Assembly (NCBI GenBank): GCA_002197545.1
Contig: NFUO01000702.1
Span: 62,001-126,000 of the forward strand
DNA length: 64,000 nucleotides
Direction: 5' to 3'
Source: Acidobacteria subdivision 2 bacterium RH1 MAG20
GTDB taxonomy: Bacteria > Acidobacteriota > Terriglobia > Terriglobales > Acidobacteriaceae
This document shows, in pieces, positions 1 to 64,000 of this stretch. The notes under the pieces were generated by a model. It searched no databases and was not told the origin of the DNA. It saw only the letters and a list, made by a program, of their open reading frames with translations. Position numbers and translations under genes: made by a program. Within the stretch, counting starts at the first letter, position 1; each line of letters begins with the position of its first letter.

Positions 1-1553
1 GCGCGAACATTGCCAATCTCCTGCTGGCCCGCTCAACCGCCCGGGCCAAAGAGTTCGCCGTCCGCCAGGCACTTGGCGCAAGACGTTCACGCCTGGTCAG
101 GCAGTTATTAACAGAGAGCCTCGTCCTCGCCCTCATCGGCGGCACGCTCGGCATCGTATTCGCAACCGGCGCGAACCATCTCCTGCTCCGCATGGTCTCC
201 GGCGGACAGGAGACTGTGCCACTCGATATCTCAATCAACACGCATCTGCTCTTGTTCACCCTGGCCATCACCGTCGCGACCGCCCTGCTCTTCGGAACCA
301 TCCCTGCATTCCGTGCAACAAAACTCCAACTGACGGAGTCCCTCAAGGACAGTCGCGGCTCAGCGAGCGGCGCCACAAAGAGTCCCCTCGCCAGAGCTCT
401 GGTCGTCTCGCAGGTCGCGCTCTCCCTCGTCCTTATGGTGGGTGCCGGACTCTTTCTTCGCAGCCTCATGAACCTGATGAACGTGGATACAGGATTCAAT
501 AAAGAGAACGTCCTCCGCCTCCAGACCGACGCCAGCTCTATCGGATACAAAAGCAAAGATCCTCGCCTTGCCGCGTTGTATCAACAAATCGAAGAGCGCA
601 TCAGCGCCCTTCCCGGTGTCCGCGCCGCCAGCAACTCCCTCTTCACCTACAACGAAGGCAGCTGGAACGGTACCGTCGATGTGCACGGCATGCCCATCGA
701 CAGAGAATCCAACATCAAGCACAACATCATCGGCAACGGTTACTTCGCAACCATGCAGATCCCGCTCGTCGCAGGCCGCACCTTCGGCCCGCAGGACACC
801 GCCACCTCACAAAAGGTCGCGGTCATCAGCGAAAGCATGGCGCGCAAGATGTTTCCCTCCGGCAGCTCTCCCATCGGCCATACCTACGGCACGGACGGCG
901 CCAGCCACGATAACGACATCACCGTCATCGGCGTAGTGAAGGACGTTAAGTTTGAGAGCCTGCAGGAGACTCCCGTGATGATCGACTACTTCCCCAACTC
1001 ACAGCATCCGGGATACCTGAATTCTCTTGCAGTGCGCTATACCGGAAGCTTCGACGCGGTATTGCCCGCGGTCCGGCAGGCGATCCACCAGGTAAACCCC
1101 AACCTGCCAATCTCCAATGTAACCACCCTGGATGAGCAGGTAGGCCGGTCGATCACAAATCAACGATTAGTCGCGCAACTCTCAACCTTCTTCGGACTCC
1201 TCGCCGTCTTTCTCTCCTGCATCGGCATCTACGGCCTCATGTCCTATGTCGTTACTCGACGCACCAACGAGATCGGCATCCGCATGGCCCTCGGGGCAGA
1301 GCGTTCACAGGTTCGATGGCTGGTCATGCGCGAGATTCTTCTATTGGTCGCAATCGGAGTAGCAATCGGCGTTCCCGCGGTTCTTGCTGGCAGCAAGCTG
1401 ATCTCAAACATGCTTTTCGGCTTGAAGGGGGCCGATCCAGCCACCCTGTTTGCAGCCGTCGGACTCTTGCTTCTCGTCGCCGCAATCGCTGGCTACGTGC
1501 CCTCGCAACGCGCATCGCGTATCGAACCGATGGTAGCTCTCCGCTACGAATAA
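1..1553 (+). CDS. MacB/FtsX-type ABC transporter permease, 5' truncated by window edge
   Basis: The reading frame is open from base 3, so the start lies upstream of the window; the first visible methionine codon is at 192. The visible part begins with the conserved segment that follows the first FtsX core domain (ANIANLLLARSTARAKEFAVR). It continues with two membrane helices, a periplasmic MacB-like core domain (about residues 120-300 of the visible part), and a final FtsX domain with three helices and the motif TRRTNEIGIRMALGA. This is the C-terminal two thirds of the roughly 800-residue duplicated permeases that are abundant in Acidobacteriota. The family couples ATP hydrolysis by a separate subunit to export or mechanotransmission across the envelope. 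The substrate is unknown and no ATPase is visible next to it. The gene ends 49 bp before the next start, with no terminator between them. Confidence 0.9.
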   Translation, partial: ANIANLLLARSTARAKEFAVRQALGARRSRLVRQLLTESLVLALIGGTLGIVFATGANHLLLRMVSGGQETVPLDISINTHLLLFTLAITVATALLFGTIPAFRATKLQLTESLKDSRGSASGATKSPLARALVVSQVALSLVLMVGAGLFLRSLMNLMNVDTGFNKENVLRLQTDASSIGYKSKDPRLAALYQQIEERISALPGVRAASNSLFTYNEGSWNGTVDVHGMPIDRESNIKHNIIGNGYFATMQIPLVAGRTFGPQDTATSQKVAVISESMARKMFPSGSSPIGHTYGTDGASHDNDITVIGVVKDVKFESLQETPVMIDYFPNSQHPGYLNSLAVRYTGSFDAVLPAVRQAIHQVNPNLPISNVTTLDEQVGRSITNQRLVAQLSTFFGLLAVFLSCIGIYGLMSYVVTRRTNEIGIRMALGAERSQVRWLVMREILLLVAIGVAIGVPAVLAGSKLISNMLFGLKGADPATLFAAVGLLLLVAAIAGYVPSQRASRIEPMVALRYE

Positions 1554-1565
1554 ATCTTAGCGTCA

Positions 1566-1602
1566 TTGTCATCTGTACCAATACTGTGGTACAGTTAACT
1601 TC
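1566..1602 (+). promoter_or_regulatory. Palindromic operator overlapping the promoter of the GntR-ABC operon
   Basis: A perfect inverted repeat, CTGTACCA-N6-TGGTACAG, lies at 1573-1594. It overlaps a plausible sigma-70 promoter, TTGTCA at 1566-1571 and TACAGT at 1590-1595 with 18 bp between. The GTG start of the regulator is at 1603, so a transcript from this promoter would have almost no leader. YtrA-type GntR proteins usually bind dyads of this TGTAC/GTACA type and repress their own operon. Autoregulation is therefore the likely role; it is inferred from position and symmetry. Confidence 0.65.
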
Positions 1603-1998
1603 GTGATCTTCCGACTGAACACATCTTCTGGCCAGCCCCTCTACCTGCAGCTCATGGAGCAGGTCCGTCACGCCGTTGAAACCGGCGTTCTACAGGACGG
1701 CGACCAGATGCCCGGCATCCGCACGCTGGCCGAAGAACTCGTCGTCAGCCATAACACCGTCGCCAAGGCATACACCGAACTCCAGCATGAGGGGCTTCTC
1801 GAACTGCGGCATGGTGCTGGTGCATACATCAGCGCGAAACAGCGGCACAAAACACGTACCGGCCAGGTACTCCAGGCACAAACGAAAGTTGCAGAGGTTG
1901 TCGAAGAGCTCCACGAAGAAGGATTCAGCGGAGAAGAGATACGCCGCCTCTTTGAGGCGCAGATTTTGCAGGTCTATCAAATTGCGAGGAAACGATGA
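1603..1998 (+). CDS. GntR family transcriptional regulator, YtrA subfamily
   Basis: This 131-residue protein starts with GTG. Residues 8-75 form a winged helix-turn-helix of GntR type, with the motif GDQMPGIRTLAEELVVSHNT and the wing LLELRHGAGAYI. The C-terminal part is short and helical (about 85-131). The lack of a large effector domain is the hallmark of the YtrA subfamily, which usually represses an adjacent ABC transporter. The stop overlaps the next start in an ATGA arrangement, so the two genes are translationally coupled. The dyad just upstream is the probable operator. The effector is unknown; cell-envelope stress or peptide antibiotics are typical for the subfamily. Confidence 0.9.
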   Translation: MIFRLNTSSGQPLYLQLMEQVRHAVETGVLQDGDQMPGIRTLAEELVVSHNTVAKAYTELQHEGLLELRHGAGAYISAKQRHKTRTGQVLQAQTKVAEVVEELHEEGFSGEEIRRLFEAQILQVYQIARKR

Positions 1999-2927
1999 GC
2001 CTGGAACGAATCATTCAAACCGAAGAACTGACGAAACACTATGGCCCTTTCAAGGCCGTGCAGGAACTAAGTTGCCGTGTCCGCCGAGAACGAATTACCG
2101 GTTTTCTCGGACGTAATGGCGCGGGCAAAAGCTCTACCATCAAGATGCTGCTGGGAATGATCAAGCCCACCTCAGGCTCCGGCACTGTACTCGGCCACCA
2201 CATCGATAACCCCAAAGAGTCGCTCGAAATCCGCAAACGTATTGCCTACGTCGGCGAAGACAAGGACCTCTACGGCTATATGACTGTCGAACAGTTGATC
2301 TGGTTCACCCGGTCGTTCTACGCAGACTGGCGGCCAGAGATTGAAAAGAAGCTGCTAAAGGAATATCGCCTCCCACTAAATCGCAAGGTGAAGGCCCTCT
2401 CCAAAGGGATGCGGACCAAACTGGCCCTTCTACTTGCGCTTTCGCGTCGTCCGGCACTGCTCATCCTCGACGAACCTACCGAGGGGCTGGACCCGATCTC
2501 GATTGAAGAGCTGCTGCAGACCCTGGTGGGCGCTCCCCTCGAAGGGACTACCGTCTTCTTCTCCTCACACCAGCTCTCCGAGGTCGAGCGCATCGCTGAC
2601 GACATCCTGATGATCGATAAGGGAAGATCGGTTCTCGACATGCCGCTCGACCAGATCCGCGAAAACTATCGCCGCATCACACTCGGTTTCGCGGACAAGC
2701 CACCCGCGCTCCCATCGAACTTAGACGGCATCGAACGAACCAGCATAAACGGCCGCCAGATCACCATCCTCGCCAGCCGCAATGCCGATGCCATCGCCCA
2801 ACTCGGCCGTGAGCGCAACGCTGTCGATATCGACGTCTCTCCCATCAGCCTCCGCGAGATCTTCATCACGACCGTCCAGGAGCAGAATCACCTCGACCAG
2901 CAGGAGCACCGCGATGTACTGGTATAA
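1995..2927 (+). CDS. ABC transporter ATP-binding protein, YtrB/CcmA type
   Basis: This is a 310-residue nucleotide-binding subunit. Walker A is GRNGAGKS (residues 39-46), the signature motif is LSKGM (135-139) and Walker B with its catalytic glutamate is LLILDEP (155-161), followed by a D-loop and the switch SSHQLSEVERIADD. The C-terminal 90 residues form the accessory domain common in drug and antibiotic exporters. It would energise the two membrane subunits encoded immediately downstream. The start overlaps the regulator stop by 4 bp and the stop overlaps the next start by 14 bp, so this is a tight operon. The substrate cannot be told from sequence. Confidence 0.93.
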   Translation: MSLERIIQTEELTKHYGPFKAVQELSCRVRRERITGFLGRNGAGKSSTIKMLLGMIKPTSGSGTVLGHHIDNPKESLEIRKRIAYVGEDKDLYGYMTVEQLIWFTRSFYADWRPEIEKKLLKEYRLPLNRKVKALSKGMRTKLALLLALSRRPALLILDEPTEGLDPISIEELLQTLVGAPLEGTTVFFSSHQLSEVERIADDILMIDKGRSVLDMPLDQIRENYRRITLGFADKPPALPSNLDGIERTSINGRQITILASRNADAIAQLGRERNAVDIDVSPISLREIFITTVQEQNHLDQQEHRDVLV

Positions 2928-3651
2928 GTCCTGGTGCGAGACCCGCACCGTCATTCTCCTCGGCATCGCCGCCATCGCAGTCGCCTGCGTCTTCATCGTC
3001 TTCAATCAGCAGACCATGCGCGACCACGCCAGTGCACCCATGACCTACATCGCCTTTGTCTGGAAAGCCGTCTACGACAGCTTCGGCCGCGATCTCTTTC
3101 TCATCCTCTGCATCATGCTGGGCAGCGGCGGCCTCTTGCAGGAGAAGGTCCACGGAACCACCGGCTTCACCCTCACCCTTCCCGTCAGCCGCCACAACAT
3201 TCTCTTCACCCGCGCATTCATCGGATACTGTGGCGTCCTCGCCATAGCTCTCACCCCGGCCATCGTCCTTCCAATCGGCTCCCGCTTGATCGGCCAATAC
3301 TATCCCGCAACCCAGGCACTCGGTTTCAGTCTTCTCTGGGCCTGTTGCGGAGCAATCTTCTACGGCTATACCTTCCTTCTCGCTCACCTCATGGAAGGCG
3401 AATACTCCGCCATGCTCGTGGCTGTACCCACGCTTATGGCATATGGCTTTCTCATGGCCATCCCTTGGCTCGCGCACTTTCCCATGCTCAACATCTTCAG
3501 CATCATCAACGGCGAAGACATGCCATTCTTCAACGAGCATTCGTACCTGCTCGTCGGCCCCATGCCCTGGCTCGCGCTCATTGTCATGCTGTTCATCGCT
3601 TCAGTCTTCGTCTTCTTTGCGGTGCGCCGCATGGAGCCGATGGATTTTTAA
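2914..3651 (+). CDS. ABC-2 type membrane subunit, first of two tandem paralogues
   Basis: I place the start at ATG 2914 (MYWYKSWCETRTVILLG). It lies inside the end of the ATPase gene and begins the same way as the next gene product, although the frame is open further upstream. The product is 245 residues with about six hydrophobic helices and the segment EKVHGTTGFTLTLPVSR, typical of ABC-2 permeases between helices 2 and 3. It is probably one half of the channel driven by the upstream ATPase. Similarity to the following protein (MLWYKVWRES, then KQNTLGFTLALPISR) points to tandem duplication, giving a heterodimeric pore. Confidence 0.85.
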   Translation: MYWYKSWCETRTVILLGIAAIAVACVFIVFNQQTMRDHASAPMTYIAFVWKAVYDSFGRDLFLILCIMLGSGGLLQEKVHGTTGFTLTLPVSRHNILFTRAFIGYCGVLAIALTPAIVLPIGSRLIGQYYPATQALGFSLLWACCGAIFYGYTFLLAHLMEGEYSAMLVAVPTLMAYGFLMAIPWLAHFPMLNIFSIINGEDMPFFNEHSYLLVGPMPWLALIVMLFIASVFVFFAVRRMEPMDF

Positions 3652-3668
3652 AATCGCAGGAGAGATTC

Positions 3669-4415
3669 ATGCTCTGGTATAAAGTCTGGCGCGAAAGCAG
3701 CGTCCGTTTCCTCATCTCCGCTACCGCCATCGCCGGCATCTGTCTGGTTCGTGTTCTCTTCGAGCACAGGTTCTTCCCCGGCGTCGCTCACGAAGCTCCC
3801 GGCGTTCACAACTACATCCAGTACCTCTACTGGACGATCTTCGCTGGCGCCGGACGCGGCTTTCTACAACTCTCCTGCCTCCTGCTCGGCCTCGGCGGCC
3901 TCCAGCGCGATCGCAAGCAGAACACTCTCGGCTTCACCCTCGCGCTTCCCATCAGCCGTCCTCGCCTCGTCGTAACCCGCGCCCTCGTCGGCTTCGTGCA
4001 GGTCTTCGCCCTGTCACTGTTTCCGCCATTCCTCGTCTGGGCCGCCTCGCCGCTCGTGCATCAATCCATGCCGCTTTCCTACGGCCTTGGCTTCGTCCCC
4101 TTCTGGACCATCGGTGGCCTATTCACCTTCGGCGTCACCTTTCTCTGCTCGGTCATCTTCACCAGCGAGTACACCGCGCTCGCCGTCGGTTACCTGTCCT
4201 ACATCTTCTATCTCGCCGCCTGCCGTCATCCCCGGCTCAGCCCCTACTCACTCCACGCAGCAGATTTCATGAGCGGACGCCTCGGCAACGCCATTGACCC
4301 CCATACCCTGCTCTGGACAGGCGCAATTCCACTTGCCCTCATCGCCGGCTTCGCTCTGGCGGCGATCACTCTCATCGCAGCTAGCACCTTCATCACCACC
4401 CGACAAGACCTCTAA
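3669..4415 (+). CDS. ABC-2 type membrane subunit, second tandem paralogue
   Basis: ATG 3669 follows a good ribosome binding site (CAGGAGA at 3657-3663); the open frame upstream of it is an overlap with the previous gene and is not coding. The protein has 248 residues with about six membrane helices and is a paralogue of the preceding subunit, with the same N-terminal YK-W pattern and the same LGFTLALPISRPR segment. It is the last gene of the regulator-ATPase-permease-permease operon. There is no obvious terminator directly after the stop at 4415; a dispersed repeat follows 50 bp later. Confidence 0.85.
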   Translation: MLWYKVWRESSVRFLISATAIAGICLVRVLFEHRFFPGVAHEAPGVHNYIQYLYWTIFAGAGRGFLQLSCLLLGLGGLQRDRKQNTLGFTLALPISRPRLVVTRALVGFVQVFALSLFPPFLVWAASPLVHQSMPLSYGLGFVPFWTIGGLFTFGVTFLCSVIFTSEYTALAVGYLSYIFYLAACRHPRLSPYSLHAADFMSGRLGNAIDPHTLLWTGAIPLALIAGFALAAITLIAASTFITTRQDL

Positions 4416-4465
4416 CCATACCAGTTTTTCGCATTAAGCATGCAATTTCTTGCCCCAACGCAACC

Positions 4466-4525
4466 ACGTCATCTCGACCGAAGGCGGCGCTTTTGCCGCC
4501 GCAGTGGAGAGACCCCTGTATTTCG
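4466..4525 (+). repeat. Dispersed palindromic repeat, copy 1
   Basis: This copy runs from ACGTCATCTCGACC to CCTGTATTTCG and carries an internal hairpin GGCGGC-GCTTTT-GCCGCC. The same ends and architecture recur about fifteen times in the window. The rest of this 401-bp gap (4526-4700) is AT-richer and holds nothing I can identify. Confidence 0.85.
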
Positions 4526-4700
4526 TTCTTGTTTCTAATCCGCATTTCCCCTCACCAATCCGCGGGCGAATCGGTGTAGGTTTCCCTAGCCCCGCCCCAA
4601 CAAAATCCTGTCAAGCCCCAATCTCATCTAACTCAAACAAAACAAATTAACATACAGATTGCCGACTAGTTTCACTCCATCCGCTACACTAGAATTAGTA

Positions 4701-4735
4701 GATAAAAAAGAAGGCCCAGCGACAACGCTGGGCCT
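4701..4735 (-). terminator. Rho-independent terminator of the Rieske oxygenase gene
   Basis: A perfect 10-bp stem AGGCCCAGCG-ACAA-CGCTGGGCCT spans 4712-4735. Read on the minus strand it is followed directly by a T-rich run (TTCTTTTTTATC). It lies 82 bp past the stop of the minus-strand gene at 4817. Confidence 0.9.
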
Positions 4736-4816
4736 AACTCGTTTAGAAAGAAGACTTTGCCTATAAAGCATCTAAAATGAAGACTTTACACTGAAAGTAC
4801 CAGGGGTACCCCCCGG

Positions 4817-5902
4817 TCAGCTCCGCCAGTGCAGCGTAACCGGCCCATCGAGCGGATGCTCCCCAGTCCCCTTCAAGCGGGCCTGTTTCAGCGCGAAGTA
4901 CCACTTCGCCGGCTTGTCCGCATCGTCGATCAGCATCAGCGCCGGATTGAACCGCAGCCCCTCGGCCTGCTGGATCATCGTCTCTTGATCCTGCCGCACA
5001 AACCGCGCTCCAAAGAACGTAGCAATCGAGGTCACAAAGGGAACGCTATAAAAGACATTCCACGCGGCATAGACATCGATCCTGCAGGTCGAAGCCGTCA
5101 CCGGAGTCACCGTAGTCAAGCTGGAAAACCATTTCTTCCCGCACCGGATCGTCTCATACCGGCGATTCGGCAGCACAAAGTCGATCGTCGTTGTAATCGG
5201 TTCGCCATACACACCCAGCAGCTTATAAGGAGCGCTGTTGCCCGAAGGAGCATGAGCAGACATCCGAAACCCCTGTGGAATCGGTTCAAAGTGCTTCGTC
5301 TTCTCGTGGATGCTCGCCCGGCTGCGCCACCACCACGCCTGATGCACAAACGGCCCATGCGCCGGGTCCATCAATCCGATAATCCCGTGGTCCACATTGC
5401 AGGGCAGGTCGGCCATCAGATGCGCGCTGCGGTACTGCTCGGAAAACTTCGGCAGCTCAGGCACAGGAGGTCGCGAATCTCCTCCGCGTGCTGAACCCGG
5501 CTGCGGAACATAGACCCACGCATAGCCATCGCGTTCCTCACAGGGAAACGCGCCAGCAAAGATCTTCGTCGCATCGAGCGTGTCATGCCCGGTCAGCGAA
5601 GGGATTTCGGCACACTGCCCGCTGCAAGGCTCAAAGCGCCAGCCATGATACTTGCACTGCACCGTCTCGCCGTCGAACCAACCCGCCGAAAGCGGAATCC
5701 CCCGATGCGGACAAAGGTCCCGCATGGCAAACACCTTGCCATCGTTCTTGCGGCCCAGCAGCAGCGGAACTCCGAGGAGCATCGCCGTCTTCGTCCTGCC
5801 CTTGCGCAACTCAGTGGCCCGCAGAGCCGGATACCACTCGCCGAAGATAAGCTCGGTCGGCGGCGGCGCGGCATTCCCAACTTGAACCAGATCACTCATC
5901 AT
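4817..5902 (-). CDS. Rieske non-heme iron oxygenase, alpha-subunit type
   Basis: The 361-residue protein has an N-terminal Rieske [2Fe-2S] domain with ligands Cys64, His66, Cys83 and His86 (LCPHRG and CKYHGW). It is followed by a catalytic domain whose mononuclear iron motif D-x2-H-x4-H is clear in MDPAHGPFVH. This architecture belongs to ring-hydroxylating, demethylating or desaturating oxygenases; the closest style is the pheophorbide oxygenase/vanillate demethylase group. A partner reductase is not encoded nearby, so electrons must come from elsewhere. The gene stands alone with its own strong terminator. Two adjacent methionine codons mark the start at 5902. The substrate is unknown. Confidence 0.9.
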   Translation of the reverse strand: MMSDLVQVGNAAPPPTELIFGEWYPALRATELRKGRTKTAMLLGVPLLLGRKNDGKVFAMRDLCPHRGIPLSAGWFDGETVQCKYHGWRFEPCSGQCAEIPSLTGHDTLDATKIFAGAFPCEERDGYAWVYVPQPGSARGGDSRPPVPELPKFSEQYRSAHLMADLPCNVDHGIIGLMDPAHGPFVHQAWWWRSRASIHEKTKHFEPIPQGFRMSAHAPSGNSAPYKLLGVYGEPITTTIDFVLPNRRYETIRCGKKWFSSLTTVTPVTASTCRIDVYAAWNVFYSVPFVTSIATFFGARFVRQDQETMIQQAEGLRFNPALMLIDDADKPAKWYFALKQARLKGTGEHPLDGPVTLHWRS

Positions 5903-5968
5903 GCAGTCAGCCTGAGTCTACGACAAATCTACGACAAATCAGTTCCCCCCGACCCGCCCTTAGGACAC

Positions 5969-6075
5969 ACGTCATCTCGACCAAACCCTGAGCGAAGTCG
6001 AAGGGGCAGTGGAGAAACTCCCGCCTACGTCATCTCGACCGGAGCGAAGCGGAGTGGAGAGACCCCTGTATTTCG
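5969..6075 (+). repeat. Two tandem copies of the dispersed palindromic repeat
   Basis: Copy 2 (5969-6020) is degenerate, with an inserted CCCTGAGCGAAGTCGAAGG block and an altered right end. Copy 3 (6027-6075) is a compact version with the internal palindrome CCGGAGCGAAGCGG. The pair ends 35 bp before the GTG start of the glycosyltransferase. Its translation creates a spurious in-frame N-terminal extension of that gene. Confidence 0.8.
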
Positions 6076-6110
6076 TCTTTGCCGTGGCCTTTCACAAATA
6101 CACTGGTGAC

Positions 6111-8051
6111 GTGCCTCCGATTCCCGGCAACGCGCCAGCCCTATCCTCTCCACGCCGCAATCGACTCATCCTGCTCGCCCTCTGGTTCTTCTTCTACGCC
6201 AGCTTTACCCTGCTCACGCCGCCGCTTCTCGATGACGCCGACTCCGTCCACTCCGAAGTCGCCCGCGAGATGCTCGTCCGCCATGACTGGATTACCCTCT
6301 ATGCCAACGGCATCCGCTACCTCGAAAAGGCCCCTCTCCTCTACTGGAGCATGGCCACCAGCTTCAAACTCTTCGGAGTCCACACCGCTGCTGCTCGCCT
6401 GCCGCTGGCCTTCACCGTCCTCGCGCTGGCGCTGGCAATCGAAGCCTTCGCCCGACGCGCCTTCCACTCCACCCGAGCCGGTCTCTACGCCGCGCTCATC
6501 CTGCTCTCCAGCTTCGGCATCTTCATCTTCACTCGCATCACGATCCCAGACGTCATGGTCTGCCTCTGGCTCACACTCGCCCTCTTCTGCTACTGGCTCA
6601 CTGAAAGCGATCCAGCCCAGCAATACCGTCCCAATCGGCTCCTGTGCTGGGGATTCGCTGCCTGCTGCGCCCTCAACGTCCTCACCAAAGGACTCATCGG
6701 CATCGTCTTTCCAGTCCTCATCGTCCTCGCGCACCTTCTGCTCACTCGCGGCATCCGCGGAACCCTCATTCGCCTCCGCCAGCTCTATCCAATCTCAAGC
6801 GTCATTGTCTTCCTCGCCATCGCCGCGCCATGGCACATCCTGATCGCCCTCGCCAACCCCGGCCAGGGCAACCCGGGCCACCTCACCTTCATCCACGGCC
6901 ACTGGTCCGTCCCAGGTCCAACGCAAGGCAACGTCCACGGCTGGCTATGGTTCTACTTCGTCAACGAGCAGGTCCTTCGCTACCTCAACCTCCGCGTGCC
7001 GCGTGACTACGATACTGTTCCCCTCGTCCTCTTCTGGGGACTGCTCCTCGTCTGGCTGATGCCGTGGAGCGCCTATCTCTTCAAGGCCATAGCCACCGTC
7101 CCCTGGGTGAAATCCCTGCACCGCCAGTCACTCGATGCCCTGCAAAGTACGCGCCTGCTCCTGGGAATCTGGGCGGCGCTTCCCATGCTCTTCTTCAGCT
7201 TCTCCACCCGGCAGGAATACTACGTCCTGCCCGCGCTGCCAGCCCTCATCCTGCTCATCGCCGCATGGCTGGCAGACGAAGCAGATGAGGCCGAATCCTT
7301 CACCGTGCCGAACCGCCTCGTCGTCGCTGGACAACGCATCTCCGTCCTCCTTCTCATTCTCGGCTCCATTGCCGCCCTCGCCGCCGGGTTCTTCATCCTG
7401 CACTCCCACCCTGTCGGCCCGGATACCGACCTCGCCGCGCTGCTGAAACAGAACCCCGGCGACTATGCGCTCTCCTTCGGTCACTTCCTCGACCTCGATG
7501 CGCGAGCAATGGGGGCCTTCCGCACGCCACTCGCCATCACTGCCATCGCACTTTTTGGCGGAACGCTCGCAAACTGGTTGCTGCGCCGCGACTACAAACC
7601 GCACACCGCCAACCTCTGGCTGGCCGCTGCCACCTTTGCCTTCCTGATGGCCGCTCACATGGGACTGCAAATATTCTCCCCAGTCCTTACCTCATACAAA
7701 CTGGCCACCGCCATCGCGCCAGAGATAAAACCCGACGATCTCATCGTCATCCACGGCGAGTACGAGAGCGCGAGCACTCTGGGCTTCTATCTCCAACACC
7801 CCGCACCCGATACCCAGCCCATCCACATCCTCGACGGCCGCAGCTCCAACCTCTGGTACGGCTCCTTCTTCCCCGACGCTCCACCGATCTTTGAGGACGA
7901 TACCTCCCTCGCTCTCAAGTGGAACGGCGTGCGCCGCATCTTTCTCTGGCAGGACCTCGATCGGCCCGTGCCTACTCTCCCCGGCAAGGCCTTCTTTATC
8001 ACGCAGAGTGGCGGCAAAGAGATTCTTAGTAATCAACCGAATCCGTATTAG
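6111..8051 (+). CDS. ArnT-like (PMT/GT39-83 family) membrane glycosyltransferase
   Basis: The product has about 646 residues from GTG 6111. The open frame reaches back to 6009, but that stretch is dispersed repeat, so I reject the longer form. The protein has about 12 membrane helices. The first periplasmic loop LLDDADSVHSEVAREM carries the acidic catalytic residue of polyprenyl-phosphate-dependent transferases, followed by the family segment RYLEKAPLLYW. The C-terminal third is a soluble periplasmic domain. ArnT moves an aminoarabinose from undecaprenyl phosphate to lipid A; family members in other bacteria glycosylate other lipids or proteins. No arn sugar genes are nearby, so donor and acceptor are open. 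A ribosome binding site is not evident. Confidence 0.85.
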   Translation: MPPIPGNAPALSSPRRNRLILLALWFFFYASFTLLTPPLLDDADSVHSEVAREMLVRHDWITLYANGIRYLEKAPLLYWSMATSFKLFGVHTAAARLPLAFTVLALALAIEAFARRAFHSTRAGLYAALILLSSFGIFIFTRITIPDVMVCLWLTLALFCYWLTESDPAQQYRPNRLLCWGFAACCALNVLTKGLIGIVFPVLIVLAHLLLTRGIRGTLIRLRQLYPISSVIVFLAIAAPWHILIALANPGQGNPGHLTFIHGHWSVPGPTQGNVHGWLWFYFVNEQVLRYLNLRVPRDYDTVPLVLFWGLLLVWLMPWSAYLFKAIATVPWVKSLHRQSLDALQSTRLLLGIWAALPMLFFSFSTRQEYYVLPALPALILLIAAWLADEADEAESFTVPNRLVVAGQRISVLLLILGSIAALAAGFFILHSHPVGPDTDLAALLKQNPGDYALSFGHFLDLDARAMGAFRTPLAITAIALFGGTLANWLLRRDYKPHTANLWLAAATFAFLMAAHMGLQIFSPVLTSYKLATAIAPEIKPDDLIVIHGEYESASTLGFYLQHPAPDTQPIHILDGRSSNLWYGSFFPDAPPIFEDDTSLALKWNGVRRIFLWQDLDRPVPTLPGKAFFITQSGGKEILSNQPNPY

Positions 8052-8134
8052 CCTTTTTAGATTATTAAAACGTACCTCAATGGCTGTATCTTGTTGGAAC
8101 GCAGAACGCATGAACAAGAGGGGATAGTCCTGCA

Positions 8135-9499
8135 ATGAATAAGATGGTCTTTATTAAGATGCTGGTAGTTTCTGTTCTTACCGGCATCATTCTTATTGCG
8201 CTGGCAGCCGTCTATGGCATACTCGTCAGCCGGGAGAGCTACCGCGAAGATGCCGTCAAAAGTATTTCCGACAGCTATGCTGGCTCTCAGCAACTGATAG
8301 GTCCGGTATTTGTTCAACCCTACACGCAAACCGTCGAAGACATAACTATCGGTGACAAAGGGGATCGCCGTGTTAACTCGCATAAGGTTGAAGGCAGCTA
8401 TCTGATCTTTCCCAGCACCTTGGCCATTCATGGTGTTATGCGGCCTAGCGAACGTCATCATGGCCTCTATAAAGTCACCGTATATGAACTTGAAAGCCAT
8501 CTGGAAGGCACTATTAAAATTCCTGCTTCCGGACTCACCGGCCAGATTACTTACGGAACTCCCTACCTCGCGCTTCGTCTCAGCGATGTTCGCGGCATTA
8601 TTGGTAGCCCAACCCTGGTAGCGAATGATAAGCAAGTCCAATTCACGGGCATTGTCACCGAAAGCGCAGGAAGCTGGAAGCCGAATCTACAGGCCTTATT
8701 GGCTGACACCCCTGGAGGAATTCCATCTAACATTACTTTCGCGATTGACCTTACCCTCGCGGGCACACAGCAGCTCTCTCTCACTCCTGTGGCAACAACG
8801 AACCGCTTTGAACTTACTTCCGTCTGGCCTACGCCACTCTTTGCAGGTAAGTTTCTACCTCGCACTCGCGAAGTGACGAACAAAGGCTTTCAGGCGGTCT
8901 GGGAGATCTCTTCACTCGCTGCTGCCACGCAGAACCAGATGACTACACAAAATGCTGCGGATATTGACTCCGTCGACGTCAAACTTCTCAACCCGATCGA
9001 TCCTTACAAACTCTCCGACCGTGCAGTAAAGTATGGCGTACTCTTTGTCCTGTTGACCTTTGGCGGCTTTTTCCTCTTCGAGATTGTGAAGCGCTTGCCT
9101 ATTCATCCCGTCCAATATCTATTGGTCGGTTTCGGACTCACTCTTTTCTTTCTTCTGCTCATCAGTCTCAGTGAGCACATCGCTTTCGCAGCGGCTTATC
9201 TTATCGCCAGCATTGCATGCATTGGTCTTTTGACCTACTACCTCTGTTTTGTTCTCCATAGCGTCATCTACGGAGCGTGGTTTGGATCAATGCTGATGAC
9301 GCTTTATGCAGCCATCTATGGCCTTCTCATTTCGGAGGACAATGCCTTGATGCTTGGTTCACTGCTGCTATTCGCGTTGCTCGCCGGAATCATGATTGCC
9401 ACCCGTAAAGTTGACTGGTATCAAGGAAGCGCCGAGTTGATGAATGTCAAAGCCGCGCAGAGCGCAGTCCCCCCACCACCACATCCAACAGATTCATAA
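8135..9499 (+). CDS. creD: CreD/Cet family inner membrane protein
   Basis: The 454-residue protein has the CreD layout: one N-terminal membrane helix (residues 8-30), the segment LIGPVFVQPYT, a large periplasmic beta-rich domain to about 300, then five closely spaced membrane helices ending before a short cytoplasmic tail. CreD in Enterobacteria affects colicin E2 tolerance and envelope integrity and is controlled by CreBC, whose genes are not in this window. The start has a purine-rich site (AGAGGGGA) upstream. The 3' end faces the next gene convergently with 8 bp between. The segment is less GC-rich than its neighbours, which may hint at transfer. Confidence 0.88.
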   Translation: MNKMVFIKMLVVSVLTGIILIALAAVYGILVSRESYREDAVKSISDSYAGSQQLIGPVFVQPYTQTVEDITIGDKGDRRVNSHKVEGSYLIFPSTLAIHGVMRPSERHHGLYKVTVYELESHLEGTIKIPASGLTGQITYGTPYLALRLSDVRGIIGSPTLVANDKQVQFTGIVTESAGSWKPNLQALLADTPGGIPSNITFAIDLTLAGTQQLSLTPVATTNRFELTSVWPTPLFAGKFLPRTREVTNKGFQAVWEISSLAAATQNQMTTQNAADIDSVDVKLLNPIDPYKLSDRAVKYGVLFVLLTFGGFFLFEIVKRLPIHPVQYLLVGFGLTLFFLLLISLSEHIAFAAAYLIASIACIGLLTYYLCFVLHSVIYGAWFGSMLMTLYAAIYGLLISEDNALMLGSLLLFALLAGIMIATRKVDWYQGSAELMNVKAAQSAVPPPPHPTDS

Positions 9500-9507
9500 G
9501 TGTAAAC

Positions 9508-10677
9508 CTAATCAACCCGCGTAATCCGCCCATCGCGCAGATGAAACCGTTCACCGCGCCAAACTACCGTATCGCCTGCAAAACTCCACGCCCAAAAACC
9601 AAGCCCAAAAAAATCCCGCAGCGGCAGCAGCCACAAATCTCGCAGCACCTGTCCATCACGCAGAATTCCAACGCCCACAGAAAGCGCAACCGCAACCCGC
9701 GCCAGCACCACCACGCTCAGCAACGAGAAGCTCCACAGCGCAAAACCGCTAGTGATGCACGTAATCAGCGCCCACGGCAGGGCATAGGTAATTCCCAACC
9801 CGACATATCCCAGCTTGCGCGAGTCGCGCGTCGATCGTGCCCAGCGTAGTTGATGAACGCAGAAGCCGCGAAAACGATACGCGGGAACGGTCGTCTCCAC
9901 CACCTCGTAGCACAGCTCCACATGATAGCCGGCGGCGGCGATGCGCTCTCCCATCTCGTAGTCGTCGGCGAGATACTCCACCAGCGGCTCCAGACCGCCT
10001 GCCTTTGCCAACACAGTCTTGCTTGTCGCCAGCGTCGAGCCCAGCCCGAACCGAATCCCGCCTTCCAGTTTCCGCGCCGTCAGTACGCCGGGCAGAAAGT
10101 CGGTCGAGATGCCCAGTGCCTCCAGCCTCGACCACAGCGTTCTGCCGCTGCTGCTCTCGGCTGTGCGGCCAATGTAGGGCGCCGTCACCATCCCTACTGC
10201 TTCGTCCGCAAAACACATCATCACGCGAGCGAGATACAGCGGCGAAACATAGATGTCGCTGTCGTTGATCAGCACATGCTCATACCGCGCCTCGTGCAGC
10301 ATCTGCACCAGGTTGCTCACCTTGCCCGAAGTTCCCAGCCGCTCGCGGCACTCCACCAGGCGAATCGCGCAGTCGGGAAACTCCTCCCGCAGCCGGGCAA
10401 TCTCGTTAACTGCGGGATCGTCCATACTGCTCACGCCGAACACAATCTCGAAGTTGCCTGCGTACTGCTGGCGGCAATGGCTCACCAGTCCGGCGTACAT
10501 GTGCGGGTCAACACCCTTCACCGGCTTCAGAATACTGACGTCCGGCGTATAGCCGGTGTCCCTGGGACGCCGCATCCAATAGTGCGCGAAATCCCGTGTT
10601 CCCCATAACGCCAGCAACAAATACGCCAACCCGGCAAGCGTCAACAGTGTGGTGATCGCCTCAATCGCTGTCGCCAT
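9508..10677 (-). CDS. hpnI: HpnI-like GT21 family glycosyltransferase (ceramide glucosyltransferase type)
   Basis: This is a 389-residue processive-type GT-A glycosyltransferase with an N-terminal membrane helix and about three C-terminal helices. The four GT21 signatures are visible: the first Asp in SSMDDP, the second in INDSDI, the third in LADDYEMG, and the (Q/R)xxRW motif in HQLRWARSTR. In bacteria this family includes HpnI, which adds N-acetylglucosamine to bacteriohopanetetrol in composite hopanoid synthesis; hopanoids are common in Acidobacteriota. The deacetylase and radical SAM partners (HpnK, HpnJ) are not adjacent, so the acceptor could be another lipid. The start is assigned at 10677, 183 bp from the divergent side. 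Confidence 0.8.
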   Translation of the reverse strand: MATAIEAITTLLTLAGLAYLLLALWGTRDFAHYWMRRPRDTGYTPDVSILKPVKGVDPHMYAGLVSHCRQQYAGNFEIVFGVSSMDDPAVNEIARLREEFPDCAIRLVECRERLGTSGKVSNLVQMLHEARYEHVLINDSDIYVSPLYLARVMMCFADEAVGMVTAPYIGRTAESSSGRTLWSRLEALGISTDFLPGVLTARKLEGGIRFGLGSTLATSKTVLAKAGGLEPLVEYLADDYEMGERIAAAGYHVELCYEVVETTVPAYRFRGFCVHQLRWARSTRDSRKLGYVGLGITYALPWALITCITSGFALWSFSLLSVVVLARVAVALSVGVGILRDGQVLRDLWLLPLRDFFGLGFWAWSFAGDTVVWRGERFHLRDGRITRVD

Positions 10678-10742
10678 TCCATTAGTCTAACGAACCCACT
10701 CATACTCCTTATCCATCGCTGTTTCTTCCACACCACCAAACA

Positions 10743-10785
10743 TGTCATCTCGACCGAAGCGAAGTGGAGAGACCCCTGTATTTCG
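10743..10785 (+). repeat. Dispersed palindromic repeat, compact copy
   Basis: This short 43-bp copy, GTCATCTCGACCGAAGC through CCTGTATTTCG, lacks the long internal hairpin. It lies between the start of the HpnI-like gene and the 3' end of the permease gene. Confidence 0.8.
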
Positions 10786-10860
10786 TCTTTGCCGTTGCTT
10801 GTTTTGATCGGTGATATCGGTGTAGATCGGTGTTAAGACTTTCGCCAGCCCGCCCGTATT

Positions 10861-12114
10861 CTACTCGTACCGCAGTGCATCGATCGGGTTCAGGTTCGCG
10901 GCCTTCCATGCGGGATAGATGCCGAACAACAGGCCGATGCCGCAGGAACACAAAAATGCCACGGCCACCCAAACCGGAGAAAGCAGCGAGGGAAACACAA
11001 GGCGCACACCAAGAGCAATCCCACCCCCAATCAAGACCCCGATGACACCCCCTACAGCACACAAGGTAATCGCCTCCAGCGTGAACTGCGCCAGAATGGT
11101 CTGCTTGGTGGCCCCAATCGCCTTGCGCACGCCAATCTCGCGTGTCCGCTCGGTCACGCTGACCAGCATAATGTTCATCACGCCGACGCCGCCCACCAGC
11201 AGCGCCACGCTGGATAGCGCAAACAACAGCAAAAACAGGCCGCTCGTGATGTTGTTCCACAGCCGCGTTAACGAGTCCGTGCCGAAGATGGCGAAGTTGT
11301 CAGGAGCGGCATTGGCTACCTTGCGCCGCCGTCGCAGCAGTTCGGTCAGCTCGTCTTCTACCAGAGGCCGGTTCTTTGGATCGTCATATTTCAGCGTGAT
11401 CCAGTAATCGAGCTCCTCTGGATGCATATAGTGGAACGTCGTGATGGGAAAGTAGGCATGGTTGTCCTGCGGATTCTTTCCTCCGCCAAACGCCTGCTTC
11501 TGTTTCTCCAGAACGCCGACGACGGTGAACACCATTCCGGCTGCCTGCACTTCTTTCCCTACCGCGCTTTGGCCGGGGAAAAGTCCGTCCGCGGTATCGC
11601 TGCCCAGGACCGTTACTTTAGCTGCTCGCTCCTGATCTCCCTCGTTGAAGAACCTGCCTTCGCGCATGTCCAATTCGCTGACGTCTTTCTGCGAGGGGGT
11701 GTCGCCTTCGAGGATGGTGCCCTGCATGCTCTTGCCGCCGCCCTTGATCGCGGTAACTCCGGCGCGTCCCGGCGCAGTGTTGTCGGTGTACTGCAACGCC
11801 GGCGAGACCGCAACCACGTGCGGCAGGTCGCGCATCGCCATCGCATCGTCATAGGTCAACTGTTTGCGCGTCAGCATCTCGGTCGTGGGCCGCGAGCCGA
11901 ACACCGGGAAGCGGAAGACGAATAGAACGTTCGAGCCCAGCGACTTCACCAGGTCTTCCACCCGGCTGTTCAACCCATTCACAACCGACGAAATAATGAT
12001 CACCGTCATCACGCCGATGACGATCCCGAGAATCGTCAGGCCGCTGCGCAGCTTGTTCGTCCGCAGCGTATCCAGCGCCATCACTACCGTCTCTTTGACA
12101 TCGCCAATCCGCAT
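10861..12114 (-). CDS. MacB-type ABC transporter permease, distal gene of a pair
   Basis: The 417-residue protein has the MacB/LolCE topology. An N-terminal helix lies in TILGIVIGVMTVIIISS, then comes a periplasmic core domain (about 70-250), and the FtsX domain has three C-terminal helices with RTREIGVRKAIGATK. It belongs to tripartite or mechanotransmitting exporters that work with a MacB-like ATPase and often an RND-type adaptor. Neither partner is encoded in the window, although they may lie elsewhere. It follows the paralogous permease by 57 bp and is probably co-transcribed with it. Confidence 0.9.
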   Translation of the reverse strand: MRIGDVKETVVMALDTLRTNKLRSGLTILGIVIGVMTVIIISSVVNGLNSRVEDLVKSLGSNVLFVFRFPVFGSRPTTEMLTRKQLTYDDAMAMRDLPHVVAVSPALQYTDNTAPGRAGVTAIKGGGKSMQGTILEGDTPSQKDVSELDMREGRFFNEGDQERAAKVTVLGSDTADGLFPGQSAVGKEVQAAGMVFTVVGVLEKQKQAFGGGKNPQDNHAYFPITTFHYMHPEELDYWITLKYDDPKNRPLVEDELTELLRRRRKVANAAPDNFAIFGTDSLTRLWNNITSGLFLLLFALSSVALLVGGVGVMNIMLVSVTERTREIGVRKAIGATKQTILAQFTLEAITLCAVGGVIGVLIGGGIALGVRLVFPSLLSPVWVAVAFLCSCGIGLLFGIYPAWKAANLNPIDALRYE

Positions 12115-12171
12115 AAAACCGTCCCGTTTTCCAGTCTCTAGTCCGTAGGCCCTAGTCCCCAGTCCCTGCCT

Positions 12172-13395
12172 TTAATCCGCCCGCAAAGCCACAATCGGGT
12201 CCAGTTGTGCCGCCTTCCGGGCCGGATACACCCCAAAGAAGATGCCCGTCGAGGTCGCCATGAACAGGCCCGCCAGCACGCTCCAGAAGGCGACGGTCGA
12301 TGGAAATCCAACCAGGATCGTAACCACCTGCGCCACAATGATGCCGCCGATCACACCGAAGGCCCCGCCTACCAGAGCCATTGTTCCCGACTCAATCAGG
12401 AACTGCATCAGGATGTCCCTTGGCCTCGCTCCCAGCGCCTTTCGTATGCCGATCTCGCGCGTCCGCTCGGTCACGCTCACCAGCATGATGTTCATAATGA
12501 CGATGCCGCCCACCACCAGCGAGATCAGCGCAATCGCTCCCGCTACAGCGCCAAAGTAGTTCGTGATCGTGCTGAAGAAGCCGACCAGGGTGTTGTTCGT
12601 GTCCAGTTCAAAGGAGTCTGGCGATCCCGGAAGATCGTGCCGCTGCGACCGCATCAGAACGCGCACCTCGTCAGCCGCGTCATCGAGCACCAGGCCCGCC
12701 GAACCGGCCTTGACATAGATGGTGACCGATTTCTGGGTCCCGTAATTCTTTTGATAGGAGGTCAGCGGTACGCCGACCCAGTTGTCCTGGCTCTGCCCAA
12801 AGGTGCTTCCCTGTTTTTCAGCGATGCCGATGATGGTGTACGGTGTCCCATCCACGCGCAGCTCCTGCCCCAGGGGGTTCACGCCCGGAAACAAGTGGTC
12901 CTGAATGTCCGACCCGATGATGGCGACGCGGGAGGCGCGTTCTTCATCTGCCTCGGTAAAACCGCGGCCCTGCTCGATGTTCAGGTTCTGCAGCGAAGGC
13001 ATCTGCCAGGTATAGCCGCGAATCTGAGTGTCGGTGACCGACTGGGTCCCGCGCACAATCGTACCTGTGGACGCTTGCTGGGCGCCGAGGCCGACACAGC
13101 GCTTGCAGTTTTCCTTGACGTAGAGAAAGTCGGTGTAGAGGACGTTCTTTCGCCGCTGAAAGCGCTGATAGTCCTCAGAGCTGGTGATGATCTGCGGCAT
13201 CTTCGAGACCGTGAAGACGTCCGCGCCGTAGCTGGAGAACTTGGTGGTGACGTAGGTGTTCGCGCCATTGACCAGCGTAACCACGGCAATGACGCTGGCC
13301 ACGCCGATGACGACGCCCAGCAGCGTCAGGATCGACCGGAGCTTGTTGGCCCAGAGCGACTGCAACGCGATTTTGACGGCCTCTTTGAATTCCAT
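12172..13395 (-). CDS. MacB-type ABC transporter permease, proximal gene of a pair
   Basis: The 407-residue paralogue of the downstream permease has the same order of parts: an N-terminal helix in TLLGVVIGVASVIAVVTL, a MacB periplasmic core domain, and the FtsX domain with ERTREIGIRKALGARPRD followed by three helices. The start MEFKEAVKIALQSLWANKLRS is typical of the family, whose first residues form an amphipathic coupling helix. The pair may form a heterodimer. The gene diverges from the RNase P RNA gene, with 137 bp between them that must hold both promoters. Confidence 0.9.
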   Translation of the reverse strand: MEFKEAVKIALQSLWANKLRSILTLLGVVIGVASVIAVVTLVNGANTYVTTKFSSYGADVFTVSKMPQIITSSEDYQRFQRRKNVLYTDFLYVKENCKRCVGLGAQQASTGTIVRGTQSVTDTQIRGYTWQMPSLQNLNIEQGRGFTEADEERASRVAIIGSDIQDHLFPGVNPLGQELRVDGTPYTIIGIAEKQGSTFGQSQDNWVGVPLTSYQKNYGTQKSVTIYVKAGSAGLVLDDAADEVRVLMRSQRHDLPGSPDSFELDTNNTLVGFFSTITNYFGAVAGAIALISLVVGGIVIMNIMLVSVTERTREIGIRKALGARPRDILMQFLIESGTMALVGGAFGVIGGIIVAQVVTILVGFPSTVAFWSVLAGLFMATSTGIFFGVYPARKAAQLDPIVALRAD

Positions 13396-13532
13396 CGATT
13401 TCCGTTCCCGGGGGTTCGCTTGAGACTACCAGCCCGGCAGGAGCAAAGCGAGACTGAACCTGATGTCTTAAATACGGGAGCCAGCGACAGTTAGTTCACC
13501 AGAACGGAGGGTTGGGTGCGATACACTCAATC

Positions 13533-13985
13533 TTGCAGACGGCTGGATGATCGCCGCCGCTCGGGCCGCAAGGCGTTGGGCGGGGGAGGAAAGTCCGAAC
13601 TCCGCAGGGCAGTGTGCCGGATAACGTCCGGGACGGAGGTTTCAAGACCTCTGGACGGCTAGTGCAACAGAGAACATACCGCCAGCCCCGCGCAAGCAGG
13701 GAAGGTAAGGGTGAAAAGGTGCGGTAAGAGCGCACCGCGCGGCCAGTAATGGACGCGGCAGGGTAAACCCCACACGGAGCAAGACCAAATAGGCAGGGAG
13801 CGCGCCGCTCCTCTTCAGGCGGCGCGAAGCGTATCGGCCCGATGCGCCCAGGCGGAGAGACCGGCGAGAGCGCAAGTTCAATGCCGGAGCCAAAACCTGC
13901 GGGTAGGTTGCTGGAGCGGCTCAGTAATGGGTCGCCTAGAGGAATGATCGTCTAAAACAGAATTCGGCTTACGGGCCGTCTGCAA
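13533..13985 (+). ncRNA. rnpB: RNase P RNA, bacterial A type
   Basis: The catalytic RNA of RNase P removes 5' leaders from precursor tRNAs. Its ends pair through TTGCAGACGGC (13533-13543) and GCCGTCTGCAA (13975-13985), the P1 helix. The universally conserved core is present as GAGGAAAGTCC (13586-13596) and ACAGAATTCGGCTTA (13957-13971), and many expected helices are recognisable between them. The total of about 453 nt is slightly longer than usual for A type. A terminator follows directly. The protein partner, rnpA, is encoded at 61616 in the same window. No protein-coding frame here is credible. Confidence 0.96.
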
Positions 13986-13992
13986 ACCTGAT

Positions 13993-14028
13993 GGCCCCGG
14001 ATGTCTGAGAAGACCACCGGGGCCTTTC
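13993..14028 (+). terminator. Terminator after the RNase P RNA
   Basis: GGCCCCGG (13993-14000) pairs with CCGGGGCC (14017-14024) and is followed by TTTCC. It lies 8 nt after the end of the P1 helix. The T run is short but the stem is strong. Confidence 0.75.
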
Positions 14029-14087
14029 CACTCTGAAGCAGGAACCCCTGCCGTTGCATGTTCTTCTTCCATCCCAATCCCAAACAC

Positions 14088-14191
14088 ACGTCATCTCGAC
14101 CGAAGGCGGCGGGGTCCCCAGCGAGCGCACTTGCTCGTTGGGGTGCAAGACGGCGCTTTTGCCGTCGCAGTGGAGAGACTCCTGTATTTCG
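14088..14191 (+). repeat. Long composite copy of the dispersed palindromic repeat
   Basis: This 104-bp copy has the standard ends. Its internal loop is expanded by a second hairpin module (GGGGTCCCCAGCGAGC to GCTCGTTGGGG), which also occurs on its own near 24921. The outer stem GACGGCG-CTTTT-GCCGTCG is retained. Confidence 0.8.
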
Positions 14192-14251
14192 CCTTTTCCG
14201 TACCCTTACTTGGTCTATTCTTCGACTGTTACAGTTTTTGGTCTGGGAATC

Positions 14252-14587
14252 TCAGGGAATCAAGTCGAACCCCAGCTCCTTGTTGACGATTTGCTTAACA
14301 GCGCCGAGTGCGGCGTTGATAGCATTCTCAACGGCAAGCAGGTCAAGCCCTTTCAGCGTGAGCAGGACATTTCGCGATGCCAGGGTTTGCATGTCGAGCA
14401 GAAGCGATGCCTGCTGTTCATTGATTTGGCCAGCCGTCACTTGGTCGTTGATTCCATTAATTGTTTGCGCAATCTTAAGGAATTCAGTCTTTGCGAAAGA
14501 TTCGGCACCCGATTCTTTTTCCAGAAGTGGCAATGCCGCACTTAGCATTTGTGACGCTAGCTTCAATATATTCAAGGCCATCGCCAT
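14252..14587 (-). CDS. Small helical protein of unknown function
   Basis: I do not recognise this 111-residue protein. It is almost entirely alpha-helical by eye, with Leu/Ala-rich heptad-like stretches, no cysteines and no signal peptide. It contains ITAGQINEQQ-like polar turns around residues 50-62. It follows the putative lipoprotein gene by 29 bp on the same strand and is probably co-transcribed. An AGGAGGAG-like site precedes the start. Moderate GC and a lysine- and glutamine-rich composition set the pair apart from its neighbours. Confidence 0.6.
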   Translation of the reverse strand: MAMALNILKLASQMLSAALPLLEKESGAESFAKTEFLKIAQTINGINDQVTAGQINEQQASLLLDMQTLASRNVLLTLKGLDLLAVENAINAALGAVKQIVNKELGFDLIP

Positions 14588-14616
14588 ACTCCTCCTTGCA
14601 AATAATCGTTAGTTTT

Positions 14617-15108
14617 TCAGTTGCTGAGTTCAGGTGGATTCTTCCCGCCACCCTTTAAAGCGAACTCGAGTTTCAAGATGCTTTCCACGGAAGTTTCAAT
14701 TCCGGCTTGGGCTGCAGTCACGGCAGCACTCGGAAAAGGGCGTGACGAAGTTTTGTCTAGTTTTTCAAAATCGTCGAATTGCGCTTTTAAATTGGTAATC
14801 TGTGCAACTAGAATCTGGTTCTTCGGCAGAACCAAAGCCCGGCTCTTCAGTACAGCCAGATGAGAGTCAATATCGTCGTAGAAGTTTTGATCGTAAGGCG
14901 TGTTCGGCGTCGATTGCAATTTGGCGAAATACAGCTCTGCCTTTTGCTGAACATCTGTTATGCCAGTATCGATGGCGTTGTCATAGTCACCGATAAACTT
15001 GACGGCACAGCCTGCTAATAAAAGCGCTGCCATCGTAAGGGCCAACAACGCCGTGATGACTGTAGTTCGATTCCGGAGCGGAGTTTGCTTAACTTGAAAA
15101 GCTCTCAT
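14617..15108 (-). CDS. Putative lipoprotein of unknown function
   Basis: The 163-residue product has a positively charged N-terminus, a hydrophobic core and the lipobox LLAGC (Cys34), so it should be lipidated and anchored in an envelope membrane. The mature part is helical and acidic with no cysteine, and I do not recognise a family. It probably forms an operon with the small helical protein downstream. The 176 bp upstream, to the ruvA stop at 15285, must contain its promoter; nothing specific is visible there. Confidence 0.65.
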   Translation of the reverse strand: MRAFQVKQTPLRNRTTVITALLALTMAALLLAGCAVKFIGDYDNAIDTGITDVQQKAELYFAKLQSTPNTPYDQNFYDDIDSHLAVLKSRALVLPKNQILVAQITNLKAQFDDFEKLDKTSSRPFPSAAVTAAQAGIETSVESILKLEFALKGGGKNPPELSN

Positions 15109-15284
15109 AGCATTATCCCTGTAACTCGAACGGGCCTCGACAGATTGTGGTGCACAATCTACATCAGAAAAATAGGATTTGCACCGTATTTATTTCACAA
15201 CGAAGCTATTTCGGCTCTCAGCAAGTTATTCCGAGGCAAAGTGCGATTTGCCTATTCCTCAACTCTGTTGGACCTCGGTTTTCT

Positions 15285-15881
15285 TTATCGAATCGCGGCC
15301 ATCGCTGCCCGGAAGAGCGTCTCGAAGTCCTGAGCAACAGCAGAATCTTTGCCGATCGCGGTTTCGATGGCCTTCTGTGCAACCGGCCGAGGGTAGCCAA
15401 GGTTGACCAGGGCCGAGAGCGCATCATCTCCCGCTGGGCCGTGGTGAGGGCCAGAAGAGGCAGCCACAGGGACAGCCATGTCGTCGAGCTTGTCCTTGAG
15501 TTCGAGCACGACCCGCTCGGCGGTCTTCTTGCCAATCCCGGGAATCCGCGTCAGCGTGGCATGGTCGCTCGAGCGAATAGCCGTGACAAGGCGGTCGGCA
15601 GCGATGCCGCTGAGTACGGTAATGGCGAGCTTGGGGCCGATGCCGCTGATGGTAAGCAGCTTCTCGAACAGCCGCTTCTCCTGCGTCTCGGAGAAGCCGA
15701 AGAGAGTGATCTGGTCTTCGCGGACGTGGGTATGGATATGAAGAGACGTTTCTGCGCCTTCCGCCGGAAGGCTGGTGAAGGTCGCGACGGAGATAGTGAC
15801 GTCGTAACCTACGCCAGCGCATTCGACGATAGCTTCGTTAGGAGTTTTGGAGAGGAGTCGGCCTCGAAGATGGGCAATCAT
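15285..15881 (-). CDS. ruvA: Holliday junction branch migration protein RuvA
   Basis: The 198-residue protein matches RuvA in length and layout. It has an N-terminal OB-fold (MIAHLRGRLLSKTPNEAIVE), a central pair of helix-hairpin-helix motifs (LLTISGIGPKLAI and LTRIPGIGKKTAERVVLEL) and a mobile C-terminal domain III (NLGYPRPVAQKAI) that contacts RuvB. RuvA tetramers bind four-way junctions and load the RuvB motor during recombination and fork repair. ruvB and ruvC are not in the window, so the gene is separated from its usual partners. It diverges from coaBC. Confidence 0.97.
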   Translation of the reverse strand: MIAHLRGRLLSKTPNEAIVECAGVGYDVTISVATFTSLPAEGAETSLHIHTHVREDQITLFGFSETQEKRLFEKLLTISGIGPKLAITVLSGIAADRLVTAIRSSDHATLTRIPGIGKKTAERVVLELKDKLDDMAVPVAASSGPHHGPAGDDALSALVNLGYPRPVAQKAIETAIGKDSAVAQDFETLFRAAMAAIR

Positions 15882-16055
15882 GCTGCGGTGATTGTATCTG
15901 GTAGCCGGTTCAGGGAGGCGTCCTGAGAAGATGTCCAGAAACTACGTATTGATTGATACTGTTTCTTCTATCGCGGCAATATCGATACGCCGCTTTCAGA
16001 GAAGTGCAAGCGCAGGCGCAATTGTGAGAACATCGGCCTTTGGGAGTAAATACGT

Positions 16056-17330
16056 ATGTGCGCCGAGCGTCTGAAGGTCACGGTAGGGGTTTGCGGAGGG
16101 ATCGCCGCCTATAAATCTGTAGAGCTGGTGCGGCTATTGCAGGACGCAGGCTTTGATCCGCACGTCGTGATGACGCGTGCCGCAGAGGAGTTTGTGCGGC
16201 CGCTGACGTTTGCCGCCATCTCCGGGCATAAGGTGATTACAACTCTCTGGGGAGAAGACGCCGGGGTTGGCTCGGAAGAAGACGAGTCCGGCATCGAGCA
16301 TATTAATGAGGCGCAAACGACGCGCGCCTTGATCGTGGCCCCCGCGACGGCGGACATCCTCGCCAAATTCGCGCACGGGTTGGCAGATGATTTCCTGACG
16401 ACGATGTTTCTCGCTACAACAGCACCAGTCATTGTGGCCCCGGCGATGAATGTGAATATGTGGAACCATCCAGCGACTCGGGCGAACATTGAAAACCTCC
16501 GCGCTCGCGGCGTGAAGGTCGTCGAGCCGGGCAGCGGATACCTCGCCTGTGGCATGGTCGGCGGTGGCCGGCTGGCCGATAACGCAGCAATTCTCGCGGC
16601 AGTTGGCGCAACGCTCAATGAAGGCGGCAGCGCCCAGGCCAGCGATCTTACCGGCGAAACGGTTTTAGTCACGACAGGAGGAACGCGCGAGGCCATCGAT
16701 CCCGTGCGGTTTATCGGAAACCGGTCCAGCGGAAAGATGGGCTTTGCGATAGCCGAAGCAGCGCGGCGCCGTGGCGCGCGAGTCATTCTGATCTGCGCGC
16801 CCACTGCGGTCGAGCCTCCAACAGGCTGCGAGGTCGTCTGCGTCACCTCAGCCGAAGAGATGCGGACAGCTGTGATGAAGCATCTGAGCGAAGCTACGCT
16901 CGTAGTCATGGCCGCGGCGGTCAGTGACTACACCGTAAAGCAGGTCGCCGCACAAAAGCTGAAGCGCGAAGGAGCACGAACCCTCGAACTGGAGCCAACC
17001 AAAGATATCCTCCGCGAACTTGTAACCCAGAAAAGCCCCGGAACCCTTGTCATCGGATTCGCGGCGGAGACCGAAAATATCCTGGAAAATGGCCGGACGA
17101 AACTAGAGCGCAAAGGCATCGATGCGATTGTAGTGAACGATGTTTCGTCCAGCGATCTCGGCTTCGACTCCGACAAAAATGCCGGGATCTTCTTGACGCG
17201 GAACAAAACCGTGGAGATTTCAGCAACCACCAAGGCTGCGATGGCGGAGAGAATTTTTGACGAAGTGCGGCATCTTCGAGCAGCGAATCAGTCGGAACCC
17301 GGATTCACCGTCGGTACTGTTCGTCGCTGA
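16056..17330 (+). CDS. coaBC: Bifunctional phosphopantothenoylcysteine decarboxylase / phosphopantothenate-cysteine ligase
   Basis: The 424-residue protein fuses CoaC (residues 1-190) and CoaB (from about 195). CoaC is an FMN-dependent decarboxylase and shows the nucleotide-binding start [10 protein letters not shown], the active-site histidine region EHINEAQ, the motif PAMNVNMW and the substrate clamp GYLACG. CoaB shows [18 protein letters not shown] and [15 protein letters not shown] for CTP-dependent ligation of cysteine. Together they carry out steps two and three of CoA synthesis from pantothenate. panB and panC lie 1.2 kb downstream on the same strand. The 3' end overlaps the convergent cupin gene by 26 bp. 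Confidence 0.96.
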
Positions 17331-17700
17331 CGTGCTCCATCCAATCCACGAACTTGCCGTCTAATCGTTCCTGAATGGCGATGTGAATCATGGCCGTGGT
17401 CGGTGTGGCCCCGTGCCAGTGTTTCTCTCCCGGCGCGAACCAGACCACATCGCCGGGATGAACCTCCTCGATCGCACCGCCTTCCCGCTGAACCCATCCG
17501 CAGCCTGCCGTGACAATCAAGGTCTGCCCCAGAGGATGCGTATGCCAGGCGGTACGCGCTCCCGCCTCAAAGGTGACGCTGGCGCCGGCAACAAATGCCG
17601 GGTCGGGTGCCTGAAAAAGCGGATCAATACGGACAGTGCCGGTAAACCAGTCTGCCGGACCTTTGCCCGACGGCTGCGAGCCGATACGTTTGATCTCCAT
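17305..17700 (-). CDS. Cupin-type manganese hydroxynitrile lyase
   Basis: This 131-residue single-domain cupin has metal ligands His53, His55 and Gln59 (WHTHPLGQT) and His94 (GEKHWHG). These are the same residues and numbering that I recall for the Granulicella tundricola (R)-hydroxynitrile lyase, and much of the sequence agrees with that enzyme from memory. Active-site positions Ala40, Val42 and Gln110 are also conserved. That enzyme cleaves cyanohydrins to an aldehyde and HCN, or makes them in reverse; its physiological role is unknown. The C-terminus overlaps coaBC convergently. A generic cupin role cannot be excluded without assay. Confidence 0.82.
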
Positions 17701-17811
17701 AACCTCATTCTAATGGGTCTAATGGATACATGAGGAGGACTTTCAAACTGTCCCACCACCCCATCTCGCGACAGCTTGCCGGCAGCGCAGCGTGTTGCTT
17801 AGGCCCTTCTG

Positions 17812-18360
17812 CTATCTCACAAAAGGAATATACGCGGAGACGGTCTGCTGATAGTGGCGAAACTGGTCGCCAAAGTGCGCAGACAGGAGGTTGTCTTCGA
17901 TGCGCACGCGTATCTCTGTACCGGCGAGAAAGATCAGGATCGCCGAAATAAAGAGGAGGGTAGGGGTAATCATGAAGCCCGTGCCAAGCAGAAGGCAGAG
18001 CATGGACGAGTAGATGGGATGGCGAAGGACACTATAGGCGCCGGATTGCACGAGCTCATGGTCCGGGCTGAGCGCCGCGTCGAACCGGAGGTGTTTGCCA
18101 AGGGCGTTGGTACTGGTCCAGGACAACAGTACGGCAAGCGCAAGGAAGAGGACCGACAGCACAGTGCGCCAGAGTGCCGGAGACGCGGTCCAGAAGCGCC
18201 CCTGCCATAAAAGGACGTAAGAGATGACATGAAGCAGGATTCCCCACCGGGCACGGTTGTCTCTCTTTTGAGGCGTGCTGTGTGTCCAGCCTTTAAGAGG
18301 GAAGGGCAGGAACCAGAAGAACCATCCAACAGCGAGGATGATGTATGCATAGCCTGGCAT
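17812..18360 (-). CDS. Isoprenylcysteine carboxyl methyltransferase-like membrane protein
   Basis: This 182-residue integral membrane protein has about five helices. The ICMT/PEMT signature is complete: the S-adenosylmethionine-binding loop LVQSGAYSVLRHPIYSS, and the C-terminal E-x2-L...FG-x3-Y pattern in RIEDNLLSAHFGDQFRHYQQ. Bacterial members are SAM-dependent methyltransferases of unknown or lipid substrates and are often misnamed as protein methyltransferases. The gene stands alone between the cupin and panB, on the opposite strand from panB. The 155 bp upstream, to panB, hold the divergent promoters and no recognisable motif. Confidence 0.85.
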   Translation of the reverse strand: MPGYAYIILAVGWFFWFLPFPLKGWTHSTPQKRDNRARWGILLHVISYVLLWQGRFWTASPALWRTVLSVLFLALAVLLSWTSTNALGKHLRFDAALSPDHELVQSGAYSVLRHPIYSSMLCLLLGTGFMITPTLLFISAILIFLAGTEIRVRIEDNLLSAHFGDQFRHYQQTVSAYIPFVR

Positions 18361-18515
18361 GGCCGCAATTGTAGGCTTGTAGGGAGACTTGCAGTGGGAG
18401 TTTGTGACGCGTAGGCTTTAACACGCTGCCAGAAACTGCTGGCGACAGGTGGTATCCGGCCAAAGCTGTCTCTAAACTAAAGACAGTACGCGGTGGAGCT
18501 GCACTGGAGATCGCG

Positions 18516-19454
18516 ATGAGTCTGACGACGTTTGACCCTGCTCCGGTAGAGGTTCGTGCCGCGCCCGCTGGCGGCAGTGCAGCCCCAGTGGAGCGCGGTT
18601 CCTCCCCTAAAGTAACTGTCCCCTCTCTGCTCGAAAAGAAGATCCGGCGACAGCCTATCTCCGTTGTAACCGCATACGACTACGCAAGTGCGCGCCTCGT
18701 CGATGAGGCCGGACTCGACGTCGTCCTTGTAGGCGATTCGCTGGCAATGGTCATGCAGGGCCACGAGAACACGCTTGCCATCACCATGGAAGAGATGCTG
18801 CTGTATACCCGTGGAGTCCGTCGCGCCGTGCGCCGTGCGCTGCTGGTGTCGGACATGCCCTTCGGCAGCTACCAGACCGATGTGCGCGAGGGCGTGGCGA
18901 ATGCCATTCGGTTTGTAAAAGAATCCGGCGCCGAAGCCGTAAAGGTGGAAGGCGGACGCGAGCGGGCAGAACTCATTCGCCAGATCGTCGCAGCGCAGGT
19001 CCCGGTGATGGGGCATCTCGGCCTGACGCCGCAGAGCGTCCATCGCATGGGCGGCTACAAGGTGCAGGGCAAGACGATGGCCGCCATCGAAGAGCTGCGC
19101 GCCGATGCGCTGGCGCTCGAAGAGGCCGGTTGTTTTTCCATCGTGCTTGAGGGCGTTCCCCGCGAGCTCGCCAAAATCGTCACGGAGGAGCTGCGCATCC
19201 CTACCATTGGTATCGGCGCAGGCCCCGATTGCGATGGCCAGGTCCTGGTGCTGCACGACATCATGACGATGACCTTTTCTCCCCCGGCCAAGTTTGTACG
19301 GCGCTACGCGAATGTGGCCGGCGTCATGCTCGAAGCCCTCACCGAGTACCGGCAGGATGTAGAGACGCGCCGCTTTCCCTCCGATGCGGAGAGCTATCAC
19401 CTTTCCCACGAGATGCGCGAGACGCTGGCAGCCCAGGTGGGAAGGGGCAAGTAA
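18516..19454 (+). CDS. panB: 3-methyl-2-oxobutanoate hydroxymethyltransferase
   Basis: PanB transfers a hydroxymethyl group from methylene-tetrahydrofolate to alpha-ketoisovalerate, the first committed step to pantothenate. The TIM-barrel signatures are clear: TAYDYASARLVDEAG, the metal-binding Asp in VLVGDSLAMV, VKVEGG with the second acidic ligand, and GHLGLTPQS. At 312 residues it is about 40 longer than usual. The extra length is an N-terminal Ala/Pro-rich tail (residues 1-42) before the conserved VPSLLEKK, and no internal start codon offers a shorter form. panC follows after 6 bp. Confidence 0.96.
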   Translation: MSLTTFDPAPVEVRAAPAGGSAAPVERGSSPKVTVPSLLEKKIRRQPISVVTAYDYASARLVDEAGLDVVLVGDSLAMVMQGHENTLAITMEEMLLYTRGVRRAVRRALLVSDMPFGSYQTDVREGVANAIRFVKESGAEAVKVEGGRERAELIRQIVAAQVPVMGHLGLTPQSVHRMGGYKVQGKTMAAIEELRADALALEEAGCFSIVLEGVPRELAKIVTEELRIPTIGIGAGPDCDGQVLVLHDIMTMTFSPPAKFVRRYANVAGVMLEALTEYRQDVETRRFPSDAESYHLSHEMRETLAAQVGRGK

Positions 19455-19460
19455 CTTCCT

Positions 19461-20300
19461 ATGCAAATTGTTGAGACGGTCAGCAGGATGCGGCAACTCT
19501 GTGCAGAGCTGCGGGCAGAGGGCATGCTCGGCTTTGTGCCTACCATGGGCGCATTGCACGAAGGACACCTCTCGCTGGTGCGGCGCGCCCGGTCGGAGTG
19601 CCCGGCAGTCGTGGCTTCCATCTTCGTAAACCCGCTGCAGTTCGGGCCAAATGAGGACTTCGCAAAATATCCACGCACCTTCAACGACGACTGCAGGCAG
19701 CTCGCAGCCGAAGGCGTCGCTCTTCTCTTCGCTCCCACGACGAAGGAGATGTATCCCGAAGACGCAGTAACAAAGATCAGCGTAGAAGGTGTGAGCGACC
19801 GGCTCGACGGGGCATCGCGGCCCGGCCACTTCACCGGCGTCGCGACCGTGGTGGCTAAGCTCTTCCATGCCGTCCAGCCCGACCGGGCGTACTTTGGCCA
19901 GAAGGACGCCGCCCAGCTTGCAGTCCTGCGGCAGATGGTCCAGGACTTGAACTTCAACATAGAAGTCATCGGCTGCCCCATCGTGCGCGATGCGGATGGC
20001 CTCGCCCTGAGCAGCAGAAACAAATATCTAAGCCCAGCCGAGCGCATACAGGCGCTTGCTCTGCGGCGCGTTTTGCTGCTCATGGAGCAAATGGTCGCCG
20101 GTGGCGAACGAGCGAGCGAGACTTTGCTGCAACAGGGAATGACCGAATTGCGCAAGCAGGACGGGATAAGGGTGGATTACCTCGCAGCGGTGGATGCGCA
20201 AACCTTGCTGCCAGTGCCTTCCGCTGAACCGGGAACACTGGTTGCTGTGGCAGCGTGGATAGGCGAGACCCGCCTGATTGACAACTTCCTGGTCGATTGA
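19461..20300 (+). CDS. panC: Pantothenate synthetase (pantoate-beta-alanine ligase)
   Basis: The 279-residue enzyme condenses pantoate and beta-alanine through a pantoyl-adenylate. It belongs to the cytidylyltransferase superfamily and shows PTMGALHEGHLSLV with the HxGH motif, FGQKDAAQLAVLRQMV in the pantoate site, and the KMSKS-like loop LALSSRNKYLS. Length and domain order are normal. It is co-transcribed with panB (6-bp gap). The end of the gene is followed by a weak inverted repeat (AAGAAC...GTTCTTTT around 20311-20345) that might act as a terminator. Confidence 0.97.
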   Translation: MQIVETVSRMRQLCAELRAEGMLGFVPTMGALHEGHLSLVRRARSECPAVVASIFVNPLQFGPNEDFAKYPRTFNDDCRQLAAEGVALLFAPTTKEMYPEDAVTKISVEGVSDRLDGASRPGHFTGVATVVAKLFHAVQPDRAYFGQKDAAQLAVLRQMVQDLNFNIEVIGCPIVRDADGLALSSRNKYLSPAERIQALALRRVLLLMEQMVAGGERASETLLQQGMTELRKQDGIRVDYLAAVDAQTLLPVPSAEPGTLVAVAAWIGETRLIDNFLVD

Positions 20301-20380
20301 GATTTCGCATAAGAACCTCTCAAAACTACTGTGAAAGTTCTTTTGCCGTAGCCTGTTCTCCTCAACCCACCCCAAAAAGC

Positions 20381-20441
20381 ACGTCATCTCGACCGTAGGC
20401 GGTGCTTTTTACCGCCGCAGTGGAGAGACCCCTGTATTTCG
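20381..20441 (+). repeat. Dispersed palindromic repeat in the panC to GGDEF gap
   Basis: This 61-bp copy has the standard ends and an internal stem GGCGGT-GCTTTTT-ACCGCC. The rest of the 431-bp gap (20442-20731) has no gene or motif that I can support. Confidence 0.85.
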
Positions 20442-20731
20442 CTTTGCTTGTCTTGAAAGGGTTGATGGACATCTTTCACCTGAATTCTATAGTTTCTGGA
20501 CCGCTTCTAAGGTTTGGCCCGCTGGCTCATTGCGGCGAGCGTTTTTGTACAACGCTGCGACATGAATACCCCAAAAGTTGTAGTTTGACTTCCAGCGGAT
20601 ATGACAGACTTAGGATATCTGCCCACCGTGACTCTAAAGAGTAATGAAACCAATTACTTGGGCGGCGCGCGAAGAAGAGGAGCCTTCTTAGATACCCCGG
20701 CTCGCTTCGACAGGTAAAGGACGGCTGAGTA

Positions 20732-22051
20732 ATGGAGTCCACTTCAATCCACAACCAGATCACCCAGGAGATCGAGCGACTATCCCACGGGAACCTCGGC
20801 GGCCTCAAACTGCCTCCCGAGCTCGAAGACCGATTTGAGCAGAGCATTGGCCCGAGGCGCGCCATGCACCTGTGGTACCAAGGCCTCGTCGCCATCGTAC
20901 TATTCGATCTTTTTGCGATTGTCGATTATTTCATCGGAGACGGCGCTTCCTGGCAGACCGTCTTTCTACGGGCCGGCATCGTCACTCCGCTAGCCCTGTT
21001 CGTCAATGCCGGCATGCGCTGGAACCCTGGCAAGGTCTATCGCGAGGCCAGCGTTGCCTTCGTCATCTGTGTCGCCGCGTTGACTCATCTGTACATCGAA
21101 AGCGGCAAGGGCGTGGCCTCGTCCGCGTATGCGCAGGCCGGCATCATCCTCGCAGTCCTGTTTGCCAATGTCGTCCTGCGCCTGCGATTTTCCTATGCGG
21201 CGCTTACCTCCGCGGTGTTGCTGGCAGGCGACCTTGTCTATCTCCACCTGAACCAGGCTCTCAGCCCAACCGATAAAACGATGGGGCTCATACTGACCGT
21301 CTGCGCCATCATCGTTACGGTCATCGCGAACTATAGCTTCGGACGGCAACTGCGCCTCGTCTACCTGATGCTGCTTCGCAACGAGATGCAGAGCGAAGAG
21401 TTGGCCTATGTAAACGCCGAGCTGCACCGGATCTCCAGCCGCGATAATCTGACCGGCCTGGCCAACCGGCACTCCTTTGAGCTGTACTGCGCAAAGTTGT
21501 GGGGGCAGGCAGCGGCGGCAGGCACTTCACTCTCTGCAATCCTGATCGATATCGACAAGTTCAAGGCGGTAAACGATCTTCGCGGACACCTCTATGGCGA
21601 TAAGGTGCTTACGCGCGTCGCGTCGTTGCTGCAGCAGTCTTTGCGCGGCAAGGACGACTTCGCCGCGCGCTTCGGCGGCGAGGAGTTTGTGGTTCTGCTG
21701 CCGGAGACAGATCCGCATGGAGCGGTTATCGTTGCGGAACGCATTCGCAAGCTGGTCGAAGTAGCAGGATCGCCCGCGGTAGAAAACCCCCACGCAGGAC
21801 CAATCTTCCCGACCACCGTAAGTTGCGGCGTGGCGACGTGCCTTCCCGGCAATGCGTACCGCATGGAAGAACTGCTGGAGGCCGCCGACAAAGCTCTGTA
21901 TCACGCGAAAAGGAGCGGCCGCAACCGCGTTTGCTCCGGCGAGGTCGTCCACGCAGACGGTCCGGCTTCGCATGATCCAGTGGCACACCGATTTGGCGCC
22001 CAGAGTGAATCGACCATACTGGCCACCGCTCGTAAGGTCTTATGGGGCTAA
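20732..22051 (+). CDS. Membrane-bound GGDEF diguanylate cyclase
   Basis: The 439-residue protein has six predicted membrane helices (about residues 50-205), a short linker helix, and a GGDEF domain (about 235-410). The catalytic signature is intact as GGEEF at 315-319, with the Mg-binding IDIDKFK upstream. It should make cyclic di-GMP from two GTP. An inhibitory RxxD site at the usual five residues before the signature is absent: RGKDD (305-309) is offset by one, so product inhibition may be weak. No known sensory domain is recognisable in the membrane part. The gene is monocistronic. Confidence 0.93.
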   Translation: MESTSIHNQITQEIERLSHGNLGGLKLPPELEDRFEQSIGPRRAMHLWYQGLVAIVLFDLFAIVDYFIGDGASWQTVFLRAGIVTPLALFVNAGMRWNPGKVYREASVAFVICVAALTHLYIESGKGVASSAYAQAGIILAVLFANVVLRLRFSYAALTSAVLLAGDLVYLHLNQALSPTDKTMGLILTVCAIIVTVIANYSFGRQLRLVYLMLLRNEMQSEELAYVNAELHRISSRDNLTGLANRHSFELYCAKLWGQAAAAGTSLSAILIDIDKFKAVNDLRGHLYGDKVLTRVASLLQQSLRGKDDFAARFGGEEFVVLLPETDPHGAVIVAERIRKLVEVAGSPAVENPHAGPIFPTTVSCGVATCLPGNAYRMEELLEAADKALYHAKRSGRNRVCSGEVVHADGPASHDPVAHRFGAQSESTILATARKVLWG

Positions 22052-22083
22052 AGTCCTGTCTCTGAAATGCGCGCCATAAATTT

Positions 22084-22124
22084 GTCATCCTGAGCGGAGC
22101 GCAGCGTAGTCGAAGGACCTGCGG
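22084..22124 (+). repeat. Second class of short dispersed repeat (GTCATCCTGAGCG type)
   Basis: The sequence GTCATCCTGAGCGGAGCGC and the following TAGTCGAAGGACCTGCGG form an imperfect palindrome. Related sequences are at 23283 and, inverted, at 41789. It differs from the main family but shares the GTCATC start and the GAGCG...CGAAG core. Confidence 0.6.
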
Positions 22125-22223
22125 TTTATGTCAGTTGGCTGTTGCACCGATCATTTCGACATCTACTACGAACTTTAGCGCCAAGGTTGCGCTCTATACC
22201 AGCATGGGGTGAACCGGGAGCAG

Positions 22224-22421
22224 CTAGCGCAGAAAATGACCATGCTCGATCGGGCCAAGCACACCGAACGACCGCAGCAGCCAGAGAATCACCACGATCA
22301 GAACCACGATGCGGATGATCTGCTTGATCGCTCCATCCATCGGAATTAAGCCAATCAGATAGAGCAGCAGGCCAACGACGATAAGCGTCACAAGGATGCT
22401 GATGAGCGCGGGCGTAAACAT
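22224..22421 (-). CDS. Small two-helix membrane protein (Thivi_2564/DUF3309-like)
   Basis: This 65-residue protein has two hydrophobic helices (residues 5-25 and 35-52) joined by the loop GLIPMDGAIKQ and a short polar tail. The pattern resembles the widespread small membrane proteins annotated as Thivi_2564 family, of unknown function and often induced by stress. The start has a good GAGGA site 9 bp upstream. It is probably monocistronic. Confidence 0.75.
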   Translation of the reverse strand: MFTPALISILVTLIVVGLLLYLIGLIPMDGAIKQIIRIVVLIVVILWLLRSFGVLGPIEHGHFLR

Positions 22422-22557
22422 AGAGCATCGTCCTCTTTCTAAATACCTTCTCGATTGTGATGCTAAAAACGGGTCGTTCGCGTAATCACGGTCTTACTAA
22501 ATTTACAGAGGGTAACTCTATCTCACTCAAGGAAAGCAGCGCAGCGCACCCCCAGCC

Positions 22558-23046
22558 CTACCCGGTCACAATCCCCATTGCCACAACCGCAAATCCCACG
22601 GTAACCAGGTCCTCGGCAACTGCCACCGGCCAGTCCTTGCTGCCCGACCGCTCCACAATCTCTCTCCGTATCAGATATCCGCCAAACGCGCCCACCAGCG
22701 CCCCGCCCACACCGAGAACGACCCCCTCGAACTCTGATCCATTCAGGCCGGCGGCGACGATCCCGCCCACCAGTCCGCCAAAAACCAGCCTTGCCAGCAG
22801 AGATCCGGTAGAGGTCCGATCCGGCATGGCGGGCAATTTGTCACCAACCAACTCACCCAGCGCCAGCACGGTAAACACAACCGCGGTCACCAGCTTCGCC
22901 GCCCAGAACGCCCAGGTTCCATCTACCGGCAGATAGCCCGTATAGGCAAACCAGCAGATCACCGCCATCGGAGTGAACGTCCGCATTCCCGTTGCCGCCC
23001 CCAGCAGAGGAATCGCCAGTATCCACGTCATCATCGCCATTGCCAT
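22558..23046 (-). CDS. DUF4126 family membrane protein
   Basis: The 162-residue product has four or five membrane helices rich in Gly and Ala. The family segments LLGAATGMRTFTPMA near the N-terminus and GGLVGGIVAAGL in the middle are present. I chose ATG 23046 because a GAGGGGGA site precedes it; the open frame extends 28 codons further upstream without such a site. The function of DUF4126 proteins is unknown. The segment from 23047 to 23282 upstream carries no gene that I can support. Confidence 0.8.
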   Translation of the reverse strand: MAMAMMTWILAIPLLGAATGMRTFTPMAVICWFAYTGYLPVDGTWAFWAAKLVTAVVFTVLALGELVGDKLPAMPDRTSTGSLLARLVFGGLVGGIVAAGLNGSEFEGVVLGVGGALVGAFGGYLIRREIVERSGSKDWPVAVAEDLVTVGFAVVAMGIVTG

Positions 23047-23282
23047 GGTTGCGTCCCCCTCACGCTGCGGCATCGCAAGACCCTCGGGCAACCAGCCAAC
23101 GGTCTCGCCTGCATGCGACCAAGAGTACAACGTCTCCGCGCGAAAAGAGAACGAACGTTGAAAAAAGACAGTGAGCCAGTTTGATTCTCCCGCTCCTGCA
23201 AATGACTTATGGAGTGGTATTTCTCTTACGAAAAGACCGACTAAAGCTGTTTTGTAGATGCTATAGAGTCATTCAAAGCATT

Positions 23283-23340
23283 GTCATTCTGGCCCTGAGC
23301 GAGCAGAGCGAGTCGAAGGGGAAGAACCCCGGTATTTGTC
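23283..23340 (+). repeat. Short dispersed repeat, GAGCGAGTCGAAGG type
   Basis: CATTCTGGCCCTGAGCGAGC followed by AGAGCGAGTCGAAGGGG and CCCCGGTATTTGTCTTTGC resembles a hybrid of the two repeat classes. The GTATTT-GTCTTTGC tail matches the right flank of the main family. Confidence 0.5.
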
Positions 23341-23423
23341 TTTGCGGTTGCCTGGGCTTTGGTCCTCTACGCCTACTCCAAAACAGCTATAAGAAGCCTT
23401 CCATTCGCGCCGTAGTATCTGCA

Positions 23424-23475
23424 CAAAAAAACCGCGACGAGGACACTTTTTAACCTGTCCACATCGCGGCCTTTT
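23424..23475 (-). terminator. Terminator of glyA, possibly bidirectional
   Basis: CCGCGACGAGGACA pairs imperfectly with TGTCCACATCGCGG. On the minus strand the stem is followed by TTTTTTTGTGC; on the plus strand it is followed by CCTTTTTC. It lies about 20 bp beyond the glyA stop. Confidence 0.85.
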
Positions 23476-23493
23476 TCTAAAGGATAAGTCGTC

Positions 23494-24759
23494 TCAGCCC
23501 TTGCGCAGCCAGTCGTATAAAGGGAACTTATTGGCCAGTTCGCCCACCTGGCCGCGTATCTTCGCCAGCTTCGCGGCGTCTCCGCGATGCTCGAGCGCCT
23601 CCGCAATCCAGCCCGCAATGACGCGCATCTCCGCCTCCTTCATCCCCCGCGTTGTTAGCGCCGGTGTGCCGACGCGGATTCCGCTCGGCTTCATGGGCGG
23701 GTTCGTATCGTAAGGAATCGCGTTCTTGTTCACGGTAATTCCCGCCGCGCCCAGCGCATTCTCCGCCTCAGAGCCAAGAATCCCCTTCTGAAACACGTCC
23801 ACCAGTATCAGGTGCGTGTCCGTGCCGCCGGAGATAATGCGGAAACCTTCTCCCGCAAGCGCCTCTGCTAACACCTTTGCATTCGACACCACCTGCTTCG
23901 CATACGCGCTGAACTCCGGCTGCAGGGCCTCCTTGAAAGCCACCGCTTTGGCCGCGATAATATGCACCAAAGGCCCGCCCTGCTGCCCGGGAAATACGCT
24001 GCGGTCCACGCTCGCAGCCAGGTCCTGGCCACATAAAATCATGCCGCCGCGCGGTCCTCGAAGCGTCTTATGCGTCGTCGTTGTAACCACATGCGCATGA
24101 GGCACTGGCGAAGGATGGACTCCACCCGCGACCAGACCCGCGAAGTGCGCCATATCGACAAAAAAGAACGCCCCAACCTTATCCGCAATCGCTCTCATCC
24201 TCGGAAAATCGAACTGCCGCGGATAAGCGCTGCCGCCGCCGATAATCATCTTGGGCTTCTCGCGCAGCGCAAGCGCCTCAAGCTCATCGTAATCAACCGT
24301 CTCCGTGTCCTTGCGGACCTGGTAACCGACCACGCGATAGAGCTTGCCCGAAAAATTCAGCTTGTGTCCATGCGTAAGATGCCCGCCATGAGCAAGGTCC
24401 AGCCCAAGAATGCAATCTCCCGGCGTAAGCAATGCCATGCACGCAGACGCATTGGCCTGCGAACCGGAGTGAGGCTGCACGTTCGCATGTTCGGCCCCGA
24501 AAAGCTGCTTCGCGCGATCGCGCGCAAGGTTTTCAACGACATCGGCGAACTCGCAACCGCCATAATAGCGCTTGCCGGGATAACCTTCGGCATACTTGTT
24601 CGTGAAAACAGTTCCCGCGGCCTCCAACACGGCGCGGCTCACAAAATTTTCCGATGCGATCATCTCCAGCCCTTCATGCTGGCGGACGACCTCGTGCTCG
24701 ATCTGCGCGGAGATCTCGGGGTCCGCGGCGGCAAGGTTTGCGTTCAAATCAATGGGCAT
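23494..24759 (-). CDS. glyA: Serine hydroxymethyltransferase
   Basis: The 421-residue PLP enzyme interconverts serine and glycine and charges tetrahydrofolate with a one-carbon unit. Family landmarks are [18 protein letters not shown] near the N-terminus, [12 protein letters not shown], and the PLP lysine in [16 protein letters not shown]. Length and C-terminus are normal. It is monocistronic, with a terminator directly after it. Functionally it supplies the methylene-tetrahydrofolate used by PanB, whose gene is 4 kb away. No glycine riboswitch is evident upstream. Confidence 0.97.
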
Positions 24760-24820
24760 AGTTTTATTTTATGTCACACTGCGCACCACCCTGAAAAGAC
24801 CTTAGAACTACCCTATATTC

Positions 24821-25095
24821 ACGTCATCTTGCGTCGTTCGTCGTCCACCCACAAAACCACGTCATCTCGACCGATAGCTGGAGCACCCCAAACTCACGTC
24901 ATTTCGACCGGAGCGCAGGCGGGGTCCCCAGCGGGCGTCTTTTTGCCCGCTGGGGTGGATGAAGCCCCATGAACCCTGCCAATAAGGAAATTGAGGGCTG
25001 AAGAAGGCTGCTGAAAAAATCTGTTTTGCTTAAGGGCACGGCTTCAGCCGTGCCATAAGTGTCCTGCTTGCAGTGCGGCTTTAGCCGCTGAGGTA
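24821..25095. repeat. Cluster of degenerate dispersed repeats upstream of glyA
   Basis: Three ACGTCATCT starts occur at 24821, 24859 and 24895, only the last followed by a full body. That body has the strong hairpin CCCCAGCGGGC (24926-24936) with GCCCGCTGGGG (24945-24955). Further on, a perfect palindrome GGCACGGC-TTCA-GCCGTGCC (25035-25054) and GCGGC-TTTA-GCCGC (25076-25089) form another REP-like pair. No gene is present in this 352-bp gap; the glyA promoter must lie at its left edge. Confidence 0.75.
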
Positions 25096-25111
25096 CGTCC
25101 GCTCTATAACT

Positions 25112-26323
25112 TCACCCACCCTGCTCCGCCAGCCGCTTGAATGCTTTGTAAACGAACGATCCCAGATACCAGCCATCCATATATTTGTAAGGCGTTTCGC
25201 CGGTGGTGTAATGGCCGCAGGGCAGCACCTTCGAGACATAATCGACGCCATGACGGTCGAAATTCGCCAGAACATCGAGCGAAAACTCCCTAAGAAACGT
25301 CAGGTCATATGTCGCGTGAACAACAAGGACCCGCTTCGGATTTGCCGCGAAGCGCTCCATGTACGACATCGGACTGATGCCGGTAAAAATCTTTCTGACC
25401 AGGTCCTGCGTCAACCCTGCCTGCTCAAAAGCTTCACGGATATGCCTTGTGCTCTGCCCCGTCCAAACCACGTCGCCGAACCACGTCGAGGCGTGATTGA
25501 ACGCGCATACCTTCAGTCGCGCATCGTGCGCGGCAGCGATAAAGGCATAACAGCTCCCGAGGCTCGTTCCCAGCACGCCAAACTGTTCATACCCTTGCGA
25601 TTCCAGCCAGTCGAGGCAACTGCGAATATCCACTACGGCCTGGCGGCAGGCTTCGGTGGTTCTGCCGACATTTGCGCTTACAGCGTAGTCAGACCGCTCC
25701 AACTCGGCTGGCCGCCGTATGTCGTGATATGGCTTTGAGAGTCGAAGCGCCGAAACCCCGAAGCGATTGAAGAGAGTGCAAAGCGCGTTATGGCTGAAGG
25801 CGTCCGCGTTCCACTGCGGCATAACAATGATCGCCTGCTTCGGTTTGCCTTTCTGTCTTTCAGCCGGCGCCGGGTACCAGCGCGCATTGACCACATCATT
25901 CTCCGGATAGCGGGTACGGATCGGCGATGTAAAACGCAGAAACTCTGCCGCTTCCAACTCTCCGGCGACAGCCTTGCGCTTCAGCTCCTCATCCTGAGCG
26001 AGTGTCTCTGGCCGCACGTTGGTCGGAAACAGTTGCGGGTGACGCGCCTCCAGCCGAAAGTCCCTTGGCGTCTCATACCCGAAAAATTCTTCTGCGCGAT
26101 CGACGATGTCCTGATTGACCGCGATCATCTGCTCAAGAGCGTGCGTGTCGGCGGCCTGCTCTGTATCGCCGCGTTGTGTCTGTGCAGCGTCGGCGGCGAG
26201 CTGGCTGAAGTCCTCCAGCCAGTCGAAACCCCACTCCAGCGGCCTGACGATGCGGTTGGTATCGCGAGTGGTGAGAGCAAACTCCCAGTCGTACATCCAC
26301 TTCGCATAAAGACTTTGCGGCAT
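25112..26323 (-). CDS. Alpha/beta hydrolase (ABHD18-like)
   Basis: The 403-residue protein has a helical N-terminal region (1-120) and an alpha/beta hydrolase core. The nucleophile elbow is GVLGTSLGSCYA with the expected serine, a likely acid is the Asp of HATYDLTF, and the catalytic His is in LPCGHYTTGE. The overall pattern matches the ABHD18/DUF2048 group of unknown substrate. There is no signal peptide, so it should be cytoplasmic. It appears monocistronic. Annotation as a lipase or peptidase would go beyond what the sequence shows. Confidence 0.8.
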   Translation of the reverse strand: MPQSLYAKWMYDWEFALTTRDTNRIVRPLEWGFDWLEDFSQLAADAAQTQRGDTEQAADTHALEQMIAVNQDIVDRAEEFFGYETPRDFRLEARHPQLFPTNVRPETLAQDEELKRKAVAGELEAAEFLRFTSPIRTRYPENDVVNARWYPAPAERQKGKPKQAIIVMPQWNADAFSHNALCTLFNRFGVSALRLSKPYHDIRRPAELERSDYAVSANVGRTTEACRQAVVDIRSCLDWLESQGYEQFGVLGTSLGSCYAFIAAAHDARLKVCAFNHASTWFGDVVWTGQSTRHIREAFEQAGLTQDLVRKIFTGISPMSYMERFAANPKRVLVVHATYDLTFLREFSLDVLANFDRHGVDYVSKVLPCGHYTTGETPYKYMDGWYLGSFVYKAFKRLAEQGG

Positions 26324-26384
26324 CTCTCAAGTTTAGCAACCGCTCTGGTTATCTTTTGCTGTCTATGGTTAAAAGCGCCAAAGG

Positions 26385-26490
26385 CGCGTCCTATACCAGC
26401 ATGGGGTGGACCGCTCGGCGGGCGCTTTTGCCCGCCGATGTGGGGAGCCCCATGGTTCGGCCAACCCGAAGACAAGGGCTGAAGGCCCGC
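26385..26490. repeat. Degenerate palindromic repeats between hydrolase and HTH regulator
   Basis: CCTATACCAGCATGGGGTGGACC at 26391 recurs as CTATACCAGCATGGGGTGAACC near 22194. It is followed by CGGCGGGC-GCTTTT-GCCCGCCG and a GGGGAGCCCCATGG stem related to 24950-24975. These look like remnants of one or more REP-like families. Confidence 0.55.
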
Positions 26491-26525
26491 CCTATCAACA
26501 CCCCGAAACAGAAAATCCTTCCAAC

Positions 26526-27236
26526 TCAAAGTTCGGAGAAGACCAGGCACACGCGTCCAACGATGTAATCGGCGGGCGATTCGTGCGCGGCCAGCGCGAT
26601 CAGTTGAACGGGAAAGTCCCGTGAATAGGGGCGGAGAATGAGATGGCCTTCATCGAAGTCGACGAAGCGAAGCAGCAGCGCCGCGCCACAGCGGACCGCA
26701 TAAAGCGTAGGCTGTTGCGCGCGATAGGGAGCAAGCGAGTTGTAGTGGCGGTCGAGCACGGCGATGGCACCGGGAGCGAGTAAAGGTTCCATCGCGGCGG
26801 CCTGCTGAGCATCGGCGCGAATAGCAAGGAAACGCTGCCAGTTGGAACGCTTCGCGGAGGCGCGCGCACGGTTGTCGTACAGCCGCGAAGAGGAGACCTG
26901 AATGGTCTCGATCACGGCGGACTCGGCGACCCGGGCGGCGTCCATCGCGGCCGAGGCAGAGACCACAGGAATCACGTCGATTGGCTCATTGGCCTGAAGT
27001 AGTGCGGCGGAGGCGGCGAGATCCAGCGGAAGAATCTGCTCAATGGTGAGATTTTGCGAGGCAAGAACACGGTCGAGGCCTTCCAGAGAGAGCGCCCGCT
27101 TACGGTTGAGGAAGTTCGAGATATGCGCCTGTTGAAAACCTGCCTGGTGGGCCAGGCGGCTGCCGGTAAGAGAGCCGCGCTCGATGCGGCGAAGAAGTTC
27201 GAGGCGAAGAAGTTCGTGCAAGTCTTGAAAATTCAT
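26526..27236 (-). CDS. HTH regulator with degenerate S24/LexA-like C-terminal domain
   Basis: I start the protein at ATG 27236 (MNFQDLHELLRLELLRRIERG) because GAGGAG precedes it; the open frame continues 30 codons upstream. Residues 20-75 form an XRE-type helix-turn-helix (GSRLAHQAGFQQAHISNFLN). The C-terminal part (about 150-236) has the beta-strand pattern of S24 peptidase/CI repressors (LYAVRCGAALLLRFVDFD) but I see no Ser-Lys dyad. It is transcribed away from the phage-derived cluster that begins at 27705, the usual position for a phage repressor or its domesticated descendant. Confidence 0.72.
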   Translation of the reverse strand: MNFQDLHELLRLELLRRIERGSLTGSRLAHQAGFQQAHISNFLNRKRALSLEGLDRVLASQNLTIEQILPLDLAASAALLQANEPIDVIPVVSASAAMDAARVAESAVIETIQVSSSRLYDNRARASAKRSNWQRFLAIRADAQQAAAMEPLLAPGAIAVLDRHYNSLAPYRAQQPTLYAVRCGAALLLRFVDFDEGHLILRPYSRDFPVQLIALAAHESPADYIVGRVCLVFSEL

Positions 27237-27382
27237 AAAAACAAAGCTCCTCAGGTCTAATTCATATCTTTTAGCATGACGAAGATTAGGCGAAAACTTC
27301 GTTTTATGCAATATGGTTTGATGCACAAATCCCTGCTTTCATGGCGTTTACCTGTATGCAAAAGATGAGGAAAGATTCGGCT

Positions 27383-27411
27383 TGACAGAAAATTTGTCTA
27401 AAGCTATAACC
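27383..27411 (+). promoter_or_regulatory. Near-consensus sigma-70 promoter facing the phage-derived cluster
   Basis: TTGACA (27383-27388) and TATAAC (27406-27411) are separated by exactly 17 bp. It is the best promoter match that I found in the window. It points toward the zinc-ribbon/sigma-like gene pair and lies in the region expected to be controlled by the divergent HTH regulator. Confidence 0.7.
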
Positions 27412-27704
27412 TTGAAACTTTCCATTCGAAGGAACAGAAAAGCAGCAATCGCCCTTTGCAAAAAGGCTGGAACAGAGTGTCTGCATTTGCGCCAAAAGGT
27501 GGAAGGGATATGAAGTGAATTTTGATTTTTCCCAAGGTACTACACCGTGAGCAACGACAGACAAGCGTTCGACCTTGATTTGACGGGGCCGTAGAGCCCT
27601 GCGAATGAGGGTGATAACGCTTCACAGCAGCCTGAGCGGGCCCCTTCGACCGTTGAAAAACACCGAGGCTCGCCGGGGGAGAATACGTCTTGAAAGGGAA
27701 TGAA
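27412..27704 (+). other. Long leader between the promoter and the zinc-ribbon gene
   Basis: About 290 nt of leader lack a convincing gene. A 15-codon frame with a GTG start (27547-27594) is possible but weak. Complementary GGGGCC (27584-27589) and GGCCCC (27638-27643) enclose a region that could fold. The leader may be regulatory. Confidence 0.35.
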
Positions 27705-27914
27705 ATGAAGGACTTGCGCTTGGTTCTAAAGGTATGCGAAGGGTGCGGCGCGCTTTGGCTCCGCATGGAATCGTCCGAGGGCATCTACTGCCGGGGATGT
27801 GTGCGCCACCTGGCCCAGTTTCCAGCTCCCCGGCCCAGACATGCGGGTGGTCGAAAGCCGCGATTGGCGCGGGTTTCGCGGTGCTCCGCAAGCACGAATG
27901 GAGGTACGCGATGA
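27705..27914 (+). CDS. Small zinc-ribbon protein
   Basis: This 69-residue protein begins at ATG 27705, with AAAGGGA just upstream. It contains a clear four-cysteine zinc-binding pattern, CEGCG and CRGC separated by about 15 residues. The C-terminal half is basic and Pro/Arg-rich, suitable for nucleic-acid contact. The stop overlaps the start of the next gene (ATGA), so the two are translationally coupled, which supports the reality of this small gene. I do not recognise a named family. Confidence 0.6.
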   Translation: MKDLRLVLKVCEGCGALWLRMESSEGIYCRGCVRHLAQFPAPRPRHAGGRKPRLARVSRCSASTNGGTR

Positions 27915-28411
27915 GTGCTGCCCTGGTGGTCCTGCCAATGGTCTGGGCGACAGCCCAGGCGGAGGAAATGGTCGAACGGAAGGCGATTACTACTTCGCTG
28001 GCGTTCTATCGCAAGTATACGGAGGGCCTGTTGGACCGGTATGTCCGCATGTCGATGGAGATGGGCAGAGCGCCGTCTTTATTGGGGAAGGACTTGTTTC
28101 GCGCCAGGGTAACGAACTATGTTGTCCAGGGCTTCGATGACGTGGTGATCTTTGTCCACGACATCGAGCAATGCCTGGCAAAGCTGGACGCGAAACAGTA
28201 CCTGTTCATCGAGCGGATCGCGCTGCTGGAGTACACGCAGGTCGAGGCGGCGGAAGGGATGGGACTGACAGCGCGAACGCTGGTGCGCCGGTACCGCGAG
28301 GCGCTCGACGCTCTGACACGGCTTCTGCTGGAACGCGATCTGCTGGAACCCCTGATAGAAAGTCAAGGGGCCGGAAGCGCGAGACGCCCCTCAACTAGCT
28401 GTATTCATTGA
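27911..28411 (+). CDS. Sigma-70 region 4-like DNA-binding protein
   Basis: The 166-residue protein starts at ATG 27911 with GGAGGT 7 bp upstream. Residues 90-150 resemble sigma region 4 or phage late-gene activators: LDAKQYLFIERIALLEYTQ, then the helix-turn-helix AAEGMGLTARTLVRRYREAL. Regions 2 and 3 are lacking, so it is not a complete sigma factor. The position directly before terminase and portal genes suggests a transcriptional activator of that cluster, comparable in role to phage ArpU/RinA-type proteins. This is inferred from context. Confidence 0.65.
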   Translation: MSAALVVLPMVWATAQAEEMVERKAITTSLAFYRKYTEGLLDRYVRMSMEMGRAPSLLGKDLFRARVTNYVVQGFDDVVIFVHDIEQCLAKLDAKQYLFIERIALLEYTQVEAAEGMGLTARTLVRRYREALDALTRLLLERDLLEPLIESQGAGSARRPSTSCIH

Positions 28412-28485
28412 ATTTATTGCTGCTTTTGAAATTGCCGATTAGTTTGCTTCAACTTGGTATTCTGTAATAGTAAGTAAGAAATGAG

Positions 28486-28524
28486 ACGGGAGAGCGCCTG
28501 CGGGCTGCTCTCCCGTTTTACTTT
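28486..28524 (+). terminator. Terminator between the regulatory pair and the structural cluster
   Basis: ACGGGAGAGC (28486-28495) pairs with GCTCTCCCGT (28507-28516) and continues into TTTTACTTT. It separates the sigma-like gene from the SGNH hydrolase, so read-through or a second promoter is needed downstream. Confidence 0.85.
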
Positions 28525-28562
28525 GGGGGACGCCGGCACAGATTCAGCAGGAGACAGCCGCG

Positions 28563-29513
28563 GTGACGCAGATGGTTCATAGCCGCGGCGTTGCCTACAG
28601 CGTCGTTCCGAATCCGAATCCGAATCCGACGATCAAAGATCTGTACCTCTCCGTCGGCGATTCGTTGACCAACGGCGAGGGGGTGAATCCTTCCAGCCAG
28701 TTCATCGCGCCGGCGGACACCTTCGATGTGTTGAACTATGGACTGGGCAACGCCGATAGCGATGACCTGTTCGAGTTCTTCGATGCGCGGGAGGCCCCGC
28801 TGTACCGGCACAACGCGGGGCGCAACGTGATCCGGCTGTGGGTGGGAACGAACGACGTGAGCACGCGGGGCAGAACGGCGCAACAGGCGCTCGATGGCAT
28901 TCGCGCGTATTGCAGAAAGGCAAAGGCGGTTGGCTTCCAGACGATCGTCTCGGACATGATCAGCCGTACTGGGAACGACAGCAACATGCTGGCGCTCGAT
29001 GCGTTGCTGACGACCGAGGATACGGGGTGCGACGTGGTTCTGGACCTGGCTTCGGATGCGCGGCTGGGGGCGGTGGGGGCAAACTCAAATACAACCTACT
29101 ACCAGGCAGACAACACGCATCTGACGCAGGCGGGGCAGCAGAATATCGTTGCGCCGGCGGAGACGCGGGCGATCAACCTGCTGGCGCGCCTGAAGGGTTC
29201 GGAGATAAGCCCCACGGTGACGGCAGCGGCCTATACCATGGCGGACTACGACCTGTACCTTCCGGTAAGTCCGGCGGCCAATGCCGTCGCGGTGACGCTG
29301 CCGGACTGCAACTACTTTACCGGGATGACGCACTCGATCAAGAACGTGCAGGCAACCGGCGCGAATGCGGTCACGGTGACTCCGGCTTCGGGCCAGTTGA
29401 TCGATGGCTCTGCATCGGCTTTGACGGTGGCGAATGGAGCGACGCTGGTTCTGCAACAGGTGGTGCTCAACCGTACGGCCGCCGGATGCAGTTGGATGAA
29501 GGTCAGCAACTAA
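28563..29513 (+). CDS. SGNH/GDSL hydrolase in a phage-type gene cluster
   Basis: The 316-residue protein starts with GTG 28563 behind CAGGAGA. It has an SGNH esterase core: block I with the nucleophile in SVGDSLTNG, block III in WVGTNDVS, and the Asp-His pair in QADNTHLTQAG. The last 100 residues are a separate beta-rich domain like those of tail or fibre proteins (residues 215-316, ending in SWMKVSN). There is no signal peptide. SGNH domains on phage tail proteins remove acetyl groups from surface polysaccharide, which fits the terminase and portal genes downstream. A PNPNPN tract near residue 17 comes from a short repeat. Confidence 0.8.
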   Translation: MTQMVHSRGVAYSVVPNPNPNPTIKDLYLSVGDSLTNGEGVNPSSQFIAPADTFDVLNYGLGNADSDDLFEFFDAREAPLYRHNAGRNVIRLWVGTNDVSTRGRTAQQALDGIRAYCRKAKAVGFQTIVSDMISRTGNDSNMLALDALLTTEDTGCDVVLDLASDARLGAVGANSNTTYYQADNTHLTQAGQQNIVAPAETRAINLLARLKGSEISPTVTAAAYTMADYDLYLPVSPAANAVAVTLPDCNYFTGMTHSIKNVQATGANAVTVTPASGQLIDGSASALTVANGATLVLQQVVLNRTAAGCSWMKVSN

Positions 29514-29526
29514 TCAGTCGCGAGAT

Positions 29527-29570
29527 GCGGCTTCGTTCTGAATCTCAGGATGAGGCCGCGTTTTGTTTTG
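29527..29570 (+). terminator. Terminator after the SGNH hydrolase
   Basis: A 15-bp stem with several G-T pairs (29527-29541 with 29545-29559) is followed by GTTTTGTTTTG. It sits 13 bp past the stop, inside a cluster that would otherwise look like an operon. Confidence 0.8.
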
Positions 29571-29587
29571 CAGGAGTTGGGCAATGG

Positions 29588-31078
29588 GTGGATGGGTGGA
29601 TGAGCGAGGAACGGTGGAGCGTAGAGGACCTGCTGGAGTACGGCAGAGAGATGAGCGAGCAGCCTGCGAAGGTATTTGAAATCGCAGGCGAACTATTGAA
29701 GGTGCGGGACCGGGAGGGGGTGGAACAACCACTGCGACCGAATGCGGTGCAGAAGGAGTTTGAACGCAAACGCGGGCAGCGAAACATTGTGTTGAAGGCG
29801 CGGCAGATGGGCGTGACGACCTGGGTGGCGGCACGATTTTTTTTGAAGACGATTACGGCGCGAGGCGTGATGACCGTGCAGGTGGCGCACACGCAGGGAG
29901 CGGCGGAGGGGATCTTTCGCATGGTGCAGCGCTTCTGGGAGTGCCTGCCGCAGAAGCTGCGCGAGGGCCCGCTGCGGCGGAGCAGAGCGAACTCCGGCCA
30001 GATGCGCTTCACCGAACTGGACAGCGAGTTTCGCGTGCTGAGCGCGGGCGATGAAGGCGCGGGTCGCGGGTTGACGATGCAGAACCTGCATTGCAGCGAG
30101 GTGAGCCGCTGGCCGCGAGCGGCGGGCGAGACGCTGGCGGGGTTGCGCGCGGCGCTGGCTCCGGGCGGCGAGCTGGTGATGGAGTCCACGCCGAACGGGG
30201 CTTACGGCTGCTTCTATGAGGAGTGGCAACGGGCCGGATTGGATGGGAACGGCGTGGTGCAGCACTTCTTTCCCTGGTGGATGGAAGAGGCTTATGTATC
30301 TTCAGCGGTTACAGAATTTACCGACGAGGAGCAGGCGCTGGCGTTGAAGCATACTCTGTCGCTGGAGCAGATCGGCTTTCGCCGCGAGTTGGAGGCGAGT
30401 TATCACGGACTGCGGTCGCAGGAGTTTGCCGAAGACGCGGAGACTTGCTTCAAAGCCACGGGCGATTGCTGCTTCGAGGTCGATGCGATTGAGAAGCGGC
30501 TGACAGAGGTGAACGCGCCGGTGGAGACGCGGCGGAACGGCGCGTTGCAGATTTGGCTGCCTCCGTTTGCGGACAAGAAGTATCTGGTCGCGGTGGACAC
30601 GGCGGGCGGCGGGGCCAACGGCGACTTCGCCGCGATGCAGGTCATCGATCTGGAGTCGGGGATGCAGTGCGCGGAGCTGCAGCGGCGGCTGAGCCAACTG
30701 GAGCAGGCGCGAATTGCGGTAGAGCTGGCGAAGGAATATGGCGATGCGATGATCGCCGTGGAGCGCAACAATCACGGCGCGGGCGTGCTGGCTTATCTGG
30801 ATGGCGTGGAACACTATGCGAATGTCTACGGCCAGAACGGCGCGGCTGGGTGGTTGACGACGGTGGGAAACAAGCCCGCGATGATCAGCAGGCTTGGAGC
30901 GTTGCTGGTTGACTCGCCGGAGATGTTCCTTAGTAGGCGGTTGCTGGGAGAGTGCAGGACGTTTATTGCAATGGAAGGAGGCAGCAGCGGCGCGGCGAAT
31001 GGAGCGCACGACGATTGCCTGATGGCCATGGCGGTAGCGCAGGCAGTGAGGGCGGAGATGAGCTGGAAAAGAAGGTAA
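29588..31078 (+). CDS. Phage terminase large subunit
   Basis: The product has about 496 residues from GTG 29588 (AGGAG 11 bp upstream); ATG 29600 is the alternative. The N-terminal ATPase shows the TerL Walker A variant LKARQMGVTT, a degenerate Walker B LHCSEVSRW and the coupling motif MESTPNG. The C-terminal RNase H-like nuclease shows VAVDTAGGGANGDFAAMQ, VERNNHGAG and HDDCLMAMA, giving the three acidic metal ligands. Both activities seem intact, so the protein could still package DNA. No small subunit gene is recognisable. The frame is open upstream into the SGNH gene, but that part overlaps coding sequence and the terminator. Confidence 0.92.
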   Translation: MDGWMSEERWSVEDLLEYGREMSEQPAKVFEIAGELLKVRDREGVEQPLRPNAVQKEFERKRGQRNIVLKARQMGVTTWVAARFFLKTITARGVMTVQVAHTQGAAEGIFRMVQRFWECLPQKLREGPLRRSRANSGQMRFTELDSEFRVLSAGDEGAGRGLTMQNLHCSEVSRWPRAAGETLAGLRAALAPGGELVMESTPNGAYGCFYEEWQRAGLDGNGVVQHFFPWWMEEAYVSSAVTEFTDEEQALALKHTLSLEQIGFRRELEASYHGLRSQEFAEDAETCFKATGDCCFEVDAIEKRLTEVNAPVETRRNGALQIWLPPFADKKYLVAVDTAGGGANGDFAAMQVIDLESGMQCAELQRRLSQLEQARIAVELAKEYGDAMIAVERNNHGAGVLAYLDGVEHYANVYGQNGAAGWLTTVGNKPAMISRLGALLVDSPEMFLSRRLLGECRTFIAMEGGSSGAANGAHDDCLMAMAVAQAVRAEMSWKRR

Positions 31079-31083
31079 AGATA

Positions 31084-31270
31084 TGTCCTGCCGGACGGGC
31101 CTCCTGCGCGGAGAGCGGCCACTTCGTGACGTGTATACCTTGTCTCGGCAGGTCGAGCTTCATAAGTCCTCCCGTTGGCCGGGATCGATCGTTGCCGACC
31201 AACGGGAGGCCCACTGCCGTTGCTATCGCCACGACAAGTTAAAAAAGCGTGCGAACGCCCCGGCAGGACA
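31084..31270. repeat. Inverted-repeat-bounded element between terminase and HipA-like genes
   Basis: The 187-bp segment starts with TGTCCTGCCGG (31084-31094) and ends with the exact complement CCGGCAGGACA (31260-31270). Inside is a perfect 11-bp hairpin, CCTCCCGTTGG (31168-31178) with CCAACGGGAGG (31199-31209). The layout fits a small non-autonomous element or a structured RNA. No credible protein is encoded within it. Confidence 0.6.
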
Positions 31271-31303
31271 CTGGGGTTTATTCTGTTGCGGAGGTCATTC
31301 GGC

Positions 31304-32170
31304 TTGGCGGTTCTGGCGGTGCAGGCGATTCGGAGGATGCGGGGCGGGGCGCAGAGCCAGTTGATGCTGGGGGCCGACGGCAAGCTGTGGGTGGTGAAGT
31401 TTCAGAACAATCCGCAGCACCTGCGCGTGCTGGCGAATGAGCTGATTGCGACTCGTCTGGCTGCGGCGGTGGGATTGACCGTGCCGCCGAGCGATGTGGT
31501 CGAGGTGACGGAGTGGCTGGTGGCGAACACTCTGGATATGCAGGTGGAGCTGGGGCGCGGCGGCCGCGAGAGGTATGTTGCCGGGTTGCAGTTTGGGTCG
31601 CAGTTTGTGGGTGGACTGATGCCGGGGCAGGTGGTGGATTATCTGCCCGAGCAGCAGTTGGACGAGGTGAGGAACCTGGCGGAGTTTGCCGGAATGCTTT
31701 GCATCGATAAGTGGGCGGGCAACTGCAATGGGCGGCAGGCGGTCTTCGAGCGCAGGCCGAGAGAGCGGAAGTATCGGGCTACCTTCATCGATCAGGGGTT
31801 CTGCTTCAATGCGGGGGAGTGGACGTTTCCGGACTCTCCGCTGCGCGGGGTTTATCAGCGCAACAGCGTGTATGCGCGGGTGACAGGGTGGCAGAGCTTC
31901 GAGCCGTGGCTGGGCCGCGTGGAGTCGATGGAGGCGGGTGTGCTGTGGCAGATCGCCGAGGCGGTGCCGCCGGAGTGGTACGGCGGCGATACTGCCGTGA
32001 TCGAGCGGTTGATGGAGCAGATGCTGGCGCGGCGGTCGCGGGTACGGGAGTTGATTGCGTCGTTTCGGGATTCGAATCGGGAGCCTTTCCCGATGTGGGA
32101 TGCGGGGAAGAAGATTGTGGTGCCGAGACAGTTCGCCGAGGTGAGTGGAGCGGGCAAGTTTGTGATGTAG
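31304..32170 (+). CDS. HipA-like kinase
   Basis: I set the start at TTG 31304, with GGAGG 9 bp upstream, because conserved sequence begins at once (AVQAIRRMRGGAQ). The 288-residue protein has HipA-fold landmarks: a GADGKLWVVKFQNNPQ nucleotide-loop region, LANELIATRLAAAVGLTVP, the catalytic-loop segment CIDKWAGNCNGRQ and a metal-binding FIDQGF. HipA toxins are Ser/Thr kinases. This shorter group normally lacks the HipB antitoxin and sits beside a DUF3037 gene, as here. The pair interrupts the order terminase-portal, so it is probably a cargo gene of the phage-derived region. Confidence 0.82.
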   Translation: MAVLAVQAIRRMRGGAQSQLMLGADGKLWVVKFQNNPQHLRVLANELIATRLAAAVGLTVPPSDVVEVTEWLVANTLDMQVELGRGGRERYVAGLQFGSQFVGGLMPGQVVDYLPEQQLDEVRNLAEFAGMLCIDKWAGNCNGRQAVFERRPRERKYRATFIDQGFCFNAGEWTFPDSPLRGVYQRNSVYARVTGWQSFEPWLGRVESMEAGVLWQIAEAVPPEWYGGDTAVIERLMEQMLARRSRVRELIASFRDSNREPFPMWDAGKKIVVPRQFAEVSGAGKFVM

Positions 32171-32179
32171 CTGACTGGT

Positions 32180-32247
32180 TGATAGTTGTTGGTTGTTGGT
32201 TGTTGGTTCTCATCCAGCAACTAACAACTAGCAACCAACAACTATCA
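32180..32247. repeat. Hairpin of GTTGTTGG/CCAACAAC repeats, first copy
   Basis: TGATAGTTGTTGGTTG (32180-32195) pairs perfectly with CAACCAACAACTATCA (32232-32247), with further complementary GTTGTTGG and CAACTAACAAC inside. It lies between the HipA-like and DUF3037 genes. A related hairpin follows DUF3037. Confidence 0.75.
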
Positions 32248-32291
32248 TTAAGTGGCGGCTGAATTGCTAAGTAGTTGAAGAGGAGACAGTC

Positions 32292-33155
32292 TTGAAGGAA
32301 CGAGTGCCGTGCGAGTTCTTCCTGATCCGGTATGTGCCGGATGTGGTGAAGGGCGAGTTTACCAATATCGGAGTTCTGTTGCGGGAGGCGGGAGCGCCCG
32401 ATGCAGCGAAGGCCGAGAGCGCGGTGGTGCGTTTTACGCGGGACTGGAGCCGGGTGCGATGCATGGATGCGGATGCCGACATCGGTCTGCTGGAGGCGCT
32501 GGAGGGAGAGATCGCGGAGCGGCTGCGGATGGGAGAGGCAAACGGCAAGCCTGTGCTTGCCGTGCTTCAGGACACGCTCTCGAACTCGGTGCAGATCTCC
32601 GAGGCGCGGGCTTCGCTGGCTGAAAGTATGCCCGCGGAGCTGGAGCAGTTGATGCGGATGTATGTCGAGCCGCTGAAGGTGAAGGTCTCGCGGCAGCGAA
32701 CAGGGCGCGCTGCCATTGCCGGTGCGATGCGAAGTGAGTTTGAACGGGCCGGGGTTTGGGGGTTGATGCGGAAGCGGATCGCGGCTTCACTCTACACGCG
32801 GCCGGGCGATCCGATGAAGATCGACTGCGGCTATCGGGCTGATATTGGAAGAGCAACCCCGAGCGGAATCATCCGCATGTTCCAGGCAGTGTCGCTGGAG
32901 GGCGATGTAGAGGCTGCCAAGGGGTTGGCCTATTCGGCTCCACAGTTGCGCGAGGGCGTGTTGCGGGTGGAGAGCGCGAAGCTGGAGTTGACGGCGGTGG
33001 TGGAGCCTTTGCGCGTTGTCTCCGAGATTGAAGACGAGGCGATGGAGCGGTACCGGTTTGGCGTCGAGGCCATGGAGCGGCAGGAGATTCGCGTGGTGAC
33101 GGTGAGCGATCTGGCGCGAGTGGCGGAGACGGCGAGAGTGGAGTTGAGGGTGTGA
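32292..33155 (+). CDS. DUF3037 family protein, partner of the HipA-like kinase
   Basis: The 287-residue protein starts with TTG 32292 behind AGGAG. The DUF3037 signature is in the first 40 residues: FFLIRYVPDVVKGEFTNIGV. The rest is a mixed, Arg/Glu-rich domain without recognisable catalytic motifs. DUF3037 proteins occur next to HipA-like kinases in many bacteria, so they may act as the antidote, a regulator or the target. That role is inferred from neighbourhood. The gene is bracketed by two related hairpins and followed by a terminator. Confidence 0.8.
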   Translation: MKERVPCEFFLIRYVPDVVKGEFTNIGVLLREAGAPDAAKAESAVVRFTRDWSRVRCMDADADIGLLEALEGEIAERLRMGEANGKPVLAVLQDTLSNSVQISEARASLAESMPAELEQLMRMYVEPLKVKVSRQRTGRAAIAGAMRSEFERAGVWGLMRKRIAASLYTRPGDPMKIDCGYRADIGRATPSGIIRMFQAVSLEGDVEAAKGLAYSAPQLREGVLRVESAKLELTAVVEPLRVVSEIEDEAMERYRFGVEAMERQEIRVVTVSDLARVAETARVELRV

Positions 33156-33161
33156 GAGACA

Positions 33162-33226
33162 GTTGTTGGTTGACGGTTGTTAGTTGTTCGTTCTCAACCA
33201 ACAACCAGCAACGAACAACCAACAAC
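33162..33226. repeat. Hairpin of GTTGTTGG/CCAACAAC repeats, second copy
   Basis: GTTGTTGGTTG (33162-33172) pairs with CAACCAACAAC (33216-33226), and internal GTTGTTCGTT pairs with AACGAACAAC. It is similar in sequence and design to the hairpin at 32180, so the DUF3037 gene lies between two copies. Confidence 0.75.
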
Positions 33227-33262
33227 AAAGGCATGGCCCATGGGCTGTGCCTTTTTCTTTTT
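33227..33262 (+). terminator. Terminator closing the HipA-like/DUF3037 cassette
   Basis: AAAGGCA-TGGCCCATGGGC-TGTGCCTTT forms a strong stem (33227-33254) followed by TTCTTTTT. It separates the cassette from the portal gene 31 bp later. Confidence 0.9.
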
Positions 33263-33292
33263 GCAACGGACATGGAAAGAGAGAGGTGAGGC

Positions 33293-34531
33293 ATGGGAGT
33301 TCGGACGATGGTGAAGGATGTCTGGGAGAAGCTGGCGGGCGTTGAGGCGGCGGCGGATGCGGCGGTTGGGGAACGGAAGACGACGATGCTGCCTTCGATT
33401 TTGACGCCGTATAGCCAGGCGGGGCGGACGGGGCAGAGCGCGCTGCCGAAGCCTACTCCAGCCAATCTGCGGAAGTTTGCGGAGACGCCGGTGGTGCGGC
33501 GGGCGATCAATGTGGTGAAGGACAAGATCGCCAGCATGGACTGGCAGGTGAGGGTGCGGCGGGGCTATGACGCTGCGAACGTAACGGATGCGGCTGCGCG
33601 GCTGAATGCGCTGCGGCTTTGCCTTGAGGAGCCGAATGCCGCGGACAGCTTTCGCGTGCTGTGGGAGCAGGTGCTGGAAGATCTTCTGGTCGGCGGATTT
33701 GGCGCGGTGGAGATGGAAGCTACGGGTGATGCGGCGCGGCCATTTCATCTTTGGGCGGTCGATGGAGCGACCATCCAGATCGACAGCAAATGGGATGGCG
33801 ATCCGGCGAAGCCGCGCTATGCCCAGGCCACGGGGCAGTTGGGGCGGGAGGGTTTGATTCCTCTGCTCGACGACGAGCTGATGTATGTGCGGTTGAATCC
33901 GCGCACGCATACGCCGTTTGGGCTGGGGCGGCTGGAGGTTGCGTTCGAGACGGTGAACCAGTTTCTCAGCGCGAACCGTTATGCCGGGCGGCTTGCCTCG
34001 AACTCAGTGGTGCAGTATGCGCTGTGGTTGAACGAGGCCACGCCGGAGCAGCATGACCGTTTGATTCGCTGGTGGCAGGACGAGATTGAGGGCACGGGCC
34101 GCGTGCCTCTCCTGAGCTGCGAGCAGAAGCCGGAGGTGTTGCGCTTTGCCGGCGGCACCGATGCCGACCTGCGGCTGGCATGGCAGGAGATGCTGATTCG
34201 GCTGATTGCGAATGCGTTTGAGCTACCGCCGATGCTGCTGGGATTGCAGCAGGGCCTCAACCGCTCGACTGCCGGTGAGCTGGCCGATGAAGCGTTCCAG
34301 AGCGCGGTCATACCGGTGGCGAAGCTGCTGGCGGAGCATATCACGCGCGACCTGTTCGCGAAGAAGCTGGGATGGCGCGAGTTCGAGTTCTGCTTCAACG
34401 ATCTGGAGAGCAGAGATGAGACCGAAGAGGTGCAGATACAGACCACGCTGCTGAAGGCGGGTGTGCTGACGGTGGATGAGGTGCGGCAGATGCGCGGGCT
34501 GGCTCCGCTGAAGACGGCGGTGGCGCAGTGA
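33293..34531 (+). CDS. Phage portal protein (HK97-like)
   Basis: This 412-residue protein has the HK97-type portal fold. It shows TPVVRRAINVVKDKIASMDWQ near residue 65, a central stretch FGLGRLEVAFETVN and the clip/stem region ANAFELPPMLLGLQQGLNRST with the family LG...RST pattern. The C-terminus ends in KAGVLTVDEVRQMRGL, also typical. The portal forms the dodecameric DNA channel of a capsid and docks the terminase, so it fits the terL gene 2.2 kb upstream. The start is preceded by GAGAGGTGAGG. The stop overlaps the next gene (GTGA). Confidence 0.9.
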   Translation: MGVRTMVKDVWEKLAGVEAAADAAVGERKTTMLPSILTPYSQAGRTGQSALPKPTPANLRKFAETPVVRRAINVVKDKIASMDWQVRVRRGYDAANVTDAAARLNALRLCLEEPNAADSFRVLWEQVLEDLLVGGFGAVEMEATGDAARPFHLWAVDGATIQIDSKWDGDPAKPRYAQATGQLGREGLIPLLDDELMYVRLNPRTHTPFGLGRLEVAFETVNQFLSANRYAGRLASNSVVQYALWLNEATPEQHDRLIRWWQDEIEGTGRVPLLSCEQKPEVLRFAGGTDADLRLAWQEMLIRLIANAFELPPMLLGLQQGLNRSTAGELADEAFQSAVIPVAKLLAEHITRDLFAKKLGWREFEFCFNDLESRDETEEVQIQTTLLKAGVLTVDEVRQMRGLAPLKTAVAQ

Positions 34532-36855
34532 GAGTGACGATCGACAACCTGGATGGCGCGGGCGCGGTGGACTACAGTTGCGCGGTGTGTTCCGATGGGC
34601 CGCTGAAGATCGAGCGCGTGCTGAATGCTCCTTCGCGTTGCGGCGGGATGCTGGATATTCTGAATGCCGGCGGCAGTGCGTTGGCTGTGCCTGCGCGGCG
34701 CGGGCGCATGGTGGTGACGTCGGATGCTGGAACGGTCCTGTTTACGGGCTATGTGGCGACGGAGCCGGAGCGCATCTATGCGGGCGTGGCGACGATGGGG
34801 CCGGTGTATCGCTATGCCTTCAGCGCGATCAGCGATGAGTGGCTGCTGGATAAGCAGGCGTCTGTGTTGAGCGGTGCTGGGTTGGCCCAGGCGGGCGGCC
34901 AGGTGCTGACGACGTTGACCAACCGTGTCGACAGCGGCTTGTTCACGACGACGGGCGTGCTGGATGGGCGATCGGTTGGCGTGTTTGAGCCGGTCGAGAT
35001 ATCGGCGTGGTCGGCGAATGCGGGCCAGCTTGCCAGTGCTACGTATGCGGCGTATCGCGTGCTGGATGGCGCGGTGACGATGCCGTCGGTGGGTGCGGTG
35101 ACTCATGCGTTGAGCGATGGCGATGGGACGTTGCAAATCGCGGCGCTGAAGACCTCGGCAGTGAAAGAGCTGGCCAACGATGTGACCGTAAGCGGCGAGA
35201 TGGAGCCTGCGGCCTACATCGCCGAGACGTTTGCCGGGGACGGGACGACGACGGTGTTTCAACTGGCGGAGACGCCGTTTCGTCCGAAGCGGTCTGCCAA
35301 TTCTTCCACGTTGTTGACGGACAGCTTCAACGAAGGAGTGTTCAATGCGCGGGTGTGGCAGGTCTCCGATCCGGGATCGCATCTGGGATTCGGCGCGGCG
35401 GGGCTGACGATGATGGGAGGCAATGGGTTCGATGGGCAGACGACCTTAACTGCTATCGACACGGTGGAGATGGGCGGGTCGTTAGTGATGGAGGCAGGGA
35501 ACCTGCAGCTCGGAGGGGCCAGCATGGGCATTGTGTGCGGCCTGTACTCCGGCACAACGCAGAGCGCGAATTGCCTGGCAGGGTACAACGTCCGGCAGAG
35601 CGGAGGCGCAACTGTTATCGTGCCGCTGGTGAATGGGGCCGAGGTTGGAACTGTGTTTACGCTGCTGAGCGGGCATACGTATACCCTGCGCATCCGGCTG
35701 CACTGTGTCGAGGCGCAGCGCGTATTGCAGTCTTACTACGCGATGGTGGATGGCGCGGTGCAGGAGTTTGGCGGCGGCGTGGTGCAGGCCCCGATGTCGC
35801 TTGTGTTTGAGTTGCAGGACCTGGGGGTGGCCTCGAATACTCCGGCGACGGTGTTGTACGACGGCGCGGTGGCGAGCTCGGCGGGGAGTTGCAGCTTTGT
35901 CGCGGTGAACAGCGTGCAACTGTTTGGGTCGATGGGCTATTGCAGGGCGACGCAGACGGGATCGGCGTGGGTGGTGAGTACGCTGTCGAATGGAACGAAG
36001 GTGACGCGGCTGATCGGCGTTGCCGGAGAGGGCGTGGACTGCAAGGTATCTGCAACCGGAAAGGTTACATTTCTGGCGGGACGCGTTCCGGTGGCGGGGG
36101 AGCTCGTTACCGTGACCTATCGCGGACGGCAGAGAGCGGTGGCGCGGCTGAAGAATGCGGCGAGCGTAGCGGCTGAGGCTGCGGACGGTGTTCCGGGAAC
36201 GGCGCAGTGGCTGGGTAAGGTGACATCGCCGGTAGCGCGGAGTTCCATGGACTGCGAAAACGCCGCGCTGGCGGTGCTTGGTTTTTCGGCAAGCCGCGCG
36301 GCGGCGGTTGCCGGGACGTATGAGGCGGTGAATCCCGCGGACGTCTGGCCGGGGGATGTGCTGGCTGTAACGGCTGGCAGCGCCACCATGAGTGTTATCG
36401 CCCGGCGCGTGGATATTGCCGATGGCGCAGCGTGGCCGGAGATGCTGACGTACCGCATCGCGTTTGCGAACGATTGGGCCGAGGGGCTTGGGCTGAAGCT
36501 GTCGGAGACGATTGCGGCGGATGCGCTGCTGCCGCAGACAGCGTTGACGACTGCCGCCAATGTGCTTGCGAACCTGCAACAGTTACAAATTGCGAGCGCG
36601 ACCGGGACCGCGTTGCAGGTGGATGCCGGAACGGAGGCGCCTGCGGGCGGCGGGTTCGAGGTGCGACGGCGGGACTGGGATTTTGGACCAGGCGTGGACC
36701 AGGATTTAGTGCTGCGGAGTCCGGTGCGGAACTTTTCGATTCCGCGCGAGGGACAGGTGGAACGGTACTACGTGCGGATGTACGACGGCTCGACGCCGCC
36801 GGTGTATTCGCGGTTTTCGAGCGCGGTGTTTACGGATTTACCGGTGGGATCGTAA
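34528..36855 (+). CDS. Phage tail/baseplate-type protein, 775 residues
   Basis: The gene starts with GTG overlapping the portal stop by 4 bp, so translation is coupled. The protein is beta-rich, Gly/Ala/Val-dominated and without membrane segments. The first 250 residues and residues 480-700 have the repeating-strand style of tail-hub or tail-tip proteins. A middle part (about 265-465) resembles a LamG/concanavalin-like carbohydrate-binding insertion. The last 80 residues (RNFSIPREGQVERYYVRMYDG) resemble a fibronectin-type repeat. I do not recognise a named family; the tail role is inferred from composition and context. It is a large protein for such a reduced cluster and its frame is intact. 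Confidence 0.65.
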   Translation: MRVTIDNLDGAGAVDYSCAVCSDGPLKIERVLNAPSRCGGMLDILNAGGSALAVPARRGRMVVTSDAGTVLFTGYVATEPERIYAGVATMGPVYRYAFSAISDEWLLDKQASVLSGAGLAQAGGQVLTTLTNRVDSGLFTTTGVLDGRSVGVFEPVEISAWSANAGQLASATYAAYRVLDGAVTMPSVGAVTHALSDGDGTLQIAALKTSAVKELANDVTVSGEMEPAAYIAETFAGDGTTTVFQLAETPFRPKRSANSSTLLTDSFNEGVFNARVWQVSDPGSHLGFGAAGLTMMGGNGFDGQTTLTAIDTVEMGGSLVMEAGNLQLGGASMGIVCGLYSGTTQSANCLAGYNVRQSGGATVIVPLVNGAEVGTVFTLLSGHTYTLRIRLHCVEAQRVLQSYYAMVDGAVQEFGGGVVQAPMSLVFELQDLGVASNTPATVLYDGAVASSAGSCSFVAVNSVQLFGSMGYCRATQTGSAWVVSTLSNGTKVTRLIGVAGEGVDCKVSATGKVTFLAGRVPVAGELVTVTYRGRQRAVARLKNAASVAAEAADGVPGTAQWLGKVTSPVARSSMDCENAALAVLGFSASRAAAVAGTYEAVNPADVWPGDVLAVTAGSATMSVIARRVDIADGAAWPEMLTYRIAFANDWAEGLGLKLSETIAADALLPQTALTTAANVLANLQQLQIASATGTALQVDAGTEAPAGGGFEVRRRDWDFGPGVDQDLVLRSPVRNFSIPREGQVERYYVRMYDGSTPPVYSRFSSAVFTDLPVGS

Positions 36856-36863
36856 GGGGGTGG

Positions 36864-37082
36864 ATGATGACGGAATTTGAAGGACAGGTGCTGGCCGACT
36901 TAACCGTGTTGAAGAGCCAGATGCAACAGCTCCTCGGAATTGGACAGCCGGGGCGGCTGACGCAGTTGGAAGAGCGCGTGGAGCGGCATGAGCGCAGCGT
37001 GCAGAGGATGAAGGGACTGTTTACGGCTGCCGGAGGATTGCTGACGGTGGTCCAGGTGGTGGTGGATTACTTTCGCCGCTGA
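36864..37082 (+). CDS. Small coiled-coil membrane protein, holin/XhlA-like
   Basis: The 72-residue product starts at ATG 36864, behind TAAGGGGG, 8 bp after the tail-type gene. Residues 1-48 are a charged coiled coil (RLTQLEERVERHERSVQRM). Residues 50-68 are a hydrophobic helix, with basic residues at the end (YFRR). This matches small holin-like or XhlA-type phage proteins, which help a lysin across the membrane. It is the last gene of the phage-derived cluster. No lysin gene follows; a phage-type lysozyme lies 9.6 kb away at 46707. Confidence 0.6.
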   Translation: MMTEFEGQVLADLTVLKSQMQQLLGIGQPGRLTQLEERVERHERSVQRMKGLFTAAGGLLTVVQVVVDYFRR

Positions 37083-37122
37083 GAGGTATAAGGCAGTTAG
37101 CGAAATCGTATAATCGGGGTCT

Positions 37123-37629
37123 ATGAGCGACGAGCCGCTGGTTGGAGTTGTGATGGGAAGCCGCAATGATTATGCGGTGATGCGAAGCGCCGTTGAGGTG
37201 CTGAAAGAGTTTGGCGTGCCGCATGAGGTGCGCGTGGTTTCGGCGCATCGCACGCCGGAGCTGTTGTTCGAGTATGCCGATGCGGCGGTGGGGCGCGGGC
37301 TGCGTGCGATCATCGCGGGCGCGGGCGGCGCGGCGCATCTGCCGGGAATGCTGGCGGCGAAGACGGTGGTCCCGGTGCTGGGCGTGCCGATTGCCGCGAC
37401 GGCGTTGCAGGGCATGGACTCCCTGTTGAGTATCGTTCAGATGCCGAAGGGGGTCCCCGTGGCCACGCTGGCGATTGGAGCGGCGGGCGCGGCGAACGCC
37501 GGGCTGCTGGCGGGGGCGATGCTGGCTACGACGGACCCTGCGTTGCGGGTGCGACTGATGGAGTGGCGCGCGGCTCGGCGGAACGAGGTGCTGGAGCAGG
37601 TTGTGGGGGAAGATGGGGCTGGCGCGTGA
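37123..37629 (+). CDS. purE: N5-carboxyaminoimidazole ribonucleotide mutase (class I PurE)
   Basis: PurE moves the carboxyl group of N5-CAIR to C4 in purine synthesis. The 168-residue enzyme shows [14 protein letters not shown] at the phosphate loop, the catalytic VSAHRTPE and [11 protein letters not shown], and VPVLGVPI. The class I sequence agrees with the presence of purK directly downstream, since class II enzymes do without it. The stop overlaps the GTG of purK by 4 bp. Confidence 0.96.
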
Positions 37630-38822
37630 GCCTGGCTAAATCGCAAAAGAATTTGCGCACAGCGAAACCGATTCTTCCGGGTGCGACGATTGGGATCTTT
37701 GGCGGCGGGCAGCTTGGGCGCATGACGGCGATGGCGGCGCGAGCGATGGGCTATCGCATCCAGGTGCTCGACCCAGACCCGGCGTGTCCGGCGCGGTTTG
37801 TGGTGGATGGCTGCATCGAAGCGGGGTGGGATGATTCACGCGAGGCAGCGAACCTGGCGCGCGGATGCGATGTGGTGACGCTGGAGATTGAGCAGATCTC
37901 GGCGGCGAGTATGGCGGCGGCGGCGAACTTTGCTCCGGTGAGACCGAGTGGGGCGATGCTGGCGATCATTCAGGACAGGATCGAGCAGAAGGACTGGCTG
38001 CGGCGAAATGGGTTTCCGGTGGGTGAATATCGGGCAGTGCGATCGCTCGATGAACTGCGCCGCGCCGTCGCCGAGCTTGGCGGCAAGTGTTTTTGCAAGA
38101 GCGCGACCGGCGGCTACGATGGGCGCGGGCAGGGCAAGATTGGGTTTTTGGCTGGGGCTTCGATGGAAGACGAAGTGCGGGGAGCCTGGGCTGCTCTTGG
38201 CGAGGGGCCGGGCGTGGCGGAGAAGGCCATCGATTTGGAGCGCGAGATCTCGGTGATGGTGGCGCGTGCTCCGAATGGCGAGGTGAAGGTCTTTCCGACG
38301 GCGTGGAACCATCACGAAGATCAGATACTGGCGTGGAGCGTGATGCCGGCTCCGCTGTCTTCGGCGACGGAGATTGAAGCGCGAAAGATTGCCGAGGAGA
38401 TCGCCGATACGTTTCAGCTTGAGGGTGTGCTGGCGGTGGAGATGTTCTGCACCAAAGACGGGAAGTTGCTGGTGAATGAGCTGGCTCCGCGGCCGCATAA
38501 CAGCTACCACGCCAGCGAACGCGCCTGCGTGACCAGCCAGTTCGAGCAACTGGTGCGGGCGGTGTGCGATCTTCCGCTCGGCGACGTGGATATCGTGCAG
38601 CCAGCGGCGATTGCGAACCTGTTGGGCGAGGTCTGGCTGAACTCCGACGGCACGGCGCGGGAGCCGAGGTTCGATGAGGCGCTTGCCGTGCCGGGAGTAA
38701 GGCTGCATCTCTATGAGAAGCACAAGCCGCGCAAAGGGCGGAAGATGGGGCATCTGTCGACTGTGGGAGCTACGGCGGAAGAGGCGGTGGAACTGGTGCT
38801 AAGAGCGAAGGCTTTGTTGTAA
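37626..38822 (+). CDS. purK: N5-carboxyaminoimidazole ribonucleotide synthase
   Basis: I start PurK at GTG 37626, coupled to the purE stop; the longer open frame is overlap with purE. The 398-residue ATP-grasp enzyme makes N5-CAIR from AIR, bicarbonate and ATP. It shows the N-terminal glycine loop [12 protein letters not shown], the ATP-grasp lid segment [31 protein letters not shown], and the metal site region [23 protein letters not shown]. All are normal. It feeds PurE in the same operon. Confidence 0.96.
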
Positions 38823-38904
38823 GAATTTAGCGCCAGTGCCTGAATACAAATTTGGCCGATAATGATTCCAGCCAAAGAAGTTATATCGAACCTGAGGAGA
38901 AACA

Positions 38905-39348
38905 ATGTGTGATGTGCATTACTTGCTTCAGGAAGTTGCCCCGATATCCACTCATATGTCCTACGAATCGTTTTTAACGATCGTCCTGACCTCTTTATGC
39001 GTGATTCTCGCTGCACTAGCCCTTGGTATTGGCGCGCTTGCAGTGTGGGGATATAACGGCATTCAAGAAGCAGTTACAAAGCGAGCCACTAACAATGCTG
39101 AAGCTGCCTTAGCCGCAAAAATGCAGGAGTATCCAGACGCGAAGGAAATTATCACCGTGTTTCGAAAGTTCCAGGAGCATGTTCAATTTATGGAATCGAT
39201 TCGTGAACAAATGGCTACCGGTGGATCGAATAACGTTGCAGAAGCATCAAATTTAGTACAAGATGAGAGTGCGGGGAGACCTGCGGACTCCATCGCAGCT
39301 GACTACCCTTCAGTGCAGGAGGTTGATATCGATGTCAAACGTACTTGA
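38905..39348 (+). CDS. Single-pass membrane protein of unknown function, partner of an ImmA/IrrE protein
   Basis: The 147-residue product starts behind GAGGAG. It has one long hydrophobic helix (about residues 24-50), followed by a helical, coiled-coil-like cytoplasmic or periplasmic part (55-110) and an acidic tail. There are no recognisable domains. The last 17 bp overlap the start of the metallopeptidase gene, so they are co-translated and probably work together. The base composition is less GC-rich than purK, a sign of acquired DNA. The pair could be a toxin-antitoxin-like or regulatory module. Confidence 0.65.
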   Translation: MCDVHYLLQEVAPISTHMSYESFLTIVLTSLCVILAALALGIGALAVWGYNGIQEAVTKRATNNAEAALAAKMQEYPDAKEIITVFRKFQEHVQFMESIREQMATGGSNNVAEASNLVQDESAGRPADSIAADYPSVQEVDIDVKRT

Positions 39349-39835
39349 AAGAGCGACGACGGCAACTCCTGGACAAGTGATTGCAAAATACCAGACGGAA
39401 GCTCCAGTCAATGTAGTTAAGATTGCCGAGGAGTTGGGAATCCATGTTTGGGAGATGGAGAACATGTCTCCGGATGTCTCTGGAAAACTCTTCCGGGACA
39501 AATTAAATGGTGGCCCAAGCGGCTTTAGCATTGTCGTGCGCAAATCGGATTCCCCCGCGCGCAAACGATTTACCGTAGCCCATGAGATAGCTCACTTTGT
39601 GCTTCACAAAGACAAGCTCGACGGCGGGATTATTGATGACGCAATGTACCGCAGCGGACTGGGAAATAAGGAAGAGACTGAAGCCAACCGTCTAGCGGCA
39701 GATATCCTCATGCCGTACAGCTTGATTCAAAGTCTCGTCAAACAGGGTTACAAAAGCGGAGCCATGTTGGCCGAGAAGCTTGGCGTTTCAAAGACTGCCA
39801 TCGGTATCAGGCTAGGGCTGTCCAACGTGGATTGA
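39332..39835 (+). CDS. ImmA/IrrE family zinc metallopeptidase
   Basis: I start the protein at ATG 39332, 9 bp after AGGAGG. The 167-residue enzyme carries the zinc motif VAHEIAHFVLH (HExxH) and a downstream glutamate in ETEANRLAADILMP, both characteristic of ImmA/IrrE proteins. A C-terminal helix-turn-helix-like part follows (AMLAEKLGVSKTAIGIRL). ImmA cleaves a phage-type repressor in ICEBs1 and IrrE cleaves DdrO. The local substrate is unknown; the membrane protein coupled upstream or the HTH regulator at 26526 are candidates. Confidence 0.88.
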   Translation: MSNVLERATTATPGQVIAKYQTEAPVNVVKIAEELGIHVWEMENMSPDVSGKLFRDKLNGGPSGFSIVVRKSDSPARKRFTVAHEIAHFVLHKDKLDGGIIDDAMYRSGLGNKEETEANRLAADILMPYSLIQSLVKQGYKSGAMLAEKLGVSKTAIGIRLGLSNVD

Positions 39836-39845
39836 ATCTATAGCC

Positions 39846-39886
39846 AAAAGGCGACGGACTCATTCTGAGTCCGTCGCCTTTTTTGT
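39846..39886. terminator. Bidirectional terminator
   Basis: A perfect 17-bp stem joins AAAAGGCGACGGACTCA (39846-39862) with its complement (39866-39882) and is followed by TTTTG. It can end both the ImmA/IrrE gene on the plus strand and the E2 gene on the minus strand, which converge here. Confidence 0.95.
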
Positions 39887-39902
39887 TGATGGAAGATCGT
39901 GC

Positions 39903-41540
39903 TTACCCGATGTCTTCGGACCAGTTTTCGAGATAGGCCTTGAAGTCGGACATGAATTTGCCGGCGTCGGCCCCGTCGACGATGCGGTGGTCGAAGCCGA
40001 GGGTGAAGCGCTGGATGGAGCGGATGGCGATGGAGTCGTTGCCGTCCTTGTCCGTCAGAACTTCGGCTTCCTTGTTGAGGCCGCCGATGCCGAGGATGGC
40101 GCTCTGCGGCTGGTTGATGATCGGCGTGCCGAACTGCTCGCCGAAGATGCCGGAGTTGGTGAGGGTGAAGGTGCCGCCGGAGATCTCGTCGGGGGCGAGC
40201 TTCTTGCCGCGGGCGCGCTCGGCCACATCGACGATGCCGCGGGCGATGCCGAGGAAGTTCTTCTCCTCGGTCTGCTTGAGCACAGGGACGATCAGGCCCC
40301 AGTCGAGCGCGACCGCGATGCCGATGTTGATGTTCTTGTTGTAGAGGATAGCGTCGCCCTGGAGGAAGGCATTGACGACAGGGTGTTTGCGCAGCGCCAC
40401 GATGGCGGCGCGGGTGATGAAGGGCATGTAAGTCAGCTTGACGCCGTTGCGTTGCTCGTACTTCGACTTTTCTTTCTCGCGCAGCTTGACGATGCGGGTC
40501 ATGTCCACCTTGAAGACAGTGTGGACGTGCGGGCTGGTACGCTTGGATTCGACCATGCGCTGGGCGATGATGGAGCGCATCTTCGACATCGGGACGAGTT
40601 CGCCGGGCTGCGGTGTTGGCGCAGCCGGTTTGGCTGCCGCCGGAGCGGATGCCGCAGGTGCAGCAGCAGCGGGCTTCGCGCCTCCTTCGAGGTGGCCGAG
40701 GATGTCGGTCTTGGTGATGCGGCCGGCGGAGCCGGTGCCGGGAACCTGGGCGAGATCGACGTTGTTGTCCTTGGCGATCTTGCGCACGAGCGGCGAGGAG
40801 CGAACGCCTTCGCCCGCTGTTGCCGAGGCTGAACCCACCTTAGTCTCCGATGAGACTGGAGCCGAAGATGGGGCATCCGCGGTCGTGACAGGCGCGGCCT
40901 TTGGGGCAGCAGGAGCGGCCTTGCCGGCAGCGCCGCCGATGACGGCGACGACAGTGTTGACCGTAACGGTCGTGCCTTCGGCGACCTTGATCTCGGAGAG
41001 GGTCCCAGCCACGGGTGAGGGAATCTCGGCGTCAACCTTGTCGGTGGAGATTTCAAAGATAGGCTCGTCGCGCTGGACGGTGTCGCCGACCTTCTTGAGC
41101 CACTTGGTGATGGTTCCCTCGGTGATGGACTCGCCCATCTGCGGCATCAGGACTTCGGTACCCGGTCCAGCGGCAGCAGCGGCTGGCGGATTGCCCTGGG
41201 TTGCCGCTGGCGTTTCGGCGGCGGCTGGGGTGGCCGTATCTGCGGCAGGAGCGGCTGCGGTTTCTGCCTTTGCGGGTGCTGCGGCAGGCGCGGAGGCAGA
41301 GCCGCTTTCGGCGATGGTGGCGACGACGGTGTTGATAGTAACGGTCTTACCTTCCTCCACCTTGATCTCGGAGAGGGTTCCGGCCACAGGCGAGGGAATC
41401 TCGGCGTCGACCTTGTCGGTCGAAATCTCAAAGAGCGGCTCGTCGCGCTGGACGGTGTCGCCGGGCTTTTTGAGCCACTTGGTGATAGTGCCTTCGGTGA
41501 TGGATTCGCCCATCTGGGGCATAACTACGTCAGTCGGCAT
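39903..41540 (-). CDS. sucB: Dihydrolipoamide acyltransferase E2 with two lipoyl domains
   Basis: The 545-residue E2 core protein has two lipoyl domains with lysines Lys43 and Lys168 in STDKVDAE and almost the same sequence around them, joined by Ala/Pro-rich linkers. A peripheral-subunit-binding domain follows (SSPLVRKIAKDNNVDLAQVPG), then the catalytic domain with the active HRIVDGADAG near the C-terminus. It transfers an acyl group from the lipoyl arm to CoA in a 2-oxoacid dehydrogenase complex. The 2-oxoglutarate complex is likely, although pyruvate or branched-chain substrates cannot be excluded. lipB and the E3 gene lpdA lie upstream on the same strand. Confidence 0.92.
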   Translation of the reverse strand: MPTDVVMPQMGESITEGTITKWLKKPGDTVQRDEPLFEISTDKVDAEIPSPVAGTLSEIKVEEGKTVTINTVVATIAESGSASAPAAAPAKAETAAAPAADTATPAAAETPAATQGNPPAAAAAGPGTEVLMPQMGESITEGTITKWLKKVGDTVQRDEPIFEISTDKVDAEIPSPVAGTLSEIKVAEGTTVTVNTVVAVIGGAAGKAAPAAPKAAPVTTADAPSSAPVSSETKVGSASATAGEGVRSSPLVRKIAKDNNVDLAQVPGTGSAGRITKTDILGHLEGGAKPAAAAPAASAPAAAKPAAPTPQPGELVPMSKMRSIIAQRMVESKRTSPHVHTVFKVDMTRIVKLREKEKSKYEQRNGVKLTYMPFITRAAIVALRKHPVVNAFLQGDAILYNKNINIGIAVALDWGLIVPVLKQTEEKNFLGIARGIVDVAERARGKKLAPDEISGGTFTLTNSGIFGEQFGTPIINQPQSAILGIGGLNKEAEVLTDKDGNDSIAIRSIQRFTLGFDHRIVDGADAGKFMSDFKAYLENWSEDIG

Positions 41541-41694
41541 GAAGGTTCCTTATGGTGATACCGGGCTTTTTGCGAAATTGCCGCGCAACTTTGGATTATA
41601 AGACGATGGGTTGAAAACTGGCATATCGAGCCGATAATCGACGCTTGATGAATGGTGGGGTAACGCCGGAACCGGCATGAGACAAAGGCAAAGA

Positions 41695-41815
41695 CGAAAT
41701 ACAGGGGTCTCTCCGCTGCGGCGTGCGATGAAGCCGCACGCCTTCGGTCGAGATGACATTGGGGTTGGAGTTTGTAATAGTTCCAACCGCAGATCCCTCC
41801 GCTTCGCTGCGGGAT
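41695..41815 (-). repeat. Inverted copy of the main dispersed repeat plus a second-class copy
   Basis: CGAAATACAGG to GAGATGACAT (41695-41759) is the main repeat on the minus strand with internal stem GGCGTGCG-ATGAA-CGCACGCC. At 41789-41815, CCGCAGATCCCTCCGC to GGGATGAC is the other class. The remainder of the 314-bp gap upstream of the E2 gene (41541-41694) shows no gene. Confidence 0.8.
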
Positions 41816-41854
41816 GACAAAAAAGAAGCTTCGCGGTAGGTAATCCCAGAACGC

Positions 41855-42856
41855 CTACTGCGAAATCATCCCGATCGTCCCCAGCCATATCTCCACCAGC
41901 TCCGGCCATCTGGTTGCCGGAAGTTTCGTGCGCCGCAGCCCGAAGGCGTGGCCGCCCTGCGCGTACAGATGCATCTCCACGGGCACTCCAGCCTTCTTCA
42001 GCCCAATGTAGTACGCCAGCGATTGCTCTACACCGTCCACGTTGTCGTCCTCGTTCTGCAGCAAAAACGTAGGCGGCGTCTGGCGGGTGACAGGAATTTC
42101 GGGGTTCAGCAAAAGATGCTTATCAGCATTCGGTGGATGAGGAACGATAAACTTTTTGGCGCCTTGATTGGCATCCCATTCCGCCGCGGCAATCGACAGA
42201 TGCCCGGGATAGATAGGCACGGCAAAGTCCGGGCGACAGCTTTCTTTGTCGGCGGCATCGACAGCGAGGTACAAACGCTTCGCGTAGTGCGTGCTGATCG
42301 CCGCCGCCAGATGCCCGCCCGCCGAAAACCCGAGCACCCCAATCTTGTGCGGATCGATATGCCACTCCGCCGCGTGAAGGCGCACCAGCCCCACCGTCCT
42401 CTGCGCATCTTCAAGCGCCATCGGCGACTCCGGATACGGCCCCGATTTCGGATACTCCCCCACATCCGTCACGCGGTATTTCAGCAGCACACACGTGATC
42501 CCCCTGGGCGTCAGCCAGTCACAGACCTCCGTGCCTTCAAGGTCGATGGCCAGCATCTGATAGCCCCCGCCGGGAAACACGACCACCGCAACGCCGATAT
42601 TCTTTCCTGTTGGCGAATAGATCGTCATGGTAGGCCGCGCCACATTCTCCACGGCGAGCCACGGCTTGCCTGCGACTGGCTCTTTCGTAACCAGCTCCGT
42701 GGTCTCCGGCCCTTTGGCAGGTCGCGCATCGGGGGGCGTTCCCGGCCAGATCGGTATCTGGGTATGTCCCGGCGTGGGCTGCCAGGCTGGCTGTTGTGCG
42801 TGCAAACTGCTAAAAGCAAATACGGCGCAGAGGGCTAAGAGAAGAGGCTTCGTCAC
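41855..42856 (-). CDS. Secreted alpha/beta hydrolase, acetyl-esterase/xylanase-accessory type
   Basis: I favour GTG 42856, which gives a clean signal peptide (TKPLLLALCAVFAFSSLHA) and a 333-residue precursor; the open frame reaches 42925. The mature enzyme has the BD-FAE/Axe-like esterase pattern: an oxyanion region VVVFPGGGYQ, the nucleophile elbow VLGFSAGGHLAA, the Asp in EDDNVDG and His in QGGHAFGL. Such enzymes remove acyl groups from plant polysaccharides, in keeping with the GH127 gene at 51616. It lies between lipB and E2 but is probably an independent unit. Confidence 0.82.
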   Translation of the reverse strand: MTKPLLLALCAVFAFSSLHAQQPAWQPTPGHTQIPIWPGTPPDARPAKGPETTELVTKEPVAGKPWLAVENVARPTMTIYSPTGKNIGVAVVVFPGGGYQMLAIDLEGTEVCDWLTPRGITCVLLKYRVTDVGEYPKSGPYPESPMALEDAQRTVGLVRLHAAEWHIDPHKIGVLGFSAGGHLAAAISTHYAKRLYLAVDAADKESCRPDFAVPIYPGHLSIAAAEWDANQGAKKFIVPHPPNADKHLLLNPEIPVTRQTPPTFLLQNEDDNVDGVEQSLAYYIGLKKAGVPVEMHLYAQGGHAFGLRRTKLPATRWPELVEIWLGTIGMISQ

Positions 42857-42934
42857 AGTCTCCACAGGGTAATGGCGCCGGTGGCTGTGAATGGCGTGAT
42901 TTGCGGGGAGTACATGCAATGGCAACAGCAGTTC

Positions 42935-43681
42935 TTAAACAGGTTCGCGGACGGTCGCGCCTGCTGGATGAAGCAGCTCGTTCAGCGACTCCGACCAGAG
43001 CATCTGCCGCTCGAAGATGCGGCCGAAGTTGCGGGCGGTGGAGTTGAGGGCATTCTCGAAGGTGGGCTGTCGAGCGGAGTCGGCTTCGAGTTCGAGGCTG
43101 GTGACCTGACGGTCGGTGATGCCGCAGGGGATGATCCAGTCGAAGTCGCGGAGGTCGGTGGTGACGTTGAGGGCGAAGCCGTGCGAGGTGACTCCCTGCG
43201 AGACGTGGACGCCGATGGCGGCGATTTTTTTCTCCTGAATGCTGCCTCCGGCCATCGTCCAGACACCGGTGCGTTTGGGGATGCGCTGCGCCATGACACC
43301 AAAGTCGCCGCAGGTGCGGATGAGGACCTCTTCGAGCAGGCGAACGTAGTCCACCGGGCCTAGATGCGGCCCCTTCTTTCCTGGGAGATCGCCGCGCAGA
43401 TCGATGATCGGGTAGCCGACGAGCTGTCCGGGGCCATGGTAAGTGACATCGCCGCCGCGATTGATCTCGTGCAGCTCGATGCCGCGCTGCGCAAGGAACT
43501 CGTCAGAGGCAAGGACGTTGGAGCGGCTGGCGTTGCGGCCAAGGGTCAATACAGGCGGGTGCTCGAGGAGGAGGAGCGCGTCGCCGATGAGGTTCTGCTT
43601 GCGGGCGGCGATGACCTGCTGCTGAATGGCGAGAGCGTCCGCGTAGGGGATGCGTCCGAGATGGAGGAGATGGATGAACAA
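42935..43681 (-). CDS. lipB: Octanoyl-[acyl carrier protein]:protein N-octanoyltransferase
   Basis: LipB moves octanoate from acyl carrier protein to lipoyl domains such as those of the E2 protein encoded at 39903. The 248-residue enzyme shows the conserved GGDVTYHGPGQLVGYPI, the catalytic lysine in KIAAIGVHV, SHGFALNV, and the active cysteine in IIPCGI. The apparent start is TTG 43681, immediately after the hicA stop with no spacing, so translation may depend on the upstream gene. lipA is not in the window. Confidence 0.93.
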   Translation of the reverse strand: MFIHLLHLGRIPYADALAIQQQVIAARKQNLIGDALLLLEHPPVLTLGRNASRSNVLASDEFLAQRGIELHEINRGGDVTYHGPGQLVGYPIIDLRGDLPGKKGPHLGPVDYVRLLEEVLIRTCGDFGVMAQRIPKRTGVWTMAGGSIQEKKIAAIGVHVSQGVTSHGFALNVTTDLRDFDWIIPCGITDRQVTSLELEADSARQPTFENALNSTARNFGRIFERQMLWSESLNELLHPAGATVREPV

Positions 43682-43882
43682 TCAGCGACCCTCGCGGCCA
43701 AGCTCTGGAACCGAAAGTCCCCTGCAAATCTTTCTTCCCAGCAGGTCGGAGATTTCGGTGTGGCGAGGCACAGCCTCGGTCTGTCCGGTCGCTGGGTTCG
43801 TCCAAAGCGAGTGCGCACCGCCCTCGCGCTTCAGATAACAGCCGTGTAGTCGAAGGTGACGAAGAAGAGCGTCCCGCTTCAC
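43682..43882 (-). CDS. hicA: HicA family mRNA interferase toxin
   Basis: The 66-residue protein starts at GTG 43882, overlapping the hicB stop by 4 bp. It has the double-stranded RNA-binding fold sequence of HicA, VKRDALLRHLRLHGCYLKRE, and the catalytic histidine in GGAHSLW followed by VPRHTEI. HicA toxins cut mRNA at the ribosome. The reading frame is intact. The stop is contiguous with the lipB start, an unusual junction between a toxin and an essential biosynthetic gene. Confidence 0.88.
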   Translation of the reverse strand: MKRDALLRHLRLHGCYLKREGGAHSLWTNPATGQTEAVPRHTEISDLLGRKICRGLSVPELGREGR

Positions 43883-44094
43883 GCCACCCGCACCACATCG
43901 CGAATCGCGTCCGGCGGAACGCCTCGCAGTCCATCCTCGCGGCGATCTTCCAGGATCAGAGCGATCGCCTGCGCAAGGTTTTCGCGGCACTCTTCGACGG
44001 AATGGCCCTGTCCGTTCGCGCCAGGTATCTCTGGCGACCAGCCGATGAACCACTCTCCATCGCGCTCAATGACGGCGGTGAACTCATTGCTCAT
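43879..44094 (-). CDS. hicB: HicB family antitoxin, short form
   Basis: The 71-residue protein starts at ATG 44094. It consists of the partial RNase H-like HicB fold: FTAVIERDGEWFIGWSPEIPG, then GHSVEECRENLAQAIALILE. It lacks the C-terminal DNA-binding domain found in longer HicB proteins, so operon control by HicB alone is doubtful. The order antitoxin-toxin with a 4-bp overlap is the common arrangement. The open frame extends upstream by 19 codons without a better start. Confidence 0.88.
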   Translation of the reverse strand: MSNEFTAVIERDGEWFIGWSPEIPGANGQGHSVEECRENLAQAIALILEDRREDGLRGVPPDAIRDVVRVA

Positions 44095-44338
44095 AAGCAA
44101 AGTATAGTCCTCGGACGAGAAGGACTGGAACCTCATTGCAGTTCCGTCCATCCCGGTCTCTGGCGCTCAGGCATGCCCTTCAAGCATCTCGATCAGCTCG
44201 GCCACACTCCCCGAGGTCCACTCAGGCGGCAACCCGAGCTTTCTTGGCTTTACCCGAAACGGACGCAGCGTGGCCGGTGCGGTAGCCTGTTGAAGCCCTG
44301 AGCGAAGTAACTGGACCGTATGGGTCAAGACAAAACTC

Positions 44339-44374
44339 TTGCCAACTATTGGCAACTTTTTTACCATGGGTAAA
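44339..44374 (+). promoter_or_regulatory. Two perfect palindromes in front of parD
   Basis: TTGCCAA-CTA-TTGGCAA (44339-44355) is followed by TTTACC-ATG-GGTAAA (44360-44374), ending at the ribosome binding site AGAGGGA. They are the likely operators for ParD binding. The rest of the 244-bp gap to hicB (44152-44338) contains a minus-strand frame ending in LPPEWTSGSVAELIEMLEG that might be a remnant of another small gene. Confidence 0.65.
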
Positions 44375-44386
44375 GAGGGACAGTTT

Positions 44387-44659
44387 ATGCCGACGCGCAA
44401 CATCAATCTCACCCCGGAGATGGACCAGTTTGTCGACGCGAAGATCCGCACCGGCCAGTATGCCAATGCGAGCGAGGTCCTCCGTGCCGGATTGCGGGCG
44501 TTGGAACAGGACGAGCAGGAAGACCAGGCCAGGCTCCATGCGCTTCGCACGGCGGTGCAGGCGGGTATCGATAGCGGTGTTTCCAAAGGCGATCCCATTG
44601 GCAGAATCCGCGCGCGGATTCGGAGACGAGTTGAGGCGACTGGAAGGCGCACTGCGTGA
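44387..44659 (+). CDS. parD: ParD-type ribbon-helix-helix antitoxin
   Basis: The 90-residue protein starts at ATG 44387 behind AGAGGGA. Residues 1-45 are a ribbon-helix-helix DNA-binding domain, TRNINLTPEMDQFVDAKI and YANASEVLRAGLRALEQ. The C-terminal half is a charged helix that would wrap the toxin. The stop overlaps the parE GTG by 4 bp. Two palindromes upstream fit autoregulation. Confidence 0.92.
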   Translation: MPTRNINLTPEMDQFVDAKIRTGQYANASEVLRAGLRALEQDEQEDQARLHALRTAVQAGIDSGVSKGDPIGRIRARIRRRVEATGRRTA

Positions 44660-44964
44660 GCCGGTACCGGCTGTCGATGCTGGCGGAACTTGATCTCGCG
44701 GATATCGCCGACTACACGGCAGACGTGTGGGGCGGCAAGCAAGCCGAGGTGTACCTCGACCGTCTCGTCGATTGTTTTGTTCGCATTGCGAAGATGCCTG
44801 AGATAGGGCGCTCGTGCGGTTCCGTCCATCCGGGTTTTCGTCGCATAGAGCAAGGAAAGCACGTTATCTTTTATGAGCCTAGGGATGGTGGTGTCTTCAT
44901 CAGCAGAGTCCTTCATCAAAGTATGCTGCCGATCAAACACGCACTCATGGAAGATGTGGACTAA
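44656..44964 (+). CDS. parE: ParE/RelE-superfamily toxin
   Basis: The 102-residue toxin starts with GTG overlapping parD. It has the family layout: an N-terminal helical hairpin (AELDLADIADYTADVWGGKQAEVYLDRL, residues 10-37), MPEIGRSCGSVHPGFRRIEQGKHVIFY, and the terminal VFISRVLHQSM. ParE inhibits DNA gyrase; related proteins act on other targets. The reading frame is intact. The module lies between lpdA and hicBA. Confidence 0.92.
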   Translation: MSRYRLSMLAELDLADIADYTADVWGGKQAEVYLDRLVDCFVRIAKMPEIGRSCGSVHPGFRRIEQGKHVIFYEPRDGGVFISRVLHQSMLPIKHALMEDVD

Positions 44965-45000
44965 CGCGGTCATCGCCAAAAACTCTACATTTCACTCAAT

Positions 45001-45031
45001 GCAATAGCCCGGCATCGAGCCGGGCTATTGC
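45001..45031. terminator. Strong hairpin between parE and lpdA (convergent)
   Basis: GCAATAGCCCGGC (45001-45013) pairs exactly with GCCGGGCTATTGC (45019-45031). No T run follows on either strand, so termination or mRNA protection is only likely from its position between convergent genes. Confidence 0.6.
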
Positions 45032-45051
45032 CGATGTAAAACCGCGCAGGA

Positions 45052-46470
45052 CTAGACGTTGACCGCCATGCCTTCAACGCTGCTGAACGCGTCCAGAAGG
45101 CTCTCCGACAGCGTTGGGTGGGCGTGGATGGTGAACATCATCTCTTCCACCGTAGCTTCAAGTTCGAGCGCGGTGACGCATTCGGCGATCAGCTCGGTGG
45201 CGTTGGGGCCGATGATGTGGACACCGAGGATCTCGCCGTACTTCGCGTCGGAGACGACCTTGACGAAGCCGTCGTGCGAGTCGAGGATGGTCGCCTTGGA
45301 GTTGCCCACGAAGGGGAACTTGCCGACCTTGACCTGATAACCCTGCTCCTTCGCCTTCGCCTCGGTCAGGCCGACGCTGCCAATCTGCGGATCGCAGTAG
45401 GTGCAGCCGGGGATGCGGCCGCGGTTGACGGCGCGGGCGTATTTTCCGGCCAGCTTCGCGGCGACGACCAATCCAGCCATCGCTCCGACGTGCGCGAGCT
45501 GCGGCAGGCCGGCGACGATGTCGCCGATGGCGTAGACGCCCGGTTCTGTGGTCTCCATCCACTCGTTGGTCAGGATGAAGCCGCGGTCGGGAGCGATCTT
45601 CGTCTTGTCGAGACCGACATCGGAGGTGCGCGGGGCGCGGCCTACGGCTACAAGCACCTTCTCCGCCGACTTGATCTCGCCCTTGCCGTCGGACTTGGTG
45701 AAGTGAACGTTCACGCCGTCCTTCGTCTTCTCGATCTTGTCCACTTTGGCCGATACATGCATGTCGATGCCGCGTTTTTTGAAGAGGCGCAGCAGCTCCT
45801 TGCTGATGTCCTCGTCCTCGGCGGGAACAACCCGAGGCAGTGCCTCAATGACCGTCACGTCCGTGCCGAAGCTCTTGAAGACCGACGCAAATTCGACGCC
45901 TACGGCGCCCGAGCCGATGACGATCAGCGACTTCGGCAGCTTGTCGATGGAGAGGACTTCGATGTTGGTCAGGATGGTCGAGTCCGCTTTGTAGCCGGGT
46001 AGCATTCGCGCGTCGGAACCGGTGGCGAGCACGACCTTCTTCGCCTTTACCGTCTCTTTTTTGCCGGCCTTATCTACTTCGATGGAGAAGACGCCCTCTT
46101 TTGCCGGGCCGGTGAGGCGGCCATAGCCGTTGACGACCGTGATCTTGTTCTTCTTCATCAGGAAGTCGAGGCCCTTGGTGTGCTTGGCGATGATCTCGTT
46201 CTTGCGCGCAAGCAGGTTCTTCCAGTTCAGCTTCGGCTGGCTCACGTTGTCGATGCCGTACTGCTCGGCGTGCTTGAGGTGGTCCCACACCTCGGCGGAG
46301 AACAGCATCGCCTTGGTGGGAATGCAGCCGACGTGCAGGCAGGTGCCGCCCAGCCGGTCGCTCGACTCCACCAGCGCGGTCTTCAGTCCATACTGCCCAG
46401 CACGGATGGCGCAGGTATAGCCTGCCGGTCCGCCGCCAATCACTACTAAGTCATAAATCGTCTCTGCCAA
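45052..46470 (-). CDS. lpdA: Dihydrolipoyl dehydrogenase (E3)
   Basis: The 472-residue flavoprotein reoxidises the dihydrolipoyl arm of E2 and passes electrons to NAD+. It shows the FAD-binding VVIGGGPAGY, the redox-active disulphide Cys44/Cys49 in GGTCLHVGCIPTK, the NAD-binding IVIGSGAVGVEFA, and the interface His-Glu pair in HAHPTLSESLLDAF. All are normal for the family. Together with the E2 and lipB genes it forms a lipoate-linked neighbourhood on the minus strand. Confidence 0.96.
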   Translation of the reverse strand: MAETIYDLVVIGGGPAGYTCAIRAGQYGLKTALVESSDRLGGTCLHVGCIPTKAMLFSAEVWDHLKHAEQYGIDNVSQPKLNWKNLLARKNEIIAKHTKGLDFLMKKNKITVVNGYGRLTGPAKEGVFSIEVDKAGKKETVKAKKVVLATGSDARMLPGYKADSTILTNIEVLSIDKLPKSLIVIGSGAVGVEFASVFKSFGTDVTVIEALPRVVPAEDEDISKELLRLFKKRGIDMHVSAKVDKIEKTKDGVNVHFTKSDGKGEIKSAEKVLVAVGRAPRTSDVGLDKTKIAPDRGFILTNEWMETTEPGVYAIGDIVAGLPQLAHVGAMAGLVVAAKLAGKYARAVNRGRIPGCTYCDPQIGSVGLTEAKAKEQGYQVKVGKFPFVGNSKATILDSHDGFVKVVSDAKYGEILGVHIIGPNATELIAECVTALELEATVEEMMFTIHAHPTLSESLLDAFSSVEGMAVNV

Positions 46471-46706
46471 GGGTCTGCTCCATTTCCTGTTCTATTCCTG
46501 CCTATGCCAAACACTTTATCTTACCTCCCGAGTCTGCGAGGTCAGGTCAATCACCCCTTTTTCGCGGGCGAATATCGCAATTAGAGAGGATTTGGACCCA
46601 ACGATTGTCTGAACCGTAGTTATCTTTAGATGCTTTTGATAAAAGACGGTCGCAAGCACCCTGTGGCTGCGTCTGTACTCCGCGAAGACCGTCATCAACG
46701 AGCAGG

Positions 46707-47156
46707 CTACGAAGCCTGCGCCGACTGAAACATTGCCACCTCAGCCTGGCGCCGCGCCAGGAGACCCGGCACAACTACCCCACCCACGTGGTCCCATAGC
46801 AGAAATTGCGCCGCGGCGAGGTCGAACTCGCCCGCATTGACATAGCGCAGCAGCGTCGAGCCAAGCAACCTGCCGCAGCCAAGGTTGAAGACGAAATCGA
46901 CCAGCGCATCGAACTGGCACTGAACAATGCCGGCCGTCACCGCGCGGTTCACGCAGGCCACCGCGCCGGCGACATCGCTATGCAGCAACAGATCGGCCTG
47001 GTCTTCGGTGATGGTCATTCCGCCGTGGACCTCGCGTCCCGTATGTCCGTAACCGATGGTCCAGACGCCAACCTGGTCCTGATAGGCGGTAAGGCGCAAG
47101 CCCTCAAACTTTTTTGTCAAAGCGAAACCGGCATCGCTGTAGCTGAAGTTGGACAC
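46707..47156 (-). CDS. Phage-type lysozyme (GH24 endolysin)
   Basis: I start the protein at GTG 47156 (SNFSYSDAGFALTKKFEG); the open frame extends into hemB without a plausible start. The 149-residue enzyme has GH24 landmarks: the catalytic glutamate in KKFEGLRLTAYQD, and TIGYGHTG with the second catalytic region, followed by FDALVDFVFNLG. It hydrolyses the glycan backbone of peptidoglycan. There is no signal peptide, so export would need a holin such as the small protein at 36864. It follows hemB by 79 bp on the same strand and has no other phage neighbour. The gap 46471-46706 downstream shows nothing I can support. Confidence 0.85.
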   Translation of the reverse strand: MSNFSYSDAGFALTKKFEGLRLTAYQDQVGVWTIGYGHTGREVHGGMTITEDQADLLLHSDVAGAVACVNRAVTAGIVQCQFDALVDFVFNLGCGRLLGSTLLRYVNAGEFDLAAAQFLLWDHVGGVVVPGLLARRQAEVAMFQSAQAS

Positions 47157-47235
47157 GGAGGTTTGCCTTTCTTCCTGAACGGAGCATAGCTTAGCATGAA
47201 TCCCGCGACGCACTTGCGCCCTTTTATGCCTCGGG

Positions 47236-48246
47236 CTACCCCAGCAATCTGGCCGCATCCTTCGCAAAATAGGTCACGATGAAATCCGCCCCGGCGCGGC
47301 GGATCGAGAGCAGCGACTCCATCATGGCGCGCTCCGGCTCCAGCCATCCGCGCTGAAAGGCCGCGTGCAGCATCGAGTATTCGCCCGAGACCTGATACGC
47401 GCCCATGGGCAGGTCGTAGCGCTCGCGGGCGGCGCGAATAACGTCGAGATAGGGCATGGCGGGCTTCATCAACAGCATGTCCGCGCCCTCGGCGATGTCC
47501 TGGTCGATCTCGCGCATGGCCTCGCGCAGATTGGCGCCGTCCATCTGGTAGCTGCGTCGGTCGCCGAACTGCGGGGCCGAATCCGCCGCCTCGCGGAAGG
47601 GGCCGTAGAAGGCTGACGAGAACTTCGAGGCGTAGCTCAAAATGGGCGTCTGCTGGTGGCCGCCAGCGTCGAGAGCATCGCGGATCGCGGCGACGCGGCC
47701 ATCCATCATGTCGCTGGGCGCAACAATGTCCGCACCGGCAGCGGCCAGCGAGGCGGCTGTCTTTGCGATGAGAGCCACGCTGGAGTCGTTCTCAATCTCA
47801 TAGTGGGCTTCGTCTCCGTTGCCGCGGGCGCTATCCCGAGCGACGATGCCGCAGTGTCCGTGCGAGGTGTACTCGCAGAGGCAGACATCCGCGATCTGAA
47901 CCAGAGAATCCAGCCCGCGGTTGGACTTGAAGACGCGCAGCGCCGTTTGCACGATGCCGTCCGCGGCCCATGCTCCGGTTGCCTGTTCGTCCTTCTCCGC
48001 CGGGAGACCGAACAGCAGCAGCCCGCCGATGCCAAGCGCAGCGCAGGCCTCCGCCTCTTTCACTGCTTCATCGATAGACAGGTTGAAGCAGCCCGGCATC
48101 GAGCTGATCTCTTTGCGGACGCCTTCGCCGGGGCAGAGAAACAGCGGATAGATGAATGCGCCGGGATGCAGGTGCGTCTCGCGAACGAGCGACCGTATGG
48201 CCTCGGTGCGGCGCAACCGGCGCAGGCGGGTGGCAGGGAAGTTCAT
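47236..48246 (-). CDS. hemB: Porphobilinogen synthase (5-aminolevulinate dehydratase)
   Basis: The 336-residue enzyme joins two 5-aminolevulinate molecules into porphobilinogen, the pyrrole building block of haem. It shows the zinc-cysteine cluster [14 protein letters not shown], the first Schiff-base lysine in [15 protein letters not shown] and the second in [11 protein letters not shown]. The cysteine-rich metal site marks the zinc-dependent form. Length and termini are normal. It appears to be its own unit downstream of the zinc-ribbon membrane protein. Confidence 0.97.
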
Positions 48247-48324
48247 GTATTTAGTTTACGGCCAGGGTTGCAGAGCGGCTCTAAATGCCATCAACCCTTC
48301 CGGGAAGCAAGGGCGAAAACAGCT

Positions 48325-48891
48325 TCAATAATGGTCGGCAATCGCGTCATACTCCGCGCCGGACTCCGACGGGACCAGCACCCACAGGGTATAGATTCCC
48401 AGCGCCGTGCCTACGGGGAACTTCAGCAGGGCAAGAATGGCGACGACGATCCCCAGCACTCGTCCCCATGGCTTGCGCGTCAGCAGGCTGAAGCCGACCA
48501 GAAACGCGAGGAAGGCGGTAACGGTCGCAACCATCGCAATCAGCGGGAGTAGAACCCCCATCCATGGCATCCATGGCGGCCCGAAGGTCCCGTGGTGGAA
48601 GCGGCCGCCCCACTCCCATCCGCTGCCGCCAAAGTTGCGGAAGGTCGCCACCCGCAGAACGAAGATCCCTATCAGCCCGGCGATGATCCGGTACGCTCCA
48701 AAGACACACCACAGAAAGCCAAGCGTCTGTAGATTGCGCTGCACGCGCGGGGGGCGCATCGCGTACATCGGCGGATAGGCCGGAGGATAGAGCGGTTGGT
48801 TGGGCGGCGGCGCCGCGACCACCTGCGTGCCGCACCGGGGGCAGAAATGAACCTCCGCAGCAACTGGATTACCACATGCCTGACAGACCAT
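48325..48891 (-). CDS. Zinc-ribbon membrane protein of unknown function
   Basis: The 188-residue protein starts with a zinc ribbon (CQACGNPVAAEVHFCPRCG, residues 3-21). A Pro/Tyr-rich linker follows (25-50), then three or four membrane helices and a short cytoplasmic tail. This layout is common in bacterial membrane proteins without assigned function. The segment GRFHHGTFGPPWMPWMG between helices is Gly/Trp-rich. It is divergent from mutS2, with 106 bp between the starts. Confidence 0.78.
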   Translation of the reverse strand: MVCQACGNPVAAEVHFCPRCGTQVVAAPPPNQPLYPPAYPPMYAMRPPRVQRNLQTLGFLWCVFGAYRIIAGLIGIFVLRVATFRNFGGSGWEWGGRFHHGTFGPPWMPWMGVLLPLIAMVATVTAFLAFLVGFSLLTRKPWGRVLGIVVAILALLKFPVGTALGIYTLWVLVPSESGAEYDAIADHY

Positions 48892-48997
48892 CCGACACCT
48901 CCCGGCGCTAGCCCGCGCTCTTTACCTATGGATACGCATCCCGGCCTTCGGAAGTTCCAGGCGATTACGATATACGTTTTCGAGAATAGATACGATA

Positions 48998-51505
48998 GTG
49001 AATGTGACCGCACCGCATCTGCTGCCTATGATTCCGTCGCCTCTGCCTGAGACCAGCGCCGCAGCGCTCGAGTGGCCGCGTCTGCGCGAGTCCATCGCGG
49101 GGCGCACCTTCTCGCCGCTGGGCCGGGCCTGGGTGCTCGCGCTCGAGCCTTCCGCCGATCCTGGCTGGATCGACCAGCAGCAGCAACGGACGGAGGAGAT
49201 GCGGAAGATGCTCTCGGGCGGCGGCAGCTTCGACTTCCACGGCCTCTTCGACCCCACCCTTCTGCTCGATCAGGCGCGGATCGATGGGGCTGCGCTTGAG
49301 GCCACGGAGATCAACAGCCTGCTCACTGTCGTCGAACGTGTCGCTGCATGGCGCAACATGATCGATCCGCCTGCCAACGGCACGCGCTACCACTGGCCAG
49401 CGATTGCTGCACTCTCCGCGCCACTGCTCGATCACGACTTCGCGCCGCTGCTGCGTCTGCTGCGCGGCAAGATCGAGCCTGACGGCTCGCTCAACGACGA
49501 CGCCTCGCCCGAGCTGCGCCGCATCCGCCGGGCAATGGAACGACAACATAAAGCGATTGAAGAGAGTCTCCGCAAGTCGCTGCGGTCGCTCGCCGAAGGC
49601 GGCAGCACAAGCGGCGGCACGCAATTATTACAGGACGACCTCATCACCATTCGCGGCGACCGCTTCGTCATCCCGGTCAAAGCCGAGTTCAAGCGCAAGG
49701 TCCCCGGCGTCGTCCACGGGTCGTCTTCCTCGGGGCAGACCGTGTTCGTCGAGCCTCTTGAAACCATCGAGCAGAACAACGAGCTCGTCCGCCTGCTCGA
49801 CGAAGAACAGGCCGAGATTCACCGCATCCTGGTCGCCATGACCCGCGCCCTCGGCGAGCACGCCACTGCGATTCATACAGGCACATGCATTCTCGCCGAG
49901 ATCGAGTCCCACACCGCTCGCGCCCGTTTTGCCAATGACCTCAACTGCGTTCGGCCTGTCTTTACGCAGGAGCTCTCTCTTACCGCCGCTCGCCACCCGC
50001 TGCTCGAACTCCGCATGAGGGCTGCCGCGCTCGAAGAGGGAAGCGACGCCGACAGCCCTGTCCCGCTCACCATCGTCCTTCCGCCCAGCACAAAGCAGCT
50101 CATCATCAGCGGCCCCAACACCGGCGGCAAGACCGTCTCGCTCAAGACGCTGGGTCTGCTCTCGCTGATGGCACAGGCCGGTGTTCCCGTTCCGGCAGAG
50201 GAAGCAAAGCTCCCGCTCTTCACCAGCGTCTACGCGGACATCGGCGATGCGCAGTCGATCGAGCGCAACCTCTCCAGCTTCTCGGCGCACGTCGTCAACC
50301 TCGACCGCATCTCGCGTGAAGCCACCGCTTCCTCGCTCGTCCTGCTCGATGAGTTAGGCTCCGCCACCGATCCCGAAGAGGGCGCGGCGCTGGCCGTGGC
50401 CGTCGCCTCGCACTTCCTCGCGGCGAATGTGTGGTGCTGCATTACGACGCACCTTACCTCGCTCAAGGTCTACGCGGCCAATCACGCGGGAGTGCTCAAC
50501 GCCGCCGTCGGCTTCGACCAGGAGACCCTCACCCCAACCTACGAGCTTCGCCTCGGCGTCCCCGGGGCCTCTGCCGGGCTGAACATCGCCGCGCGCCTCG
50601 GCCTCTCGCCGGAGATCATCACCGCCGCGCGTGCGCAGATGACCACGCAGACCGCCGACATCGGCGCCTTCCTCGATCAGCTTCACGACCAGCTCACCGC
50701 CGCCGTCGCCGAGCGCGAGTCCATGCGCCGCCGCGAGCAGGAGCTCTCGCGCGAAAAGGCCCGCGTCGAAGTCGAAGGCCGCGCCGAACAAAAAGCTCGA
50801 ACGAAAGAACTCGAAGCCAAGCTCAACTCGCTCATCGAAGACTTCGCTTATCAATTGCGCGAGACCGTAAAAGCCATCGACGACAAGGCACTCGCGCAAA
50901 AGATCGCCCGCGACTCTGCTGCGCGCATTGCACGCCTGCGCCGCGAGTTTTCAGAACAGTTCAACTCCACTGTTGTCGCTCACAATACGGGAGCCGACAG
51001 GAACGACCCCGCCGCGCAGCCGCACATTCCCAAGGGCATCAAGGCTGGAGATCTGGTCAAACTAAAATCGCTGGGCAGACAGGCAAAGGTGGATCGGGTC
51101 ATCGACGCAAAGACATTCGAGGTCTCCATCGGCCCCATGAAGATGCGTGCCGGCATCGACGATATCGCTGGAGTGGAGTCGGTGAAAGTCGTCACCCCGC
51201 TCGAAGCGGCGCGCAAACGTGGCAACGTCACCGTCTCCACCAGCAACGACCCCGACTACATGTCGTCGGAGATCAACGTCATCGGCCGCACCGCCGACGA
51301 GGCCCATGACGAAGTGGAGCGCTTCCTCGACCGCGCCTTCCTCGCCGGTCTGCCTCGCATCCGTATCGTCCACGGCACCGGCATGGGCATCCTGCGCCGC
51401 ACCCTGCGCGAATATCTCCGCAGCCACCCACACGTCACCACCATCACCGAGCCTCCGCAGAACGAAGGCGGCCAGGGCGCTACTGTGGTTGAACTGCGGC
51501 AGTAA
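48998..51505 (+). CDS. mutS2: Endonuclease MutS2
   Basis: The 835-residue protein has the MutS2 domain order: a helical core and clamp (1-320), an ABC ATPase with Walker A ISGPNTGGKTVSLKT and Walker B LVLLDELGSATDPEEGAAL, a long coiled coil (about 540-620), a KOW-like part, and a C-terminal Smr nuclease domain (VIGRTADEAHDEVERFLDRA and IVHGTGMGILR). MutS2 does not carry out mismatch repair; it limits recombination and splits collided ribosomes in some species. The start is GTG 48998, with the in-frame ATG 49028 as an alternative. Confidence 0.94.
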   Translation: MNVTAPHLLPMIPSPLPETSAAALEWPRLRESIAGRTFSPLGRAWVLALEPSADPGWIDQQQQRTEEMRKMLSGGGSFDFHGLFDPTLLLDQARIDGAALEATEINSLLTVVERVAAWRNMIDPPANGTRYHWPAIAALSAPLLDHDFAPLLRLLRGKIEPDGSLNDDASPELRRIRRAMERQHKAIEESLRKSLRSLAEGGSTSGGTQLLQDDLITIRGDRFVIPVKAEFKRKVPGVVHGSSSSGQTVFVEPLETIEQNNELVRLLDEEQAEIHRILVAMTRALGEHATAIHTGTCILAEIESHTARARFANDLNCVRPVFTQELSLTAARHPLLELRMRAAALEEGSDADSPVPLTIVLPPSTKQLIISGPNTGGKTVSLKTLGLLSLMAQAGVPVPAEEAKLPLFTSVYADIGDAQSIERNLSSFSAHVVNLDRISREATASSLVLLDELGSATDPEEGAALAVAVASHFLAANVWCCITTHLTSLKVYAANHAGVLNAAVGFDQETLTPTYELRLGVPGASAGLNIAARLGLSPEIITAARAQMTTQTADIGAFLDQLHDQLTAAVAERESMRRREQELSREKARVEVEGRAEQKARTKELEAKLNSLIEDFAYQLRETVKAIDDKALAQKIARDSAARIARLRREFSEQFNSTVVAHNTGADRNDPAAQPHIPKGIKAGDLVKLKSLGRQAKVDRVIDAKTFEVSIGPMKMRAGIDDIAGVESVKVVTPLEAARKRGNVTVSTSNDPDYMSSEINVIGRTADEAHDEVERFLDRAFLAGLPRIRIVHGTGMGILRRTLREYLRSHPHVTTITEPPQNEGGQGATVVELRQ

Positions 51506-51615
51506 TCCTGCAACCAGTATGCGATACTTGCCCTCGCTGAGAAACGAAGCAAGCGTCGCCGCAAAGTGCTTCCTTCAGCAGAAGCAGGACCGTCAAAACA
51601 CAACGGGGGAATCGA

Positions 51616-53439
51616 ATGTCATCCTCTTCGCGCATCAACCAGATGAACCGCCGCTATTTTCTTCGCTCCTCCGCGCTTACGGCAGCAGCCGGATTCGGCT
51701 CCCAGATACTTCCTCCTGCGCTTCTAGCTGAGACCTCCGCCTCCCCATCCATAGCCCCCCTCGCCACCTTTACCTACAGCGACGTCACCTTCGCGCCCGG
51801 CATCCACGACGCGCAGTTGCATCAGACGCACGGCATCCTGATGGGCCTCAGCGACGACGAGATGTTGAAGCCCTTTCGCGTCCGCGCCGGCCAGCCCGCG
51901 CCCGGCGCCAGTCTCGGCGGCTGGTACGACGCCGATGCTTTCGCTCCCGCCCATGCCTTTGGCCAGTGGCTTTCGGCCCTGTCGCGCTTCTACGTCATCA
52001 CCGGCGACGAGGAGACAAACCGCAAGATCACCAGCCTGATCAGCAGCTTCCGCCAGATGAAAGACCTGGACCTCTTCTTCAAAGGCAATCGCTTTCCCGC
52101 CTACACCTTCGATAAGGTCAACTGCGGCCTCACCGACGCCTATACCTTCGCGCACTCGCAGCAAGCAGTTGAGACCCTCAATCATCTCACCGCCTGCGCG
52201 ACGCCATACCTTCCGGGGAGAGCGCTCTCCCGCGTCGAGCAGGCCGCCCGTCCGCACAAGGACCAGACCTACACCTGGGACGAAAGCTATACGCTGGCGG
52301 AGAATCTATTTCTCGCTTGGCGCCGCACCGGCGACAAAAAATACCGTGAGCTCGGCAGCGCGTATCTTTACAACTCCTTCTTCAAACCGCTTGCCCAGGG
52401 CGACAACGTTCTGCCCAACATGCACGCGTACAGCCATCTCAACTCGCTGAACTCCGCGGCGATGGGCTATCTCGCGCTCAACGATCCCATCTACCTGAAG
52501 GCTGCCGTCAACGGATTCGAGTTCGTGCGGCAGCAGAGCTTCGCCACCGGAGGCTGGGGGCCGAATGAGGCGTTCATCACGCCGGGCAAGGGCGAACTCG
52601 GCAAAAGCCTCGCCGACACCCACCACAGCTTCGAGACGCCCTGCGGGTCCTACGGCCACTTCAAGCTCACACGTTACCTGCTCTCCATCACCGGCGATCC
52701 CCGCTATGGCGACAGCATGGAAGCCGTCATGTACAACACCATCCTGGGGGCCAAGCCGCTCCAGCCCGACGGCCACGCCTTCTACTACTCCGACTACAAC
52801 CGCGTCGGACACAGGACCTTCTTCCCGGACAAGTGGCCGTGCTGCTCCGGCACCATCACTCAGATCGCAGCCGACTATCGCATCAGCGCCTATCTGCACG
52901 ACGCGCAGGGCGTCTATGTCAACCTCTATATTCCCTCCACGCTCCGCTGGAAGCACCGCGGCAACGACATCCAGCTCAGCCAGCGGGGAAGTTACCCTCT
53001 CGACGAACGCATCTCCTTCGATGTGCGCGCCGCGAAGCCCACCAGCTTCGCCCTGCGCCTTCGCATTCCCGCCTGGGCAGGCGACGGCGCGCGCGTCTCC
53101 GTCAACGGCAAGCCCCAATCGCTTACCCTGAAGCCTGGGACCTTTGCCGCCATCCACCGCACATGGGGCGCAAACGACCGGGTTGAACTTACGCTGCCGC
53201 TAACGCTCAGGCTTCAGCAAGTCGATCCGGAGACGCCAGAGACAGTGGCTCTGCTGCGCGGCCCACTCGTCCTTTTCCTTCTTGGCGACTCGCAACCTCT
53301 ACCGGAAAAATCGCTGCTCTCCGCCGAACGGATTGCCCCGACAGAGTGGCTCGTGCAAAGCCCAAAAGGCGACGTCCGCCTCCGCCCCTTCACCGGCGTA
53401 CAGGACCAGCAGTACAGCACCTATACTCAGCTTGCGTAG
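51616..53439 (+). CDS. GH127 family beta-L-arabinofuranosidase (DUF1680), Tat-exported
   Basis: The 607-residue protein has a twin-arginine signal peptide (NRRYFLRSSALTAAAGF), so it is exported folded, probably to the periplasm. The mature part has the (alpha/alpha)6 barrel of GH127 with GLSDDEMLKPFRVRAGQ, the conserved SCCSGT-like zinc cysteines region KWPCCSGTITQ and the catalytic E/C area before it (ETPCGSYGHFKL). GH127 enzymes remove L-arabinofuranose from plant cell-wall glycans. A GGGGGAA site lies before ATG 51616; ATG 51643 is an alternative. The C-terminal 180 residues are beta-sandwich modules. Confidence 0.88.
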   Translation: MSSSSRINQMNRRYFLRSSALTAAAGFGSQILPPALLAETSASPSIAPLATFTYSDVTFAPGIHDAQLHQTHGILMGLSDDEMLKPFRVRAGQPAPGASLGGWYDADAFAPAHAFGQWLSALSRFYVITGDEETNRKITSLISSFRQMKDLDLFFKGNRFPAYTFDKVNCGLTDAYTFAHSQQAVETLNHLTACATPYLPGRALSRVEQAARPHKDQTYTWDESYTLAENLFLAWRRTGDKKYRELGSAYLYNSFFKPLAQGDNVLPNMHAYSHLNSLNSAAMGYLALNDPIYLKAAVNGFEFVRQQSFATGGWGPNEAFITPGKGELGKSLADTHHSFETPCGSYGHFKLTRYLLSITGDPRYGDSMEAVMYNTILGAKPLQPDGHAFYYSDYNRVGHRTFFPDKWPCCSGTITQIAADYRISAYLHDAQGVYVNLYIPSTLRWKHRGNDIQLSQRGSYPLDERISFDVRAAKPTSFALRLRIPAWAGDGARVSVNGKPQSLTLKPGTFAAIHRTWGANDRVELTLPLTLRLQQVDPETPETVALLRGPLVLFLLGDSQPLPEKSLLSAERIAPTEWLVQSPKGDVRLRPFTGVQDQQYSTYTQLA

Positions 53440-53497
53440 TGCCGCGCTACGTGGAAGTGAGGCCACGCATTTTCGGTGACCTTTCATTTGTTCAACC

Positions 53498-53526
53498 TTG
53501 ACGGGGCTGGTGATATATAGCATGAT
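53498..53526 (+). promoter_or_regulatory. Probable promoter of vapBC
   Basis: TTGACG (53498-53503) and CATGAT (53521-53526) are 17 bp apart. The AT-rich spacer end and the following ATAGGTATC may hold the VapB operator. The vapB start is 20 bp downstream. Confidence 0.55.
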
Positions 53527-53545
53527 AGGTATCAGAGGTGGTGCA

Positions 53546-53827
53546 ATGGCACATCTTGAAAAAGCCAAGGTCTTCATGACAGGACGGAGCCAAGCTGTCC
53601 GTATCCCCGCAGAATATCGCTTTACCAGCAGCGAGGTTTACATCCGGCGCGACCCAAAGAACGGCAATCTGATCTTGTCGCAAGCTCCGGGAAGTTTACG
53701 GGAGATCTTCGCGGCATTTGACCGGCTTGGTGTTCCCCAGGACTTTCTCTCGCCCGAGGAGCGGTCGCAGGAACCATCGCAAGAGCGAGGCGATGACTTT
53801 CTCAAGATGCCTGAGAGCTCCATCTAA
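53546..53827 (+). CDS. vapB: VapB-type AbrB-fold antitoxin
   Basis: The 93-residue protein starts at ATG 53546 behind AGAGGTGG. The N-terminal half is a swapped-hairpin AbrB domain: AKVFMTGRSQAVRIPAEYRF, then EVYIRRDPKNGNLILSQ. The C-terminal half is acidic and would bind the toxin. The stop codon overlaps the vapC ATG by one base. Upstream open frame without a binding site is rejected. Confidence 0.92.
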   Translation: MAHLEKAKVFMTGRSQAVRIPAEYRFTSSEVYIRRDPKNGNLILSQAPGSLREIFAAFDRLGVPQDFLSPEERSQEPSQERGDDFLKMPESSI

Positions 53828-54264
53828 TGCCATCTCCGGCCTCCCCGGCTCGCGTGATTTATTTGCTCGATACCAATATGGTGAGCTACATCGTCACGGG
53901 TCAATCCCCCGCCGCACGCGAACGGATGGCCTCTTTGACACACGACGATATCTGCTGCATCTCCACCGTCTCTGAGGGTGAAATCCAATACGGCCTCGCC
54001 AAACGGCCTAACGCAACCGAGTTTCGGGGCCTGATGGATGGGTTTCTTGCCAGCATCCGGATCTTGCCGTGGGACCGCGAGGAAGCCTATCACTATGGAC
54101 TCGTCCGGGCAAAGCTTCAGAATGCAGGGACGCCACTTGGCAGTATAGATATGATGATCGCGGCTCATGCGGTGGCCATCGGTGCCGTCCTCGTCACGAA
54201 TGACAAAGCCTTTGGACGTGTAGACGACCTGCATGTAATGGTCAATTGGGCCACAGATCTTTAG
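53827..54264 (+). CDS. vapC: VapC-type PIN-domain RNase toxin
   Basis: The 145-residue toxin has the four acidic residues of an active PIN domain: Asp in YLLDTNMVSY, Glu in VSEGEIQYG, Asp in LGSIDMMIAAHA and Asp in LVTNDKAFGRV. VapC toxins cut specific tRNAs or rRNA. The frame is intact and coupled to vapB. The module sits directly beside dnaN with the 3' ends converging; a partly paired sequence at 54269-54301 lies between them but is not a convincing terminator. Confidence 0.93.
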   Translation: MPSPASPARVIYLLDTNMVSYIVTGQSPAARERMASLTHDDICCISTVSEGEIQYGLAKRPNATEFRGLMDGFLASIRILPWDREEAYHYGLVRAKLQNAGTPLGSIDMMIAAHAVAIGAVLVTNDKAFGRVDDLHVMVNWATDL

Positions 54265-54312
54265 CAGTCCGAGATGCGCGGGTTTTTTAACACCCGTCTC
54301 GATGACAGATCG

Positions 54313-55500
54313 TCAGATCCGCATCGGCATCAGGATGTAGCGGTACTTCACGTCTTCATTCGCATCCTCGGGACGCATCTGGCCGGCGCTCTGCGCGTCC
54401 TTGAACTCCAGCCGAACCTCGCCCGTGTTTCCAATCGCCTTGAGGAAGTCGATCAGGTACTGGCTGTTGAAGCCGACGACCAGAGGATCGTAGTTGTACG
54501 GCGTCTCGATGGTGTCCTCGGACTCGCCGGCGTCGGTCGAAGACGACGACAGCTTCAGCTCATTCTGCTCCAGACGAATCTTGATCGCGCCGCTGCGCTC
54601 GTCGGCAAACTGGGCTACGCGCTGGATCGAACCCATCAGATCTTCCGAGCGCACGATGACAAATTTGGTGTTGTCGCGCGGCAACACGGCTTCGTAGTTC
54701 GGGAACTGCCCGGTCAGCTTGCGGCTGGTCAGCACCCGTCCGCCGATCCTGAAGAACAGCGTCTGGTCGTCGTCGGCAAACTCCAGCGTCTCCGCCTCGG
54801 TGTTGCTCAGCAGGCCGGAGAGTTCGCTCAGCGCCTTGCGCGGAATCAGGGTCTTCTTCTCGCCAGAGATTCCCTCCAGCGTCTCGCCCAGCTTTTCGAT
54901 ATGCGCCAGCCGGTGGCCATCGGTCGCCACCATCGCCATCGACTCCGCCTTCAGCACCAGCAGCGCGCCATTCAGCGTGTAGCGCGACTCCTCGTTCGAG
55001 ATGGCGAAGATCGTCTTCGAGACCATGTTCCTCAGCGAGGGCACCGAGATCTTTACCGCGGAAGAGGCCGGGAACTCCGGGACCTGCGGGAAGTTTGCCC
55101 GCGCCATGCCGACCATCTTCGTATTCGAACGACCCGCCCGGATCTGCACCCAATGGTTGTCCATCAGCTTGATCGAGATGTCGCCCTCGGGCAGCAGTTT
55201 GATGTAGTCGTACAGCTTGCGCGCCGGAATCGTGCATGCGCCGGGCTTCTTCACCTTGGCCGCGCAGCTCGTCCGCAGGCTCTGATCGAGGTCGGTCGCC
55301 GTAATCGTCAGCTTGTCGTCGGCAGCCTCGAACAGAAAATTCGACAGGATCGGGATCGTCGTCTTCCGCTCCACCACCGACTGGGCCGCCGTCAGCTCGC
55401 GCAGCAACTCGGCGCGGGACACGGTGATTTCGAGGTTGCCTGTGGGGGCTGCGGCTACTGTCGTCTCGTCCATCTGGGGCTCCTGGGTCGCAATCGTCAC
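54313..55500 (-). CDS. dnaN: DNA polymerase III beta subunit (sliding clamp)
   Basis: The 395-residue protein forms the dimeric ring that keeps DNA polymerase on its template. The three clamp domains are recognisable: LEITVSRAELLRELTAAQ at the start of domain 1, LPEGDISIKLMDNHW and the central FAISNEESRYTLNGALL, and the C-terminal YRYILMPMRI, which forms the protein-binding cleft. About 22 residues precede the first domain; an in-frame ATG at residue 10 would shorten it. It is separated from dnaA by one unrelated gene instead of being adjacent. Confidence 0.97.
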   Translation of the reverse strand: MTIATQEPQMDETTVAAAPTGNLEITVSRAELLRELTAAQSVVERKTTIPILSNFLFEAADDKLTITATDLDQSLRTSCAAKVKKPGACTIPARKLYDYIKLLPEGDISIKLMDNHWVQIRAGRSNTKMVGMARANFPQVPEFPASSAVKISVPSLRNMVSKTIFAISNEESRYTLNGALLVLKAESMAMVATDGHRLAHIEKLGETLEGISGEKKTLIPRKALSELSGLLSNTEAETLEFADDDQTLFFRIGGRVLTSRKLTGQFPNYEAVLPRDNTKFVIVRSEDLMGSIQRVAQFADERSGAIKIRLEQNELKLSSSSTDAGESEDTIETPYNYDPLVVGFNSQYLIDFLKAIGNTGEVRLEFKDAQSAGQMRPEDANEDVKYRYILMPMRI

Positions 55501-55634
55501 TGTCGTTTCTCCGTAAATTTCCGTCGTGGGTCGCTTGGCAAAACTTTACACCGAATTGCCGCCCGCGTGCACCGCGACATCAGGCGTCTGCTTGATTCTA
55601 GGGTCGAATACCCTTTCCATGCGACAAGTTTCTT

Positions 55635-56004
55635 TGTGGAAAGCTGGGTCGCTTGTGTGAGAGCATCGGCAGGCGCACAAACCCAGTGCCGAGGCGCGAT
55701 TGTTGTTATGAAACAAGATTTAAAAGATACAAATACTAATACTCATAATCATTGTCGCTGGAAAAGTGGATATGCCTCCCATCTACTTCCGTTTCATTCA
55801 CTTGAGTGCTGCCCCCATTTTAGAAAAAAGGACACGGGAAAGCGCATAAGTAGGAAGACTAGCCGCGTTTCCCTTCTAAACTGCCTCGTTATCCGTTTTC
55901 CGCACAGGCCGCTACGCGCGATTTTGAGAAGACCTGTCTCCAATAGTGGGAATGCCGGCAAACCGGCACAAAATGAAGCAGTTGTCTTACACACTTTTTT
56001 CACA
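55635..56004. other. Candidate replication origin region upstream of dnaN
   Basis: This 557-bp gap (55501-56057) has no gene. It has three one-mismatch DnaA-box-like 9-mers, TGTGGAAAG (55635-55643, reverse), TTTTCCGCA (55896-55904) and TTTTTCACA (55996-56004), plus TTATCCGTT at 55889. An AT-rich block lies at about 55710-55750 and could be an unwinding element. None is a perfect box, so this is a candidate only. The dnaA-rpmH interval (58316-60941) is the alternative site, but I see no boxes there. Confidence 0.3.
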
Positions 56005-56057
56005 TGCATCCAACATTGAAGAGGATAAGTCGCCCGAAATACGAAAGGAGCCTACCC

Positions 56058-56696
56058 ATGAAGATCGCCATCTTTGGCGCCAGCGGAGCGACTGGGCTTC
56101 TCCTGACAAAACGCTCGCTGGCTGCCGGTCGTCAGGTAACGGCCCTCCTGCGCACGCCGGAGAGCTTCCCCCTGCGTTCCAATGTCCATGTCATCAAAGG
56201 CAGCGCCTTCGATCTCGCCGCCGTCAGTCAGACCATCGAAGGCGCAGATATAGTCCTCTCCGCGCTGGGTGCAAGGTCGCTGCGAAAAGAAGATGTCCTC
56301 GAGCGAGCAGTGCCCCAGATCGTCGCCGCGATGCAGCAAACGAATGCCCGCCGCATCATCGTCCTTGGATCAGCGGGAGCAAAGCCCGACGCGCTCGACA
56401 AGCAGCCTGCATGGCGCCGCTGGATGGTCGAGCACCTCGTCTACAATACCTTTCTGAAGTGGCCCGTAGCCTCGCAACGCGCCCAATACGCCGTCCTCTC
56501 CGCCAGCGATCTCAACTGGACCATGGTGATGCCGCCCATGCTCACCAATGGCCGCGGCCACGGCACCTGGCGCCTCGACGCCGACGCCCTGCCGCGCAAC
56601 GCCAGCCGCATCTCCCGCGAAGACGTAGCCGACTTCATGATGCAGCAGATCGACGACCCGCAATGGATCCGCAAAGCCGTCTACATCTGTTGGTAA
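56058..56696 (+). CDS. NAD(P)-binding atypical short-chain dehydrogenase/NmrA-like protein
   Basis: The 212-residue protein starts at ATG 56058 with AAAGGAG 8 bp upstream. The N-terminal Rossmann motif is IAIFGASGATGLLL, and VTALLRTPES gives the phosphate-binding arginine typical of NADPH use. The pattern ADIVLSALG and RRIIVLGSAG belongs to the BVR-B/HSCARG group of atypical SDRs. A classical Tyr-x3-Lys active site is not evident, so it may be a redox sensor or a reductase with unknown substrate. It lies between dnaN and dnaA on the opposite strand. Confidence 0.85.
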   Translation: MKIAIFGASGATGLLLTKRSLAAGRQVTALLRTPESFPLRSNVHVIKGSAFDLAAVSQTIEGADIVLSALGARSLRKEDVLERAVPQIVAAMQQTNARRIIVLGSAGAKPDALDKQPAWRRWMVEHLVYNTFLKWPVASQRAQYAVLSASDLNWTMVMPPMLTNGRGHGTWRLDADALPRNASRISREDVADFMMQQIDDPQWIRKAVYICW

Positions 56697-56740
56697 GGAC
56701 AACCCGAGTGGGACCCGAGAACTACCGTCTTCCCAATCCA

Positions 56741-56762
56741 ACGGAGAGGCCCCTGTATTTCG
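56741..56762 (+). repeat. Right-end fragment of the dispersed repeat
   Basis: ACGGAGAGGCCCCTGTATTTCG matches only the last part of the main repeat and is followed by the usual CCTTTGCCG flank. The left part is missing. Confidence 0.7.
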
Positions 56763-56881
56763 CCTTTGCCGGTGCCCTTATCCGCGTTTCTCCGTGTTGA
56801 TCCGCGCTCGCCTTATCGTTTTTAAATCGGTGCCCATCAGTGCAGAATCGGTGTTAAGCTTTTTTACCTTGGCGCGGCCCT

Positions 56882-58315
56882 CTAGCTCAAAGTCTCCATC
56901 AGCTTGTTCACCGTCTGGTTCAACGCCTTGTCCGTCCGACGCTGCTCGTCGATCTTCGCGATCGAGTGCATCACCGTCGTATGGTGCTTGCCGCCGAACT
57001 GCCGCCCAATCTCGGGCAGCGAGGCCTCCGTCAACTGCTTCGCCAGGTACATCGCGATCTGCCGCGGGACGACAATCTGCCGCGAGTTGTTCTTCTGCTT
57101 CAGCTCCGCCACGCGCATCCCGAACTGCTCGGCGACGGTGCGTTGAATCGCCTCAATCGTGATCTTGCGTACCTGCGTGTCGATGAACTGCTTCAGGCAC
57201 TGCTGCGTCACCGCCAGCGTAATCTCGACGCCGTGCATACTGCACCACGCGATCAACCGCACCAGCGCGCCTTCAAGCTCACGCACATTGGTCCGCACAT
57301 TCGATGCGATAAACAGTGCCACGTCGGTCGGCAACTGCGTCTGCTCGCTCTCGGCCTTCTTCTGCAGGATCGCAACCTTGGTCTCAAGGTCCGGCGGTTG
57401 AATGTCGGCAATCAATCCCCACTCGAACCGCGAGCGCAGCCGGTCTTCAAAGTCCGAAAGCTCTTTCGGCGGACGGTCGCTGGCGATCACGATCTGCTTC
57501 ATGCTCTCGTGCAGCGTGTTGAAGGTGTGGAAGAACTGCTCCTGCGTGCGCTCTTTGCCCGCCAGAAACTGAATGTCATCAATGAGCAACACGTCCACAC
57601 TACGGAACTTGTCGCGGAAGCTGGTCATCTTGTCGTAGCGGACCGAGTCGATCATCTCGTTGGTGAACTTCTCGGCGCTCACATAACAGATCGACGCATG
57701 GGGCTGCCTGCGCTTCACGTCATGGCCGATCGCATGCATCAGATGGGTCTTGCCCATGCCCACGCCGCCGTACAGAAACAGCGGGTTGTACGCCTTCGAT
57801 GGCCGCTCGGCGACGGCCTGTGCTGCCGCCATTGCAAACTGGTTGCCGCTGCCAATCACAAACGCGTCGAACTGATACCTCGGGTTCAGTTGCGAGGCCG
57901 CGCTCCAGTCGAAGCGCGACTGCTCCGGTCCCGGGACCTGTCCCTGACGCAGCAACGCACCCTGCGCGTTGCCCATACGCGGAGCATTCGGGCTGTGGCT
58001 CGGCAGTGGCGCAAAGCCGCCATCCTCGCGCACCTTGGGCGTTCGGGGGTCGTGCTCCGGAGTGGTAAACGTCACCGTCTCAACGTCCAGGCCCAGATTG
58101 TCGATAGCCTCCTGAATCAAGTCGGCGTAGCGGTCGCCCACATGCTGGAAGTCGGACGAGGGGATGCGCACGAAGAGCTTCTTGCCTTCAAGGTGTGAAA
58201 ATCGCGTCGGCTTCAGCCATGTCTCGTACGACTGACGATTGATCTTCTTCTCAAGAGCAGCCAGAATGCGAACCCAATAATTCAATACGGCGGTCGCCGT
58301 CGGAACGAATGACAT
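56882..58315 (-). CDS. dnaA: Chromosomal replication initiator protein DnaA
   Basis: The 477-residue protein has the four DnaA domains: domain I (about 10-85), a linker (86-150), the AAA+ domain with Walker A GGVGMGKTHLMHAIG, Walker B VLLIDDIQFLAGKE and sensor segments, and the C-terminal DNA-binding domain with the signature FGGKHHTTVMHSIAKI. DnaA binds 9-bp boxes at oriC and loads the helicase. The start is ATG 58315 (MSFVPTATAVLNYW). Its presence, with dnaN, rpmH, rnpA, yidD and yidC, shows that the window covers the origin neighbourhood. Confidence 0.97.
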   Translation of the reverse strand: MSFVPTATAVLNYWVRILAALEKKINRQSYETWLKPTRFSHLEGKKLFVRIPSSDFQHVGDRYADLIQEAIDNLGLDVETVTFTTPEHDPRTPKVREDGGFAPLPSHSPNAPRMGNAQGALLRQGQVPGPEQSRFDWSAASQLNPRYQFDAFVIGSGNQFAMAAAQAVAERPSKAYNPLFLYGGVGMGKTHLMHAIGHDVKRRQPHASICYVSAEKFTNEMIDSVRYDKMTSFRDKFRSVDVLLIDDIQFLAGKERTQEQFFHTFNTLHESMKQIVIASDRPPKELSDFEDRLRSRFEWGLIADIQPPDLETKVAILQKKAESEQTQLPTDVALFIASNVRTNVRELEGALVRLIAWCSMHGVEITLAVTQQCLKQFIDTQVRKITIEAIQRTVAEQFGMRVAELKQKNNSRQIVVPRQIAMYLAKQLTEASLPEIGRQFGGKHHTTVMHSIAKIDEQRRTDKALNQTVNKLMETLS

Positions 58316-58810
58316 TCTCTAATTTCCTTGTCTTTTCTCTGTTCCTACCCAACTGAGGCACTTTGGTGCAGTGATGCAATGAGACCCATTCAAAAGGAAA
58401 CACCAGTCCTTCCCGGCATAGCAGGTGAGCGGGGAGGATTTCGTGTCGCCAGAATCTCTCAACGAGCCCAATGACGATCAGGCCGAGGAGAGGAGTCATT
58501 CAACATAAGGCAGAGTGCGGATCAGCTGGACGTGCAGAAAAACGTCTTACTAAACGGGTTCGATAGTAGCACGGAAAACAGGAGGTTTTTCGTGCGCTTC
58601 TACCAAAAAAAACAAGTTGCACCATTCCTTGTGAAGAATGGAAATAGATACGCACTCAGAGGGAAAATTGCGCCGGTTTAAATTCAATTTTACTTCCATT
58701 GAAGTGTGTCGATGTGATACAGAAGAGGCTCTTCGCCGATGCCTGCTCCTCCCTCGTCACTTCGACCGCTAAAGATGACGTGCGGTTGATGATGAGATGG
58801 AAGAAGATCG
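58316..58810. other. Intergenic region upstream of dnaA without recognisable gene
   Basis: The 495 bp between dnaA and the aldo/keto reductase must contain the dnaA promoter. The part from 58600 to 58730 is AT-rich. I see no full DnaA box, no RNA gene and no credible frame. A short GTCACTTCGACCG at about 58758 recalls the left end of the dispersed repeat. Confidence 0.5.
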
Positions 58811-59674
58811 CTACTTCGCAGCCGCCTCGATCTCCGCCCACTCCTTGTCGCTGAGCTTCACTCCAGCCGCCCCCACATTCTCTTCCAGATGTTGGACCGA
58901 AGAAGTTCCCGGAATGGGAAGCATCACCGGCGACCGGTGCAGCAGCCACGCCAGCGAAAGCTGCGACATCGTGGCTCCATGTTTCTTCGCGGCGGCATCC
59001 AGCTTTCCGCCCGGCTGCGCCAGCTTGCCCGCCGCTACAGGAAACCACGGAATGAACGCCAACCCATGCTTCTCGCAATACTCGACGACGTCCTCGTGCT
59101 TGCGATCGCCGATGTTGTACTGGTTCTGCACGCTCACAATCTTGACCACCTTCTGCGCCTGCTCGATCTCGTCCGGCTTCACCTCGCTCAGCCCCACGTG
59201 CCGGATCTTTCCTTCAGCTTGCAGCTTCGCAATCTCGCCCAGCGACTCCTCCACCGGAGTCTGCGGGTCGATGCGGTGCAGTTGCCATAGATCGATCCTC
59301 TCAACCTTCAGATAGCGCAGGCTCAGCTCCACCTCCTGCCGCAGATAAGCGGCACGCCCCACCGGCTCCCATTTGCTAGGTCCGGTCCTCACCAGTCCGC
59401 CCTTGGTCGCGATGACGACGCCCTTCGCATACGGAGCCAGCGCGTCGCCGATGAGCCGCTCATTTACCGCCGGGCCATAGGCGTCGGACGTGTCGATGAA
59501 GTTCACGCCCAGTTCGATCGCTCGTTGCAACACCTTCTTCGCGCCTTCGCGGTCCTTCGGCTCACCCCAGATGCCCTCGCCGGTAAGCCGCATCGCTCCA
59601 TAACCCAGACGGTTGACGGTCATATCGCCGCCAATCGCAAACGTCCCGCTTGCTCCTGCATTTACATTTGCCAT
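58811..59674 (-). CDS. Aldo/keto reductase
   Basis: The 287-residue protein (start chosen at ATG 59674; the frame is open for 12 codons upstream) is a TIM-barrel NADPH oxidoreductase. The catalytic tetrad is visible: Asp and Tyr in FIDTSDAYGP, Lys in VIATKGG and His in WQLHRIDP. The NADPH-binding end LPIPGTSSVQHLEENVGA is also typical. Members reduce aldehydes and ketones; the substrate is unknown. Its start faces the beta-lactamase-fold gene with 58 bp between the two starts. Confidence 0.92.
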   Translation of the reverse strand: MANVNAGASGTFAIGGDMTVNRLGYGAMRLTGEGIWGEPKDREGAKKVLQRAIELGVNFIDTSDAYGPAVNERLIGDALAPYAKGVVIATKGGLVRTGPSKWEPVGRAAYLRQEVELSLRYLKVERIDLWQLHRIDPQTPVEESLGEIAKLQAEGKIRHVGLSEVKPDEIEQAQKVVKIVSVQNQYNIGDRKHEDVVEYCEKHGLAFIPWFPVAAGKLAQPGGKLDAAAKKHGATMSQLSLAWLLHRSPVMLPIPGTSSVQHLEENVGAAGVKLSDKEWAEIEAAAK

Positions 59675-59732
59675 GCAACGTTGGATGCCCGCCAGTTCAG
59701 AATGGTGCATCGCATTGGCATATTATGGGCGC

Positions 59733-60779
59733 ATGAAAACCCTGCTCCTTGGTGTCTTCCTGCTTAGCTGCACGGTGCTTCACGCACAGGCCAATGACCT
59801 TGAAGGCTGGACCAACGCCTACTTGAAAGACCTTCCGCCTGCACAGCGTTTCCGTGGGAACATACTCGTCGAACGTGACGGGCAGGTACTTCTTGAGAAG
59901 AGCTACGGGCTGGCAGACGAGAGCTGGAAGATTCCAAACGACCAAGACAGCCGTTTTGAAATCGCCTCGCTGACAAAGCAGTTCACCGCTGTGGCGATTC
60001 TTCAGCTTGCAGAGGCGGGCAAGCTCTCGGTTGATGATCACATCAGCAAGTACTACGCCCAGTCACCCGCGGCCTGGCAAGCCATTACGATTCAGGAACT
60101 GCTCACCCATACGTCCGGGCTGCCGAACAATAAACTGGAGGATTTCACCAAAGGCATTGCCGTTGCTTACACCCCCGAGGAACTGATCCAGACGTTTCGA
60201 GACAGACCCCTTGTGGCAGCGCCTGGAACGAAATGGGCTTATACAAACACCGAATACTATCTTCTGGCCTTCATTATCGAGAAGCTGTCGGGTGAGTCGT
60301 ATGGCGCATATCTTTCCGACCACATCTTCAAGCCATTAGGGATGATGCATTCTGGATTCGTGCCGACGCTCACGATCGTCCCCAGGATGACAGAGGGTTA
60401 CACGAGAGAAAACGGCACGCTACGACACAGGGACTATTTTGATCGCTCTCTGGAGATCGGCGCAGGTAGTATCTACACAACAACCGGCGATCTACTCCTG
60501 TGGAATCACGCTTTGAATGCTCCGGGATTTCTGAATGCTCCCTCTCTCAGGCAGATGTTCACCGTTCATCCTCCCGGGAACTATGGTTTTGGGTGGTTTG
60601 TAGATGACCGGCCCGTCCGTAGGATCTATCACGAAGGTGGTGATCCTGGTTTTGCCGCCTTTGAAGCACGCTATCCCGACCAACATGTGCTCATCATTAT
60701 CCTTTCGAATGAGGACGATGCGCCGGTGCGGAACATGTCCTCGGCGATTGCGGCTCATCTTGGTATTGGCAAACTGTAG
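59733..60779 (+). CDS. Secreted serine hydrolase, class C beta-lactamase/penicillin-binding fold
   Basis: The 348-residue precursor starts at ATG 59733 with a signal peptide (KTLLLGVFLLSCTVLHAQA). The three active-site motifs of the family are present: SLTK (Ser nucleophile and Lys), YTN, and HEGG in place of KTG. The latter is typical of esterase/DD-peptidase members more than of true beta-lactamases. It should be periplasmic or extracellular. A TATTAT box lies 7 bp before the start, although a -35 element is not clear. Resistance should not be assumed from this fold. Confidence 0.88.
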   Translation: MKTLLLGVFLLSCTVLHAQANDLEGWTNAYLKDLPPAQRFRGNILVERDGQVLLEKSYGLADESWKIPNDQDSRFEIASLTKQFTAVAILQLAEAGKLSVDDHISKYYAQSPAAWQAITIQELLTHTSGLPNNKLEDFTKGIAVAYTPEELIQTFRDRPLVAAPGTKWAYTNTEYYLLAFIIEKLSGESYGAYLSDHIFKPLGMMHSGFVPTLTIVPRMTEGYTRENGTLRHRDYFDRSLEIGAGSIYTTTGDLLLWNHALNAPGFLNAPSLRQMFTVHPPGNYGFGWFVDDRPVRRIYHEGGDPGFAAFEARYPDQHVLIIILSNEDDAPVRNMSSAIAAHLGIGKL

Positions 60780-60941
60780 CAACCGTTGCCCACATCATCA
60801 CAGTTTCTTCTGAATTCAAAACGTCTCGTTCGTAAGCCTCTACCCCCTGTGAAAAACCTGTCCCATCAGGTATACTCAGAGATTGTTGCAACACCCTAAA
60901 AGTTTGAGCAGGGACCGATCCTGCCGCAGGAGTTTTTTGTC

Positions 60942-61097
60942 ATGCCGAAGCGTACCTTTCAACCCAACCGCCGCCATCGCGCCAAGACCCACGGCTTCCT
61001 CACCCGCATGAAGACCAAGGCCGGTGCCGCCGTCCTCAATCGCCGCCGCGCCAAGGGCCGTCACAAGATCGCTGTCAGCGCCGGTTTCCGCGACTAG
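60942..61097 (+). CDS. rpmH: 50S ribosomal protein L34
   Basis: This 51-residue basic protein reads [20 protein letters not shown] and continues with the universally conserved RRRAKGR; it is a normal L34. The start is ATG 60942, 9 bp after AGGAG. A TATACT box at 60871-60876 is a plausible -10. It is normally the first gene of the rpmH-rnpA-yidD-yidC group; here a repeat and a small gene come between it and rnpA. Confidence 0.97.
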
Positions 61098-61138
61098 TCT
61101 TCGAACCTGTCCTCCGCATTCTTCCACATCGCAACTGC

Positions 61139-61199
61139 GCGTCATCTCGACCGAAGGCGGTGTTTTTTGCCGCCGCAGCGGAGAGACCCCTGTCTTTCG
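61139..61199 (+). repeat. Dispersed palindromic repeat between rpmH and rnpA
   Basis: GCGTCATCTCGACC to CCTGTCTTTCG with internal stem GGCGGT-GTTTTTT-GCCGCC. The right end carries one change (TGTCTTTCG). The remainder of the 288-bp interval before the small gene at 61386 has no other recognisable feature. Confidence 0.85.
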
Positions 61200-61385
61200 C
61201 CCTCTGCCGCAGCAGTTTTGGGCTAAGCCACCGCTTTATCAATCCTCTTCAACCCTGAAGCCTCTTTCCTCCTTCTACACGTCTGCCGGGAAGGGCAACC
61301 TCTTCTGCGTCCCCGCATCCAACCCCTGCATATCGGCTCCGCGTACGCGCAAGAAGAGCGCCTGCCGATAGTCAGGAGAAACACC

Positions 61386-61532
61386 ATGGATAAGCAGCAG
61401 AATCAACCCCGCCAGGACATGCCGGGCAAGAGCGGCCAGCAGTCCCAGAGCGGACAGCAGTCGAAAAGCGGTCAGACCGGGCAGCAGGGCACACCCTCCA
61501 AAGGCACACCGCCTGCCCACGGCAACAAATAG
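61386..61532 (+). CDS. Small Gln/Gly/Ser-rich hydrophilic protein
   Basis: This 48-residue protein starts at ATG 61386 with AGGAG 7 bp upstream. It contains three repeats of the type SGQQS/SGQTGQQ and ends in TPPAHGNK, with no hydrophobic residues to form a core, so it is likely disordered. It resembles small stress-associated KGG-like peptides in composition but lacks their motif. A terminator follows at once. A conserved start, a ribosome site and a terminator support a real gene despite the size. Confidence 0.55.
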   Translation: MDKQQNQPRQDMPGKSGQQSQSGQQSKSGQTGQQGTPSKGTPPAHGNK

Positions 61533-61551
61533 AAATCATCTCCACCTAGCG

Positions 61552-61580
61552 CGAAGCCCGCCACCTCCGGCGGGCTTTGC
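61552..61580 (+). terminator. Probable terminator before rnpA
   Basis: AAGCCCGCC (61554-61562) pairs with GGCGGGCTT (61569-61577) and continues into TTGCTGTGTTT. The T run is broken, so efficiency is uncertain. It lies 20 bp after the small hydrophilic gene and 36 bp before rnpA. Confidence 0.6.
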
Positions 61581-61615
61581 TGTGTTTACACTCTTCCGCC
61601 GTCTAAAATCACAAC

Positions 61616-62053
61616 ATGCCTCATCTTGCGTCATCTTCGGCCAGCTCCGGCAAAGCCAAAGCCGCCATCACCTTTCGCCTGCGCAAACATGCCGACTACC
61701 AGCGCGTCTACAAAGCCAGCCGCAAGCAGTTCAGCAAGCAGATGAGCTACTTCTTCACCCTCCGCCCGCAGCTTGGGCCGGACGGCACCCCCCTCCGCGA
61801 CGAGGATGCCGCCACACCTCGCGTTGGCCTCACCGTAGGCAAGGTCATGGGCAAGGCCGTCGATCGCAACCGAATCAAACGCCGCATGAGAGAGGCCGTC
61901 CGCAAGAACCTCCCCACGCTCAACGCTCCGGTCGACGTCATCCTGCACCCTCGCCGCAGCGTCATCGACCTGGACTTCGCCCTCCTCGACCGCGAAGTAG
62001 CCAACGTCTTCCGCGCCATCCAGAAGGCCACCCAGCAGAAAACCGGCAATTAG
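61616..62053 (+). CDS. rnpA: Ribonuclease P protein component
   Basis: The 145-residue protein supports the RNase P RNA encoded at 13533. It shows FRLRKHADYQRVYK at the start of the fold and the RNR signature in GKAVDRNRIKRRMREAVR. The N-terminal 15 residues are Ala/Ser-rich and may not be conserved. A small insertion (LGPDGTPLRDEDAATP) lengthens it compared with the usual 115-120 residues. The gene follows rpmH in the common order but is spaced from it by 518 bp. Confidence 0.96.
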   Translation: MPHLASSSASSGKAKAAITFRLRKHADYQRVYKASRKQFSKQMSYFFTLRPQLGPDGTPLRDEDAATPRVGLTVGKVMGKAVDRNRIKRRMREAVRKNLPTLNAPVDVILHPRRSVIDLDFALLDREVANVFRAIQKATQQKTGN

Positions 62054-62128
62054 TTAAAGCCCACCTCAAATCCACGTCATCTCGACCGAAGCTCCATCCC
62101 CACGTCCTCTTTGACTCACCCCATAACG

Positions 62129-62192
62129 CACGTCATCTCGACCGGAGGCGGCGCTTTTTGCCGCCGTAGTGGAGAGACCCCTGTATTTCGTC
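62129..62192 (+). repeat. Left copy of a perfect 64-bp inverted repeat
   Basis: This dispersed-repeat copy is identical, base for base, to the reverse complement of 62588-62651. It begins at CACGTCATC and ends at TATTTCGTC, with internal stem GGCGGC-GCTTTTT-GCCGCC. A partial left end of another copy lies at 62074-62090. Confidence 0.92.
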
Positions 62193-62199
62193 CTTGCAG

Positions 62200-62550
62200 T
62201 TAGCCAGAAGGAAACGATACGGGCCGTTTAAGGTCCTGTTCTCGAAACGGCTCGATGGGCTTGACCCAATCTTCGCTCAGATCGCGCCATGTAGGGTTTT
62301 CGGCGACGATGAGACGGATTTTCTTGATTCGAGACCAGCGCTTCAGTTGTTTTTCCCGGGCGATAGCTGAGTGAACATCGGCGAAACGCTCGAAGTAGAC
62401 AAGGTCCCTGATGTTGTAGCGTGCGGTAAAGCTGGTGGGGGAGGAGCCGTTTTTGTGCTGGAGGACGCGGAGTTCGAGTTCGGTTGTGACACCGATATAG
62501 AGGTGTTTAAAGCCGCTTGCAAGAATGTAGACGTAAGAGATCTCCTGCAT
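62200..62550 (-). CDS. GIY-YIG nuclease domain protein
   Basis: This 116-residue protein starts at ATG 62550 (MQEISYVYIL). It is a stand-alone GIY-YIG domain: YVYILASG gives the first half of the signature and HLYIGVTTELELRV the second, with the catalytic Tyr and Arg. A Glu-containing helix AREKQLKRWSRIKKIRL follows. This is the YhbQ/URI-like class of small single-domain proteins, many of unknown role, related to homing endonucleases. It is enclosed by a perfect 64-bp inverted repeat of the dispersed family. An in-frame ATG codon pair 11 codons upstream is an alternative start. Confidence 0.88.
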   Translation of the reverse strand: MQEISYVYILASGFKHLYIGVTTELELRVLQHKNGSSPTSFTARYNIRDLVYFERFADVHSAIAREKQLKRWSRIKKIRLIVAENPTWRDLSEDWVKPIEPFREQDLKRPVSFPSG

Positions 62551-62587
62551 GGTCTGAAGTATGACAGCTTCCTGGCACATCAAAGAA

Positions 62588-62651
62588 GACGAAATACAGG
62601 GGTCTCTCCACTACGGCGGCAAAAAGCGCCGCCTCCGGTCGAGATGACGTG
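62588..62651 (-). repeat. Right copy of the perfect 64-bp inverted repeat
   Basis: This is the dispersed repeat on the minus strand, exactly complementary to 62129-62192. It lies 37 bp upstream of the GIY-YIG start, so any promoter of that gene would lie in or beside it. Confidence 0.92.
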
Positions 62652-62753
62652 GATTTGGGATGAGTCAAAGAGAACATGGGATGACGAAGTGGTCGAGACG
62701 ACGTGTGTTCGGGCGGAAACTGAGTACGGAGTTGGTTTGCCCGCCCCAAACGC

Positions 62754-62930
62754 ACGTCATCTCGACCGAAGGCGCGCAGTTTTATCGTGCGCCGCAGTGG
62801 AGAGACCCCTGTATTTCGTCCTTCGCCTTTACCCCTTCCCCCAACCGCCTGAACTCGTGCCTCATGAAAGAAATACAGGCTTCTCCTCTCCGCTACGCTA
62901 AAAACCGCGCGGCTCCGGTCGAGATGACGT
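62754..62930. repeat. Further pair of inverted dispersed repeats upstream of yidD
   Basis: Copy 62754-62818 is on the plus strand, with internal stem GGCGCGC-AGTTTTATC-GTGCGCC. Copy 62868-62930 is on the minus strand, diverged, with CCGCGCGGCTCCGG in the stem. They face each other across 49 bp that hold no gene. The whole 62551-62995 gap contains only repeats and short unassigned sequence. Confidence 0.8.
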
Positions 62931-62995
62931 ATGTGGGTGGGGCAACGAGCAGAACTGCCCGCCTTAGGCGGATACTAACCATAAGCAACCACGCA

Positions 62996-63286
62996 ATGCC
63001 CGACGCCAAACCCAGCCTCGCTATCCGCATCGCCTTCGGGGCCTACAAGACCGTGGTCTCGCCCATCCTGCACGCCTTCAGCCCGTCCCAATGCCTCTAC
63101 CTGCCCACCTGCTCCGAATACGCCTACGTCGCGCTGGTCCGTTTCGGCCTGGTCCGCGGCTCCTGGCTGGCCCTGCGCCGGTTTGCCCGCTGCCACCCTT
63201 TCGCGAAAGGCGGCCTCGATCCCGTTCCCAATCGAAACCCGGAGCCAGTCCATTCCGTCTCTATTCACACAGACCGTTTACCATAG
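62996..63286 (+). CDS. yidD: Membrane protein insertion efficiency factor YidD
   Basis: The 96-residue protein starts at ATG 62996; the longer open frame is repeat-derived. It has the YidD pattern with an amphipathic N-terminal helix (RIAFGAYKTVVSPILHAF), the conserved CLYLPTCSEYAYVAL, and RFARCHPFAKGGLDPVP with three conserved cysteines. YidD aids insertion of membrane proteins together with YidC, whose gene starts 61 bp downstream. The C-terminal tail is short and variable. Confidence 0.94.
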   Translation: MPDAKPSLAIRIAFGAYKTVVSPILHAFSPSQCLYLPTCSEYAYVALVRFGLVRGSWLALRRFARCHPFAKGGLDPVPNRNPEPVHSVSIHTDRLP

Positions 63287-63347
63287 CAAGAGGTTCAGCG
63301 CTCGCGCTGCCGCCGCTTCATGTTCAGTAAAAGAATAGGAAATATCC

Positions 63348-64000
63348 TTGGCAGAGTTTAAAAACCCCAATCAACAGGGCGGACAGGACAACAATTCGTT
63401 CCTCCTTATGATGCTCGTGCTGGTCGCAGTCTTCTTTGGCCTGCAATACTTCCGCACGTCCAGGACCAAACCGGAATCTCCAACCGCTCCGGCCGCCGCG
63501 CAGAGCGCCCAACCTGCGGCAACGCCCGCCGCGCAGCCACCTGCTGCTGTTCCTGCCTCTGCGGCAAAGGATGCCGCGGCCAAATCGCAGCCCGTCGTTC
63601 AGGCAACAGCCGCCTCCACCACCGTCATCGAGAACGAGCTCTACCGCATCACCTTCTCCAACCGCGGCGCTGAGGTCATAAGCTGGATTCTCAAGAAGAA
63701 GCCCGATGGGGGCATCTTCAAGGACGACAAGGGTCAACCGCTCGACATCGTCCACACCCAGGCCGCCAAAAAGTTCGGCTACCCACTCTCCCTCTACACC
63801 TACGAGCCCGCCCTCACCGCTACTCTCAACAACGCGCTCTACGTTCCATCGGCGACCGGCAACCTTGCCGCCCCGGCGAAGCTCACCTTCACCTACTCTG
63901 ACGGCAATATCCAAGTCCGCAAGACCTTCTCGTTCGACGAGACCTACGTCCTCCACGCCGACGTCGAAGTCACCCAGAACGGAACCCCCGTCCGCGCCTT
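63348..64000 (+). CDS. yidC: Membrane protein insertase YidC, 3' truncated by window edge
   Basis: The frame opens with TTG 63348 (AEFKNPNQQGGQDNNSF), AGGA 7 bp upstream, and is still open at the end of the window. The first membrane helix is LLMMLVLVAVFFGLQYF. An Ala/Pro/Gln-rich linker follows (about 40-85), then the start of the periplasmic beta-sandwich domain (VIENELYRITFSNRGAEVIS). This is the N-terminal third of a Gram-negative-type YidC. The catalytic membrane domain lies beyond the window. Confidence 0.95.
   Translation, partial: MAEFKNPNQQGGQDNNSFLLMMLVLVAVFFGLQYFRTSRTKPESPTAPAAAQSAQPAATPAAQPPAAVPASAAKDAAAKSQPVVQATAASTTVIENELYRITFSNRGAEVISWILKKKPDGGIFKDDKGQPLDIVHTQAAKKFGYPLSLYTYEPALTATLNNALYVPSATGNLAAPAKLTFTYSDGNIQVRKTFSFDETYVLHADVEVTQNGTPVRA

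Follow-up and report, generated by a model that had tools for sequence, protein, structure and literature searches.

The window, the whole 64,000-nucleotide stretch of DNA analysed here, is best read as carrying an autonomous element from a mobile family of the REP type, with the dispersed copies of its repeat as non-autonomous relatives. An inverted-repeat search of the window identified two 64-nt arms that are 100% complementary and 395 nt apart, as a first-pass annotation of this DNA had described. The left arm (62129..62192, plus strand) consists of a tag, ACGTC, an imperfect hairpin, ATCTCGACCGGAGGCGGCGCTTTTTGCCGCCGTAGTGGAGAG, and then ACCCCTGTATTTCGTC. The right arm (62588..62651, minus strand) is identical in the opposite orientation, and both tags point outward. 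The arms enclose only one gene, that for a GIY-YIG nuclease of 116 amino acids (62200..62550, minus strand), identified as an open reading frame (ORF) with a match to PF01541. The gene starts with ATG at 62550 (the listed ORF, 62200..62583, begins at a TTG further upstream); the stop codon is 7 nt and the start codon 37 nt from the respective arm. The association between the nuclease and the repeats is well supported. Comparison of sequences also makes it likely that the nuclease is the enzyme dedicated to moving or maintaining these repeats.

The same repeat is scattered through the window without the gene, as had been noted before. With up to 3 mismatches, the core ACGTCATCTCGACCGRAGG occurs 15 times, compared to an expectation of 0.04, and none of 100 shuffled sequences reached 15. 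Ten of the 15 copies lie away from the element, at 4466, 5969, 6027, 10742, 14088, 20381, 24859, 24896, 41741 (minus strand), and 61139. Examples are a copy with a longer hairpin apex, seen by inspection of the sequence (14088..14181, plus strand), and two copies from the core search, one on the other strand (41670..41759, minus strand) and a lone one (61139..61195, plus strand) upstream of the ORF at 61616..62053 (plus strand). We take this ORF, the neighbor upstream of the insertion, to be rnpA, and the downstream neighbor (62996..63286, plus strand) to be yidD. From the outside in, a full copy comprises an A/C-rich stretch, ACGTC, ATCTCGACCG, a variable apex, GTGGAGAG, and ACCCCTGTATTTCGTC. 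At the element itself, imperfect inverted similarity (88%) continues beyond the 64 bp in a pair of outer A/C-rich arms (62099..62123, plus strand, and 62656..62680, minus strand), and outer arms resembling these also lie beside the tags of copies in Granulicella sp. S156. An extra partial copy, with the tag and the first stem half, was found by the core search at 62074..62092 (plus strand). Inverted-repeat and core searches together identified a gene-less pair of 177 bp that adjoins the element (62754..62930), with its copies tagged outward. This pair is a non-autonomous form, the counterpart of pairs of 132 to 202 bp in Granulicella sp. S156.

The 116-amino-acid protein matches the Pfam GIY-YIG family, PF01541, with an E value of 2.3e-11 and 44.3 bits (cutoff, 22.6). 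PF01541 was the only domain found with Pfam in the enclosed protein; neither a Y1 HUH domain nor another transposase domain was found. Y9, Y19, R29, E67, and N86 are invariant in alignments of 23 and 41 diverse family members, and we assume that these Tyr, Tyr, Arg, Glu, and Asn columns represent the tyrosines of the GIY and YIG motifs and residues of GIY-YIG catalysis. Differences at the three codon positions numbered 152/89/440, summed over 12 close, partly overlapping pairs; since the changes are mostly at third positions, the protein appears to be kept by purifying selection. It looks like a selected, active nuclease. The closest solved structures by profile, and in that respect its nearest likeness, are the UPF0213 GIY-YIG proteins PDB 1zg2 (E value, 2e-9) and 1ywl (E value, 9e-7). 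A family gene in Sphingobium sp. TomMM7A (L311) is annotated as “excinuclease ABC subunit C,” and names of this kind may have hidden the link to REPs.

We examined the flanks of homologues from one-per-species genomes. The search alignment comprised 35 of 120 homologues among the matches listed. Of the 342 stretches that it detected, 105 encode a relative; we kept the best 80 of these and analysed 79 loci. For each locus, the upstream flank was aligned with the reverse complement of the downstream flank, with other positions in the same locus as controls. In 49 of the 78 usable loci, this inverted-flank score exceeded all of the controls from the locus; in the other 29 it did not (L011 was too short, and a few loci had fewer than 10 controls). 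A strict criterion required a YGTC-ATnnn...n'n'n'AT hairpin in the flank with its tag outward. Such hairpins were present upstream of the gene in 47 of 79 loci, downstream in 48, and on both sides in 35; with the tag inward, the counts were 18/79 upstream and 18/79 downstream. Among 3,916 control positions in the same loci, strict hairpins occurred upstream of 3.3%, downstream of 3.0%, and on both sides of 0.15%. The first-pass annotation had raised the idea that flanks of homologues carry the repeat more often than neighboring genes do, and this is what we observed: for 491 neighboring ORFs, strict hairpins were upstream of 29, downstream of 26, and on both sides of 5, and for the 163 small ORFs among them the numbers were 8, 10, and 4.

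The tag formula came from the inverted-flank alignments, and the 79 loci on which we first used it were the ones it had been drawn from; hence, the sets fetched later weigh more. For the Acidobacteriaceae (30 loci fetched, with 4 duplicates of earlier loci left out), 6 of 26 loci had strict hairpins on both sides and 22 of 26 had an inverted-flank score of at least 14, a loose threshold that flanks of different loci reach in 5 to 23% of cases. For the Alphaproteobacteria, 8 of 29 were bracketed by the strict criterion and 17 of 29 by score, compared to 2 of 238 control windows. Among named replicons (12 chosen of 34), 7 were strictly bracketed, 3 further ones were bracketed by score, and 2 were without. 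In three of the four sets, strict two-sided tagging was seen for a minority of the homologues. Bracketed loci span Acidobacteria, Bacteroidetes, Clostridia, Chloroflexi, Patescibacteria, and Proteobacteria, and judging by locus titles, at least 7 phyla are represented among loci bracketed on both sides. Two loci had further features. In Planktothrix agardhii plasmid p1 (L310, 689-973), TGTCATTCTGAGT repeats occur in the flanks of a GIY-YIG gene that is located between an MmeI-type restriction gene and the DISARM gene drmA. At L104 (G028:C11:369725-370606), two family GIY-YIG genes lie near each other, surrounded by long direct repeats.

A set of 20 weak family matches was considered as a repeat-free paralogue control and proved unusable. 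Eleven of the 20 are bracketed by other inverted repeats (score of at least 14, compared to 6% of cross-locus pairs), the remaining nine score below 14, and a strict YGTC hairpin is present on both sides in 1 of 20. Loci L222, L223, L224, L230, L231, L233, L235, and L237 belong to a second GIY-YIG subfamily, of the YYVYILQCNDDSYYTGVTN type, whose repeats mostly do not have the YGTCAT tag (for example, TTGTCACCCTGAGCGCAGTCGAAGGGCT and CCTTCATCCTGAGCTTGTCGAAGGACGAAGG). This second subfamily may likewise propagate untagged TCATCCTGAG-type repeats.

The bracketing arms share a formula: (C/T)GTC, AT plus 3 nt, an apex, the complementary 3 nt plus AT, and then CT or CC (76 and 27, respectively, of 117 paired tags). 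Of the 184 outward tags in flanks, these 117 have behind them an exactly complementary partner for their own stem. When stems were re-dealt among the tags in 500 trials, the mean was 24.7 and the maximum 39. There are 14 different stems among the tagged hairpins. Such pairing within each tagged copy is compensatory change and the strongest indication that the hairpin is important. Folding of single copies gave a z score of -4.1 for the canonical form and -1.7 to 0.5 for the other four; the predicted fold of the left arm in the window has an energy of -11.3 kcal/mol (z, -1.7). Because single-copy fold energies are unremarkable except for the canonical form, our claim for a hairpin rests on covariation.

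Granulicella sp. S156 carries two intact family genes (L007 and L016); in a third, the reading frame is interrupted by a stop codon. One intact paralogue lies between TGTCATCTCGACCG-type arms, which have 136 copies in the genome with at most 1 mismatch (reversed control, 0), and the other lies between GTCATCCTGAGCCGTAGGCGAAGGACC arms, which have 40 copies with at most 3 mismatches (control, 0). The arms of each paralogue match each other (scores of 51 and 47.5) and not those of the other paralogue (cross scores of 7 and 10.5). For 21 elements in four other genomes, the score was 19.0 for own arms versus 9.8 for cross arms (122 comparisons; p = 7e-8), with low own-arm scores for several of the 21. 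RAYTs and their own REPs follow the same one-enzyme-one-repeat pattern as these S156 paralogues. Such specificity within a genome, together with two-sided tagging in 35 of 79 loci compared to 5 of 491 ORFs and 4 of 163 small ORFs, makes it exceedingly improbable that the bracketing is coincidence or reflects terminator-like repeats around a small gene, even though the repeats are abundant in some genomes and chance neighbors occur on one side at about 3%. In Neisseria, such repeats are very many, and bracketing there proves little for that reason.

Copies without the gene also form pairs in S156. For the first 100 of the 136 sites, 28 outward-facing neighbors lie within 1 kb of each other, and no neighbors have other orientations. 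The lengths of these outward pairs cluster at 143 to 149 bp and 200 to 202 bp; the gene-bearing pair is 494 bp. In 17 of 19 gene-less pairs that were fetched, a GGCG-type apex is combined with one of another type. The first-pass annotation had proposed an autonomous element with non-autonomous relatives, as for RAYTs and REPs but with a GIY-YIG nuclease, and both the bracketing and these miniature pairs support it. A loosely conserved TGAAYCACCCCARAAY arm lies outside the tags of S156 copies. Its core occurs 37 times in the genome with at most 1 mismatch (reversed control, 2); we fetched 30 of these occurrences, and 22 of them adjoin a tag (both strands checked). We considered the outer arms as a target site and rejected this, since they are beside the tag in those 22 of 30 and mostly absent from the empty site; we count them as part of the element. 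Pairing of left and right outer arms within a copy is barely above that for re-dealt arms (9.7 versus 8.4; p = 0.018). No target-site duplication longer than 2 nt was found for 20 S156 copies, and to that extent the enzyme signature of insertion is absent.

We compared sites between relatives, a check that the first-pass annotation had suggested, and found some sites empty or occupied by a pair that lacks the gene. In the window, 943 bp separate rnpA from yidD. Both genes were located in 28 of the 30 relatives fetched, and there the interval ranges from -3 to 156 bp and contains no tag. The two relatives closest by rnpA, L110 and L111, were left out because their loci did not include yidD; in L110, the gap is taken up by other DNA. 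In G099, the closest relative and one of the two left out (L140), the gap holds about 6.5 kb of other DNA (approximately 1717-8285), which suggests that this spot took insertions more than once. G099 has an element 75% identical to that of the window, repeats included, but it lies behind yidC rather than in the rnpA-yidD gap (yidC ORF, 8647-10467; element, 10604-11128). The S156 element and its outer arms are missing in genome G380, where 15 nt separate the stop codon from a terminator-like hairpin, and at the same site genome G379 has a different tagged repeat. At another, orthologous site, Granulicella mallensis X5P3 (L002) has a 490-bp gene-bearing element and G379 has a 145-bp gene-less pair; the flanks are 93% identical, and the two arms are in swapped order. 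The segment from tag to tag behaves as a unit, since gene-less and gene-bearing forms share their ends and X5P3 and G379 differ inside constant flanks.

The X5P3/G379 site, with the same outer flanks and swapped arms, is also what would be expected if the nuclease only copied its gene into existing gene-less pairs, by cassette exchange, and the pairs arose otherwise; the hydrolytic chemistry of GIY-YIG enzymes would suit this as well. On the other hand, the S156 element is missing from G380 along with its outer arms, and the rnpA-yidD gap is untagged in 28 relatives, so new sites must also have been gained unless these are precise losses. We consider such pure homing unlikely, though far from negligible. 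An empty site can mean gain or loss in any single case. Of 3,081 locus pairs, only 20 have a gene in common among the nearest two per side. Four Flavobacterium-type loci share their position, as do L021/L027, L034/L035, and L039/L040. Since some loci share a position, elements can also be inherited in place. Homologues in conserved positions without repeats had been named as evidence that would count against mobility. Conserved positions are indeed rare, but flanks in 29 of 78 loci do not rise above every control, and a few groups do share a position.

Gene and repeats were then counted in whole genomes. In 120 genomes of the family Acidobacteriaceae, the gene was matched in 73, patchily and in 1 to 9 copies per genome; a few of these matches are weak and perhaps represent another subfamily. 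This distribution bears on whether the nuclease could be a host-side partner of the repeats, serving the cell in a housekeeping or domesticated role by trimming or resolving the cruciforms of REPs, with nearby repeats being regulatory or tolerated. A small single-domain protein under purifying selection would fit such a role, as would the preference of REPs for the 3' ends of genes, reported in the accessible part of PMC3733652, and the description of the E. coli-type RAYT as a domesticated transposase in that of PMC8266576. However, a patchy gene in multiple copies with rarely conserved position, with stop codons in some copies in other genomes, and with two paralogues that have separate repeat types in one genome, makes a host-side role improbable.

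The number of repeats depends on the presence of the gene, in part as the first-pass annotation had supposed. The 73 genomes with the gene contain a median of 29 copies of the pattern YGTCATYYYGASCGNAG, and the 47 without it contain 6 (p = 3e-7, uncorrected for kinship); 4 or fewer copies were found in 7 of 73 and 22 of 47 genomes, respectively. Exceptions run both ways: G022 and G016 on one side, with G022 having the gene and no repeats by the one pattern used (which may miss other repeat types), and G033 (149 copies) and G080 (89 copies in a 1.9-Mb assembly) on the other, which keep repeats without the gene. Of 240 alphaproteobacterial genomes, 92 have a family match (weak ones included). 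The canonical form, searched as YGTCATYCCCGCN{3,6}GCGGGRAT, turned up in 28 of these 92 and in 12 of the 148 genomes that lack the gene (p = 1e-5, uncorrected for kinship). At least 9 copies of it were present in 15 of 92 versus 2 of 148 (p = 2e-5).

Y1 transposases are encoded in 106 of the 120 family genomes, and the repeats of G033 and G080 do without the GIY-YIG gene. Either would be expected if a Y1 transposase or RAYT, or a DDE transposase, spread the repeats and the GIY-YIG gene were a passenger between two copies. Repeat number also weakly tracks Y1 copies in the 47 genomes without the GIY-YIG gene (rho = 0.32; p = 0.03), but not in the 73 with it (rho = -0.06). Among the 14 genomes that lack Y1 transposases, the six with the GIY-YIG gene have 53, 59, 61, 84, 163, and 195 repeats, compared to 0, 0, 0, 0, 1, 3, 5, and 26 for the eight without (p = 0.002), indicating that Y1 enzymes are not needed for large numbers. 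Of 30 Y1 loci (L334-L363), 3 were too short; none of the other 27 has a YGTC hairpin on both sides, although 20 of 27 have inverted flanks of their own. It would also be surprising for a passenger to come from one and the same gene family in Acidobacteria, Bacteroidetes, Clostridia, Chloroflexi, Patescibacteria, and Proteobacteria. On this survey, which covered Y1 enzymes, we regard spread by another transposase as quite improbable, and a role for the nuclease itself in moving or maintaining the repeats as the preferred reading.

Repeats with the same tag have been described previously. The portion of Di Nocera, De Gregorio, and Rocco (2013) available to us (PMC3733652) describes CGTC-tagged REPs with a CGTC or TGTC tag, AT-starting stems of 8 to 9 bp, a loop of 4 to 5, a CCA tail, and outward (HH) dimers; members include Neisseria dRS3 and Rickettsia RPE-4/6. 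The phyla given there are Proteobacteria, Chlorobi, Bacteroidetes, Spirochaetes, and Thermotogae, with Acidobacteria not among them in that portion. The authors sought transposase genes, and the same portion reports none as associated: these REPs “apparently lack a dedicated transposase,” and the enzyme was suggested to have vanished or to be shared with other elements. The count of repeats in genes left out hypothetical proteins of fewer than 120 amino acids. Azospirillum lipoferum is among the species listed in PMC3733652, and we found a GIY-YIG gene between two canonical-form REPs in A. lipoferum; canonical-form CGTC repeats flank a GIY-YIG gene in L032, L156, L200, and L302, and Alphaproteobacteria, including A. 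lipoferum, are among the carriers of this arrangement. The element in L302, on A. lipoferum plasmid AZO_p3, lies between the Fe-S assembly genes sufB and sufC.

Compared to CGTC REPs as described in that portion of the source, the repeat in the window is alike in having an unpaired tag at the outer end (ACGTC on both arms), in being mostly intergenic with many copies, and in forming outward HH dimers (the pair at 62754-62930 and the 28 in the first 100 S156 sites). It differs in that its hairpin is longer and imperfect with a variable apex, rather than having a stem of 8 to 9 bp, a loop of 4 to 5, and CCA. The 3' half of the hairpin ends in GAGAC, leaving the first A unpaired, and the tail is CCC. 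We conclude that the repeat is a relative of the CGTC superfamily rather than a strict member.

The system also invites comparison with RAYT (TnpA-REP) REPtrons, in which, according to the parts of three papers available to us (PMC2817692, PMC3116915, and PMC8266576), a Y1 HUH transposase is paired with GTAG REPs or REPINs. Common to both are an autonomous gene between inverted tagged hairpins and many miniature inverted pairs in the same genome, whereas the window has a GIY-YIG nuclease and YGTC in place of the Y1 HUH enzyme and GTAG. By analogy, the window system would work like RAYT/REP without being a member. In the open-licence PMC literature, as far as its text was available and with preprints and subscription papers outside its scope, no link between GIY-YIG proteins and bacterial REP-type repeats was found; in the main text of a 2025 REP survey, in the part available (PMC12306157), “GIY” and “transposase” are absent.

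Two further kinds of mobile DNA offer partial parallels. Free-standing GIY-YIG homing endonucleases of the I-TevI/Seg type are themselves mobile genes, with an allele-specific target and joining by host repair. They resemble the window element in having a GIY-YIG gene as the mobile unit, and differ in that, to our knowledge, no dispersed hairpin family accompanies them. MITE/IS pairs consist of an autonomous element and deleted inverted-repeat relatives, as here, but neither a transposase domain nor a target duplication was found in our case.

These comparisons suggest how the nuclease might act. It would recognize the unpaired YGTC tag and the hairpin of its own repeat type, in single-stranded or cruciform DNA, and would cut at or near the tag. 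GIY-YIG enzymes hydrolyse DNA and, unlike RAYTs, should form no covalent enzyme-DNA link; joining would therefore be left to host repair. Repair might then copy another copy of the repeat into the cut, with or without the gene and in either orientation. Between tagged hairpins, this would be homing or gene conversion, and a new site would be gained now and then. Insertion at clean sites, such as the rnpA-yidD gap and the S156 site, would take a further step. We propose this repair-copying chemistry tentatively and think it somewhat likelier to be wrong than right. A broader proposal, at only a little under an even chance, is that GIY-YIG nucleases specific for their own hairpins propagate the CGTC/TGTC REPs of many phyla by tag cutting and host repair, and would form a class so far undescribed.

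The mover of CGTC-type REPs was left open by their authors in the portion of PMC3733652 considered here, and a gene bracketed by such repeats in many phyla makes the question directly testable. The candidate enzyme has about 100 residues, and synthetic hairpins could be offered to it as substrates. If the nuclease moves the repeats, it would be a case of DNA mobility by a hydrolytic nuclease, with no transposase chemistry. This would also explain many genes named “GIY-YIG nuclease family protein,” “putative endonuclease,” or “excinuclease ABC subunit C.” If the same is true for the second subfamily, GIY-YIG/REP pairing would be a general counterpart of RAYT/REP. The patterns described here make the nuclease the probable missing enzyme behind the spread of one widespread kind of palindromic repeat in bacteria.
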